From Bacteroidota bacterium (GTDB lineage Bacteria; Bacteroidota; Ignavibacteria; UBA10030; UBA8401), in assembly GCA_008933835.1 (NCBI GenBank), contig WBUG01000025.1, positions 1 through 44,149 of the forward strand: a DNA stretch of 44,149 nt. Direction: 5' to 3'. The stretch's first letter is position 1, and every line of letters starts with the position of its first letter. Below the pieces are notes generated by a model. It was not told the origin of the DNA. It saw only the letters and a program-made list of their open reading frames with translations, and did not search any database. Shown here piece by piece: positions 1 to 44,149 of this stretch. The position numbers and the translations under genes were made by a program.

Positions 1-1
1 G

Positions 2-142
2 AAGGGGGACGTGCAGGGGGACTACAACGGCGGCTTCGGCATCCGGGTCGAAGGCTTCACGCTGGATTATTCCTACAAGTACCAGGCGCTGATGCGGAAC
101 GTCGGCGGCATCTCTTCAGTCTCGGTCGGCTATGAATGGTAA
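2..142 (+). CDS. C-terminal end of a PorV/UPF0164-like outer-membrane barrel protein (partial)
   Basis: The 5' part lies outside the window; 46 codons remain before the TAA at 140-142. The visible tail is Gly/Tyr-rich with alternating hydrophobic residues and ends in an aromatic (SVSVGYEW), as expected for a last beta-strand of an outer-membrane barrel. The pattern of an Asp-Tyr-Ser-Tyr strand, a short turn, then a final S-V-G-Y strand resembles the PorV/UPF0164 family, which helps T9SS cargo export. That assignment is inference from a short tail. The next gene starts inside it (11-base overlap), so the two are probably co-translated. Confidence 0.5.
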   Translation, partial: KGDVQGDYNGGFGIRVEGFTLDYSYKYQALMRNVGGISSVSVGYEW

Positions 143-3140
143 TGTCCTGAAATACACCGCCCTGTCCCTCTTCGCCGCTGCGGCGGTGAGCGGAACGGCT
201 TCGGCGCAGTTCATCAATCGCGATGAGATCAAGAACGCCGGTGGGTACGTCAACTACTCCGGCCGGAACTACGAGAACTACAGCGTCCAGTTCAACAAAC
301 GGAAGATCTACGACAACTTCGGGAACTTCCTGGTGGACGGACTCTCCGTGTACGAGCTCGGTGAGTCGCAGAGCCAGTTCATCGAACCGGAGCTCGGCGG
401 CAGCATCGTGCAGAAGTCGAAGTACTACAACCTCTGGTTCAACAACCTGCTCATCGGCAACGACCAGTACGGCGGGTTCCAGTCGCGTATCATGATGGGC
501 GAGGCCATCCGGACGAAGTTCACCTCGCTCACGTTCGACAAGGCGCGGTTCAACGGCATCCGGTGGGACGGCGCCACGAACAAGTACCGCGGCACCGTGC
601 TCGCCTCGCGCGTGTCGGACCCGGTCCGCATCCGGTTCGACGCATCGGCCCTCCCGAACTCCATCTCGCGCCCGCGGGACTGGTCGGTCTACATGTTCGG
701 CGGACACGTCGAGACCGACATCGGCGACGTGCTCACCGTCGGCGCGACGTACGTGAACCAGCATCAGCGGCATTCGAGCATCAACAGCAGCGCCAGTTCC
801 ATGGACGGCGACGTCGCCAACGCGGTGCCGCGCATCATCTTCATCCGCGTCCGAGACGATTCTCCGAACGACCTGTCGGGCCCGGTCCTCTATACGAAGC
901 CGAAGATCATCGTGAACGGCGTCGAGCGTCCGACGGTCAACATCAACGGCCGCGTGCCGAGCCAGTTCAACACGAACCTGAACAATCCCATCCAGTACTA
1001 CGTCTTCAAGGATTTCTCCATCACCGAACGGCTGTATACCGAAGGGGCGACGTTCTTCGAGGATCCCATCCTCGGTCCGGTCCCCTTCAACCAGACCTCG
1101 TACAATTCCTACCGGTACAACTACGGAATGGGACCCGAACCTTCCTATCCGCTGGAGGTCCGTGGGACGGGGAGTTACACGTTCGCGTTCATCATGCCGT
1201 ACTACTCCGAATCGGCGACCTTCCAGCTGCTCCTCTCCAACGACTACGCGCTCGACGCGGCGCAGGACTGGGTGTTGCAGCGCGACGAGTATCCGACCGA
1301 ATCGCTCAACCTGTATCCGAACCATTCGGACAGCACCCGCCTCGGCCGCCCGACGCAGTTCTTCACCGTCGAACGCGCGACGGGGAACGTGCAGGACGGT
1401 TCCAACAAGAAGTGGGTCTCCTACACGTACGGGCTCAACACCGGCATGGCGCTGTACGGATTGAACTTCACCTTCAACTGGAAGGGGTTCGAGATCGAAG
1501 GGGAGTACAACACCAGCACCTCGTACCGGAAGTATCCGCTGCTGGCGGCGCCGCACTCATCGCTCACCGGTCACGCCTTCTTCGTCCGCGGCACCAAGAA
1601 GATCGGACGGCTCACCCTGGGCGGCGAACGCTACCGCATCGAACCGTGGTACGGCACGGCGCTCGACCTGTACATGCTCGAGAACAGTTTCTTCAGCATC
1701 GCCGGCGCGCAGGGGACCATCACCTACACGCCGCCGGACCAGTACGGCTACACGGTGGACGACGCGAACAAGACCCGCACCGACGGTATCCTCCCCGGCG
1801 GCGCCTTCTTCGCGCTGGTCGACGACAACGACGACAACGACCGGTGGGAGGACGGATTCTACTTCTACAATGCGAAGCCGACCACCGCTTTCCCGCGCAA
1901 CACGGACGTCCTCAACACGAACTCGATCAACGTCAATCCGTACTCGCTCGGTTACCGCCAGAACGTGAACGAGCTCACCGGTCTGAGCGACATCATCCGC
2001 AAGCCGGACACCGGCATCTTCCCGGGCAAGGACAAGGACCGCGACGGCATCCCGGACGACGACCGGAACTCGAACGGTCTCCCCGACTACACCGAAGACT
2101 TCATGACGTTCTACAGCGACCCGCCGTCGTTCGAGGCGGGGGACGACTGGAACAACAACGGCGTCATCGACGTGCAGGAGAACGACATCTATCCGGACTA
2201 TCCCTACACGCCGGACATCGATGGTTACCACTACTTCGCGTCGCTCGAAGCGGCGAAGAACCTCACCTTCGGCGTGGGCCTTCTCCGCGAGGACGCCATC
2301 ATCCGCGGCGGCCGCAACGACGTGAACTATTTCAAGTCCACCTACGGCATCTCCAGCCCGCGCCTCGGTTCCGTCGACCTCTACTATACGTTCAAGCGGA
2401 CATGGGACGACATCCCCAACGACGGTTTCCAGTTCTCCGGCGTCATCCAGGCCGATCCGACCCCCGCCTACGTCCGCGACGCGGTGCTCTACCGGAACAG
2501 TCTTGTCCATACGCTCTACATCGGCACCCGCTACTCCCAGGTCCCGAACCTGAACATCGAGAACAACGTCCGGTTCGAGCTCAACAACCGGTACGTGGTG
2601 GGGACCCCCACGCTGGATGAAGTGGAGCAGGGGACCTTCGTGGACGAACAGTTCAGCGGCAGCATCACGTCGCTCGGCCTGGTCAACAAGATCGACTACA
2701 CCTACGCGCTGCTCGACAACCGCCTCAAGCTCCGCCCGCAGTTCAAGATCCGCACGCTGAAGGTGGTGAGCACGAGCACGTTCGACGACGGTTCGAACTC
2801 CACCTTCATCTCGACCCATACGCAGACGGTGCTCCCCATCTTCCGCACCGACTACAAACTGACGGAGAACACCGAGCTGCACTTCGGTATCCAGGGGACG
2901 AAGCTCTTCGGACTGAGCGACGCGCTGATGGTGAAGAACCGGTACCTTCGCGACGGGGTGGGGGACTTCAACGCCTCGACCACGGCCGTGTCGGTCACGA
3001 ACCGGACACAGTACAGCGGCTACAACATCGTCATCGACTTCGGGTACAAGGTGACGAACTACGAGTATCAGCGCATCGAGGAGATGAAGAACAACACCCA
3101 GTTCTCGGTCATCTACTTCACCATCTTCGCGGGGTACTGA
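132..3140 (+). CDS. Large outer-membrane beta-barrel-like surface protein with calcium-binding repeats, function unknown
   Basis: 1002 residues. A clear signal peptide (cleavage after TASA, about residue 25) sends it to the envelope. Most of the chain is Tyr/Asn/Asp-rich with amphipathic beta-strand periodicity and ends in an aromatic strand (FTIFAGY), which suggests a barrel or SprA-like large surface protein; I do not recognise a named family. Residues ~634-657 (DKDRDGIPDDDRNSNGLPDY) and ~671-700 (DDWNNNGVIDVQEND) are thrombospondin-type-3-like calcium-binding loops, and ~560-570 is another Asp/Asn cluster. The ATG overlaps the end of the upstream barrel gene by 11 bases. The lipoprotein gene downstream starts two bases after its stop, so this is operon-internal. 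Envelope location is well supported, role unknown. Confidence 0.8.
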   Translation: MNGNVLKYTALSLFAAAAVSGTASAQFINRDEIKNAGGYVNYSGRNYENYSVQFNKRKIYDNFGNFLVDGLSVYELGESQSQFIEPELGGSIVQKSKYYNLWFNNLLIGNDQYGGFQSRIMMGEAIRTKFTSLTFDKARFNGIRWDGATNKYRGTVLASRVSDPVRIRFDASALPNSISRPRDWSVYMFGGHVETDIGDVLTVGATYVNQHQRHSSINSSASSMDGDVANAVPRIIFIRVRDDSPNDLSGPVLYTKPKIIVNGVERPTVNINGRVPSQFNTNLNNPIQYYVFKDFSITERLYTEGATFFEDPILGPVPFNQTSYNSYRYNYGMGPEPSYPLEVRGTGSYTFAFIMPYYSESATFQLLLSNDYALDAAQDWVLQRDEYPTESLNLYPNHSDSTRLGRPTQFFTVERATGNVQDGSNKKWVSYTYGLNTGMALYGLNFTFNWKGFEIEGEYNTSTSYRKYPLLAAPHSSLTGHAFFVRGTKKIGRLTLGGERYRIEPWYGTALDLYMLENSFFSIAGAQGTITYTPPDQYGYTVDDANKTRTDGILPGGAFFALVDDNDDNDRWEDGFYFYNAKPTTAFPRNTDVLNTNSINVNPYSLGYRQNVNELTGLSDIIRKPDTGIFPGKDKDRDGIPDDDRNSNGLPDYTEDFMTFYSDPPSFEAGDDWNNNGVIDVQENDIYPDYPYTPDIDGYHYFASLEAAKNLTFGVGLLREDAIIRGGRNDVNYFKSTYGISSPRLGSVDLYYTFKRTWDDIPNDGFQFSGVIQADPTPAYVRDAVLYRNSLVHTLYIGTRYSQVPNLNIENNVRFELNNRYVVGTPTLDEVEQGTFVDEQFSGSITSLGLVNKIDYTYALLDNRLKLRPQFKIRTLKVVSTSTFDDGSNSTFISTHTQTVLPIFRTDYKLTENTELHFGIQGTKLFGLSDALMVKNRYLRDGVGDFNASTTAVSVTNRTQYSGYNIVIDFGYKVTNYEYQRIEEMKNNTQFSVIYFTIFAGY

Positions 3141-3142
3141 CC

Positions 3143-4627
3143 GTGCGGCGAACCCTCTTCCTGGCCCTCGTCCTCCTGGCGCTTCCCGGCTGCGATTCGG
3201 TGTACCATTACGTCATGTTCCCGCCGCAGCGGGAGGAGCACACGCTCATTCCCCGGCTCCCGGCCGTGCTGCCGGCGGGGAAGGGGACGTACCGCATCGG
3301 CGACGACAAGCAGACCATCGTCTACGACGCGAAGGACTTCAAGGTCGAGATCAAGTACATGACCGACTATCAGCTGAACACGTTCGAGTTCCCAGAACAG
3401 TCCCGCTCCGGTCAGTACTCGACCAATCCCTTCACGTACGGCGACTGGGTGGATCCCGAACTCGGGTACATCCCGAACCGGTTCACGGTGTTCAAGGTCT
3501 CCATCTATAATTACGCCGGCGGGAAGCTCAACTTCGACCCGGAGAACGCGACGCTCTTCACGGACCGCGGCGACCAGCTTCCGGCGTTCGCCCGTGAGGA
3601 GAAAGGGGCGCGCAATTACAGTCTCGAGGCGTACTTCAAACGGCGGAAGGGGACCTCGGGCATCGACGACGACGTGTTCGAGAGCCGGATGGGCATCGTG
3701 CGGCGGAACGTCCATTACCTCGGCAAACCCATCTTCCGCGGCGACGTCCGGGACGGTCTGGTGGTGTTCGATCCGCTCGTGGAGGAGGTGGAGCAGGTGA
3801 AGGTGACGATGAAGGATTTCATCCTCGGGTACGACGAGAACAACCAGGCGTCGGAGTTCGAGGACATCGCGTTCTACTTCACCAAACGGAAGTTCGAATC
3901 GCCCGCTGCCGCGAAAGGCGCCGGCGCCGACACGCTCGTGCGCCGTTCGCGTCTCGTGAAGCTCGATCCGTCCGCCCGCCCGGCCGGCGAGGTGAAGATC
4001 GCCGTCAAGACGACCAACGTCTCGGCGGCGGAGGCGGTGATGGCTCCGCTCACGAAGTACTTCTCCGCGCAGACCGACTTCAAGGTCACCGTCGCGAAGA
4101 CCGACCTGCTGCCGGCGGAACTGGCGCGTGCAAACATCCTGCTGGTGTTCGCGGAAGAGGGACAGCTGAAACTGTCGAGGGAACAGGCCGCCGCCGCGGC
4201 GGAGTTCGTGAAGAACGGCGGTTTCATCGTCGCCGACGAACGTTCGATGACCGTGCCGAGCGAGAACTGGACGGAGCTCAGCAACTTCCTGTCCGAGGTC
4301 GTCGAAGCGGCGGGGAGCAACGCCGGACTCGGCCGCGTTCCGTCCGACCATCCCGTCTTCTCCATGTGGAAACGGTTCGAGAAGCTTCCGGCGGTCGACG
4401 CCACCCTGCTGAACGTCGAGGCGCGGGAGGAGATGGAGTACTTGAACGGACTGTACGTCGGCAACCGGCTCGCCGGCTTCATCTCCAACCGCGGCTATTC
4501 CGTGGCGTGGGGGGAGTTCGGGACCTTCGAGGCGCGGGACGGTGTCGATTTCACCAATCAACGGGATTTCCTTGCCAATGTCATCTACTATGCCATCGAA
4601 TCGGCGAAGATCGAGAAGAACAAGTAG
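3143..4627 (+). CDS. Lipoprotein with C-terminal DUF4159-like domain
   Basis: 494 residues from a GTG start two bases after the previous stop. The N-terminus is a lipoprotein signal with lipobox LPGC (Cys17). Residues ~20-270 form a beta-rich region of unknown type. Residues ~283-490 resemble DUF4159: an NGGFI strand-turn (VKNGGFIVADE), an RVPSDHPVFSMW motif, and NRGYSVAWGEF near the end. The same three motifs occur in the same order in the TonB-like protein at 11633-13036 (NGGFIFIDD, RVPNTHPMYSAW, NKGYSFAWGSW), so the locus carries two diverged copies of this domain. DUF4159 has a glutamine-amidotransferase-like fold, but I see no catalytic triad and do not assign activity. Membrane-anchored location is likely. 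Confidence 0.75.
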   Translation: MRRTLFLALVLLALPGCDSVYHYVMFPPQREEHTLIPRLPAVLPAGKGTYRIGDDKQTIVYDAKDFKVEIKYMTDYQLNTFEFPEQSRSGQYSTNPFTYGDWVDPELGYIPNRFTVFKVSIYNYAGGKLNFDPENATLFTDRGDQLPAFAREEKGARNYSLEAYFKRRKGTSGIDDDVFESRMGIVRRNVHYLGKPIFRGDVRDGLVVFDPLVEEVEQVKVTMKDFILGYDENNQASEFEDIAFYFTKRKFESPAAAKGAGADTLVRRSRLVKLDPSARPAGEVKIAVKTTNVSAAEAVMAPLTKYFSAQTDFKVTVAKTDLLPAELARANILLVFAEEGQLKLSREQAAAAAEFVKNGGFIVADERSMTVPSENWTELSNFLSEVVEAAGSNAGLGRVPSDHPVFSMWKRFEKLPAVDATLLNVEAREEMEYLNGLYVGNRLAGFISNRGYSVAWGEFGTFEARDGVDFTNQRDFLANVIYYAIESAKIEKNK

Positions 4628-5234
4628 CCTGATCCTGCTGACGGCGGCGGTGTCGCTGCTCTCGGCGGGGGAGGGGACGCGCGCTCCGTTCGCCGCGTCG
4701 TTTCCGACGGCGTCGTTCGCCGCATCGCTGACGGCCTCCGACACGGCCGCCGTGACGGTGGACCTCGCCGGAGAACGGCGCTCGACCGCTCTCGTGTACT
4801 CCTGCATCATGCCCGGTTCCGGCCAGACGATGCTCGGCCACACGTACAAGGGGGTCGCGTTCTCCGTCGTCGCGTTCGGTTCCGTATTGACCGCCGCCAT
4901 CTCGCACAACAACTTCATCGCGCGCAACGAACGGCTCGACGCGCTGGAGTATCAATACCAGAACGTCACGAACTGGGTGAGCGCGGACCGGCTGTACTCG
5001 GACATGACCGGGGTCCACCAGAAACTGGTGGCGGACAAGAACCGGCGGGACCTCTTCCTCGTCGTCAGCGCGGTGGTGTGGGCGGCGAACATCGTCGACC
5101 TGCTCTATAATACGGACGACCTCGGGCAGGAATCGTTCGTCGCGGCCCCCGTACCGGTCCAGCCCCCGGTCGCCGGTCTCGTCTCGCCGCACCGTCCCGT
5201 CGTCGCCTTCTCGATCCCATTGGAGCGGCCATGA
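4590..5234 (+). CDS. DUF5683-like membrane protein
   Basis: 214 residues. I chose the ATG at 4590, which overlaps the previous gene by 38 bases and places a basic stretch plus hydrophobic signal segment at the N-terminus; an in-frame ATG at 4542 would add 16 non-conserved-looking residues. The central part has the PGSGQ motif (CIMPGSGQTMLGHTYKG) followed by a membrane segment. A charged stretch (~residues 115-155) and a second membrane segment (LFLVVSAVVWAANIVDLL) come next. This layout matches the DUF5683 family common in Bacteroidota and relatives. The function is unknown. It ends in a Pro-rich tail, and its stop overlaps the next start by four bases (ATGA). Confidence 0.65.
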   Translation: MPSNRRRSRRTSSLILLTAAVSLLSAGEGTRAPFAASFPTASFAASLTASDTAAVTVDLAGERRSTALVYSCIMPGSGQTMLGHTYKGVAFSVVAFGSVLTAAISHNNFIARNERLDALEYQYQNVTNWVSADRLYSDMTGVHQKLVADKNRRDLFLVVSAVVWAANIVDLLYNTDDLGQESFVAAPVPVQPPVAGLVSPHRPVVAFSIPLERP

Positions 5235-5680
5235 AGTACCGACATCTCATTCCGTTGAGCCTCCTGTTGCTGGCCGCATGGTCCTGCGAAGCGGACCGCG
5301 CGGTCGTTCCCAACACCCATGACGGCCGAGTCCCCGACATCATCGGTCTCACCTACACCGTCGACACCAACAACGTCGGACAGAAGGTGGTGAAGCTCCG
5401 CTGGGGGTACGATTCGCTGAAGTACGGTACGGACCGGCTCGCCGCCAACCTTCGGGACTGGGAGATCTACCGGAGCGCGACCGACACGTCGCAGTTCACC
5501 TCGCGGGGAAAGACCTTCTTTCCGCAGTTCAACGACGCCTCGAACGAGGTGCAGCCCGGCGGACGGGACAGTATCGTCATCATGTACCGCATCGTGCCGA
5601 ACGGGTACCTGGTCGACGACGTCCAGTTCATCGGCAAACCGTCCGACATTCTACAGATCGTCATCCGCAAAAAGAAGTGA
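5231..5680 (+). CDS. Small lipoprotein with fibronectin-III-like domain
   Basis: 149 residues starting in an ATGA overlap with the gene before. The N-terminus is hydrophobic and ends in a plausible but non-canonical lipobox (AAWSC, Cys19). The rest reads like one beta-sandwich: VVKLRWGYDS, then a strand ending DWEIYRS, then IVIMYRIVPNGY. That order is typical of fibronectin type III modules that describe a value inside a text-like repeat. No enzyme motif is visible. It probably sits in the inner or outer membrane as a partner of the neighbouring surface proteins. The fold assignment is inference from strand pattern only. Confidence 0.6.
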   Translation: MKYRHLIPLSLLLLAAWSCEADRAVVPNTHDGRVPDIIGLTYTVDTNNVGQKVVKLRWGYDSLKYGTDRLAANLRDWEIYRSATDTSQFTSRGKTFFPQFNDASNEVQPGGRDSIVIMYRIVPNGYLVDDVQFIGKPSDILQIVIRKKK

Positions 5681-5710
5681 CCATCAACCATCAACGAGAG
5701 GAGCAGGGAC

Positions 5711-8404
5711 ATGAAACAGACGGTTACTATGGTGCTACTCATCCTCGCCGCGCTCAGCCTGACGGCGACGGCCCAGCAGAAGCTGGACCCGGCGAACTAC
5801 ATCACGGTGGACAATCCGGCGGCCGGCCTGCCCCAGGGAGGCTCCGCCGCGACACCGGAGTACTTCGAGGTCGGTCCGTGGTACAACGGGACCTCCGGCA
5901 ATGCCTTCGGCGGCAACTACCGTCAGACGTCGCAGCTCGGCGGCGAGGTCATCGCCGGCCGATCGGCCACGTGGGTCATCTCCGTGCCGCCGGACAAGGC
6001 GGGAACGTACATCATCTATAACTACGTCCTGCAGGCGGTGAACAACGCCGCCAACGTGTACTACACGCTGCAGTACGAGTTCAGCAACGTCATCCAGGAC
6101 TCGGTGCGGCACGACCTGCGCCGCTCCACCATCACGCAGGCCAACGTCGCCATCGGCGCCTGGGTGCCGCTGATGGTCGACACGCTCAACGTCGGCAATT
6201 ACAAGATCACCGTCGGCGCCGATTCGCTCTCCGGTTCCGCGATCATGCGGGCGGACGCCATCCGCATCCTCCGCAGCGCGGCGAACGGCGCGGACCTCGA
6301 GTTCGGCCGCCGCACCCGCGACGGTTTCGACTCGGTGCGGGTCGGTGAGCGGTGGGACGATTCGCCGCTCGGCTCCATCACCTACAAGGAGATCCCGCTG
6401 TTCAACCTCGGGAAGACCGTACTGACCGTCACGAACGTCTTCGCCACGACGACGCCGAACCGCTGGGACATCAAACTGAAGGACGGCGGTTCCTTCCCGG
6501 TCAACATCGCTCCCGGCGCGAAGGCCGTCCTGGCGGTCGGGTTCCGTCCCTTCCAGGAGGAGACCATCGAAGACTCGCTCATCATCGAGAGCAACGATTC
6601 GCTCGAGCTGCAGGCGCGCATCCCGCTGCGGGGGAACGGCATCAACTACAACTTCATTCTGAACGCCAGCACCGTCAACCAGCCGCACTATAATGCGCCG
6701 TTCAACACGCTCGGCGACCCGAAGGCGCCGCAGATCATCTTCACCGGCACCTGGGGCGAAAGCGGCACGGGTCCCTCGGCGTTCCCGTATCCCATCGCCG
6801 GCGGCAACAACTCCGGCACGTTCTCGTCCGCCGCGGTGGCGTCGGTCGAGTACCGGTTCCAGCTGCCGGACAGCGTGAACGGAAAACCGGGATCCTCGGG
6901 CAACTACTTCATCGAGCACGGCGCCATTCCGTTCACCTCCAACTCGGAGAACAACGCGCAGGTCACCATCGTACCGGCCTTCTCCGTCGACACCATCCGC
7001 GACGCGTACAACCAGAGCGGACTCACCACGCCGCCGTTCTTCTATCCGTTCGCGAACCGGCCCATCTTCCTGAACCAGGGCGACTTCACCAGCGTGAAGA
7101 TCTACCGCGAGGTCGCCACGGCGGCGGTGATCCGTGCGGACCTGCTCCGTATCCGCAAGATCCCGACCGGACCGACCATCGCCGCGACGCCGCAGGTCAA
7201 TTTCGGCAACGTCTCCATCTACCAGAACGAGCGCGACATCGCGAACAACTACGTGAAGGAGGTGCAGATCAACAGCGGCGGCGAATCGGCGCTGCGGGTG
7301 GACAGCGTGACCATCACCAACGCCCGGTTCTACACCCTGCTCAACGTGCCGCAGCCGCCGTTCCTGCTGCCGGCCGTCAACGGCACGCAGAAGATCAGCG
7401 TGATGTTCAAGCCGGACACCATCGCGAACAGCCTGAACGCGACCTTGAACATCTACACGAACGACACCACGAAGAGCCCCTTCAGCATCCCGGTCACGGG
7501 GAACGGCGTCGGGACCGGTCTGGTCGTTGAGGACAATGACGTGGCCGGTACGTTCCTCTTCCCGCAGAGTCCAGTCGTCTTCCCGGACCTCGCCAACCTC
7601 AGCAAGTGGCAGACCCTGACGACCTCCGGCAGCGGCGGCACGAGTACGGTGGGATACGTGTACCATCTGCAGGGCGATGCGTCGCTCCCGAGCAAGGCGG
7701 CGTACGTTGAGTACTTCCCGCAGCTTCCCATCCTCGACGGGCACGGACCGGAGCTCGACACGTTCAACGTCTACGCCCGCATCCCCGTCGGCTCGCCGAA
7801 CTCGTCCCCTGCGGTGAAGTACACCGTGTTCCAGGCGGCGGGCGGTTCCACCATCGAGACGGTGGTGAGCCAGAACAACCGCGGCGTGGACCGCGTCTTC
7901 ATCGGCGCGGCGGTCTTCCTCCGTTCCGGCACGCGTGACGGCCACGGCTCGGCCGTCATCAACGGCAGCATCCGGCTGGAGAACGACACCACGCTCGTGA
8001 ACGCGTACTACGCCGATTCGCTCGTGAACCGGGCGCGGCAGGACAGCTTCCTCGTCCGGGCGGACGCCATCATCCTCCAGGAGTCGCTCACGGGGGTCGA
8101 GTACGAGGTGTTGCCGAACGTCCCGCTCACCTACAGCCTGACGCAGAACTACCCGAACCCGTTCAACCCGACGACGAAGATCGGCTTCGATCTCCCGGCG
8201 GCCTCGGCGGTGGACCTGCGCGTGTATGACATCCTCGGCCGCGAGGTGCGCAGTCTCGTGAACGAGGTGCGCGACGCCGGGTCGTTCACCGTCACATGGG
8301 ACGGCAAGAACAACGCCGGCCGTATGGTGGCCTCGGGCGTCTACATCTACCGTCTCCAGGCGGGCAGCTTCACCGCCACGAAGAAGATGGTGATGATGAA
8401 GTAA
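5711..8404 (+). CDS. T9SS-sorted surface protein with golvesin-like and choice-of-anchor D modules
   Basis: 897 residues with a signal peptide (cleavage after TATA, about residue 21) and a GAGGAG Shine-Dalgarno. Residues ~31-190 look like a golvesin-type carbohydrate-binding module (VDNPAAG start, RADAIRIL end). Residues ~220-312 and ~495-603 are ASH/choice-of-anchor D-like (each ends in GNGI or GNGVG). Residues ~313-490 and ~604-795 are two further golvesin-like units, both ending in RADLLRI or RADAIIL. Residues ~803-897 are the T9SS type-A sorting domain (QNYPNPFNP, VYDILGREV, GVYIYRL, KKMVMMK). No catalytic domain is seen, so it is likely an adhesin or a structural surface protein delivered by T9SS. 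The sorting domain is certain by motif; the other modules are by resemblance. Confidence 0.8.
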   Translation: MKQTVTMVLLILAALSLTATAQQKLDPANYITVDNPAAGLPQGGSAATPEYFEVGPWYNGTSGNAFGGNYRQTSQLGGEVIAGRSATWVISVPPDKAGTYIIYNYVLQAVNNAANVYYTLQYEFSNVIQDSVRHDLRRSTITQANVAIGAWVPLMVDTLNVGNYKITVGADSLSGSAIMRADAIRILRSAANGADLEFGRRTRDGFDSVRVGERWDDSPLGSITYKEIPLFNLGKTVLTVTNVFATTTPNRWDIKLKDGGSFPVNIAPGAKAVLAVGFRPFQEETIEDSLIIESNDSLELQARIPLRGNGINYNFILNASTVNQPHYNAPFNTLGDPKAPQIIFTGTWGESGTGPSAFPYPIAGGNNSGTFSSAAVASVEYRFQLPDSVNGKPGSSGNYFIEHGAIPFTSNSENNAQVTIVPAFSVDTIRDAYNQSGLTTPPFFYPFANRPIFLNQGDFTSVKIYREVATAAVIRADLLRIRKIPTGPTIAATPQVNFGNVSIYQNERDIANNYVKEVQINSGGESALRVDSVTITNARFYTLLNVPQPPFLLPAVNGTQKISVMFKPDTIANSLNATLNIYTNDTTKSPFSIPVTGNGVGTGLVVEDNDVAGTFLFPQSPVVFPDLANLSKWQTLTTSGSGGTSTVGYVYHLQGDASLPSKAAYVEYFPQLPILDGHGPELDTFNVYARIPVGSPNSSPAVKYTVFQAAGGSTIETVVSQNNRGVDRVFIGAAVFLRSGTRDGHGSAVINGSIRLENDTTLVNAYYADSLVNRARQDSFLVRADAIILQESLTGVEYEVLPNVPLTYSLTQNYPNPFNPTTKIGFDLPAASAVDLRVYDILGREVRSLVNEVRDAGSFTVTWDGKNNAGRMVASGVYIYRLQAGSFTATKKMVMMK

Positions 8405-8419
8405 ACGAAGCACCGCGGC

Positions 8420-8485
8420 AACGGCGCAGAGGTGCGGAGACGCGCATTGTGGCATCCGGCGCCTCCGTCCCTCTGCGCTGCCGTT
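8420..8485. repeat. Imperfect inverted repeat in the gap before the TPR gene
   Basis: The arm at 8420-8439 (AACGGCGCAGAGGTGCGGAG) pairs with 8462-8485 when one 3-base gap and two mismatches are allowed. It fills most of the 91-base gap and has no T-run, so it is a weak terminator at best. It may be a remnant of a dispersed intergenic repeat. Confidence 0.45.
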
Positions 8486-8495
8486 TCCGGACGCA

Positions 8496-11400
8496 ATGTC
8501 GATCCAGATCATCATAACGATCCTTCTCGCTGCGGGCAGTCTGGCGTACTTCATCCCGACGCCGCAGGAGCTCCGTGAGGCCTTCACGGCGGGGCAGAAC
8601 TATTTCGCCGCGCGGAACTACCAGAAGGCCATCGCCCAGTACGACAAGGTGCTCGAGACCGAGAGCGACCTGCTCACGGCGGACAGCGTGCGCGTGACCC
8701 TGCTGAACGGCGACCTCACCGTGGGCGTCCGGTCGGCGGCGCTGTACCAGAAGGGGAACGCGTACCGCATCCTGGGAGGGCTCGACTCGTCCATCGCCAC
8801 CTTCCGCGCCGCGCTGGAACGCCCGGACTCCCCGCGCCTACTCGTCCTCTCCCGCTACCAGATCTACGACCTGTTCCTGCAGAAGAAGGAATATGACAGC
8901 GCCATCACCGAGGCGCGCCAGCTCATCCGGCTGCATCCCTTCGACGAGAAAGTGGAGCAGGCGCACTACGACATCGGATGGGCGTTCCGTTTCAAGGACC
9001 AGTACGACAGTTCCTCCGCCTCCTTCCGGTTCCTCGCCGAGCGGTATCCCGAAAGCCCCTTCCGCGTCCGGGCGCTCTACCAGATCGGACAGAACGCGCT
9101 CGACGCGCAGCGGTGGACCGACGCCATCGCGGCGTTCCGCCGGCTGGCCGCGGAGTACACGCCGGAGAAGTTCTCGAAGACCGATTTCGAGAGCATGGAG
9201 CTGCGCGCCAACCGCGAGCGGCAGATCTTCGAGGCCGCCTCCAACCGCGAATCGGACAACACCAACCTGGAGCTCGTGTCGAAGGGGGAGTTCAAGGTGG
9301 CCGAGGCGTTCGAACACCTCAACGAGGTCGATTCGGCGGTCGGCCGCTACCAGTACATCATCCGCACGTACACGCTGCTTCCCTCCCTGGTGGAGATCTC
9401 GTACATCCGGTGGGCGGAACTGCTGCAGCGGGTGCAGGGGACGGAGAACGCGGTGGCGGTGTACCGGCGCGCCATCGACGAACAGTTCCAGGACAAGGTG
9501 TTCCAGGCGCGGATGCAGTACAAGATCGCGCGCACGTACCAGGACCAGAAGGAGTTCCGGAAGGCGGCCGCGGAGTATGCGTTCTTCGTGAAAGCGTACG
9601 CCGAACATGCCGACGCCTCCAATTTCCCCCTCGAGAACGCGCGGTTCTTCTCCCTGCTCAACTCTTCCGCCGCGAAGGACCATCCCGCCGTCATCGCGGC
9701 GGCCGATTCCTTCCTCGCCTACCATGACGGCAGCGAGTTCGTACCCAAGGCGCTCGTGATGCGCGGGAACGCCCGCCTGGCGCAGCGCGAGTTCGACGCG
9801 GCGCGGGACGATTACCGGCAGGTGATGGACCGCTTCCCGATGAGCGAGGAATCGGACCATGCGCGGATGCAGACCGCCCGCACGTTCTACGACGAGAAGA
9901 ACTTCACCGAAGCGGTTCGCGCCTATCAGGACCTCGAGAGCTCTCTGACCGGGGAGACCGAACTGAGCGAGGTCCGGTACTTCCTCGGCATGTCCCAGTT
10001 CAACGCCGGCGCCCTGGACGAGGCTGCCGCATCGCTCCGCCAGGTCGCCCCGTCGTCTCCCTTCTATCCGTACGCGTTCGGCCGCACCGTCAAGATCCTG
10101 TCGTCGCAGGGGAAGACCGACGAGGCGTCGACGTACATCTCCGGCATCCTCGCGGCGCTTCCCGATTCGTCGGAGCACCGCGCCTACGCGCACCTCGCCT
10201 ACGGCGAGCTCCTCACCGCGCAGGGGAAGTTCCCGGAGGCCATCCGCGAGATGACCGTGGTGCTGAACGACGAATCGGTGGTCCCGAACGCCCGGCTGCA
10301 GGCGCGCTTCTCCCGCGGTTCCCTCTACCAGCAGACGAAACGGTACAAGGAGGCCATCGTCGACCTGGAACTGCTCCTCTCGCAGGAGGCGTTCCGGACC
10401 ACCTTCGCAACGTCCGTGCCGATGGCGAACGAACGGCTCGCGATGGCGTACCTCGGGGTCGGAAAACGCCGCGAAGCGGTGGAACGGCTCGTCACGCTCA
10501 AGGACCAGGCACCGACGAAGGCCGAACGGGTGCGCTACCTCTCCGCCATCACCGAACTGTACGTGCAGCTGAACGATTTCGCGAACGTGGTGCAGTACGG
10601 CACGCAGGTGGTGCGGGCCGACAGCGCGGACGAGCTCTCCCGCGCGAAGGCCTACGCCGCCCTCGCGAACGCGTACGGGAACCTGAACCGGATCGACGAC
10701 GTCGTGACGACGCTGATGGAGGCGGCCGACACGATGCCGAAGCATCCGTACATCCGCGACGTGTACTGGGAGACGTCGACGCTGATGTTCGACGGCGGTG
10801 CGTTCGCCCCGGCCGAGAAGCTCTTCCAGAAGTTCATCACCCGGTATCCGGACGATGCGAGAACGGAGAAGGCGCTTGCCAACCGGGGCACGGCCCTCTT
10901 CGGCATCGGAAAGGTGGACGAGGCGGTCGCGGTCAAGCGGCAGTATCTGCAGAAATACCCGACGAACACGGACGTGCCGAAGATGCAGTACGAGATCGCC
11001 GAGATCTTCTACAATGCGGAACGGTTCGACATGGCCATCCAGGAGTACGAGAGGACGGCCAAACTCTACCCATCCTCGGAGTACGCCACCACCGCTCTCT
11101 ACAACACCGGCTGGTGCCACTACCGTCTCGGCGACACGGTGCGGATGGTGCAGTCGTTCGAACGGTTCGCAAAGTCCTATCCCGCGGCGCCCCAGGCTCC
11201 GGACGCGTACTTCAGCATCGGCGACTTCTACTACAATGCGAAAGAGTACGAGAAGGCGAAGGGGGCGTACCAGTACATCCTGGACAAGTACCCGGCCTAC
11301 CCGCGGTATGAGGAGGCGAAAGCGCTCGTCCGGGAACTGAACCAGATCAACTCCTATACGGAATACGCCAAGGCGATGAACTACTTCGACACGCAGGACT

Positions 11401-11636
11401 TCGCCCGCGCCATCCCGATGCTGCAGGAAGTGCTGAAGAAGTACCCTGACGCCGACATCCGCTTCGCCTGCGAGGCGAACATCGCTTCGGCCTACTCCGA
11501 ACTCGGCGACCGGAAGAAAGCGAAGGAACTCTTCGCCGCCATCATCGAGAAGTATGCCTCGGTCCCCGAAGCGCAGATGGTGGTCTTCTTCGCCGAACAG
11601 CATAAACGCTGGCTCGAATCGGACAAGCACCAATGA
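8496..11636 (+). CDS. Large tetratricopeptide-repeat (TPR) protein
   Basis: 1046 residues. An N-terminal hydrophobic segment (residues ~3-20) acts as a signal or anchor. The rest is a nearly continuous series of TPR helix pairs, recognisable by repeated A-x-Y-x-x-A and YP-type turn patterns (GQNYFAARNYQKAIAQYDKV, FSIGDFYYNAKEYEKAKGAY, YDSSSASFRFLAERYPESPF). The spacing and the frequent YP-x-x-x-x-A boundaries resemble BamD/YbgF-like envelope TPR scaffolds. It probably binds partners in the periplasm. Its stop overlaps the next start by four bases, linking it to the TonB-like DUF4159 gene. Conservation of that pairing would mark a functional complex. There is no enzymatic domain. Confidence 0.85.
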   Translation: MSIQIIITILLAAGSLAYFIPTPQELREAFTAGQNYFAARNYQKAIAQYDKVLETESDLLTADSVRVTLLNGDLTVGVRSAALYQKGNAYRILGGLDSSIATFRAALERPDSPRLLVLSRYQIYDLFLQKKEYDSAITEARQLIRLHPFDEKVEQAHYDIGWAFRFKDQYDSSSASFRFLAERYPESPFRVRALYQIGQNALDAQRWTDAIAAFRRLAAEYTPEKFSKTDFESMELRANRERQIFEAASNRESDNTNLELVSKGEFKVAEAFEHLNEVDSAVGRYQYIIRTYTLLPSLVEISYIRWAELLQRVQGTENAVAVYRRAIDEQFQDKVFQARMQYKIARTYQDQKEFRKAAAEYAFFVKAYAEHADASNFPLENARFFSLLNSSAAKDHPAVIAAADSFLAYHDGSEFVPKALVMRGNARLAQREFDAARDDYRQVMDRFPMSEESDHARMQTARTFYDEKNFTEAVRAYQDLESSLTGETELSEVRYFLGMSQFNAGALDEAAASLRQVAPSSPFYPYAFGRTVKILSSQGKTDEASTYISGILAALPDSSEHRAYAHLAYGELLTAQGKFPEAIREMTVVLNDESVVPNARLQARFSRGSLYQQTKRYKEAIVDLELLLSQEAFRTTFATSVPMANERLAMAYLGVGKRREAVERLVTLKDQAPTKAERVRYLSAITELYVQLNDFANVVQYGTQVVRADSADELSRAKAYAALANAYGNLNRIDDVVTTLMEAADTMPKHPYIRDVYWETSTLMFDGGAFAPAEKLFQKFITRYPDDARTEKALANRGTALFGIGKVDEAVAVKRQYLQKYPTNTDVPKMQYEIAEIFYNAERFDMAIQEYERTAKLYPSSEYATTALYNTGWCHYRLGDTVRMVQSFERFAKSYPAAPQAPDAYFSIGDFYYNAKEYEKAKGAYQYILDKYPAYPRYEEAKALVRELNQINSYTEYAKAMNYFDTQDFARAIPMLQEVLKKYPDADIRFACEANIASAYSELGDRKKAKELFAAIIEKYASVPEAQMVVFFAEQHKRWLESDKHQ

Positions 11637-13036
11637 CGCTCGCACAGAAACTGGCATCGTTCCGCAGGTTCGGCGTCATCGGTATCGCCGGTTCCGGGTT
11701 GTTCCATATCCTCATCGGCACCGCCGTGCTCCTCAATCGCGACCCCTCCACGGAGAAACTGGTCGAGGTGGAGATCCGCACGTACGACATTGTGAAGCCG
11801 CCGGTGAAGTTCGAAGCGCAGCCCCCGCGGTTCGTGAAGTCGTTCGACCTGGCGAAACAGGTGGACTACGTCCCGCAGACGAACGTCCGGCAGATCGTCT
11901 TCTCACGCGCCGACGCGCCGGTCGCTGCCGGCCCCGCCACGAACGCTCCGCCGACGCCGTCGTCCGGCGGTAAGGGGGGAGGCGAAGGTTCGGTCTTCTT
12001 CGGTGCGCTCACCGCATCGGCGGGGGCGTCGGACCTCGGCTGGGGCATCCCCGGCGGAGCGACGAGCTACGGACGCAGTTTCGGCGTCGGCGGAAGCGGC
12101 GGACTCGGCGCGGGTCCGGGCGACGGCAAGGATTGGGGACCGCAGTTCGCCAGCGACGTGGAGAACACGCGTGGCGGGGGCGGAGGGGGGCTGACCGCGA
12201 TGCGCGAGAACCTCCTGTCGTCCGAGAACTTCGAGGACCGGTTCGACGGGTTCATCGAAGTGAATCCCCGGAACAAGAAGGACATCCGCGGCTTCCTCAA
12301 CGTCTACCAGCTCGAGTACAAATCGTCCCGACTCGAAAAGTCGCCCGCCACCGGCTGGGACATCGTGGACAATCAGCCGTCGTGGAACTGCGTTCCGCTT
12401 GCGCTGCAGAGCCTCGCCCAGTACGCCAACGACAGCACGAAGCTCCGCGTCAGCATCCGCGGCACCATCCGCATCGATTCGAAGGAGCTCACCACCATCC
12501 CGTTCCTCTTCATGATGGGGTTCCAGGCCTCCGTGAAATACACGAAAGAGGAGGCGCGGAACCTCGGTAACTATCTGCGCAACGGCGGCTTCATCTTCAT
12601 CGACGACGGCAACGCGTACCAGCCCGGGGCCTTCAACATCACCGTGCGGCAGATGCTGAAAGATGCCCTCGGATACGAGGCCATCTTCGAACGCGTTCCG
12701 AACACCCATCCGATGTACAGCGCCTGGGAGACCTTCAACGGCCCGCCGAGCGGCGACGACTTCGTGCGGTACGACCGGCGCGTCCGGGAGATCAAGGAGA
12801 TCTATCCGTACGTGGAGGCCATCTTCATCAACGGCCGCATGGTGGCGCTCATCTCCAACAAAGGATACTCCTTCGCGTGGGGCTCGTGGAAGTACCTGCC
12901 GAGCGCTGCGGGAGGACCGTACGACAACACCCGGCAGCTGCAGTTCGGACTGAACGTGGTGGTGTACGCGCTGACGCAGCGCGGCGGCATCGTGGACCAG
13001 AACCGTACCCGCATCGCCGCCGAACAGAAACGATGA
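11633..13036 (+). CDS. TonB-like membrane-anchored protein with DUF4159 domain
   Basis: 467 residues. A single membrane segment (~residues 14-34) is followed by KLVEVEIRTYDIVKPP and a proline-containing stretch, the usual start of TonB-type proteins. Then comes a Gly/Ser-rich linker (~100-190) with a GGGGGG run. Residues ~250-450 are a DUF4159 domain: FLFMMGFQA, NGGFIFIDD, RVPNTHPMYSAW, NGRMVALISNKGYSFAWGSW, NVVVYAL. The gene starts in an ATGA overlap with the TPR gene. DUF4159 proteins are often encoded near TonB/ExbB/ExbD and TPR genes, but no ExbB/ExbD is in this window. The TonB resemblance is limited to topology and the short N-terminal motif. Confidence 0.75.
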   Translation: MTLAQKLASFRRFGVIGIAGSGLFHILIGTAVLLNRDPSTEKLVEVEIRTYDIVKPPVKFEAQPPRFVKSFDLAKQVDYVPQTNVRQIVFSRADAPVAAGPATNAPPTPSSGGKGGGEGSVFFGALTASAGASDLGWGIPGGATSYGRSFGVGGSGGLGAGPGDGKDWGPQFASDVENTRGGGGGGLTAMRENLLSSENFEDRFDGFIEVNPRNKKDIRGFLNVYQLEYKSSRLEKSPATGWDIVDNQPSWNCVPLALQSLAQYANDSTKLRVSIRGTIRIDSKELTTIPFLFMMGFQASVKYTKEEARNLGNYLRNGGFIFIDDGNAYQPGAFNITVRQMLKDALGYEAIFERVPNTHPMYSAWETFNGPPSGDDFVRYDRRVREIKEIYPYVEAIFINGRMVALISNKGYSFAWGSWKYLPSAAGGPYDNTRQLQFGLNVVVYALTQRGGIVDQNRTRIAAEQKR

Positions 13037-13051
13037 CATGACGGGAGGGAT

Positions 13052-15718
13052 ATGACCAGGACCATCGCTGCAGCGTTCTTCATCGCCGTCCTGAGCGGCG
13101 CCGCCGTCGCGCAGAGCGAGCGGACGCTCCACCGGGAAGATCGGGAGCAGTATGACCGGTACTTCGAACAGGCGGGGGCGGAGTTCAGCGTTCCGGCGGA
13201 CCTGCTTCGCGGTCTCTCGTTCGCCGAGACACGATGGACGCACATGGTGTGGGCGCCGGGCGATTCGGTCTCGATGTGTTCCGGCATGCCCCGCGTCCAC
13301 GGCGTGATGGGGTTGTGGGACAACGGTTATTTCGGATTCTCGCTCCGCGACGCGGCCCGGCTCATCGGCCGGACGCCGCAGGAACTCAAGGATTCGCCCC
13401 TTCAGAACATCCGCGGAGCGGCGGCGCTCCTCCGGCAATACCGTGACGAACGGCCCGTACCGGACGGCGTATCGGCGGAATCCATCGAATCGTGGCAGTA
13501 CGCGCTGGCGGCGTTCAGCGGATTCCCGCAGAACGACATCGCTCAGCGGCGCGGTGCGGAAGTGTTCTCGGTGCTCGCATCCGGATACCAGCGGGACCGT
13601 ATCACCATCCGGAAACGGACGGTGGACCTCGATCTCGTCGCACGGCTCATCGACGAAGAGGCCGCACGCAGACAGGAACGCGCGCCGGCTCCGGACCCGG
13701 AACGGACGAACGCTCAGCCCGATTATCCGCCGGCGAAATGGGACCCCGCGTACTCCGGGAACTTCGGCACGCAGCTCATCCAGCGGAAGTTCGTCGTCAT
13801 CCACGACGTGGAAGGCTCCTACCTCGGCTGCATCTCCTGGTTCAAGAATCCCAGCGCGCAGGTCAGCGCTCACTACGTCCTGAACTCCAATCCGTACGGC
13901 GTCAACTTCACGACGAAGGCCCCCAACGGTTCGCCCGACGCTCCGGTCGGCGAAGTGACGCAGATGGTGGAGGAGAAGTACCGCGCCTGGCATGTGGGAT
14001 GCTGGAACTCGTACATGGTCGGCATCGAACACGAGGGTTATTATAACGTGACCGGATGGTACACTCCCGAATGCTTCGACGCCTCCGCCAAACTCGTGCG
14101 GAGCATCTGCGACCGGAACGGCATCCCGAAGGACCGGAACCATGTCATCGCCCATCAGGAATGGCAGAACGCAACGTGGAAGAGCTGGGTGAACTCGACG
14201 GGACAGGGATTCGACCCCACCTGCAACACCCACATCGATCCCGGTTCCAACTGGAACTGGACCTCGTTCATGGCGCTGGTGACGAAATCGGACACGGTGC
14301 GGCCGGTGATCACCGCCGCGCTCCCCCGTTCGGACAGGAACGCCTTTCCTGTGTACAAGGACATCGTCGTCACCTTCAATACCCCGATGGACGTCACGTC
14401 GGCGAACGCCGCCTTCTCCGTCATCCCGTCCGTGACCGGCACCAAGACCTGGAACGACGACAACACCGTGCTCACGTTCAATCCCTCGTCGAACCTCGCC
14501 TGGGCGACCTCCTACACCGTGAACGTGGACACCTCCGCGAAGAACATCGCCAAGTCCCGGAACCTCGGCACGACACCGTATACGGTCTCTTTCACCACCG
14601 TGCCGCTCGATACCGCCGGTCCGGCGGTCCTTTCGACCTATCCCTCCGCCGGACAGTCCGGTATCTTCACCGCGGCCGACGTCGCCATCATGCTCGATGA
14701 AGCGGTGCAGACATCGTCGCTCTCCGCCACGGTGAAGGTGTACGACCCGCTCGGCGCCAGCGTCGGTATGGCCAACGCGCGGAACGACGTCGTCAACGAC
14801 CGCTCCGTGGTCTCGTTCGCCCCGGCGAACATGAAACCCAACTCGACCTACACGGTGAAACTGCTCCCCGGCGTGAAGGACATGTACGGCAACGCCTCCG
14901 CTGCCGAGACGGTCGTGCCCTTCACCACCGGACCGGAGGTCGTTACCGCCGGCTCACTGCTCGACAATCTCGACGCGAACACGAAGGGGTGGACGCAGCC
15001 GGCGCAGACCCCGGCGAGCCGATCCATCGATACGAACCTGACGATGTTCCTCTTCACCACGGAGAAGGTCCGCAGCGGCAGCTCCGCGCGGTTGTCGTAC
15101 GCGTTCACGGCCGACAGCGGCGGCATCGCCGCCGTCTCCGCCTCCGGTTTCCCGCCGCTCGATCTGTATTCGTCGGTCGGCATCTGGGTGTCGGGCGACG
15201 CCGGCGGGAACACGCTCCAGTTCATCTTCGCGCCCGGCGAGCAGGTCATCGATGCCGGTCCCGTCAATTGGCGCGGCTGGAAATTCCACATCGTCCCTCT
15301 GGCCGGCATCACCGGGACGTTCAAGAAACCGGCCGCCATACGGCTCCTGCAGCAGCCCGGCGGACGCAATGAGGGGACCGTGTACTTCGATGAGATGCAG
15401 TTGAACGCCTCCATCACGTCGGCGCCGGAAGGGCCGGACGGACCTCCCATGTCGTTCGCGCTGGGGCAGAATTTCCCGAATCCATTCAATCCCGCCACCA
15501 CCATCCGTTTCTCCGTCGGAGGGAACGAGACCGTTCCCGTGTCGCTGACCGTCTATGACGCCATCGGCCGTGATGTGGCGGCCCTTCTCCGTTCTCCGCT
15601 CACGCCGGGGGACTATACGGTCCGCTTTGATGCCGCGCACTTGCCTACCGGCGTTTATTATTATAGATTGACATCAGGTGCACGGTCGGCGGTCGGGAGA
15701 ATGATGCTCATCAAATGA
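13052..15718 (+). CDS. T9SS-sorted N-acetylmuramoyl-L-alanine amidase (Amidase_2) with lysozyme-like N-terminus
   Basis: 888 residues, GGGAGG Shine-Dalgarno, signal peptide cut after AVA (about 20). Residues ~27-150 resemble a transglycosylase SLT-like fold (FSVPADLLRGLSFAETRW). Residues ~243-410 are the amidase, which cleaves the sugar-peptide bond of peptidoglycan: zinc ligands His251 (VVIHDVEG), His368 (IAHQEW) and Asp396 (HIDPGSNWNW), and catalytic-type Glu326 (VGIEHEGY), as in AmpD. Two Big_5-like Ig domains (~417-517, ~520-627), a jelly-roll-like binding region (~633-789) and the T9SS sorting domain (~799-888, QNFPNPFNP, MMLIK) follow. It is therefore predicted to be exported across the outer membrane, where it can meet foreign rather than its own wall. 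Confidence 0.85.
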   Translation: MTRTIAAAFFIAVLSGAAVAQSERTLHREDREQYDRYFEQAGAEFSVPADLLRGLSFAETRWTHMVWAPGDSVSMCSGMPRVHGVMGLWDNGYFGFSLRDAARLIGRTPQELKDSPLQNIRGAAALLRQYRDERPVPDGVSAESIESWQYALAAFSGFPQNDIAQRRGAEVFSVLASGYQRDRITIRKRTVDLDLVARLIDEEAARRQERAPAPDPERTNAQPDYPPAKWDPAYSGNFGTQLIQRKFVVIHDVEGSYLGCISWFKNPSAQVSAHYVLNSNPYGVNFTTKAPNGSPDAPVGEVTQMVEEKYRAWHVGCWNSYMVGIEHEGYYNVTGWYTPECFDASAKLVRSICDRNGIPKDRNHVIAHQEWQNATWKSWVNSTGQGFDPTCNTHIDPGSNWNWTSFMALVTKSDTVRPVITAALPRSDRNAFPVYKDIVVTFNTPMDVTSANAAFSVIPSVTGTKTWNDDNTVLTFNPSSNLAWATSYTVNVDTSAKNIAKSRNLGTTPYTVSFTTVPLDTAGPAVLSTYPSAGQSGIFTAADVAIMLDEAVQTSSLSATVKVYDPLGASVGMANARNDVVNDRSVVSFAPANMKPNSTYTVKLLPGVKDMYGNASAAETVVPFTTGPEVVTAGSLLDNLDANTKGWTQPAQTPASRSIDTNLTMFLFTTEKVRSGSSARLSYAFTADSGGIAAVSASGFPPLDLYSSVGIWVSGDAGGNTLQFIFAPGEQVIDAGPVNWRGWKFHIVPLAGITGTFKKPAAIRLLQQPGGRNEGTVYFDEMQLNASITSAPEGPDGPPMSFALGQNFPNPFNPATTIRFSVGGNETVPVSLTVYDAIGRDVAALLRSPLTPGDYTVRFDAAHLPTGVYYYRLTSGARSAVGRMMLIK

Positions 15719-16104
15719 CCGGAACAGGGAGGGGTATGGCGGCGGAACGGAATGCTCTCATCACCTACGGACTCCTTGTCATCACCGGAGCCGCCGTCGA
15801 GTTCTCCGTCGCGCTCTTCACCGGTGCGAGGGAAGCATGGGACGCCGGTCTGTTCTGGAACGCCGGCCTTCCCGCTCTCATCCTGGCGACTTTCCTGGCC
15901 GGACTGTTCGGCCGCGGAGACCGGATGCTCCACGGTCTCTGTGCCAGCGCCGGACTCTTCATCGCGATGACTCTCCGCACCGGCGAGGTCGGCAGCATGG
16001 TCGGGCTCGGACTTCTTCTTGTCGTTCTCCTCGGTTCCATTCTCGGACTCGGCTCGTACGCCGGAGCGGCGGTCCAACGAATCTTCATCAAGCGCAAGGT
16101 GTGA
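15715..16104 (+). CDS. Small integral membrane protein, function unknown
   Basis: 129 residues with four predicted membrane helices (about 15-33, 45-63, 75-90 and 95-118) and a basic C-terminus (IFIKRKV). The ATG at 15715 overlaps the amidase stop by four bases. An ATG at 15736 has a better Shine-Dalgarno (GGAGG, but only three bases upstream) and is an alternative start that would remove seven residues. No family recognised. Location in the inner membrane between two exported amidases could hint at a role in their export or in protection of the cell, but nothing in the sequence shows it. Confidence 0.65.
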   Translation: MTGTGRGMAAERNALITYGLLVITGAAVEFSVALFTGAREAWDAGLFWNAGLPALILATFLAGLFGRGDRMLHGLCASAGLFIAMTLRTGEVGSMVGLGLLLVVLLGSILGLGSYAGAAVQRIFIKRKV

Positions 16105-16106
16105 CC

Positions 16107-16997
16107 ATGAAACGTTCACTCATCCTCGGACTGGCGCTGGTCTCGCTCGCGTCCGCGCAGCTCCGCACCGTCTCCATCGAGCGATTGCCCGTCCCTCCGG
16201 GAGAACGGTGGAGCCATCCGCAATTCTCCCCTGGCGGCTCGGAGATATTCCTGACCAACGCCGACTACAACGGCATTTGGATCTATTCGGCCGATGCCCG
16301 TGTGCTGCGCGAAGTGACGCGTGAACCCCGCTCCGGCTTCGGATTCGCCGTCTCGCCGGACGGACGGCGCGTGGCGTACCGCGCCACGGTGACCGATGAC
16401 GGACTCCGGACCCGGGTGCAGGAGAGCGTCGAACTCGACCTGACCACCGGCGTCCGTTCCGTGCTCGAACGCTCTTCCGATGTACCGGTGCCGGTGTATG
16501 CCGGAGCACAGGCGGTGACGCACCGGACGATGTCGAGGAACGCTTCGGCGAACCGACCGGTGCTGCTCGGCATCGACGAGACGAAGATCGCCGTGGCGGT
16601 CAACGGCCAGCGGAGGACCTTGGACCCGCTTGCGGGCCGGTACATCTGGCCGTCGCTCTCGCCGGACGGTAAGAGCATCGCCGCGGTCGAGATGGACCGC
16701 GGAGCGTTCGTCTGTGCGGTGGACGGGAGCGGATTGGTCCGTCTCGGGAAGTGCAACGCTCCGGTCTGGTCCGCCGACGGCCACTGGCTCATCGGGATGG
16801 ACGACCGGGATGACGGACACTGGATCCTCTCCTCGGACATCATCGCCGTCAACCCCGCGGACGGACGCCGCGTGAACCTCACGGAGACGTTCGACGGCGT
16901 CGCGATGAACCCGTCCCATTCCCCCGCGGACCGGACGGTCCTGTTCAACACACCGGACGGAGGCATCTACCGCCTCACGTACGAGGAGGTGCGGTGA
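16107..16997 (+). CDS. Secreted beta-propeller (PD40/TolB-like) protein
   Basis: 296 residues from the ATG at 16107, which begins a clean signal peptide (ALVSLASA, cut near residue 17); the frame stays open far upstream but has no signal there. The repeated blades HPQFSPGGSEIFLTN, FAVSPDGRRVAYRA, WPSLSPDGKSIAAVEM and PVWSADGHWLIGM carry the SPDG-type PD40 motif of TolB-like propellers. Four to five blades are visible, fewer than the six or seven usual for a closed propeller, so some are degenerate. No enzyme domain. It lies two bases after the previous stop and is followed one base later by an amidase gene, suggesting the same operon. Probable periplasmic or surface interaction module. Confidence 0.75.
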   Translation: MKRSLILGLALVSLASAQLRTVSIERLPVPPGERWSHPQFSPGGSEIFLTNADYNGIWIYSADARVLREVTREPRSGFGFAVSPDGRRVAYRATVTDDGLRTRVQESVELDLTTGVRSVLERSSDVPVPVYAGAQAVTHRTMSRNASANRPVLLGIDETKIAVAVNGQRRTLDPLAGRYIWPSLSPDGKSIAAVEMDRGAFVCAVDGSGLVRLGKCNAPVWSADGHWLIGMDDRDDGHWILSSDIIAVNPADGRRVNLTETFDGVAMNPSHSPADRTVLFNTPDGGIYRLTYEEVR

Positions 16998-16998
16998 T

Positions 16999-18909
16999 AT
17001 GAAAAAGATCCTGACGCTGACCCTGCTTCTTCTCTCCGCCGCGTTCGCGCAGCCCCCGGCGAACCTGAACGGCATCAAGCTCTGCATCGATCCGGGACAC
17101 GGCGGTAACAACGCCGCCAACGACCGCCGGGTGGAACCCGACGCCGGGAACGTCTTCTGGGAATCCGAAAGCAACTTCCGGAAGGCGCTCTGGCTCCGGC
17201 CTCTGCTGCAGGCGCGCGGCGCAACGGTGTTCCTCACTCGGGAGACGAACGATTATCCCGATGATATCGATCCGACCTTGACCCAGCGCTGGCAGTTCGC
17301 GAACGCGAACAATGTGCACCATTTCCATTCCATCCACTCCAACGCCACCGGCGGCACGAACACCTCCACCAATTACACGATGGTGCTGCTGAAAGAGGAC
17401 CAGTTGACGCGTCAACCTGTCTTTGCGGATGCGGTGACGATGTCGTCACTGATGTACAATAATATCCGGGCGAAGAACCGCACGACCTCTTCCTCCGGGA
17501 ACATCGCGGGGTATCCCGGCGTGTATAAGGACTACACGTTCTACGGCGGTACGAGCGGCGGTTTCAACCTCGGCGTGCTGAACGGTCTCATCATGCCCGG
17601 CCAGCTCTCCGAGGGTTCGTTCCATGATTACTATCCCGAGACACGCCGCCTGCTGAACAACCATTATCGCAAAGGGGAAGCGTACGGACTGTACAACGCC
17701 TTCGTGGAATACTACAACATCCCGTACGATACGCTCGGCCTCATCATGGGAACGCAGAAGAACGGAACGACCCCCTTGAACAACATCGTGGTCCGCCTGC
17801 TGCCGGTGAACAGGGTGTACAACGGCGATACGTACAATAACGGCTTCTTCTTCTTCGATTCCCTGCCGCCCGGTTCCTACAAGGTGGTCTACGAAACGCC
17901 CGGATACGCGCAGGACACGGTGAACGTCTCCTTCCAGGCGTTCGGCCGCGTCGTACAGTTCGCCCCCGCCCACGCCTCCACCGGCGTTCCGCGGAACCAG
18001 ACACTGACGTTCACGTTCACCGCACCACAGGACACGGCGAAGGTCCGGACGGCGTTCTCTATCACGCCGTCGCTTCCCGGCGTCATTACATGGAATCCGT
18101 CGTTCACGGTGATGACCTACACGCCGGCAGGGCTCATGCCGTACAAGACCGCCTACACGGTCTCGCTGGCGAACATGGGGAACACGGCGCAGCCGACCGT
18201 GTTCGTGGACAACAAGACCGTCACCGCCGCCGCCGGGCTCAAGAACTTCACGTCGACGTTCACCACCATCTCGCTTCCACCGACGGTGTCGCTGACACAG
18301 CCGGTGCAGAACGATACCAATTTCAATGTCGCGTCGAACATCGGCATTCGCTTCACCGGTCGGATGGACACAGCGAGCGTTCGTGCGGCGTTCCAGATCT
18401 CTCCGTCCCTGACGGGCACGTTCACCTGGACCACGCTCACGGAGGACATCTCCACGCTCATTTGGAAGCCGGTCACCGGTACGCTCGCCTACCAGACGTA
18501 CTACACCGTGACCATCGGTGCCGGAGCGAAGACGGTGTACGGGGCGGCTCTCGACGGGAACAAGGACACGGTCGCCGGCGATCCGTTCGTGCTGCAGTTC
18601 CGCACGCAGCGGGCCCCCATGTCGGCGGAGGAGGGGAGTGCGCCGCTCTCCTTCGCGCTCGCGCAGAACTTTCCGAACCCCTTCAACCCCGTCACCACCA
18701 TCGCCTTCAGCCTCGGCGGCCGCTCCGCCGTTTCGCTGAAAGTCTACGATGTGGTCGGGAGGGAAGTGGCCGTGCTGGCGGAGGGGACGATGGACGCCGG
18801 ACGGTACACGGCGGCGTGGGACGCGACGGGCGCCTCCAGCGGAATGTACGTCTACAAACTTGTGACCGAACGGTACACGGCGGTCCGTCGGATGATGCTG
18901 GTTAAGTGA
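16999..18909 (+). CDS. T9SS-sorted N-acetylmuramoyl-L-alanine amidase (Amidase_3)
   Basis: 636 residues, AGGAGG Shine-Dalgarno nine bases upstream, signal peptide cut after AFA (about 16). Residues ~24-245 are an Amidase_3 zinc amidase: His34 (IDPGHGG), Glu55 or Glu57 (WESESNFR), His113 (HSIHSN) and catalytic Glu205 (QLSEGSF). Residues ~248-320 resemble a carboxypeptidase regulatory-like sandwich (LPPGSYKVVYETPG). Two Big_5-like Ig domains (~323-428, ~430-536) and a T9SS sorting domain (~548-636, QNFPNPFNP, VYDVVGREVAVL, RRMMLVK) complete it. The second secreted amidase of this locus, it belongs to a different family from the one at 13052 but shares Ig and sorting modules. Likely acts at the cell surface or outside. 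Confidence 0.87.
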   Translation: MKKILTLTLLLLSAAFAQPPANLNGIKLCIDPGHGGNNAANDRRVEPDAGNVFWESESNFRKALWLRPLLQARGATVFLTRETNDYPDDIDPTLTQRWQFANANNVHHFHSIHSNATGGTNTSTNYTMVLLKEDQLTRQPVFADAVTMSSLMYNNIRAKNRTTSSSGNIAGYPGVYKDYTFYGGTSGGFNLGVLNGLIMPGQLSEGSFHDYYPETRRLLNNHYRKGEAYGLYNAFVEYYNIPYDTLGLIMGTQKNGTTPLNNIVVRLLPVNRVYNGDTYNNGFFFFDSLPPGSYKVVYETPGYAQDTVNVSFQAFGRVVQFAPAHASTGVPRNQTLTFTFTAPQDTAKVRTAFSITPSLPGVITWNPSFTVMTYTPAGLMPYKTAYTVSLANMGNTAQPTVFVDNKTVTAAAGLKNFTSTFTTISLPPTVSLTQPVQNDTNFNVASNIGIRFTGRMDTASVRAAFQISPSLTGTFTWTTLTEDISTLIWKPVTGTLAYQTYYTVTIGAGAKTVYGAALDGNKDTVAGDPFVLQFRTQRAPMSAEEGSAPLSFALAQNFPNPFNPVTTIAFSLGGRSAVSLKVYDVVGREVAVLAEGTMDAGRYTAAWDATGASSGMYVYKLVTERYTAVRRMMLVK

Positions 18910-19664
18910 TGCTTCGGGCGAAAGCGGCCGAGTCGGGGTTCGGAGCGGAACGCAACTTCCGGTGGCGCGGAGGGGACGTGTCGCGCATCGAAGGGTTCAG
19001 CGACAACGTGTTCGGCTTCGCGCTCACCCTGCTGGTGGTGTCGCTGGAGGTGCCGAAGACGTTCAGCGACCTCTCGTTCACCCTCGGCGGCTTCGTCGCG
19101 TTCGGACTCGCGTTCGCGCTCCTCTCGCTCTTCTGGTTCGAGCATTACCGCTTCTTCCGGCGTTACGGCATCGAGGACCGGTTCGTGCTCGTGATGAACT
19201 TCTTCCTCCTCTTCGTCGTCCTCTTCTTCGTCTATCCGTTGAAGTTCCTCTTCACCTTCCTGGTGCGGATGTTCGGCGGGGCCCGGAACGAAGTGCTGCT
19301 GCCGGACGGGACGGTCACCCGGATCATCGAAACGCACCAATGGCCGACGATGATGGTGACGTACGCCGTCGGGTTCATGCTCATCTACCTCTGCTTCTTC
19401 CTGCTGTACCGTCACGCCTATCGGTTCCGGGCAATGCTCGAACTGACGCCGGAGGAGGTCCTCCTCACCCGTGCGCAGATGACGTCGACCTTCGCCAACA
19501 TCGCGGTCGGTTTCGCTTCGGCGATGACGGTCATCATCGGCGGACCTGCCTGGGCCGCGGTCTCCGGATGGATGTACGGCCTCATCGGTCCCCTCCAGGG
19601 CATCATCGGATACCGAACCGGGCGCGCCCTCCGCGCAATGACGGAACCCTCCGGAAGGCCCTGA
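18909..19664 (+). CDS. TMEM175-family potassium channel-like membrane protein (DUF1211)
   Basis: 251 residues. The family signature R-x-x-x-F-S-D is at residues 26-32 (RIEGFSD), followed by NVFGFALTLLVVSLEVP, the first pore-lining helix of TMEM175-type K+ channels. About six membrane segments are visible. The protein is longer than many bacterial members (~200) because of a ~24-residue N-terminal tail and a longer central loop. The ATG lies in a TGATG overlap with the previous amidase; a GTG three bases earlier would add one residue. Known bacterial members are tetrameric potassium leak channels. The signature is seen, ion selectivity is by family. Confidence 0.8.
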   Translation: MLRAKAAESGFGAERNFRWRGGDVSRIEGFSDNVFGFALTLLVVSLEVPKTFSDLSFTLGGFVAFGLAFALLSLFWFEHYRFFRRYGIEDRFVLVMNFFLLFVVLFFVYPLKFLFTFLVRMFGGARNEVLLPDGTVTRIIETHQWPTMMVTYAVGFMLIYLCFFLLYRHAYRFRAMLELTPEEVLLTRAQMTSTFANIAVGFASAMTVIIGGPAWAAVSGWMYGLIGPLQGIIGYRTGRALRAMTEPSGRP

Positions 19665-19711
19665 ACCGCCTCGCTTTCTATTCTGGCCTCTTTTTCGTAT
19701 TTTCCCTCTCC

Positions 19712-19786
19712 GCTCTCGTAGTTCAAGGGATAGAACAGGAGTTTCCTAAACTTCTAATCGCAGTTCGAGTCTGCGCGAGAGCACCA
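19712..19786 (+). tRNA. tRNA-Arg, anticodon CCT
   Basis: Full cloverleaf: acceptor GCTCTCG with CGAGAGC, D-stem GTTC/GAAC, anticodon stem GGAGT/ACTTC with loop TTCCTAA (anticodon CCT at 19745-19747), T-stem CGCAG/CTGCG with loop TTCGAGT. The discriminator is A and CCA is encoded at 19784-19786. It reads AGG arginine codons. It lies 32 bases before proS on the same strand. Confidence 0.93.
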
Positions 19787-19817
19787 TTTTCTTTCATCCA
19801 CCAGCAGAACCGTTCCG

Positions 19818-21515
19818 ATGCGCCTATCCAAAGGTTTCTTCCCGACCGTCAAAGAGGTCCCCACCGATGCCGTCATTCCCAGTCACCAGCTGATGATCCG
19901 CGCGGGTCTGATGCGCCAGCTCACTGCCGGCGTCTATTCCTTCCTGCCGCTGGGGTATGCGGTGATGAAGAAGGTCATGCAGATCATCCGTGAGGAGATG
20001 GACGCCATCGGCGGGCAGGAGTTCCATCTGCCGGCGCTGAACCCGATCGAACTGTGGGAGGAGACGGACCGTGTGAAGGCGTTCGGGGACATCATGTTCC
20101 ACGTCAAGAACCGTCCGATGGTCCTCGCGCCGACGCACGAGGAGGTCATCACCGCCATCGCGAAGAACCATGTGAAGTCGTACCGCGAGATGCCGCAGAT
20201 CTGGTACCAGATCCAGACGAAGTTCCGCAACGAACCGCGGCCGAAGTCCGGTGTGCTCCGCGGACGCCAGTTCACGATGAAGGATTCGTACAGCATGGAC
20301 GCCACGCGCGAAGGGCTCGACCGCAGCTATGACCTTCATGCCGAAGCGTACAAGCGCATCTACACCCGGTGCGGTCTCTCGTTCTACATCGTCGGCGCCT
20401 CCAGCGGCGCGATGGGAGGGAGCGGCTCGCAGGAGTTCATGGTGGAATCGAACGCGGGGGAGGACAACCTCGCCGTCTGCGCCGAGAGCGGGTACGCCGC
20501 CAATGTCGAGATCGCGACGTCGCTCGTGCCGCCGGCGGAGCGGTTCGAGGCGAACCCCGCCGTCGAGAAGGTCCATACGCCGGGCTGCAGGAGCATCGAC
20601 GAGGTGGCGGCGTTCCTGAAACTGCCGGTCGCCCGCTGCGCGAAGTCGCTCGTCTTCATGAACGGAACGGCCCCGGTGCTCGTGCTGATGCTGGGGAACG
20701 ATCAGCTCAACGAGGCGAAACTGCAGGGAGTGTTCGGCCAGGACATCCGTCCCGCGCATCCGGAGGAATTGGCCCAGATCACCGGAGCCGACGCCGGCTC
20801 CATCGGGCCCGTCGGACTTCCCGCGACGGTCACCGTCGTCGCCGACCGGAGGCTCCAGAACGCCAACGGCCTCGTCTGCGGCGCGAACGTGAACGACCAC
20901 CACCTCGTCAACGTGGACCTCGGCCGCGACGCGAAGGTCTCCGCCTTCCATGACCTCCGCAGCGTGGAGGAAGGAGAGATGAGTCCGGACGGTAAGGGGA
21001 AGCTCCGCATCGTCAAGGGGATCGAGGTCGGCCATATCTTCAAGCTCGGCACCAAGTACTCCTCCGCGATGAAGGCGAACTTCCTGGACGAGAAGGGGGA
21101 GGAGCATCCCATCATCATGGGGAGTTACGGCATCGGCGTGGAACGGATCGTCGCCTGTCATATCGAGCAGCATCATGACGAGTTCGGCATCCGGTGGCAG
21201 AAGGGGGTCGCGCCGTACGACGTGCACCTCATCATGGTCAACAAGAACTCCGAGGCGGTCGTCGCGAAGTCCGAGGAGCTGTACGCGGAACTGACGAAAC
21301 AGGGACTGGCGGTGCTGTTCGACGACCGGTCGGACGTGTCGCCCGGGTTCAAGTTCAAGGACGCCGACCTTCTCGGCATGCCGCTGCAGGTCATCGTCGG
21401 CGACAAGAACCTGAAGAACAACGAGATCGAATTGAAGGAACGGGAGACCGGACGGCGCTGGAACGCCGGCGTCGCCTCGGTGGTCGGCGACGTGGTCTCG
21501 TACGTCCGGAACTGA
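19818..21515 (+). CDS. proS: Prolyl-tRNA synthetase
   Basis: 565 residues, the usual length of bacterial-type ProRS. It charges tRNA-Pro with proline. The catalytic core carries motif 2 (KFRNEPRPKSGVLRGRQFTM) and class II features (TAGVYSFLPLG; SYGIGVERIV as motif 3). Residues ~230-390 are the inserted YbaK-like editing domain that hydrolyses Ala-tRNA-Pro. The anticodon-binding domain follows (VAPYDVHLIMVNKN to the end). There is no clear Shine-Dalgarno upstream, so initiation may depend on an unstructured leader. It follows tRNA-Arg(CCT) and an aldehyde dehydrogenase gene starts 18 bases after it, so the set may be co-transcribed. Confidence 0.96.
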   Translation: MRLSKGFFPTVKEVPTDAVIPSHQLMIRAGLMRQLTAGVYSFLPLGYAVMKKVMQIIREEMDAIGGQEFHLPALNPIELWEETDRVKAFGDIMFHVKNRPMVLAPTHEEVITAIAKNHVKSYREMPQIWYQIQTKFRNEPRPKSGVLRGRQFTMKDSYSMDATREGLDRSYDLHAEAYKRIYTRCGLSFYIVGASSGAMGGSGSQEFMVESNAGEDNLAVCAESGYAANVEIATSLVPPAERFEANPAVEKVHTPGCRSIDEVAAFLKLPVARCAKSLVFMNGTAPVLVLMLGNDQLNEAKLQGVFGQDIRPAHPEELAQITGADAGSIGPVGLPATVTVVADRRLQNANGLVCGANVNDHHLVNVDLGRDAKVSAFHDLRSVEEGEMSPDGKGKLRIVKGIEVGHIFKLGTKYSSAMKANFLDEKGEEHPIIMGSYGIGVERIVACHIEQHHDEFGIRWQKGVAPYDVHLIMVNKNSEAVVAKSEELYAELTKQGLAVLFDDRSDVSPGFKFKDADLLGMPLQVIVGDKNLKNNEIELKERETGRRWNAGVASVVGDVVSYVRN

Positions 21516-21533
21516 ACCGGACCACGCAGCGCC

Positions 21534-22946
21534 ATGCCCGAGCAGCCTTTCATCGTCGGCGGCACCTGGCGGCGGTCGCAGAGCGTCCTGCCGCTGCGGA
21601 ACCCGTACACCGGCGAAACGCTGGCCGATGTGCACCAGGCGGGCGGAACGGATGCGGAAGAGGCGGTGCGTTCCGCCGTCGCCGCCGCACCGGCGATGGC
21701 CTCCCTCTCCGGGTACGACCGTTCCGAAGCGCTCGCCTCCGTCGCGGCGGGTCTGAAGGCGAAGAAAGAGGAGTTCGCCAGGACCATCACCGCCGAATCG
21801 GGAAAACCGATCGCGTTCGCGCGCGTCGAGGTGGACCGCGCCGTCACCACCTTCACCCTCGCCGCCGAAGAGGCGCGGCGCATCACCGGCGAATCCATCC
21901 CGCTCGAGGCGTCGAAAGGGAGCTCCGGCCGCCGGGGCATCGTCGAACGGTTCCCCGTCGGTCCGGTCCTCTGCATCACCCCGTTCAATTTCCCGCTGAA
22001 CCTCGTCGCGCACAAGGTCGCGCCGGCCGTCGCCGCCGGAAATCCGTTCATCCTGAAGCCGGCCCCCCAGACGCCGCTCACCGCACTAAAGCTGGGGGAA
22101 CTGTTGGTCGCTTCCGGACTCGACCCGCGCGCGGTGAACATCCTCCCGGCGCCGAACGAAACGGCAGAAACGCTGGTAGCGGACGATCGCATCGCCATGC
22201 TGAGCTTCACCGGAAGCGCTGCGGTGGGGTGGCGGTTGAAGTCCAGGGCGGGGAAGAAGCGCGTCACGTTGGAACTCGGCGGCAATGCAGCGGTCATCGT
22301 CGATCCCTCCGCGGATGTGTCCGCGGCGGCGGCACGCTGTGTGATGGGAGCGTTCGCATCGGCGGGTCAGGTGTGCATCAAAGTGCAGCGGACCATCGTG
22401 CTCCATGAAGCCGCGGAACGCTTCACCGCCGAGGTGATGAAGGCGCTCCCGGCCGCCGTGACGGGCGATCCGTCCGATGAACGGACCGTCGTCGGACCGC
22501 TCGTCTCCGCGAAGGAAGCAGACCGGGTCGAGCAGTGGATCCGCGATGCGGTTTCCGCCGGTGCTGTGGTGCTCGCCGGAGGGGAACGGCGCGGTTCCAT
22601 CATCCCGCCGACGGTCCTGACCGACGTCCGTCCGGAGATGAAGGTCTGCTCCGAAGAGGTGTTCGGCCCCGTGCTCACGGTGGAGACGGCCGGGACTCTG
22701 GAGGAGGCCGTCGCGATGGTCAACGCGTCCCGGTACGGTCTGCAGGCCGGCCTCTTCACGAACGACCTGCGGTCGGTCCGGTACGCCTACCGCACGCTGA
22801 ACGTCGGCGGACTCATCATCAACGATTTCCCCACGTTCCGTGCGGACGACATGCCGTACGGCGGCGTGAAGGACTCCGGTTTCGGCCGCGAGGGGGTCCG
22901 GTACGCCATGGACGAGATGCTGGAGAAGAAACTGCTGGTCTGGTGA
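21534..22946 (+). CDS. NAD(P)-dependent aldehyde dehydrogenase
   Basis: 470 residues, typical for the ALDH superfamily. Seen: cofactor-binding FNFPLNLVAHKVAPA and GNPFILKPAPQTP, FTGSAAVGWRL, catalytic Glu in LELGGNAAVIV, catalytic Cys in FASAGQVCIKVQR, EEVFGPV and the C-terminal GGVKDSGFGREGVRYAMDEM. The last motif resembles lactaldehyde or non-phosphorylating glyceraldehyde-phosphate dehydrogenases; substrate cannot be fixed from the sequence. It lies between proS and dnaE, which gives no pathway hint. Confidence 0.9.
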   Translation: MPEQPFIVGGTWRRSQSVLPLRNPYTGETLADVHQAGGTDAEEAVRSAVAAAPAMASLSGYDRSEALASVAAGLKAKKEEFARTITAESGKPIAFARVEVDRAVTTFTLAAEEARRITGESIPLEASKGSSGRRGIVERFPVGPVLCITPFNFPLNLVAHKVAPAVAAGNPFILKPAPQTPLTALKLGELLVASGLDPRAVNILPAPNETAETLVADDRIAMLSFTGSAAVGWRLKSRAGKKRVTLELGGNAAVIVDPSADVSAAAARCVMGAFASAGQVCIKVQRTIVLHEAAERFTAEVMKALPAAVTGDPSDERTVVGPLVSAKEADRVEQWIRDAVSAGAVVLAGGERRGSIIPPTVLTDVRPEMKVCSEEVFGPVLTVETAGTLEEAVAMVNASRYGLQAGLFTNDLRSVRYAYRTLNVGGLIINDFPTFRADDMPYGGVKDSGFGREGVRYAMDEMLEKKLLVW

Positions 22947-22969
22947 CCGGCGCAGCGCCCGAACGAGGA

Positions 22970-25900
22970 ATGTCCGAATTCATCCATCTCCATAACCACA
23001 CGCACTACTCGCTCCTCGACGGCGCGGCGACGGTGGAGTCGCTCGTCGCGGCGGCGGCAGAGTTCAAGATGCCCGCGGTGGCGCTGACGGACCACGGCGT
23101 CATGTTCGGCGCCATCGAGTTCTACAAGAAGGCGAAGAAGAAGGGGATCAAGCCCATCATCGGGTGCGAGGTGTACATCCTCACCCGCGGCAGCCGCCAT
23201 TCGAAGTCCAAGGAGAAGGACGAAGGGAACGACCTGCTCGTCTCCGACGGACGGGCCCGCAAGAAGCGCGACTACCATCACCTCATCCTCCTCTGCAAGG
23301 ACATCACCGGGTACCGCAACCTCATCCGGCTGGTGACGCTGGGACACACCGAAGGGTACTACTACAAGCCGCGCATCGACTTCGAGCTCCTGTCGCAGCA
23401 CCGCGAAGGACTCGTCTGCCTCTCCGCCTGCGCCGGCGGCGTGGTGGCCAATCCGCTCATCAACGGGGAGTACGAGGAGGCGAAGCAGATCGCGGCGATG
23501 TACCGGGACCTCTTCGGCGACGATTTCTACCTCGAGATCCAGGACCACGGCATCCCCGCCGAGAAGATCGTGCTGCGGGACATGCCGAAGCTCGCCGCGG
23601 AACTCGGTATCAAACTCGTGGCGACGAACGACTCGCACTACGTCCGGAAAGAGCATGCCATCGCGCACAACATCATGCTCCTCATCCCGGACGCCAGCGC
23701 GAACGAGGCGCCGGACATCACCAACCTCCGCTACGGTACCGACCAGATCTACTTCAAGAGCGCCGAGGAGATGTGCGAGCTCTTCCGCGCGTATCCCGAG
23801 GCCGTCGCCAGCACGTTCGAGATCGCGGACAAGTGCAACCTGAACCTCGAACTCGGCAAGAACCAGATGCCGAAGTTCCCCATCCCGCCGGACGCCGGCG
23901 TTTCGACGCTGGACGAGTACCTGGAGAAGCTCGCGCGGGAAGGTCTGCGCGAACGGTATCCCGCCGTGACGCCCGAGACCGACAAACGGATGGACCATGA
24001 GCTCTCCGTCATCAAGAAGATGGGCTACGCGGGGTACTTCCTCATCGTGGCGGACTTCATCCGCGCGGCGCGGGAGCGCGGGGTGATGGTGGGACCGGGC
24101 CGCGGCAGCGCGGCGGGGAGTCTTGTGGCGTACTGCACCGGCATCACGAACGTCGACCCGCTGAAGTACGACCTGCTGTTCGAACGGTTCCTGAATCCCG
24201 ACCGTATCTCCATGCCCGATATCGACGTGGACTTCTCCGACGCCAAGCGGGAGGTCGTCATCGAGTACGTCCGGGAGAAGTACGGCAGGGAGAACGTCGC
24301 GCAGATCATCACCTTCGGCACCCTCTCCTCCAAGGCGGTGCTCAAGGACGTCGCGCGCGTGCTCGGCATCCCCCTGCCGGTGGTGGAGGGGATCACCAAG
24401 CAGATCCCCACCGTGCTCGGCAAGGTGATGCCCATCCAGGAGGCGCTGGACACGCTGCCGGACCTCAAGCCGTTCCGCGAGAGCACCGACCCGAAGATCC
24501 AGCAGATGTTCGAGGTGGCGAAGGTGCTCGAGGGAATGAACCGGAACGCCGGCATGCACGCCGCCGGCGTCGTCATCGCGCCCGAACCGCTCGTCAACTT
24601 CGTCCCGATGTACAAGACCCCCTCCACGGAACTGATGACCCAGTTCACGATGAAGGACCTGGAGGAGGCGGGTCTTCTCAAGATGGACTTCCTCGGGCTG
24701 CGCACCCTCACCGTCATCGAGAACGCGCTCGAGATGATCCGGAAGAACCACGGCGTCTCGCTGGACCCGGACCGGCTTCCGGAGGACGACGCGAAGACCT
24801 TCGAACTCTTCGGCAAGGGACAGACCGTGGCCGTGTTCCAGTTCGAAAGCTCTGGCATGCAGGACTGGCTCCGCAAACTGCGTCCCACTTCCATCAGTGA
24901 CCTCACCGCCATGAACGCCCTCTATCGGCCCGGACCGATGGAGAACATCGGCGACTTCATCAAGCGGAAGCACGGGCAGGCGAAGATCGAGTACCTCCAT
25001 CCGCGGATGGAACCGATCCTGAAGGAGACCTACGGCGTCATCGTGTACCAGGAGCAGGTGATGCGCATCGCGTCGGACATCGCCGGGTTCACGCTGGCGA
25101 AAGCGGACCTGATGCGCCGCGCGATGGGGAAGAAGGACAAGAAGATCATGGATGAGCTCAAGGTCGAGTTCATCGAGGGGGCGCAGAAGGCCAGCCGGCT
25201 CAGCGCCGCACTGGCGGGGGAGATCTTCGACCTTATCGAAAAGTTCGCGTCGTACGGTTTCAACAAGTCGCACTCGGTCGCCTACTCGGTCGTCGCGTAC
25301 CAGACCGCCTACCTGAAGGCGCACTACCCCGCGGAGTACATGGCGGCGACGCTGACCTCCGAAATCAGCAACACCGATAAGATCGTCCTCTTCATCGACG
25401 ACTGCCGGAAGCTCGGCATCCAGGTGCTGCCGCCGGACGTCAATGAGAGCGAGAAGGACTTCACCGTGACGAAGGACGGCATCCGGTTCGGACTCGCCGC
25501 CATCAAGAACGTGGGGGTGAACGCCGTCGAGGCCATCGTGCGCGCGCGGGGGGAGAAGGGGCGGTTCGAATCGCTCTATGATTTCTGCCGGAAGGCGGAC
25601 CTGCGCACCGTGAACAAGAAGACCATCGAAGGGCTCGTCCTGGCCGGCGCGTTCGACACCATCGCGAAGAACCGTGCGCAGCTCTTCAAGGCGGTGGAGC
25701 AGATGATGTCCGCCGCCTACAGCGCGCAGGAGCACGAACAGCGGGGGCAGGACAGTCTCTTCGGCGGGGACGCGCGCTCCTCTTCCGGCGTCAGCCTCGT
25801 TCCGCAGCTCCCTCCGGTGCCCATGTGGAGCGAGGCGGAGAAACTGGCGAACGAGAAGGCGGTGCTCGGGTTCTACGTCTCGGGCCATCCGCTGCTGAAG

Positions 25901-26461
25901 TACGAGAAGGAGATCAACGCCTTCGCCAGCGTCCATCTCGGCGACGTCGAAGGGATGAAGAACGGCGAGGTGAAGGCGGGCGGCGTCGTCACCTCCGTCA
26001 AGAAGAAGATCGACAAGAAGGGGAACACGATGGCGTTCGTCACCATCGAGGACTTCACCGGCAAGGCCGAATGCGTCGTCTTCTCCAGCGTCTATAAGAA
26101 GTGCGAAGAGCTCCTCCGCGAAGAATCGATGGTGCTGGTGAAGGGGAAGGGGGAGGTGAGCGGCGAGGTCATCAAGATCCTGGTGGACGAAGTGATGCCG
26201 ATGGAGGCGGTGCGGGAGAAGTTCGCCAAAAAGATCTTCTTCCTGCTCAACGCGGACGAACTGCCGGCGGACGCCCTTCCGCGGCTTCGCGAGCTCATCG
26301 AGCGCCACAAAGGGAACTGCGGCTGCTATTTCAACGTTGTGGGGAAGGAGTTCCCGGCGCAGCCCATTTTCGTCTCCCGGAAGTACTCCGTCAATCCGAC
26401 CACCGAATTCATCGAGAGCGCCAAAGAGATCCTGGGAAAACAGTCCATCAAGTTTACCTAA
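22970..26461 (+). CDS. dnaE: DNA polymerase III alpha subunit
   Basis: 1163 residues from the ATG at 22970, which begins MSEFIHLHNHTHYSLLDG, the usual start of the PHP domain; the frame is open further upstream inside the aldehyde dehydrogenase, which I reject as coding. A GTG at 22943 would add nine residues and is a weaker alternative. This is the replicative polymerase. Active-site carboxylates are in SMPDIDVDFSD (Asp418, Asp420) and LLKMDFLGLRTLT. The helix-hairpin region, the OB-fold (GGVVTSVKKKIDKKGNTMAF) and a C-terminal tail are all present, so it is an E. coli-type DnaE rather than PolC. It lies 23 bases after the aldehyde dehydrogenase and 41 bases before trxA. Confidence 0.96.
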   Translation: MSEFIHLHNHTHYSLLDGAATVESLVAAAAEFKMPAVALTDHGVMFGAIEFYKKAKKKGIKPIIGCEVYILTRGSRHSKSKEKDEGNDLLVSDGRARKKRDYHHLILLCKDITGYRNLIRLVTLGHTEGYYYKPRIDFELLSQHREGLVCLSACAGGVVANPLINGEYEEAKQIAAMYRDLFGDDFYLEIQDHGIPAEKIVLRDMPKLAAELGIKLVATNDSHYVRKEHAIAHNIMLLIPDASANEAPDITNLRYGTDQIYFKSAEEMCELFRAYPEAVASTFEIADKCNLNLELGKNQMPKFPIPPDAGVSTLDEYLEKLAREGLRERYPAVTPETDKRMDHELSVIKKMGYAGYFLIVADFIRAARERGVMVGPGRGSAAGSLVAYCTGITNVDPLKYDLLFERFLNPDRISMPDIDVDFSDAKREVVIEYVREKYGRENVAQIITFGTLSSKAVLKDVARVLGIPLPVVEGITKQIPTVLGKVMPIQEALDTLPDLKPFRESTDPKIQQMFEVAKVLEGMNRNAGMHAAGVVIAPEPLVNFVPMYKTPSTELMTQFTMKDLEEAGLLKMDFLGLRTLTVIENALEMIRKNHGVSLDPDRLPEDDAKTFELFGKGQTVAVFQFESSGMQDWLRKLRPTSISDLTAMNALYRPGPMENIGDFIKRKHGQAKIEYLHPRMEPILKETYGVIVYQEQVMRIASDIAGFTLAKADLMRRAMGKKDKKIMDELKVEFIEGAQKASRLSAALAGEIFDLIEKFASYGFNKSHSVAYSVVAYQTAYLKAHYPAEYMAATLTSEISNTDKIVLFIDDCRKLGIQVLPPDVNESEKDFTVTKDGIRFGLAAIKNVGVNAVEAIVRARGEKGRFESLYDFCRKADLRTVNKKTIEGLVLAGAFDTIAKNRAQLFKAVEQMMSAAYSAQEHEQRGQDSLFGGDARSSSGVSLVPQLPPVPMWSEAEKLANEKAVLGFYVSGHPLLKYEKEINAFASVHLGDVEGMKNGEVKAGGVVTSVKKKIDKKGNTMAFVTIEDFTGKAECVVFSSVYKKCEELLREESMVLVKGKGEVSGEVIKILVDEVMPMEAVREKFAKKIFFLLNADELPADALPRLRELIERHKGNCGCYFNVVGKEFPAQPIFVSRKYSVNPTTEFIESAKEILGKQSIKFT

Positions 26462-26502
26462 CCGTCCGGGCCGCGCGGCCCTTCACCCATCAAGGAGATG
26501 CC

Positions 26503-26826
26503 ATGAAACCTGTCGAGATCACCGATGCCAATTTCAAGAACGAGGTCGTCGATTCCTCCATTCCGGTCCTGGTCGATTTCTGGGCCGTCTGGTGCGGTCC
26601 GTGCAAGATGATCGCTCCGGTCGTGGAGGAGCTCGCGAAGGAGTACAACGGCAAGATGAAGTTCGGGAAGCTGGACGTGGATAACAACCCGCAGACCGCC
26701 ATGCAGTTCGGCATCCGCAGCATCCCGACGCTGCTGGTGTTCAAGGGCGGGAAGGTGGTGGACCAGATCGTGGGGGCGGTGCCGAAACGGAACCTCATCG
26801 ACAAGATCACGCCGCACATGAACTGA
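26503..26826 (+). CDS. trxA: Thioredoxin
   Basis: 107 residues from the ATG at 26503, preceded by AAGGAG seven bases upstream. It is a cytoplasmic dithiol-disulfide reductant. Seen: active site WCGPC (Cys31, Cys34), the cis-proline in RSIPTLLVF (Pro75), and the FKGGKVVDQIVG loop. The frame stays open far upstream inside dnaE but that is not coding. A GC palindrome (26468-26481) sits between dnaE and this gene without a T-run, so transcription probably continues through from dnaE. A strong terminator follows at once. Confidence 0.97.
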   Translation: MKPVEITDANFKNEVVDSSIPVLVDFWAVWCGPCKMIAPVVEELAKEYNGKMKFGKLDVDNNPQTAMQFGIRSIPTLLVFKGGKVVDQIVGAVPKRNLIDKITPHMN

Positions 26827-26840
26827 ACGGCGCCACAAAA

Positions 26841-26863
26841 GACCCGCGAAAGCGGGTTTTTTT
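26841..26863 (+). terminator. Rho-independent terminator of trxA
   Basis: Stem CCCGC / GCGGG with GAAA loop (26843-26856), then seven T (26857-26863). It ends the trxA transcript and separates it from the aspS promoter ten bases downstream. Confidence 0.92.
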
Positions 26864-26872
26864 ATGCCGAAA

Positions 26873-26901
26873 TTGATAAAAGCGCCATTTTTCTTTATCT
26901 T
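26873..26901 (+). promoter_or_regulatory. Promoter for the aspS transcript
   Basis: TTGATA (26873-26878), 17 bases, TATCTT (26896-26901). It lies directly after the trxA terminator and before aspS. Expected start is near 26908, giving a leader of about 70 bases. Confidence 0.7.
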
Positions 26902-26924
26902 GAAGCAGACAAGGACCGTTCGTG

Positions 26925-26946
26925 AATCCCTTTCGCAGGGATTTTT
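26925..26946 (+). terminator. Terminator-like hairpin in the aspS leader (candidate attenuator)
   Basis: AATCCC (26925-26930), loop of seven bases, GGGATT (26938-26943), then further T to give TTTTTTATT. It lies after the promoter and 30 bases before the aspS start, so any termination here would reduce aspS itself. The stem is short; a regulatory role is inference. Confidence 0.5.
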
Positions 26947-26975
26947 TATTGTTGAAGGAAGGAATCAGAGCAGGA

Positions 26976-28739
26976 ATGCAGTACACCAAAAGGACCCACA
27001 CATGCGGAGAGCTGCGGCCCGCGCACATCGGACAGACCGTCACACTGACCGGCTGGGTCGATACGCGCCGTGACCTCGGCGGGGTCATCTTCATCGACCT
27101 CCGGGACCGCTACGGCATCACCCAGGTCGTCTTCAATCCCCAGCACCACCAGTCCGCGCACGAAAAGGCCAAGGATCTCCGTTCGGAGTACGTCATCGCC
27201 GTCACCGGCACGGTGGAGCACCGTCCCGCCGGCACCGACAATGCGAAGATCGCCACCGGACAGATCGACGTGCGCGTGCAGGACCTCGTCATCCTCAACA
27301 AGGCCGAGACGCCTCCGTTCGCCATCGAGGACGGCATCGACACCAACGAGGACCTCCGGCTCAAGTACCGGTACCTGGACCTCCGCCGTCCCGAGATGCA
27401 GACCAAGCTCCTCTTCCGGCACAAGATGTACCTCATCACCCGGAAGTATTTCGACGAGCAGCAGTTCGTCGAAGTGGAGACCCCCGTGCTGATGAAGAGC
27501 ACCCCCGAAGGGGCGCGCGACTTCCTGGTGCCGAGCCGCATCAATCCGGGGAAGTTCTACGCGCTGCCGCAGTCGCCGCAGACCTACAAGCAGATCCTGA
27601 TGGTCGCGGGCTTCGACCGCTACTTCCAGGTGGTGAAGTGCTTCCGTGACGAGGACCTCCGTGCGGACCGGCAGCCCGAGTTCACCCAGATCGACGTCGA
27701 GATGTCGTTCGTGGACGAACCGGACGTGCAGAACGTGGTGGAAGGACTGACGCAACGCTTCTTCAAGGAGCTGAAAGGCATCGACGTGCCCGTCCCGTTC
27801 CCGCGCCTCACCTACAAGGAGGCGATGGAAGGATACGGAAGCGACAAGCCGGACCTCCGCTTCGGACTGAAGTTCGCCGATTTCTCCCCGCTCGTGAAAG
27901 AGGGGGGATTCAAGGTCTTCGCGGAGAACGTGAAGAAGGGGGGCGTCGTCGCCGGTTTCGCCGTCCCCGGCGGCGCGAGCTTCACGCGGAACCAGATGGA
28001 CAATCTGGTCGACTTCACCAAGTCGCTCGGCGTGGGCGGCCTGGCGTACATCAAACTGACCGAGAAGGGGATCGAATCGGCCATCGAGAAGTTCCTCGGC
28101 GCCGACGTCTGCCGACAGATCTGCGACCTCGCGGGAGCGAAGACCGGCGACACGGTGCTCATCGTGTCGGATACGTGGAGCAAGACGTACACCACGCTCG
28201 GCACGCTGCGTCTCGAGATGGCGCGGCGGCTCAACCTCATCGACGAGAACGCCTGGAACCTGCTCTGGGTCGTCGACTTCCCGATGTTCGAGTGGTCCGA
28301 AGAGGAGAAGCGGTACGTGGCGATGCACCATCCCTTCACCGCCCCCAAGCCGGAGGACGTTCCGATGCTCGACACCGACCCGTCCAAAGCGCGCGCCCGG
28401 GCGTACGACCTGGTGCTGAACGGCAACGAGATCGCCGGCGGCTCCATCCGTATCCACAGCTCGGAGCTCCAGAGCAAGGTGTTCGGCCTGCTCGGCATCG
28501 GCGCGGACGAGGCGAAGGCGAAGTTCGGCTTCATGCTCGACGCGTTCAAGTTCGGCGCACCGCCGCACGGCGGCATCGCGTTCGGATTCGACCGCATCGC
28601 CATGCTGCTCACCGGCTCCAAGTCCATCCGCGACGTCATCGCCTTTCCGAAGACGAGCAGCGGCTATTCCCTGATGGACGACAACCCGTCCGCAGTGGAT
28701 ACCAAACAGCTGGACGAGCTGCACATCCGGCTGAAGTGA
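26976..28739 (+). CDS. aspS: Aspartyl-tRNA synthetase
   Basis: 587 residues from ATG 26976, the expected length of bacterial AspRS. An in-frame GTG at 26922 would place the hairpin inside the coding region and is rejected. It charges tRNA-Asp. Seen: N-terminal OB-fold anticodon domain (GWVDTRRDLGGVIFIDLRDR), TPEGARDFLVPSR, motif 2 (FRDEDLRADRQPEFTQID), the bacterial GAD insert in the middle (~residues 290-410), and motif 3 (GGIAFGFDRIAMLL). The Shine-Dalgarno candidates AGCAGGA and GAAGGAAGGA lie close upstream. It starts a transcript with its own promoter and is closed by a strong terminator. Confidence 0.95.
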   Translation: MQYTKRTHTCGELRPAHIGQTVTLTGWVDTRRDLGGVIFIDLRDRYGITQVVFNPQHHQSAHEKAKDLRSEYVIAVTGTVEHRPAGTDNAKIATGQIDVRVQDLVILNKAETPPFAIEDGIDTNEDLRLKYRYLDLRRPEMQTKLLFRHKMYLITRKYFDEQQFVEVETPVLMKSTPEGARDFLVPSRINPGKFYALPQSPQTYKQILMVAGFDRYFQVVKCFRDEDLRADRQPEFTQIDVEMSFVDEPDVQNVVEGLTQRFFKELKGIDVPVPFPRLTYKEAMEGYGSDKPDLRFGLKFADFSPLVKEGGFKVFAENVKKGGVVAGFAVPGGASFTRNQMDNLVDFTKSLGVGGLAYIKLTEKGIESAIEKFLGADVCRQICDLAGAKTGDTVLIVSDTWSKTYTTLGTLRLEMARRLNLIDENAWNLLWVVDFPMFEWSEEEKRYVAMHHPFTAPKPEDVPMLDTDPSKARARAYDLVLNGNEIAGGSIRIHSSELQSKVFGLLGIGADEAKAKFGFMLDAFKFGAPPHGGIAFGFDRIAMLLTGSKSIRDVIAFPKTSSGYSLMDDNPSAVDTKQLDELHIRLK

Positions 28740-28750
28740 CGAACCAGGGC

Positions 28751-28790
28751 GGGACCGCAAGAACCTCACGGTTTTTGCGGTCCCGTTTCA
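28751..28790 (+). terminator. Terminator of aspS
   Basis: 15-bp stem, 28751-28765 with 28770-28784, loop TCAC, all Watson-Crick except one G-U pair. The T-run after it is short (GTTTCATTT). Confidence 0.85.
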
Positions 28791-28841
28791 TTTGTACGGC
28801 GCCGGCCGCACCCGGACGGCACAGACAGGAGATCGACCACG

Positions 28842-29952
28842 ATGTTCGAGAACGAGAAAGCGCAGATGAAGGAACTGGCCGGACGGCTGCAGAAGTTACG
28901 GGGGTTTCTTTGACGTCGATATCAAGCTCTCCGAGATCGACGCGTTCCAACAGAAGACCTCCGAACCGGGGTTCTGGAACGATAACGTCGCCGCACAGAA
29001 GGTGATGCAGGAGATCAACTCCCGCAAGACATGGGTGGACGCCTGGACGGCCCTGAAGAAGCAGACCGAGGAGGCGGACACGCTCATCCAGCTGGCGGAA
29101 GAGGCGGGGGAGGAATCGTTCCTGACCGACATCAAGGCGGAGATCGCCAAAGCGGTGCGGGGGATGGAGGAGCTGGAGTTCCGCAACATGCTCAGCGGCG
29201 TGGACGACAAGCGGAACGCCATCCTCACCGTCCATTCCGGAGCGGGCGGGACCGAATCGCAGGACTGGGCCGAGATGCTCCTCCGGATGTACGTCCGGTG
29301 GGCCGAGCAGCACGGGTACACCGTATCGCTGGCGGACCGTCAGGACGGCGACGGTGCCGGCATCAAGAGCGCCACCATCGAGGTCATCGGCGATTTCGCT
29401 TTCGGGTATCTGAAGGCCGAGATCGGCGTCCACCGCCTCGTGCGCATCTCCCCGTTCGACGCGAACAAACGCCGGCATACGTCGTTCGCCTCCGTCTTCG
29501 TGTATCCCGAGATCGACGACGACATCGTCATCGAGGTCAATCCGGCGGACGTGGAGATGGAGACCTTCCGCTCCGGCGGCAAGGGAGGACAGAACGTCAA
29601 CAAGGTCGAAACGGCGGTCCGGCTCCGGCACATCCCCTCCGGCGTCATCGTCGCCTGCCAGGAGGAGCGCTCCCAGTTCCAGAACCGCGAACGCGCCATG
29701 AAGATGCTCAAATCGCGGTTGTACCAGATCCGGCGCGAAGAGGAGGAGGCGCGGCTCGCCGCCATCGAAGGGACGAAGAAGAAGATCGAGTGGGGAAGCC
29801 AGATCCGCTCCTACGTCTTCCATCCGTACAACATGGTGAAGGACCACCGCACCGAGGCGGAGACGAGCGATACGCAGGGAGTGATGGACGGAGACCTCGA
29901 CGAGTTCATCAAGGCGTTCCTCATGCAGTCCGGCAACCGGAACGAGGAGTAG
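28842..29952 (+). CDS. prfB: Peptide chain release factor 2, with programmed +1 frameshift
   Basis: 369 residues when read through the frameshift: codons 28842-28910 (23 residues), in-frame TGA at 28911-28913, then the +1 frame from GAC 28912 to TAG 29952. RF2 ends translation at UGA and UAA. Seen: SPF codon-recognition tripeptide ([12 protein letters not shown]), GGQ in [17 protein letters not shown] that triggers peptide release, and the usual N-terminal coiled-coil. The ATG has AGGAG ten bases upstream. Low RF2 slows decoding of the TGA and favours the shift, so the gene regulates itself. Its stop touches the start of the permease gene. The in-frame TGA is regulatory, not a defect. Confidence 0.95.
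28900..28914 (+). promoter_or_regulatory. prfB programmed +1 frameshift site
   Basis: CGG GGG TTT CTT TGA C: the slippery CTT next to in-frame TGA followed by C, with the G-rich Shine-Dalgarno-like GGGGG three bases before CTT, as in the classical E. coli site AGG GGG TAT CTT TGA C. The ribosome slips forward at CTT and continues with GAC. Confidence 0.96.
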
Positions 29953-31182
29953 ATGCGGGCGGCCTTCTTCATCGCGCGCCGTTTCCTGCAGTTCCAGAAG
30001 ACCTCCCGGAACCAGAGCTTCGTTTCGTTCATCACGCTCATCGCCGTGGCGGGCATCATGCTCGGCACCGCGGCCCTCATCATCGCCCTCACCATCCTCG
30101 GCGGGTTCGAACGCGACCTGGAGGAGAAGGTGATCGGTTTCACCACCCACATCCAGGTCACCACCTACACCAACCAGCCGGTGCGGTACTATGACCGGGT
30201 GGAGCAGAAGCTGCTGCGCGACATCCCGCAGATCACCGCGGTGACCGCTTACGTCGCCCGCGAAGGGATGGTCAGCTTCGGAGACCGGACCGAGGGGATC
30301 ATCGTGAAGGGGGTCGATGACCTTCCCCCCGGCAGCGGCGTCAGCGCGTACCTGGTGGAAGGTGCGGCGGACCTTGCGCGCATCGACGACGGCATGTTCG
30401 GCTGCATCGCCGGCCGGAAACTCCTCCGTACGCTCGGAGCGGGGGTGGGGGACACCCTGCTCGTCTTCGGGTTGCAGGGGCACATCCAGACCTCCCTCGC
30501 GCCGAACGTGATGGCTTTCGTCGTTCGGGGCATCTACGAGTCCGGCATGGCGGAGTACGACGACGTCTTCTTCTACGTCTCCGTGCCCGCCGCGCAGGAA
30601 CTGGTGAACTTCGAGCAGGCGGTCACCGGATTCGAGGTGACCCTGGCGAACGTGGACGACGCGCCGGCGGTGGCCGAGACCATCATGGACAAGCTCGGCT
30701 ATCCCTTCTCGGCGCGCACCCTCTTCCAGCTCTACCGCAACCTCTTCACCTGGATCGAACTGCAGAAAGAGCCCATCCCGCTCATCCTCGGACTCATCAT
30801 CGCCGTGGCGGCGGTGAACATCGTCGGCACGCTGCTGATGCTGGTGCTCGAGAAGCGGCGTCAGATCGGCATCCTCCGCTCCCTCGGCGCCACGGCCGGA
30901 CAGGTCCGCGCCGTCTTCCTCATGAAAGGACTCCTCATCGCGGCCGTCGGCACGCTGCTCGGGAACCTGCTGGGATTCGGCGTCTGCTGGCTCCAGCAGA
31001 CGTTCCAGTTCTTCTCGCTTCCTTCCTCCGTCTACTTCATGAAGAGCGTCCCCATCCTTTTCCGGTGGGAGCATTTCGCCCTCGTCTCGGGCGTCAGCAT
31101 CGCGCTCTGCGCCGCCGCGTCGTTCGTTCCGGCGAGGCTGGCCTCCCGGCTTGACCCCATCAAAGCCATCCGGACCGCCTGA
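29953..31182 (+). CDS. LolC/LolE-type ABC transporter permease (FtsX family)
   Basis: 409 residues. One membrane helix near the N-terminus (~25-48), a large periplasmic domain (~50-270) and three helices near the C-terminus (~275-300, 320-345, 375-395), the MacB/LolC topology. GILRSLGATAGQVRAVFLMKG is the FtsX-family coupling helix that contacts the ATPase. With the next permease and LolD it probably forms the complex that releases outer-membrane lipoproteins from the inner membrane. The ATG follows the prfB stop directly. It overlaps the next permease by one base (TGATG). LolC and LolE cannot be told apart from sequence alone. Confidence 0.85.
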   Translation: MRAAFFIARRFLQFQKTSRNQSFVSFITLIAVAGIMLGTAALIIALTILGGFERDLEEKVIGFTTHIQVTTYTNQPVRYYDRVEQKLLRDIPQITAVTAYVAREGMVSFGDRTEGIIVKGVDDLPPGSGVSAYLVEGAADLARIDDGMFGCIAGRKLLRTLGAGVGDTLLVFGLQGHIQTSLAPNVMAFVVRGIYESGMAEYDDVFFYVSVPAAQELVNFEQAVTGFEVTLANVDDAPAVAETIMDKLGYPFSARTLFQLYRNLFTWIELQKEPIPLILGLIIAVAAVNIVGTLLMLVLEKRRQIGILRSLGATAGQVRAVFLMKGLLIAAVGTLLGNLLGFGVCWLQQTFQFFSLPSSVYFMKSVPILFRWEHFALVSGVSIALCAAASFVPARLASRLDPIKAIRTA

Positions 31183-32399
31183 TGCGGTACACGCTCCATA
31201 TCGCCCGGCGGTATCTGCTCGCGAAGAAGGAGGCGGGGTTCATCACCGTCATCTCGCTCATCTCCGTCATCGGCGTCACGGTGGGGGTGGCGGCGCTCGT
31301 CGTGGTCCTCTCCGTCTTCAACGGCTTCAGCGCGCTCGTCACGGACATCCTGGTCGGATTCGATCCGCATATCCGCATCCAGCGCACCGCCGAGACCGCG
31401 CCGGAGGACCTGTCGTCGCTCGATTCCGCAGCGGCGTCCCTCGGTGGCGTCACCGGCATCAGTCCTTACGTCAGCGGGAAAGGGATGCTCATCTCCCCCC
31501 GTTCCAGCAAGGTGGTCATGCTCCGCGGGCTCGATCCGGACCGCGTCGGCGACGTTTCAGGGGTCGCGGATGCGATGGTGGACGGTGCGTATCCCGACCG
31601 GAACGGCGGCGGCATCGTGCTCGGATTCAACCTGGCGGACAAGCTCGGTCTCTCCATCGGCGACACGGTGCACATCGTCACCGCCACCGGCGCGCACGAT
31701 GCGGTGATGAACTTCATCCCGCCGGAACTGCACGCGTTCCGCGTGACCGGCGTCTATGAATCGGACAATAAGGAGTACGACGGGATGTATGCGTTCATGA
31801 CCGTCACGGACGCCCATCGCATCTTCCGTTCTCCCGCGGTGCACGGAGCGGACATCCGTCTCGCGGACATCGGCGATGCCGGTGATGCGAAGGAACGTCT
31901 CGAAGCGCGGTACGGGGGAGCGTTCGCCGTCCAGACCTGGTTCGACCTGCACCGCGACCTCTACTCCGTCATGCAGATCGAGCGGTGGACCGCCTTCATC
32001 ATCCTCTCGCTCATCATCGGCGTCGCCTCCTTCAACCTGATGGGTTCCCTCACGATGACCGTCATTGAGAAGACGCGCGACATCGGCATTCTGAAGGCGA
32101 TGGGGGCGAGGGACCGCGACATCCGTTCCATCTTCCGGTTCGAAGCGGTCATCGTCGGCGTCACCGGTTCCGCGCTCGGTGTGGCGCTCGGACTGCTCGT
32201 GTGTGAACTGCAGGTGCGCTACCATCTCTTCGCGCTGGACCCGAACGTGTACATCATCCCGGCCATCCCCGTGCAGGTGCGGACGGGCGACCTCATCATC
32301 ATTCCGGCGGCGACCCTGCTCCTCTGCACCGTCGCCTCCTATTTCCCGTCGAAGCGGGCATCGGCGCTCCCGCCGTCCGATGCGGTCCGCTGGGAGTGA
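31182..32399 (+). CDS. LolC/LolE-type ABC transporter permease (second copy)
   Basis: 405 residues with the same topology as the upstream neighbour: helix at ~20-45, periplasmic domain, three C-terminal helices and the coupling segment KTRDIGILKAMGARDRDIRS. The N-terminus RYTLHIARRYLLAKKEAGF is typical of LolC/LolE. The two permeases are clearly paralogous but diverged, consistent with a heterodimer as in LolCDE. The gene starts on the last base of the previous stop, and its stop (TGA 32397-32399) precedes the ATPase ATG by two bases. The locus also encodes several lipoproteins upstream, which would be substrates. Confidence 0.85.
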   Translation: MRYTLHIARRYLLAKKEAGFITVISLISVIGVTVGVAALVVVLSVFNGFSALVTDILVGFDPHIRIQRTAETAPEDLSSLDSAAASLGGVTGISPYVSGKGMLISPRSSKVVMLRGLDPDRVGDVSGVADAMVDGAYPDRNGGGIVLGFNLADKLGLSIGDTVHIVTATGAHDAVMNFIPPELHAFRVTGVYESDNKEYDGMYAFMTVTDAHRIFRSPAVHGADIRLADIGDAGDAKERLEARYGGAFAVQTWFDLHRDLYSVMQIERWTAFIILSLIIGVASFNLMGSLTMTVIEKTRDIGILKAMGARDRDIRSIFRFEAVIVGVTGSALGVALGLLVCELQVRYHLFALDPNVYIIPAIPVQVRTGDLIIIPAATLLLCTVASYFPSKRASALPPSDAVRWE

Positions 32400-32401
32400 C
32401 C

Positions 32402-33070
32402 ATGATCCTCGAAGCGAAGAACATCAGAAAAGAGTACCGTACCGGACCCTCCGGCGTCCTGCCCGTCCTGAACGGCATCGACCTCAGCGTGGCGGAAGGG
32501 GAGATCATCGCCGTTGCGGGACCTTCGGGCGCCGGGAAGAGCACGCTGGTGCACATTCTGGGTCTGCTGGACCGGCCGACGTCCGGTGAGCTCACGTTCG
32601 AGGGACGCTCCGTTCCGGCGATGACGGACGACGAGTTGTCGACCGTCCGCAACTCCCGCATCGGTTTCGTCTTTCAGTTCCACCATCTGCTTCCCGAATT
32701 CACCGCCCTGGAGAACGTGATGATGCCCGCGCTCATCGCCGGCCGCACCGTTTCCGAAGCGGCCCCCCGCGCCGAACAGCTGCTGGCGGACGTGGGCATC
32801 TCCGCCCGAGCCGGGCACACCCCGTCCGAGCTCTCCGGCGGCGAACAGCAGCGTGTGGCGGTCGCCCGCGCATTGATGAACGAACCGGCGGTCATCTTCG
32901 CCGACGAACCCTCCGGCAACCTCGATTCGGAGAACGCCGACCGTCTGCACGACCTTCTCTTCTTCCTCCGGGAGCGGCACGGCCGTTCCTTCGTCATCGT
33001 CACCCATAATAAGGACCTCGCCGCCAGGGCGGACCGCCTCATCACCATCGTTGACGGAAAAATCGTCTGA
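32402..33070 (+). CDS. lolD: LolD-type ABC transporter ATPase
   Basis: 222 residues from ATG 32402 with GGGAG five bases upstream; an overlapping GTG at 32396 would add two residues. It hydrolyses ATP to drive the permease pair. Seen: Walker A GPSGAGKST (40-48), Q-loop FQFHHLLPEFTALENV, signature LSGGEQQRVAVARAL (from residue 144), Walker B VIFADEP and the switch His in VIVTHNKDLA. LLPEFTALENVMMPALI is characteristic of the LolD/MacB group. It is the last gene of the transcript; the groES promoter begins right behind. Confidence 0.88.
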   Translation: MILEAKNIRKEYRTGPSGVLPVLNGIDLSVAEGEIIAVAGPSGAGKSTLVHILGLLDRPTSGELTFEGRSVPAMTDDELSTVRNSRIGFVFQFHHLLPEFTALENVMMPALIAGRTVSEAAPRAEQLLADVGISARAGHTPSELSGGEQQRVAVARALMNEPAVIFADEPSGNLDSENADRLHDLLFFLRERHGRSFVIVTHNKDLAARADRLITIVDGKIV

Positions 33071-33088
33071 TTTCGCTTCACCCTCCTC

Positions 33089-33117
33089 TTGACAAAAGAG
33101 CCTTTTTCTGTTATATT
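33089..33117 (+). promoter_or_regulatory. groES-groEL promoter
   Basis: TTGACA (33089-33094), 17 bases, TATATT (33112-33117): a near-consensus housekeeping promoter. Its -10 box runs into the CIRCE operator, so bound HrcA would block RNA polymerase. Confidence 0.92.
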
Positions 33118-33142
33118 AGCACTCACAATAAGAGAGTGCTAC
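33116..33142. promoter_or_regulatory. CIRCE operator (HrcA binding site)
   Basis: TTAGCACTC, nine bases (ACAATAAGA), GAGTGCTAC: the CIRCE inverted repeat with one mismatch at the last base (consensus GAGTGCTAA). HrcA represses chaperonin genes through this element until heat stress. Confidence 0.95.
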
Positions 33143-33196
33143 AAGTTTTGTATCACCTTAACACCCTATAAATCAATCAGTTACAATGGAGGCGCT

Positions 33197-35169
<1,973 letters not shown>

Positions 35170-35193
35170 GCCCGTCCGTTCTCCGAACACCGA

Positions 35194-35222
35194 CCCCCGG
35201 CCGTCTTGGCCGGGGGTTTTTT
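35194..35222 (+). terminator. Terminator of groES-groEL
   Basis: Stem CCCCCGGCC / GGCCGGGGG (35194-35202 with 35208-35216), loop GTCTT, then six T. Confidence 0.95.
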
Positions 35223-35234
35223 ATTTGGTATATT
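35206..35234 (+). promoter_or_regulatory. Possible promoter for the M24 peptidase gene
   Basis: TTGGCC (35206-35211), 17 bases, TATATT (35229-35234). The -35 lies in the right arm of the groEL terminator. The -10 is good, the -35 poor, so this is only a candidate. Confidence 0.4.
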
Positions 35235-35255
35235 CCGGAACGCATTGGAGGAACC

Positions 35256-36452
35256 ATGGACTTCACCGCCGCTCTTCCCGTCATCCAGCAGCAGCTCCGC
35301 CAGTACGGACTCGACGGGTGGCTGCTCTACAACTTCCGGAACGCCAACATCTTCGCCACCAAGATCCTCGGCATGCCGCACGATAAACTGTCGTCACGCC
35401 GGTACTTCTACTTCATCCCCGCCGAAGGGACCCCGGTGAAACTGGTACACAGCATCGAACAGTACGACCTGGACCACCTGCCGGGGGAGAAGCTCGTCTA
35501 CAACCGCTGGCCGCTGCTGCAGGAGGGGCTCCGCCGGATGCTCGGCTCCGCCCGGCGCGTCTGCATGGAATACTCGCCGAACAACGACATCCCGTACCTC
35601 TCCAAGGTCGACGCCGGAACCCTGGAGTTCATCCGGAGCTTCGGCGTGGAGGTGGTCTCGTCCGGGAACATCGTGCAGTACTTCGAAGCGCGCTGGACCC
35701 CCGAACAGTACGCCGGAGCGCAGGAGACGGCCGGCGTCCTCCTTCGCATTCTGGACGGCGCGTTCGCCCTCATCGGCGAGCGGCTCCGCGGCGGCGTCCG
35801 CATCACGGAGTACGACGTCCAGCGGTACATCATGCAGGAGTTCGACCGGCACGGCCTCACCACGTATTCACCGGCCAACTGTTCGGTGAACGGGAACGGC
35901 GCGAACCCGCACTATGATCCGAGCGAGGAATCGAGCAGCGAGATACGGAAAGGGGACCGCATCCTCATCGACTGGTGGGCCAAGAAGAAGGGGCCGGGCT
36001 CCGTCTACGCCGATTTCACCTGGGTGGCGTACGCGGGCACGGAGATTCCGGAACGGTACCGCACGGTGTTCGAGGTCGTCGCCGGCGCCCGAGACGCCGC
36101 GGTGGAGTACCTGAGGACCGAATTCGCTGCCGGACGGACCGTCCGCGGCTGCGACGTGGACGACGTCACCCGCCGCCACATCGAGGAGCGCGGGTTCGGC
36201 GAATACTTCGTCCACCGCACCGGCCATAATATCGGCGAAGAGGTCCATGGAAACGGCGCGCACATCGACAATTTCGAGACACAGGACGTCCGGGAGATCA
36301 TCCCCGAGACCTGTTTCTCCATCGAACCGGGGATCTATCTTCCGGGCGAGTTCGGTGTGCGTCTGGAGATCGACGTTTACATCACCGCGTCCCGGGAGGT
36401 CGTGCTGCTGGGAGGGACGTATCAGAAGGAGATCGTGACCATTCCCTGCTGA
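35256..36452 (+). CDS. M24-family metallopeptidase (Xaa-Pro aminopeptidase-like)
   Basis: 398 residues, GGAGGA Shine-Dalgarno. The N-terminal creatinase-like domain (~1-155) is followed by a pita-bread catalytic domain. The five dimetal ligands are visible: Asp239 (ILIDWWA), Asp253 (VYADFTW), His in VHRTGHNIGEEVHG, Glu in FSIEPGIYLPG and Glu in VRLEIDVYI. It removes N-terminal residues, probably before proline, in the cytoplasm; no signal peptide is seen. The exact substrate is uncertain. It follows the groEL terminator and precedes a short-chain dehydrogenase by 26 bases. Confidence 0.9.
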   Translation: MDFTAALPVIQQQLRQYGLDGWLLYNFRNANIFATKILGMPHDKLSSRRYFYFIPAEGTPVKLVHSIEQYDLDHLPGEKLVYNRWPLLQEGLRRMLGSARRVCMEYSPNNDIPYLSKVDAGTLEFIRSFGVEVVSSGNIVQYFEARWTPEQYAGAQETAGVLLRILDGAFALIGERLRGGVRITEYDVQRYIMQEFDRHGLTTYSPANCSVNGNGANPHYDPSEESSSEIRKGDRILIDWWAKKKGPGSVYADFTWVAYAGTEIPERYRTVFEVVAGARDAAVEYLRTEFAAGRTVRGCDVDDVTRRHIEERGFGEYFVHRTGHNIGEEVHGNGAHIDNFETQDVREIIPETCFSIEPGIYLPGEFGVRLEIDVYITASREVVLLGGTYQKEIVTIPC

Positions 36453-36478
36453 CGCTCTGCGCACGAAAGGAAACAGTT

Positions 36479-37270
36479 ATGGAATTCGGTATCAAGGGGA
36501 AGGTCGCCCTGGTGACGGCCTCCAGTCAGGGGCTCGGCCGGGCGGCGGCGACGTCGCTGGCGAAGGAAGGGGCCTGCATCGCTCTCTGCGCGCGGGACAC
36601 GGAGGCCGTCCGAGCGGCGGCGGAGGAGATCGGCCGTGAGACTGGGGCGGAAACGGCGGCGTTCACGGCGGACGTTGCGGACGCCGAAGGTATCCGGCGG
36701 CTCATCGCCGGTGTGACGGAACGGTTCGGTCCGGTCCAGATCCTCGTGAACAACGCCGGTGGACCTCCGGCGGGACCCATCGACCGGCTGACGGACGAGG
36801 AGTGGGAGAAGGGATTCCATCTGACGATGATGAGCATGGTCCGTCTCACCCGCGCCGTCCTGCCGGGAATGAAGGAGCATCGGTGGGGCCGCGTCATCTC
36901 GCTCGTCTCGCTCGCCGCCAAACAGCCCATCGACGACCTGCTCATCTCCTCCACGCTCCGTCCCGGCATCCTCGGCCTCTCCAAGGTGCTCGCCACCCAG
37001 TACGGGCGCTACGGCGTCACCGTCAACACCGTCTGCCCGGGGTACGTCCTGACGAAACGGATGGAGGACCTCGGCCGGGTCCGTTCGAAGGAACGGAACA
37101 TCACGATGGAACAGTACCTCACCGAAAGTGCCGCCGCCATCCCGGCCGGACGCCTCGGTCGTCCGGAGGAGATCGGCGACGTCGTCGCCTTCCTCGCATC
37201 GGAACGGGCGTCGTTCATCAACGGCGCCAACCTGCTCGTGGACGGCGGCCAGGCCCGCGGCATCCACTGA
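36479..37270 (+). CDS. Short-chain dehydrogenase/reductase lacking the catalytic Tyr (BKR-like)
   Basis: 263 residues with AAAGGAAA upstream. Rossmann features: TASSQGLGRAAA (variant of TGxxxGxG), CARD, NNAGGPPAGP and the C-terminal NPCPGYV-type PCPG variant VCPGYVLTKRM. The usual active-site YxxxK is absent: after VISLVSLAAKQPI the sequence is SSTLRPGILGLSK, where Tyr and Lys are replaced by Thr and Pro/Gly positions. This pattern is known for a BKR-like subgroup whose members have an imperfect catalytic tetrad. So it is unlikely to be an ordinary FabG, although the fold and cofactor site seem kept. It shares a bidirectional hairpin with argH. Confidence 0.85.
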   Translation: MEFGIKGKVALVTASSQGLGRAAATSLAKEGACIALCARDTEAVRAAAEEIGRETGAETAAFTADVADAEGIRRLIAGVTERFGPVQILVNNAGGPPAGPIDRLTDEEWEKGFHLTMMSMVRLTRAVLPGMKEHRWGRVISLVSLAAKQPIDDLLISSTLRPGILGLSKVLATQYGRYGVTVNTVCPGYVLTKRMEDLGRVRSKERNITMEQYLTESAAAIPAGRLGRPEEIGDVVAFLASERASFINGANLLVDGGQARGIH

Positions 37271-37277
37271 AAACGAC

Positions 37278-37309
37278 GAACCCCCGGCGCCGTCCGGCAC
37301 CGGGGGTTC
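37278..37309. terminator. Hairpin between convergent SDR and argH genes
   Basis: GAACCCCCGG then GCC pairs with GGC then CCGGGGGTTC, with one C-A mismatch. There is no long T-run on +, and on - only TTCGTCGTTTT follows. Probable weak bidirectional terminator. Confidence 0.75.
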
Positions 37310-37332
37310 GCCCATCCCTCACTTCCCTCGGT

Positions 37333-38724
37333 TCATTTCCTCTGTTTCAACACCTTCGTCCAGTGCACGATCTGCCGCTTCACTTCCTGCGGCGCCGTGC
37401 TTCCCGAGGACCGTTTGTGCTCGATGGACCGGTGCGGGTCCAGCAGACCGTAGATGTCCTCCGCAATGCGGTGCGAGAAGTGGTGGAACTCGCGCAGCGT
37501 CAGGGAGGAGAGCGTCTTCCGGTGCTCCACGCAGTACGCCACGATCCGGCCGGTGACGGCGTGGGCGTCGCGGAAGGGGACGCCGTGCTGCACCAGGTAG
37601 TCCGCGATCTCGGTGGCGGTGAGGAAGTCGTTCTTGAGCTCCTCTTCGAACCGCTGCGTGTTGAAGGTGCTGTGCACGAGGACGTGGGTCATGATGAAGA
37701 CCGATTCGCGCGTGGTCGTGACCGCGTCGAACAGGGGCTGCTTGTCCTCCTGCATGTCGCGGTTGTACGCCAGCGGGAGCCCCTTCATGGTGGTCAGGAT
37801 GTTCATCAGGCTGCCGTACACCCGTCCCACCTTGCCGCGCACCAGCTCGGCCATGTCCGGGTTCTTCTTCTGCGGCATGATGCTGGAACCGGTGGTGTAG
37901 GCGTCGTCGATGCGGACGAAGTCGAACTCCTGCGACGACCAGAGCACCAGTTCCTCCGCCATGCGGCTCAGGTGCATCATCACCGTGGAACAGACCGCGA
38001 TGAACTCGACGAGGTGGTCTCGGTCGGACACGGCGTCGATGGAGTTCTCGATGACGCCGCCGAACCGGAGCTTCTTCGCCACGGCGGCCCGGTCGATGGG
38101 GAAGGAGGTGCCCGCCATCGCCGCCGCACCGAGCGGGGAGCGGTTCACCCGTTCATGGCAGTCCGTCAGGCGCTCGACGTCGCGGTCCAGCATCGAGACG
38201 TACGCCAGGAGGTGGTGCGAGAGGTAGACCGGCTGGGCGCGCTGCAGGTGCGTGTAGCCCGGCATGAGCGTGCCGAAGTTCTTCTCCGCCTTGTACAGCA
38301 ACACGCGCTGGAGCTGGGTGATGAGCCGGCGCAGTTCCTGGATGGCCGTGCGGAGGAAGAGCCGTTCGTCGAGCGCCACCTGGTCGTTCCGGCTGCGTCC
38401 GGTGTGCAGTTTGCCGCCGACCGCGCCCACCTTCTGGATGAGGCGCTGTTCGATGGCCATGTGGATGTCCTCCTTCTCCCACGAGAGGTCGAGCTTTCCG
38501 GAGGCGATCTCGCGCTCGATCCCCTTCAGCGCGGTTCGGATGCGGCGCGCCTCTTCGGAGGTGATGATGCGCTGCGCGGCGAGCATCTCCACATGGGCGA
38601 TGCTGCCGGCGATGTCCTCCTGGTACAGCGCCTTGTCCAGGTCGATGGAGGAGGAGAACCGGAGGGCGGCCTCCGACAGAGGGGCTTTGAATCGTCCCCC
38701 CCAGAGGGACGGGGTGTGTGACAT
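37333..38724 (-). CDS. argH: Argininosuccinate lyase
   Basis: 463 residues. It splits argininosuccinate to arginine and fumarate, the last step of arginine synthesis. Seen: HTGRSRNDQVALD, TLMPGYTHLQRAQP and the fumarase/lyase signature GSSIMPQKKNPDMAE. The start has a CAGGAG Shine-Dalgarno. It is the last gene of the ribosomal-protein strand but lies just behind a terminator, with no room for a promoter between the T-run and the start codon; expression must come by read-through or from inside rplI. No other arginine gene is in the window. Confidence 0.96.
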   Translation of the reverse strand: MSHTPSLWGGRFKAPLSEAALRFSSSIDLDKALYQEDIAGSIAHVEMLAAQRIITSEEARRIRTALKGIEREIASGKLDLSWEKEDIHMAIEQRLIQKVGAVGGKLHTGRSRNDQVALDERLFLRTAIQELRRLITQLQRVLLYKAEKNFGTLMPGYTHLQRAQPVYLSHHLLAYVSMLDRDVERLTDCHERVNRSPLGAAAMAGTSFPIDRAAVAKKLRFGGVIENSIDAVSDRDHLVEFIAVCSTVMMHLSRMAEELVLWSSQEFDFVRIDDAYTTGSSIMPQKKNPDMAELVRGKVGRVYGSLMNILTTMKGLPLAYNRDMQEDKQPLFDAVTTTRESVFIMTHVLVHSTFNTQRFEEELKNDFLTATEIADYLVQHGVPFRDAHAVTGRIVAYCVEHRKTLSSLTLREFHHFSHRIAEDIYGLLDPHRSIEHKRSSGSTAPQEVKRQIVHWTKVLKQRK

Positions 38725-38740
38725 GACGGCTCCTGACGGT

Positions 38741-38771
38741 AAAAAAAAACCTGACCGGGTCCGGTCAGGTT
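38741..38771 (-). terminator. Terminator or attenuator between rplI and argH
   Basis: On the minus strand AACCTGACCG, loop GACC, CGGTCAGGTT, then seven more T. It ends about 17 bases before the argH ATG. The left arm (CCTGAC) can also pair with GTCAGG of the argH Shine-Dalgarno region, so alternative foldings are possible. Confidence 0.85.
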
Positions 38772-38782
38772 GAATGCGATAC

Positions 38783-38809
38783 GGCGTCCCGGAACGGACC
38801 CGGGACGCC
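38783..38809 (-). other. Second hairpin directly after rplI
   Basis: Perfect 10-bp stem (GGCGTCCCGG with CCGGGACGCC) and seven-base loop, starting seven bases after the rplI stop. No T-run. It could protect the 3' end of the upstream mRNA or be part of a control region for argH. Confidence 0.7.
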
Positions 38810-38815
38810 GGCGGA

Positions 38816-39259
38816 TCATTCGCGGACGACCCAGACCTTGACCTTGGCGGCGACCTTCGAGTGCAGTTTCACGGGCACTTCGAAGATGCCGAGGGTCTTG
38901 ATCGGCTCCTCCAGTTCGACGATCTTCTTGTCGATGGTGAAGCCCTTCTCGGCGAGCGCGTCGGAGATCATCTGCGACGTGACGGCGCCGAACAGCTTGT
39001 CGTCTTCGCCCACCTTCATCGTGATGGTGAGGGAGGCGCTGGCGAGCTGGGCGGCGAGCTTCTCCGCCTCCTTTGCCGCCTTCTCCTCCTTACGGGCGAG
39101 GATCTTCTTCTCTTCCTCCAGCGCCTTCAGGTTCCCGGCCGTGGCGCGGTAGGCGATGGAGCGGGGGATGAGGAAGTTCCGGGCGTAGCCGTCCTTCACA
39201 TCGACGACGTCGCCGATGCTCCCCAGGTTGGTATAGTTCTGACGTAGGATGACTTTCAT
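38816..39259 (-). CDS. rplI: 50S ribosomal protein L9
   Basis: 147 residues, standard length. Seen: MKVILRQNYTNLGSIGDVVD and DGYARNFLIPRSIAYRAT, the conserved N-terminal rRNA-binding domain, then the long central helix (LEEEKKILARKEEKAAKEAE) and the C-terminal domain. It binds 23S rRNA at the L1 stalk base. It follows rpsR after 18 bases in the order rpsF-rpsR-rplI seen in many bacteria, without ssb. Confidence 0.97.
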   Translation of the reverse strand: MKVILRQNYTNLGSIGDVVDVKDGYARNFLIPRSIAYRATAGNLKALEEEKKILARKEEKAAKEAEKLAAQLASASLTITMKVGEDDKLFGAVTSQMISDALAEKGFTIDKKIVELEEPIKTLGIFEVPVKLHSKVAAKVKVWVVRE

Positions 39260-39277
39260 GATGATGGTCTCTTTCCC

Positions 39278-39616
39278 TTACTTGATGGCGTCGGAAACGT
39301 ACGGGAGCAGCGCCAGGTGCCGGGCGCGCTTGACGGCGGTGACCAGCATCCGCTGGTACCGGGCGCTGGTGCCGGTGATGCGCTTCGGAATGATCTTGCC
39401 CTGCTCGGTGACGAACTTGCGCAGCAGCTTCTCATCCTTGTAATCGATCCAGACGGTGCCCGCTTCGGTGAAACGGCAGACCCGTTTCTTGCGCTGCGCC
39501 ATGTCCTTCCGGTCGTGACCGTCCCGTCCGCGGAAACCGCCGCGCTGTCCGGGGCGTCCGCCCATGCGTCCTCCGCCGGGTCCTCCGGGACCCCGTGAGC
39601 CGAATCCTGTCCTCAT
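39278..39616 (-). CDS. rpsR: 30S ribosomal protein S18 with Gly/Arg-rich N-terminal extension
   Basis: 112 residues; the S18 core is residues ~42-112 ([42 protein letters not shown]). In front are ~38 residues rich in Gly, Arg and Pro, like an RGG box. The start at 39616 has a near-perfect AAAGGAGG five bases upstream, so the extension is real rather than a wrong start (next Met is at residue 39, MAQRKK). The start overlaps the rpsF stop by four bases. S18 binds S6 on the small subunit. Confidence 0.95.
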
Positions 39617-40011
39617 TTGGTGCCTCCTTTCGCGTCGGCCGCGGGTGCGGCGGCCGGCTGCTGCGGCGGCTCAGACCCGGGCATTTTGTGTCCGACCTCT
39701 TTGGCCTTCAGGGCCTTCTTGTCGAGTTCGATGGTCAGAAAACGGATGATGTTCTCGTTCAGGTGGTACTGCCGCTCGAGCTTGGCGATGACGTCGCCCG
39801 GCGCCTTGAACTCGTACAGCACGTAGAAGCCGTTGTTCTTCTTCTTGATGGCGTACGCGAGGCGGCGGCGGCCCCATTTCTCGACGGCGCGGACCTCCGC
39901 TCCGTTCTTCTGCAGGAAGTCCTTGATCTTCTCAACCTCGGCGTCGATCTGGACATCTTCCAGCGTCGCGTTGAGAATGATCACGGACTCGTAGATACGA
40001 GTGTGGATCAT
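39613..40011 (-). CDS. rpsF: 30S ribosomal protein S6 with C-terminal Pro/Ala-rich tail
   Basis: 132 residues from the ATG at 40011 (AAAGGAGC Shine-Dalgarno, five bases); a start at 40104 would add 31 unlikely residues. The core [17 protein letters not shown] and [20 protein letters not shown] are typical S6. The end carries ~28 extra residues ([16 protein letters not shown]), a low-complexity tail. The adjacent S18 has a low-complexity extension too, so both partners of the S6-S18 pair are extended. A perfect palindrome in the leader might be a S6:S18 regulatory hairpin. Confidence 0.96.
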
Positions 40012-40035
40012 TGAAGCTCCTTTGGACATAAGGCC

Positions 40036-40051
40036 CCATCCCGCGGGATGG
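40036..40051 (-). promoter_or_regulatory. Palindromic hairpin in the rpsF leader, candidate S6:S18 leader
   Basis: CCATCCCGCGGGATGG, a perfect 16-base palindrome, lies about 25 bases before the rpsF start. A second perfect stem (AGTTTTT, CCG or CGG loop, AAAAACT at 40069-40085) sits directly at the pth stop. A hairpin with a conserved CCG element is known to bind S6:S18 in many bacteria; whether this is one cannot be shown here. Confidence 0.4.
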
Positions 40052-40084
40052 AGCAGGGTTGTGTGGGAAGTTTTTCCGAAAAAC

Positions 40085-40687
40085 TCATGATGCGTCAGCA
40101 TCACTGAAAAACGCTCTGTTGTACAGGCTCATGGCCCGTGCGATACCGTCGGTCTGCCAGCACCGCAGCGCATCGGCGGCATGGCCGGCGAGACGCGGCA
40201 GCGACCGTTCCTCGTCCGCGGTGAAGGGGGAGAGAACGTACTCCGCCATCGCCTCGTGCGTATGCATCGCCGGTATCTCCGGGCCAGCAACGCCCGCCCG
40301 GAGGCGGTGGACCTCGCCGGTCCCCAGCGTGTCGATGACCGACGCGATGCCGTTGTGTCCGCCGTCGCTGCCGTGCGCCCTCATCCGCAGCGTCCCGAAC
40401 GGGAGCTGGAAATCGTCATAGACGATGATGAGGCCGTCCGGTTCGACCGGAAACCGGTCGACGAGTTCGAGCACCGCCCGGCCGCTCAGGTTCATGTACG
40501 TCCGGGGGAGTGCGACGACAACCTCCGGAGCGTCGGAAAGGGGAAGGAGCAGGTCCGAGGACCCGATCCGCTCCCGCCGTACCGCTCCGGCGGACCGTGC
40601 GAAGGCTTCGGCGATGCGGAACCCGATGTTATGCCGCGTCCGCTCGTAGCGGGCGCCGGGATTCCCAAGGCCGACGATGCATTTCAT
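40085..40687 (-). CDS. pth: Peptidyl-tRNA hydrolase
   Basis: 200 residues. It frees tRNA from peptidyl-tRNA released early by ribosomes. Seen: GLGNPGARYERTRHNIGF with the catalytic His, PRTYMNLSGRAV, the active-site DDFQLPFGTLRMR and GSDGGHNGI. In the usual place next to rplY, 36 bases downstream of it. A short hairpin follows its stop, then rpsF, so the genes probably share a transcript. Confidence 0.95.
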   Translation of the reverse strand: MKCIVGLGNPGARYERTRHNIGFRIAEAFARSAGAVRRERIGSSDLLLPLSDAPEVVVALPRTYMNLSGRAVLELVDRFPVEPDGLIIVYDDFQLPFGTLRMRAHGSDGGHNGIASVIDTLGTGEVHRLRAGVAGPEIPAMHTHEAMAEYVLSPFTADEERSLPRLAGHAADALRCWQTDGIARAMSLYNRAFFSDADAS

Positions 40688-40723
40688 GGAACGACCGCCG
40701 TGTCAAAGAACGGATGAGAACGC

Positions 40724-41410
40724 TTACTTCTTGGCCGGGGCCTTGGCGGCCTCTTCGCCCTCGGCAGGTTTCTTGCCCTTGGCGATGACCTCCGGCTCGG
40801 CCGGAGCCGCGGCGGCAGCGCCCGCTTCGGGGGCGGCGCCGGCGGCGGGGGTCTCTTCCTTCACCACGGTCGGCGGCACCACCGCCACCACCGTGCTCGC
40901 CTCGTTGTCGATGACCCGGGCGTTCTGCAGCACGATGTCGCGCACGTGGATGGAGTCGTTCATCTTCAGATTGGTCACGTCGAGTTCGATGTGCTCCGGG
41001 ATGAACTTCGGCAGACAGGCCACCCGCACCTTGTGCATGATGAACTGCACCGTGCCGCCGTCCTTCACGCCGATCGGCGAACCCTTGAGGAGCACCGGCA
41101 CCTGTACCGTCAGCTCTTCGTTCTCCTTCACGCCGAGCAGGTCGAAGTGGATCGGCCGGTCGGTGATGGGGTCGAACTGCACGTCGCGCAGGATGCAGGT
41201 CTTGCGCACGCCGTTGTCGAGCTGGAGGTCGACGAGGTGCGCGTCGGACGTGTAGACGAGCGGTTTCAGCGCCAGCGGCGTCACGGTGATGTTGATGGGC
41301 TCTTCGCCGCGCGAATAGTACACGCCGGGGATCTTCCCCTCGTACCGCAGGCGGTGCGCCTGCTTCCCGACCGCCGTGCGGACTTGGGCCGATAACACTA
41401 CTTCAGACAT
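40724..41410 (-). CDS. rplY: 50S ribosomal protein L25 (Ctc form)
   Basis: 228 residues. N-terminal L25 domain (MSEVVLSAQVRTAVGKQAHR, 5S rRNA binding, ~1-95) plus the TL5/Ctc C-terminal beta domain (~100-185) and an Ala/Pro/Glu/Lys-rich tail of ~40 residues. GAGGAG Shine-Dalgarno ten bases upstream. Ctc proteins are linked to general stress and ribosome stability in other bacteria. Located between prs and pth as in many genomes. Confidence 0.95.
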   Translation of the reverse strand: MSEVVLSAQVRTAVGKQAHRLRYEGKIPGVYYSRGEEPINITVTPLALKPLVYTSDAHLVDLQLDNGVRKTCILRDVQFDPITDRPIHFDLLGVKENEELTVQVPVLLKGSPIGVKDGGTVQFIMHKVRVACLPKFIPEHIELDVTNLKMNDSIHVRDIVLQNARVIDNEASTVVAVVPPTVVKEETPAAGAAPEAGAAAAAPAEPEVIAKGKKPAEGEEAAKAPAKK

Positions 41411-41446
41411 GGTGATTTCTCCTCGATGAAAAGATAGATGATAGTA

Positions 41447-42397
41447 CTATTCTTTTTCCTTGTCCTTGTCGACGTCGAACAGCGAACTGATGGACTTGTT
41501 GTGGAAGCAACGCTCGATGGCCTCCGAGAAGACCTGCGACACCGACATCACCTCGATCTTCGGCGTCTCCACCTTCAGCGGGATGGTGTCGCAGACGAGC
41601 ACCTTCTCCACCTCGCTCGCATTGATGCGCTCGAGCGCCTTGCCCGAGAGGAGGGGATGGGTGCAGGCGCCGTACACCGCCTTCGCGCCCGCCTTCTTCA
41701 GTTCCGTCACCGCACTGGTGAAGGTCCCCGCCGTGTCGATGAGGTCGTCCACGATCAGCACGTTCCGTCCCTTCACTTCGCCGACGATGTTCATCTCGTC
41801 GACCACGTTCGCCGCCGCGCGGCGCTTGTCGATGAGCACCAGGTCGGCGTCGAGTCGCTTGGCGTACGCCCGCGCCATCTTGATGCCGCCGACGTCCGGC
41901 GACACCACCGTCAGGTCCGGGATGCGCTGCCGCCGCAGGTGGTCGATGAACACCACCGACGAGTAGAGGTGGTCCACCGGAATGTCGAAGAAACCCTGGA
42001 TCTGCGGCGCGTGCAGGTCCATGCAGATGATGCGGTCGCAACCCGACGTCGTCAGGAGGTTCGCGATCATCTTGGCGGTGATGGCCACCCGCGGCTGGTC
42101 CTTCCGGTCCTGCCGGGCGTATCCGAAGTACGGGATGACCGCCGTGACCCGCCGCGCCGACGCCCGTTTCGCGGCGTCGATGGTGATGAGCAGCTCCAGC
42201 AGGTTCTCGGCCGGCGGGGTGGTGGACTGGATGATGAACACATCCGCCCCCCGCACGTTGTCGATGAACTTCACCCACAGTTCCCCGTCACTAAAGTTCC
42301 GGATGTCGAGCTTTCCGAGCGGTTCCCCGAGATGGTGCGTGATCTTTTCGGCCAATGGACGGTTCGAGCGTCCGGAAAAAATCTTCAGTTGCGCCAT
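41447..42397 (-). CDS. prs: Ribose-phosphate pyrophosphokinase (PRPP synthase)
   Basis: 316 residues from the ATG at 42397 (GGGAGA upstream); an in-frame start at 42472 would overlap the promoter and is rejected. It makes PRPP from ribose 5-phosphate and ATP for nucleotide, histidine and tryptophan synthesis. Seen: FSGRSNRPLAEKI, FGYARQDRKDQPRVAIT, the catalytic flexible region and the PRPP-binding loop VLIVDDLIDTAGTFTSA. It is first in the minus-strand operon prs-rplY-pth-rpsF-rpsR-rplI. Confidence 0.96.
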   Translation of the reverse strand: MAQLKIFSGRSNRPLAEKITHHLGEPLGKLDIRNFSDGELWVKFIDNVRGADVFIIQSTTPPAENLLELLITIDAAKRASARRVTAVIPYFGYARQDRKDQPRVAITAKMIANLLTTSGCDRIICMDLHAPQIQGFFDIPVDHLYSSVVFIDHLRRQRIPDLTVVSPDVGGIKMARAYAKRLDADLVLIDKRRAAANVVDEMNIVGEVKGRNVLIVDDLIDTAGTFTSAVTELKKAGAKAVYGACTHPLLSGKALERINASEVEKVLVCDTIPLKVETPKIEVMSVSQVFSEAIERCFHNKSISSLFDVDKDKEKE

Positions 42398-42443
42398 GCG
42401 ATCGGTCTCCCGAAAGATCGGTGGGTGTCTGCCTGAGACAATA

Positions 42444-42472
42444 AAAATAGCGAAAAAACGGCACGGAGTCAA
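42444..42472 (-). promoter_or_regulatory. Promoter of the prs-rplY-pth-rpsF-rpsR-rplI operon
   Basis: On the minus strand TTGACT, 17 bases, TATTTT. It lies about 45 bases upstream of the prs start codon and is divergent to the bioY promoter 35 bases away. Confidence 0.85.
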
Positions 42473-42506
42473 CGAAATTCACACCGTTCCGTAGCGAACC
42501 GGACCG

Positions 42507-42535
42507 TTGACATTCGGGCAATGTTTGCCTATTAT
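42507..42535 (+). promoter_or_regulatory. bioY promoter with dyad in its spacer
   Basis: TTGACA (42507-42512), 17 bases, TATTAT (42530-42535). Within the spacer GGCAA (42517-42521), TGT, TTGCC (42525-42529) is a perfect dyad: a possible operator position. Confidence 0.85.
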
Positions 42536-42639
42536 TGTGCGGAGATTTTCAACGGCCGGGGGTACGGAACGCGCCAACGCGGACCGTCAGGCCGTATTTC
42601 ACACCTGAAACGACACCGCGAACGGGAGGATCCTCACTG

Positions 42640-43212
42640 ATGGAAGCAACACACAAAAGTATCGTCATGGACACAACCGAACAGTCCTCCGCCGCCGCCC
42701 AGGCGGGATGGATCTCCCTCTTCGCCGCATTGACCGCCCTCGGCGCCCAGGTGGAGATTCCGAACTCGCCCGTTCCGTTCACCCTCCAGACCTTCTTCGT
42801 GCTCCTGTCGGGGGCGTTCCTCGGAACACGGAACGGCTTCATCGCCCAGGGGCTCTATCTTGCGGTCGGTGCGCTCGGACTGCCGGTCTTCTCCGGCGCG
42901 TCGTTCGGACTCGCGCGCATCCTCGGATTCACCGGCGGGTACCTGCTGAGCTTCCCCGTCGCCGCCGCGCTGGTCGGATATCTGGTCAGCCTCCGCCGCG
43001 GATACCTGTGGACGCTCGGTGCGATGTTCGCCGCGCTGCTCGTCATCTTCTCCGTCGGGACGCTGTACCTCTACGCCGTCTCCGCGTACACCTTCCCGCA
43101 GGCGTTCGGCGCCGGATTCCTCATCTTCTCCTGGTGGGACATCCTCAAGCTCGCCGGGGCCGCCGCCATCTACAACGAATTGTCCAAGCGCTTCCGTACG
43201 CTGCCGCGCTGA
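42640..43212 (+). CDS. bioY: BioY-family biotin transporter
   Basis: 190 residues from ATG 42640 (GGGAGGA nine bases upstream); a start at 42535 would overlap the promoter -10. Six membrane helices. Seen: AQVEIPNSPVPFTLQTFFVLL, the conserved BioY motif, and GAFLGTRNGFIAQGLYLAVGALGLPVF. It is the substrate-binding subunit that brings biotin into the cell, usually with the energy-coupling ECF module. No ecfA/T gene is in the window, so it may use a shared ECF module or act alone. The leader is ~100 bases with no clear riboswitch. Confidence 0.9.
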   Translation: MEATHKSIVMDTTEQSSAAAQAGWISLFAALTALGAQVEIPNSPVPFTLQTFFVLLSGAFLGTRNGFIAQGLYLAVGALGLPVFSGASFGLARILGFTGGYLLSFPVAAALVGYLVSLRRGYLWTLGAMFAALLVIFSVGTLYLYAVSAYTFPQAFGAGFLIFSWWDILKLAGAAAIYNELSKRFRTLPR

Positions 43213-43231
43213 CCTCCGGTCACCGTCCTTC

Positions 43232-43265
43232 AGAGGCCTCTCCCGACGGAGAGGCCTCTTCATTT
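43232..43265 (+). terminator. Terminator of bioY
   Basis: Perfect 12-bp stem AGAGGCCTCTCC / GGAGAGGCCTCT (43232-43243 with 43248-43259), loop CGAC, then TCATTTTT. On the minus strand it follows the exonuclease gene, but without a T-run. Confidence 0.9.
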
Positions 43266-43934
43266 TTAAAACGAAAGAAGGTCGTGCCAGCGGCGGTACA
43301 GTTCCGCGGTGGCGAGCACGTCGCCGTAGCAGTACTCGGCGATGTCGCGGAACCGTTTCCCGTCGAACAGCGCCCGCATGTCCAGCCCCGTGATCCCTTT
43401 CGACTTCGGGCTCTCGATGCCGAACGACCGGCAGTAGAAGTCCAGACTGAACCGCCGCGCCGCGAGATAGAACGTGAGCTGCTCCAGCAGGTCGCAGTGC
43501 GTCTCATGGTCGTACCGGTACGGCATGAGGTTGCGCGTGGCCCGGACGCCGAGCAGCGCCGAGCGCAGCAGCAGGAAGGGACAGTCGAACCCCCGTCCGT
43601 TGAAGGTGATGAACTGGTCGTACCGTGTGACGACGGACCAGAACAGCGAGAGCATCTCCGGTTCGGTGGCCGAGACGTACTCGCACGTTCCGTCCGGCGA
43701 GACGTACCGGTCCGGCGCGTCGGAACGGAAGAACACTTTGCCGCGGCGGGAATCGGGATTATGGAGGGCGATGCAGAGGGTCTGGGCGGTGAGGGCGTGG
43801 AGGTTGAGGTTCTTCTTCACCTCGTCGACCTTCTCGTCCGAGTCGGCGAAGCGGAGCAGGTAGGACTGCGTCGTCGCGTCGAACGACTCGAGCGGAAAGC
43901 CGAGCGTTTCGATGTCGAACACGATGCGGCTCAT
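43266..43934 (-). CDS. DEDDy-type 3'-5' exonuclease (PolB exonuclease-like)
   Basis: 222 residues. A ribonuclease H-like 3'-5' exonuclease: Asp7 and Glu9 in FDIETLG, Asp in FNGRGFDCPFLLLR, and YCYGD (Tyr four residues before Asp) near the end, the DEDDy quartet. Such stand-alone proteins degrade DNA or RNA ends. The exact substrate is unknown. Its start overlaps the stop of the upstream AI-2E family gene by four bases. Confidence 0.88.
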   Translation of the reverse strand: MSRIVFDIETLGFPLESFDATTQSYLLRFADSDEKVDEVKKNLNLHALTAQTLCIALHNPDSRRGKVFFRSDAPDRYVSPDGTCEYVSATEPEMLSLFWSVVTRYDQFITFNGRGFDCPFLLLRSALLGVRATRNLMPYRYDHETHCDLLEQLTFYLAARRFSLDFYCRSFGIESPKSKGITGLDMRALFDGKRFRDIAEYCYGDVLATAELYRRWHDLLSF

Positions 43935-44149
43935 GTGCGTGTGATCCTGTAGTGAGTGAGTCCCCAGTTCGTCTCCTTCGCGGTGACCAGGACCACGGTG
44001 TAGATCGGGATGGCGAGCACCATGCCCATCACGCCGAGGACCTCGTTGCCGATGAGGATGACGAGGAACATCGTCAGGGGGTGGATGTCCATGATCTTGC
44101 TGAAGACGGCCGGCTGGATGGCCATCTGGTCGATCTGCTGCACCGCCAC
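43931..44149 (-). CDS. AI-2E/PerM-family membrane protein (partial, C-terminus)
   Basis: Only the last 72 residues are in the window; the gene continues off the right end. The segment IQPAVFSKIMDIHPLTMFLV followed by GNEVLGVMGMVLAIPIYTVV is the typical last-helix region of AI-2E/PerM-type exporters (QPxxxxxxxxxHPL, then G-x-x-G-x-x-x-A-x-P). Such proteins transport small molecules, sometimes the AI-2 signal, but substrate is open. The stop overlaps the exonuclease start by four bases. Confidence 0.85.
   Translation of the reverse strand: MAVQQIDQMAIQPAVFSKIMDIHPLTMFLVILIGNEVLGVMGMVLAIPIYTVVLVTAKETNWGLTHYRITRT

Follow-up and report, generated by a model that had tools for sequence, protein, structure and literature searches.

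Gene content and layout of the locus

Do the genes that open this contig encode the parts of a single envelope machine and, if so, what would such a machine do? The window, that is, the whole stretch of 44,149 nucleotides analyzed here, begins with a run of seven open reading frames, designated A to G (Table 1), which the original prediction had taken to form one trans-envelope complex. A strong coding bias was found in all seven, with a third-position GC of 0.84-0.92, and the frames are real genes at the predicted coordinates. The description of most junctions as overlapping was wrong: overlaps are found at only three of the six (B/C, C/D and F/G), while gaps of 2, 30 and 91 bases separate A/B, D/E and E/F, respectively. 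The true start of C is probably near position 4578-4590.

The locus itself begins upstream of A. The first codons of the window are the C-terminus of a further gene, X, whose frame ends as does that of its orthologue in locus L019. The end of contig C158, from the same genome, holds the remainder of X and the whole of another gene, Y. There is no overlap between the two contigs, and a few codons of X seem to fall in the gap that separates them. The module thus consists of A to G plus X and Y, about nine genes in all.

Table 1. Genes of the module as they occur in the window
Gene	Product	Position	Strand	Basis
X	C-terminal 46 codons; PorP/SprF-PorV family outer-membrane protein	2..142	+	Frame ends SVSVGYEW
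A	1002-aa predicted outer-membrane beta-barrel	132..3140	+	AlphaFold2 model; no family
B	Lipoprotein with Ig-like N-terminus (about 30-250) and DUF4159 (281-491)	3143..4627	+	Lipobox; PF13709
C	DUF5683 membrane protein	4542..5234	+	PF18935 E 1.9e-8; two hydrophobic segments
D	Small lipoprotein	5231..5680	+	Lipobox Cys in 20/20 orthologues
E	T9SS-exported surface protein with Golvesin_C-like and Hydin/ASH-type Ig domains	5711..8404	+	
F	1046-aa TPR protein with hydrophobic segment at N-terminus	8496..11636	+	
G	TonB-like protein: TM helix with His25, Pro/Gly-rich linker, C-terminal DUF4159	11633..13036	+	

Directly after G, at 13052-15718, lies gene H, which encodes an N-acetylmuramoyl-L-alanine amidase with Big_5 domains and a T9SS tail; it adjoins the module in the family of the window only. 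Further along the window, a tRNA-Arg gene (CCT anticodon) is located at 19712-19786.

Distribution and conservation of the gene neighborhood

Searches for gene A recovered it from 14 of 60 relatives and from 30 of the 294 genomes of the class, and the genes of the module were clustered in five families of this class, in permuted order. A scan of a genome collection yielded 45 module loci, distributed among the Ignavibacteria, Kryptonia, KSB1, Zixibacteria and Marinimicrobia. X lies immediately upstream of A at each of the 41 testable loci, and Y immediately upstream of X at 36 loci out of 36; the gene that comes next after A is F in 31 of 40 loci, and B in 9. Intergenic gaps in the 45-locus set are short (medians of 17 and 10 bases). 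That the content is retained while the order is permuted points to a functional unit rather than to mere chromosomal inertia. The expected co-location of the genes in relatives was thus recovered in several phyla, in permuted orders.

Full-length G is present only in genomes that carry A; in the other genomes tested, only a short DUF4159 protein was found. C and D were seen in loci of the Ignavibacteria, and not in those of the Kryptonia, KSB1, Zixibacteria or Marinimicrobia. Beyond the phylum of the window, prevalence was measured for the Marinimicrobia only, among which carriers are rare (3 of 245 genomes). Judging from record titles, nearly all carriers are known from metagenome assemblies or as candidate genomes, so that genetic work is limited at present, and we know of no cultured carrier of the module or associated phenotype.

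Additional genes were encountered at some loci. In the Zixibacteria, the Marinimicrobia and one family of Ignavibacteria, the locus also includes a T9SS-tailed GHL10 hydrolase. In the Kryptonia, G and B are separated by one more lipoprotein-like gene (about 280 aa; L128:18700-19557), for which no clear family match was obtained. At the KSB1 locus, G is duplicated in tandem (L129:17333-19909), and both copies have the TM histidine and a DUF4159-type C-terminus.

The DUF4159 domains of B and G

Both proteins match PF13709 above its curated cut-off of 25.9 bits, G with 95.0 bits (E 5.5e-27) and B with 40.1 bits (E 3.6e-10). The three motifs that they had been said to share in the same order are indeed spanned, in that order, by a BLASTP alignment of B with G (27% identity, E 6e-21), and the profile-profile comparison of the two DUF4159 families gave a probability of 100 and E 2.4e-39. 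From these alignments, the shared motifs reflect homology and not chance, and the two domains are homologous, as proposed. Neither result that would have refuted the prediction, a scattering of the genes in relatives or a difference in fold between the two domains, was obtained.

In the AlphaFold2 model of B (pLDDT 86.8), the DUF4159 domain is closest to 4i66, a solved DUF4159 protein (Z 18.7, rmsd 2.8, 188 aligned); the next structural matches are ThuA, IFT52 and glutamine amidotransferases (Z about 9-10). The Ig-like N-terminal domain of B has weak structural matches (Z about 8). On the basis of this homologous B domain, the DUF4159 fold is predicted to be glutamine-amidotransferase-like. 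The PDB sequence matches of G include 4i66 as well. Another of its PDB matches, to a designed TIM barrel (E 4e-5), was regarded as fortuitous.

The lipobox cysteine of B (Cys17) is present in all aligned rows. DUF4159, on the other hand, is absent from B in the KSB1, Zixibacteria and Marinimicrobia, and the DUF4159 copies carried by B are all members of a single clade (support 100/99), so that the domain was probably gained once and looks like a later addition to B. The original prediction had placed one copy on a lipid anchor and one on a TonB-like anchor. This pairing does exist in B and G, but since the domain is lineage-specific on B, the basic plan does not call for a copy at each membrane. 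The prediction also comprised neither the motor nor the X-Y surface pair.

A third DUF4159 protein of the same genome is of the short, ordinary type (contig C106:3300-3968, locus L001); the gene is followed on C106 by that of a 1135-aa protein. With the G profile, a short DUF4159 protein was found in all or nearly all of the 31 genomes tested. These canonical proteins (about 220-290 aa, one per tested genome) belong to the same domain family as the G and B domains, but they are too small for a TonB-like arm and, unlike G, they are found with or without the module.

The TonB-like arm G and its probable ExbB-ExbD motor

G has a single N-terminal TM helix, in which a histidine was found in 25 of 25 sequences. 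With two motif positions compared, the residue four places before this histidine is Ser in 13 sequences, which is the TonB state, and Ala in 12. The TonB-like anchor attributed to G is therefore supported, in the form of a TonB-type TM helix with an invariant histidine. TonB, TolA and the recently proposed vWA transducers bind their motors via the histidine of an SHLS motif (PMC12204202), and it is to this residue that the TM histidine of G corresponds. At the other end of the protein, TonB_C was not found, and DUF4159 was the only domain of G returned by the scans; both other TonBs of the window genome match TonB_C.

Outside the family of the window, wherever contigs reach far enough, ExbB and one or two ExbD genes are found inside the cluster; they may separate F from G, follow G directly, or head the cluster. 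The locus of the window's own family has no motor genes, which are encoded elsewhere in the genome. One of the sets carried elsewhere by this family, designated system (i), comprises ExbB-ExbD-ExbD-TonB-PstS-TPR. In a tree of ExbB proteins, module ExbBs accompanied by a single ExbD form one clade (support 100/99), with members from the Ignavibacteria, Kryptonia, KSB1, Zixibacteria and Marinimicrobia. Module ExbBs accompanied by two ExbDs group instead with the ExbB of system (i) (100/100). The program warned of long branches where the main clades join; these clades are themselves well supported. Family f24 includes both motor types, which together with the clades indicates that the motor was replaced at least once. 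The module of the window family probably shares the ExbB-ExbD-ExbD motor of system (i).

The motor-facing end of G changes when a lineage swaps its motor type. In single comparisons of short segments, the N-terminus of G from motor-swapped loci matched the TonB of system (i) with E 1.4e-6, whereas that from unswapped loci gave E 0.03 and was not aligned. The G N-terminus of the window family, compared in the same way, had a weak match to this TonB (E 4e-4), equal to its match to the TonB of another set, system (ii), but the G of this family clearly belongs with the swapped type (E 1.5e-22, versus 8e-9 with the unswapped).

The ExbB-ExbD-ExbD-TonB set comes with a PstS-like solute-binding protein, and where the module has adopted this motor type, in families f6 and f24, a similar protein adjoins it (L183:9673-10614; L104:19351-20193).

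The predicted barrel A and the surface proteins

A matches no Pfam, NCBIfam or PDB sequence. It is about 50% identical across families of Ignavibacteria, and 35-39% identical to its counterparts in the KSB1, Zixibacteria and Marinimicrobia. Its AlphaFold2 model (mean pLDDT 71, pTM 0.70) contains at least 20 long strands, and the protein first described as barrel-like can accordingly be called a predicted outer-membrane barrel, the strand count and openness of which are not settled at this moderate model confidence. Residues about 504-695 form a long, poorly predicted stretch, which has the most conserved sequence of the protein and is Ca-binding-like. Structural matches were to many unrelated outer-membrane barrels with similar scores, TonB-dependent transporters and SprA among them; such an assortment makes A a barrel of no assigned family.

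The orthologue of X in L019 matches PF11751 with 29.7 bits (E 5.9e-7), above the cut-off of 22.3, and that in L028 reaches 19.1 bits, under the same cut-off. A match of the X orthologue to PorV_fam (E 5.5e-20) is likewise under the cut-off of that model. Conserved cysteines are absent from X: no column exceeds 30% Cys in an alignment of 42 X sequences. SprF, which forms a disulfide bond with GldK, has twin cysteines in its C-terminal tail that are important for gliding (PMC12635249). A disulfide track attachment of the SprF/GldK kind was considered for X, and is ruled out by the lack of conserved Cys.

Y ends in a T9SS-type C-terminal tail (CHU_C), for which the match in the window genome is just under the cut-off. 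A clear F5/8 type C (galactose-binding) domain is found on Y in KSB1 and Marinimicrobia relatives (E 2.5e-18 and 7.7e-10); for the Y of the window genome, the match to this domain is sub-threshold only (E 0.11). For E, matches were obtained to Golvesin_C (7.6e-7), HYDIN Ig (2e-5), Por_Secre_tail (5.4e-6) and TIGR04183 (2.2e-10). The surface parts of the module, with these tails, carry T9SS signals.

Proposed mechanism and rival explanations

The association of the genes, their domain content, the motor histidine, the motor swap with its change in G, and the predicted barrel and fold argue for a common interpretation: the locus is likely to encode a proton-driven trans-envelope force-transduction machine, with its own outer-membrane and surface partners. 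This degree of confidence applies to the architecture of the force machine; how the parts assemble physically, in which direction they exert force and what they do at the surface are inferred.

Proton flow through an inner-membrane ExbB-ExbD motor would move the arm G, which would cross the periplasm together with F and reach an outer-membrane assembly formed by A and the lipoproteins B and D. There, the DUF4159 tip of G, perhaps guided by F, would act on the periplasmic face of the A-B assembly. The A-B-D assembly would in turn be tied to the T9SS-exported surface proteins Y and E, of which the lectin-like Y is probably held by the PorP-like barrel X. The force would most likely move, release or load a surface lectin or adhesin assembly, as if a TonB/TolA-type arm were acting on an SprB/SprF-like surface pair. 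In the family of the window, whose locus has lost the dedicated motor, the ExbB-ExbD-ExbD encoded elsewhere would probably be borrowed.

As to the purpose of the machine, the T9SS tails and lectin-like domains suggest a surface lectin or adhesin engine, a reading that we put forward tentatively, and that we favor over glycan import. In the case of energized import, A would be a large outer-membrane transporter, opened by the TonB-like G much as a TonB-dependent transporter is by TonB, for a glycan caught by Y or E and cut by a hydrolase. This is possible, if somewhat doubtful. An ExbBD motor with a TonB-like arm normally powers import, a galactose-binding F5/8C domain is found on Y in relatives, some loci include the T9SS-tailed GHL10 hydrolase, and TonB-dependent transporters are among the structural matches of A. 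These are, however, generic barrel matches, obtained at scores similar to those of unrelated barrels, and A matched none of the plug or TonB-dependent receptor families; moreover, G is without the TonB_C that would bind a TonB box, and an inner-membrane importer is not conserved in the locus. A might otherwise be the exit channel of a machine that exports or assembles a surface polymer, or Y and E themselves, a rather unlikely arrangement to which the large size of the barrel, the presence of SprA among its many fold matches and the constant pairing with the T9SS-tailed Y could be related. A second exit is nevertheless not needed for Y and E, which have T9SS signals in genomes where SprA is present, and polymer-synthesis genes are not conserved in the locus.

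It is more improbable still that the module serves envelope maintenance, as a device of the Tol-Pal or peptidoglycan-tethering kind by which the outer membrane would be constricted or stabilized. Such a role would be in keeping with the lack of identifiable tol-pal loci in Bacteroidetes (PMC12204202), with the amidase gene H that adjoins the module in the window family, and with F, which matches TPR families down to E 6.8e-49 and scores against the YbgF/CpoB and BamD models. TPR models match TPR proteins in general, however, and no Pal, TolB or OmpA-like domain was found among the scanned module proteins. A module present in 30 of 294 class genomes is too patchy for housekeeping, and its most constant neighbor is the X-Y surface pair. 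A role as the energy source of the T9SS in these lineages, in replacement of GldL/GldM, seems very improbable. In its favor, the module proteins X, Y and E are of T9SS type. SprA was found in all 48 of the genomes tested, whether or not they carried the module, and in another eight carriers, and GldL was found over the cut-off in none of the 48, although a very divergent GldL may escape this search. But every tested genome that is devoid of the module also has SprA, and the module can therefore not be the general T9SS motor. A defense system was also considered, and discarded as no PADLOC match was obtained.

Relation to known systems

Transducers driven by ExbBD or TolQR, including one class with a foreign tip, are already known. 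With TonB-ExbB-ExbD and TolA-TolQ-TolR, the module shares the motor genes, the TM histidine, the Pro-rich linker and a periplasmic C-terminal domain. This domain is TonB_C or the TolA C-terminal domain in those systems, whereas it is DUF4159 in G, and their partners (a TonB-dependent transporter, or Pal/TolB) were not found in the cluster, which contains A and T9SS-type surface partners instead. A part list resembling that of the module, and only in that respect, is found in the Agl-Glt gliding machine of Myxococcus (AglRQS-GltA-K).

The vWA-tipped force transducers, whose function is unknown, likewise combine a TonB-like anchor with a foreign C-terminal domain, and have TPR and tolQ/tolR neighbors (PMC12204202). 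The difference resides in the tip, vWA in one case and DUF4159 in the other, and in the partners A, B, X, Y and E, which are specific to the module. No DUF is mentioned in the main text of PMC12204202, and DUF4159 is mentioned by no paper in the literature searched. For the surface pair, the closest parallel is SprB-SprF, or a type B CTD protein with its PorP-like anchor (PMC9143113, PMC12635249), to which the CHU_C-tailed Y, always beside X, can be likened; but SprF has twin cysteines where none is conserved in X, and no GldL was found in these genomes.

As far as the literature was searched, the DUF4159 tip, the set of partners and the distribution of the module are undescribed, and the gliding and T9SS literature on Ignavibacteria contained no experimental work on the locus. 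It is conceivable, though we hold the idea with considerable reserve, that Ton, Tol-Pal and T9SS/Gld have in the module a counterpart of a type of its own, a proton-driven outer-membrane machine of ancient standing within part of the FCB superphylum, and that it is a motility or adhesion engine moving or loading lectins by means of a tip with a glutamine-amidotransferase fold. Few known ways bring the energy of the proton gradient to the outer membrane, and the module would add one to them: a force transducer whose tip is of a new kind, and whose unusual outer-membrane and surface partners are constant over several phyla. It makes testable what, besides TonB_C, TolA and vWA, can hang on an ExbBD/TolQR motor, and to what end, and it gives a concrete context to the uncharacterized DUF4159 domain.

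Within the window genome, a paralogue of F (F') is encoded beside the separate ExbB-ExbD-TonB set that constitutes system (ii) (L184:11134-14124, contig C150). With its TPR protein of about 1000 aa followed by ExbB-ExbD-TonB, system (ii) resembles the module in having an F paralogue and a motor of its own. Its TonB has TonB_C, unlike G, and no A, B, X or Y is found beside it. Among the genomes examined, system (ii) was present in both module-positive and module-negative ones, for example in the module-negative genome G004.
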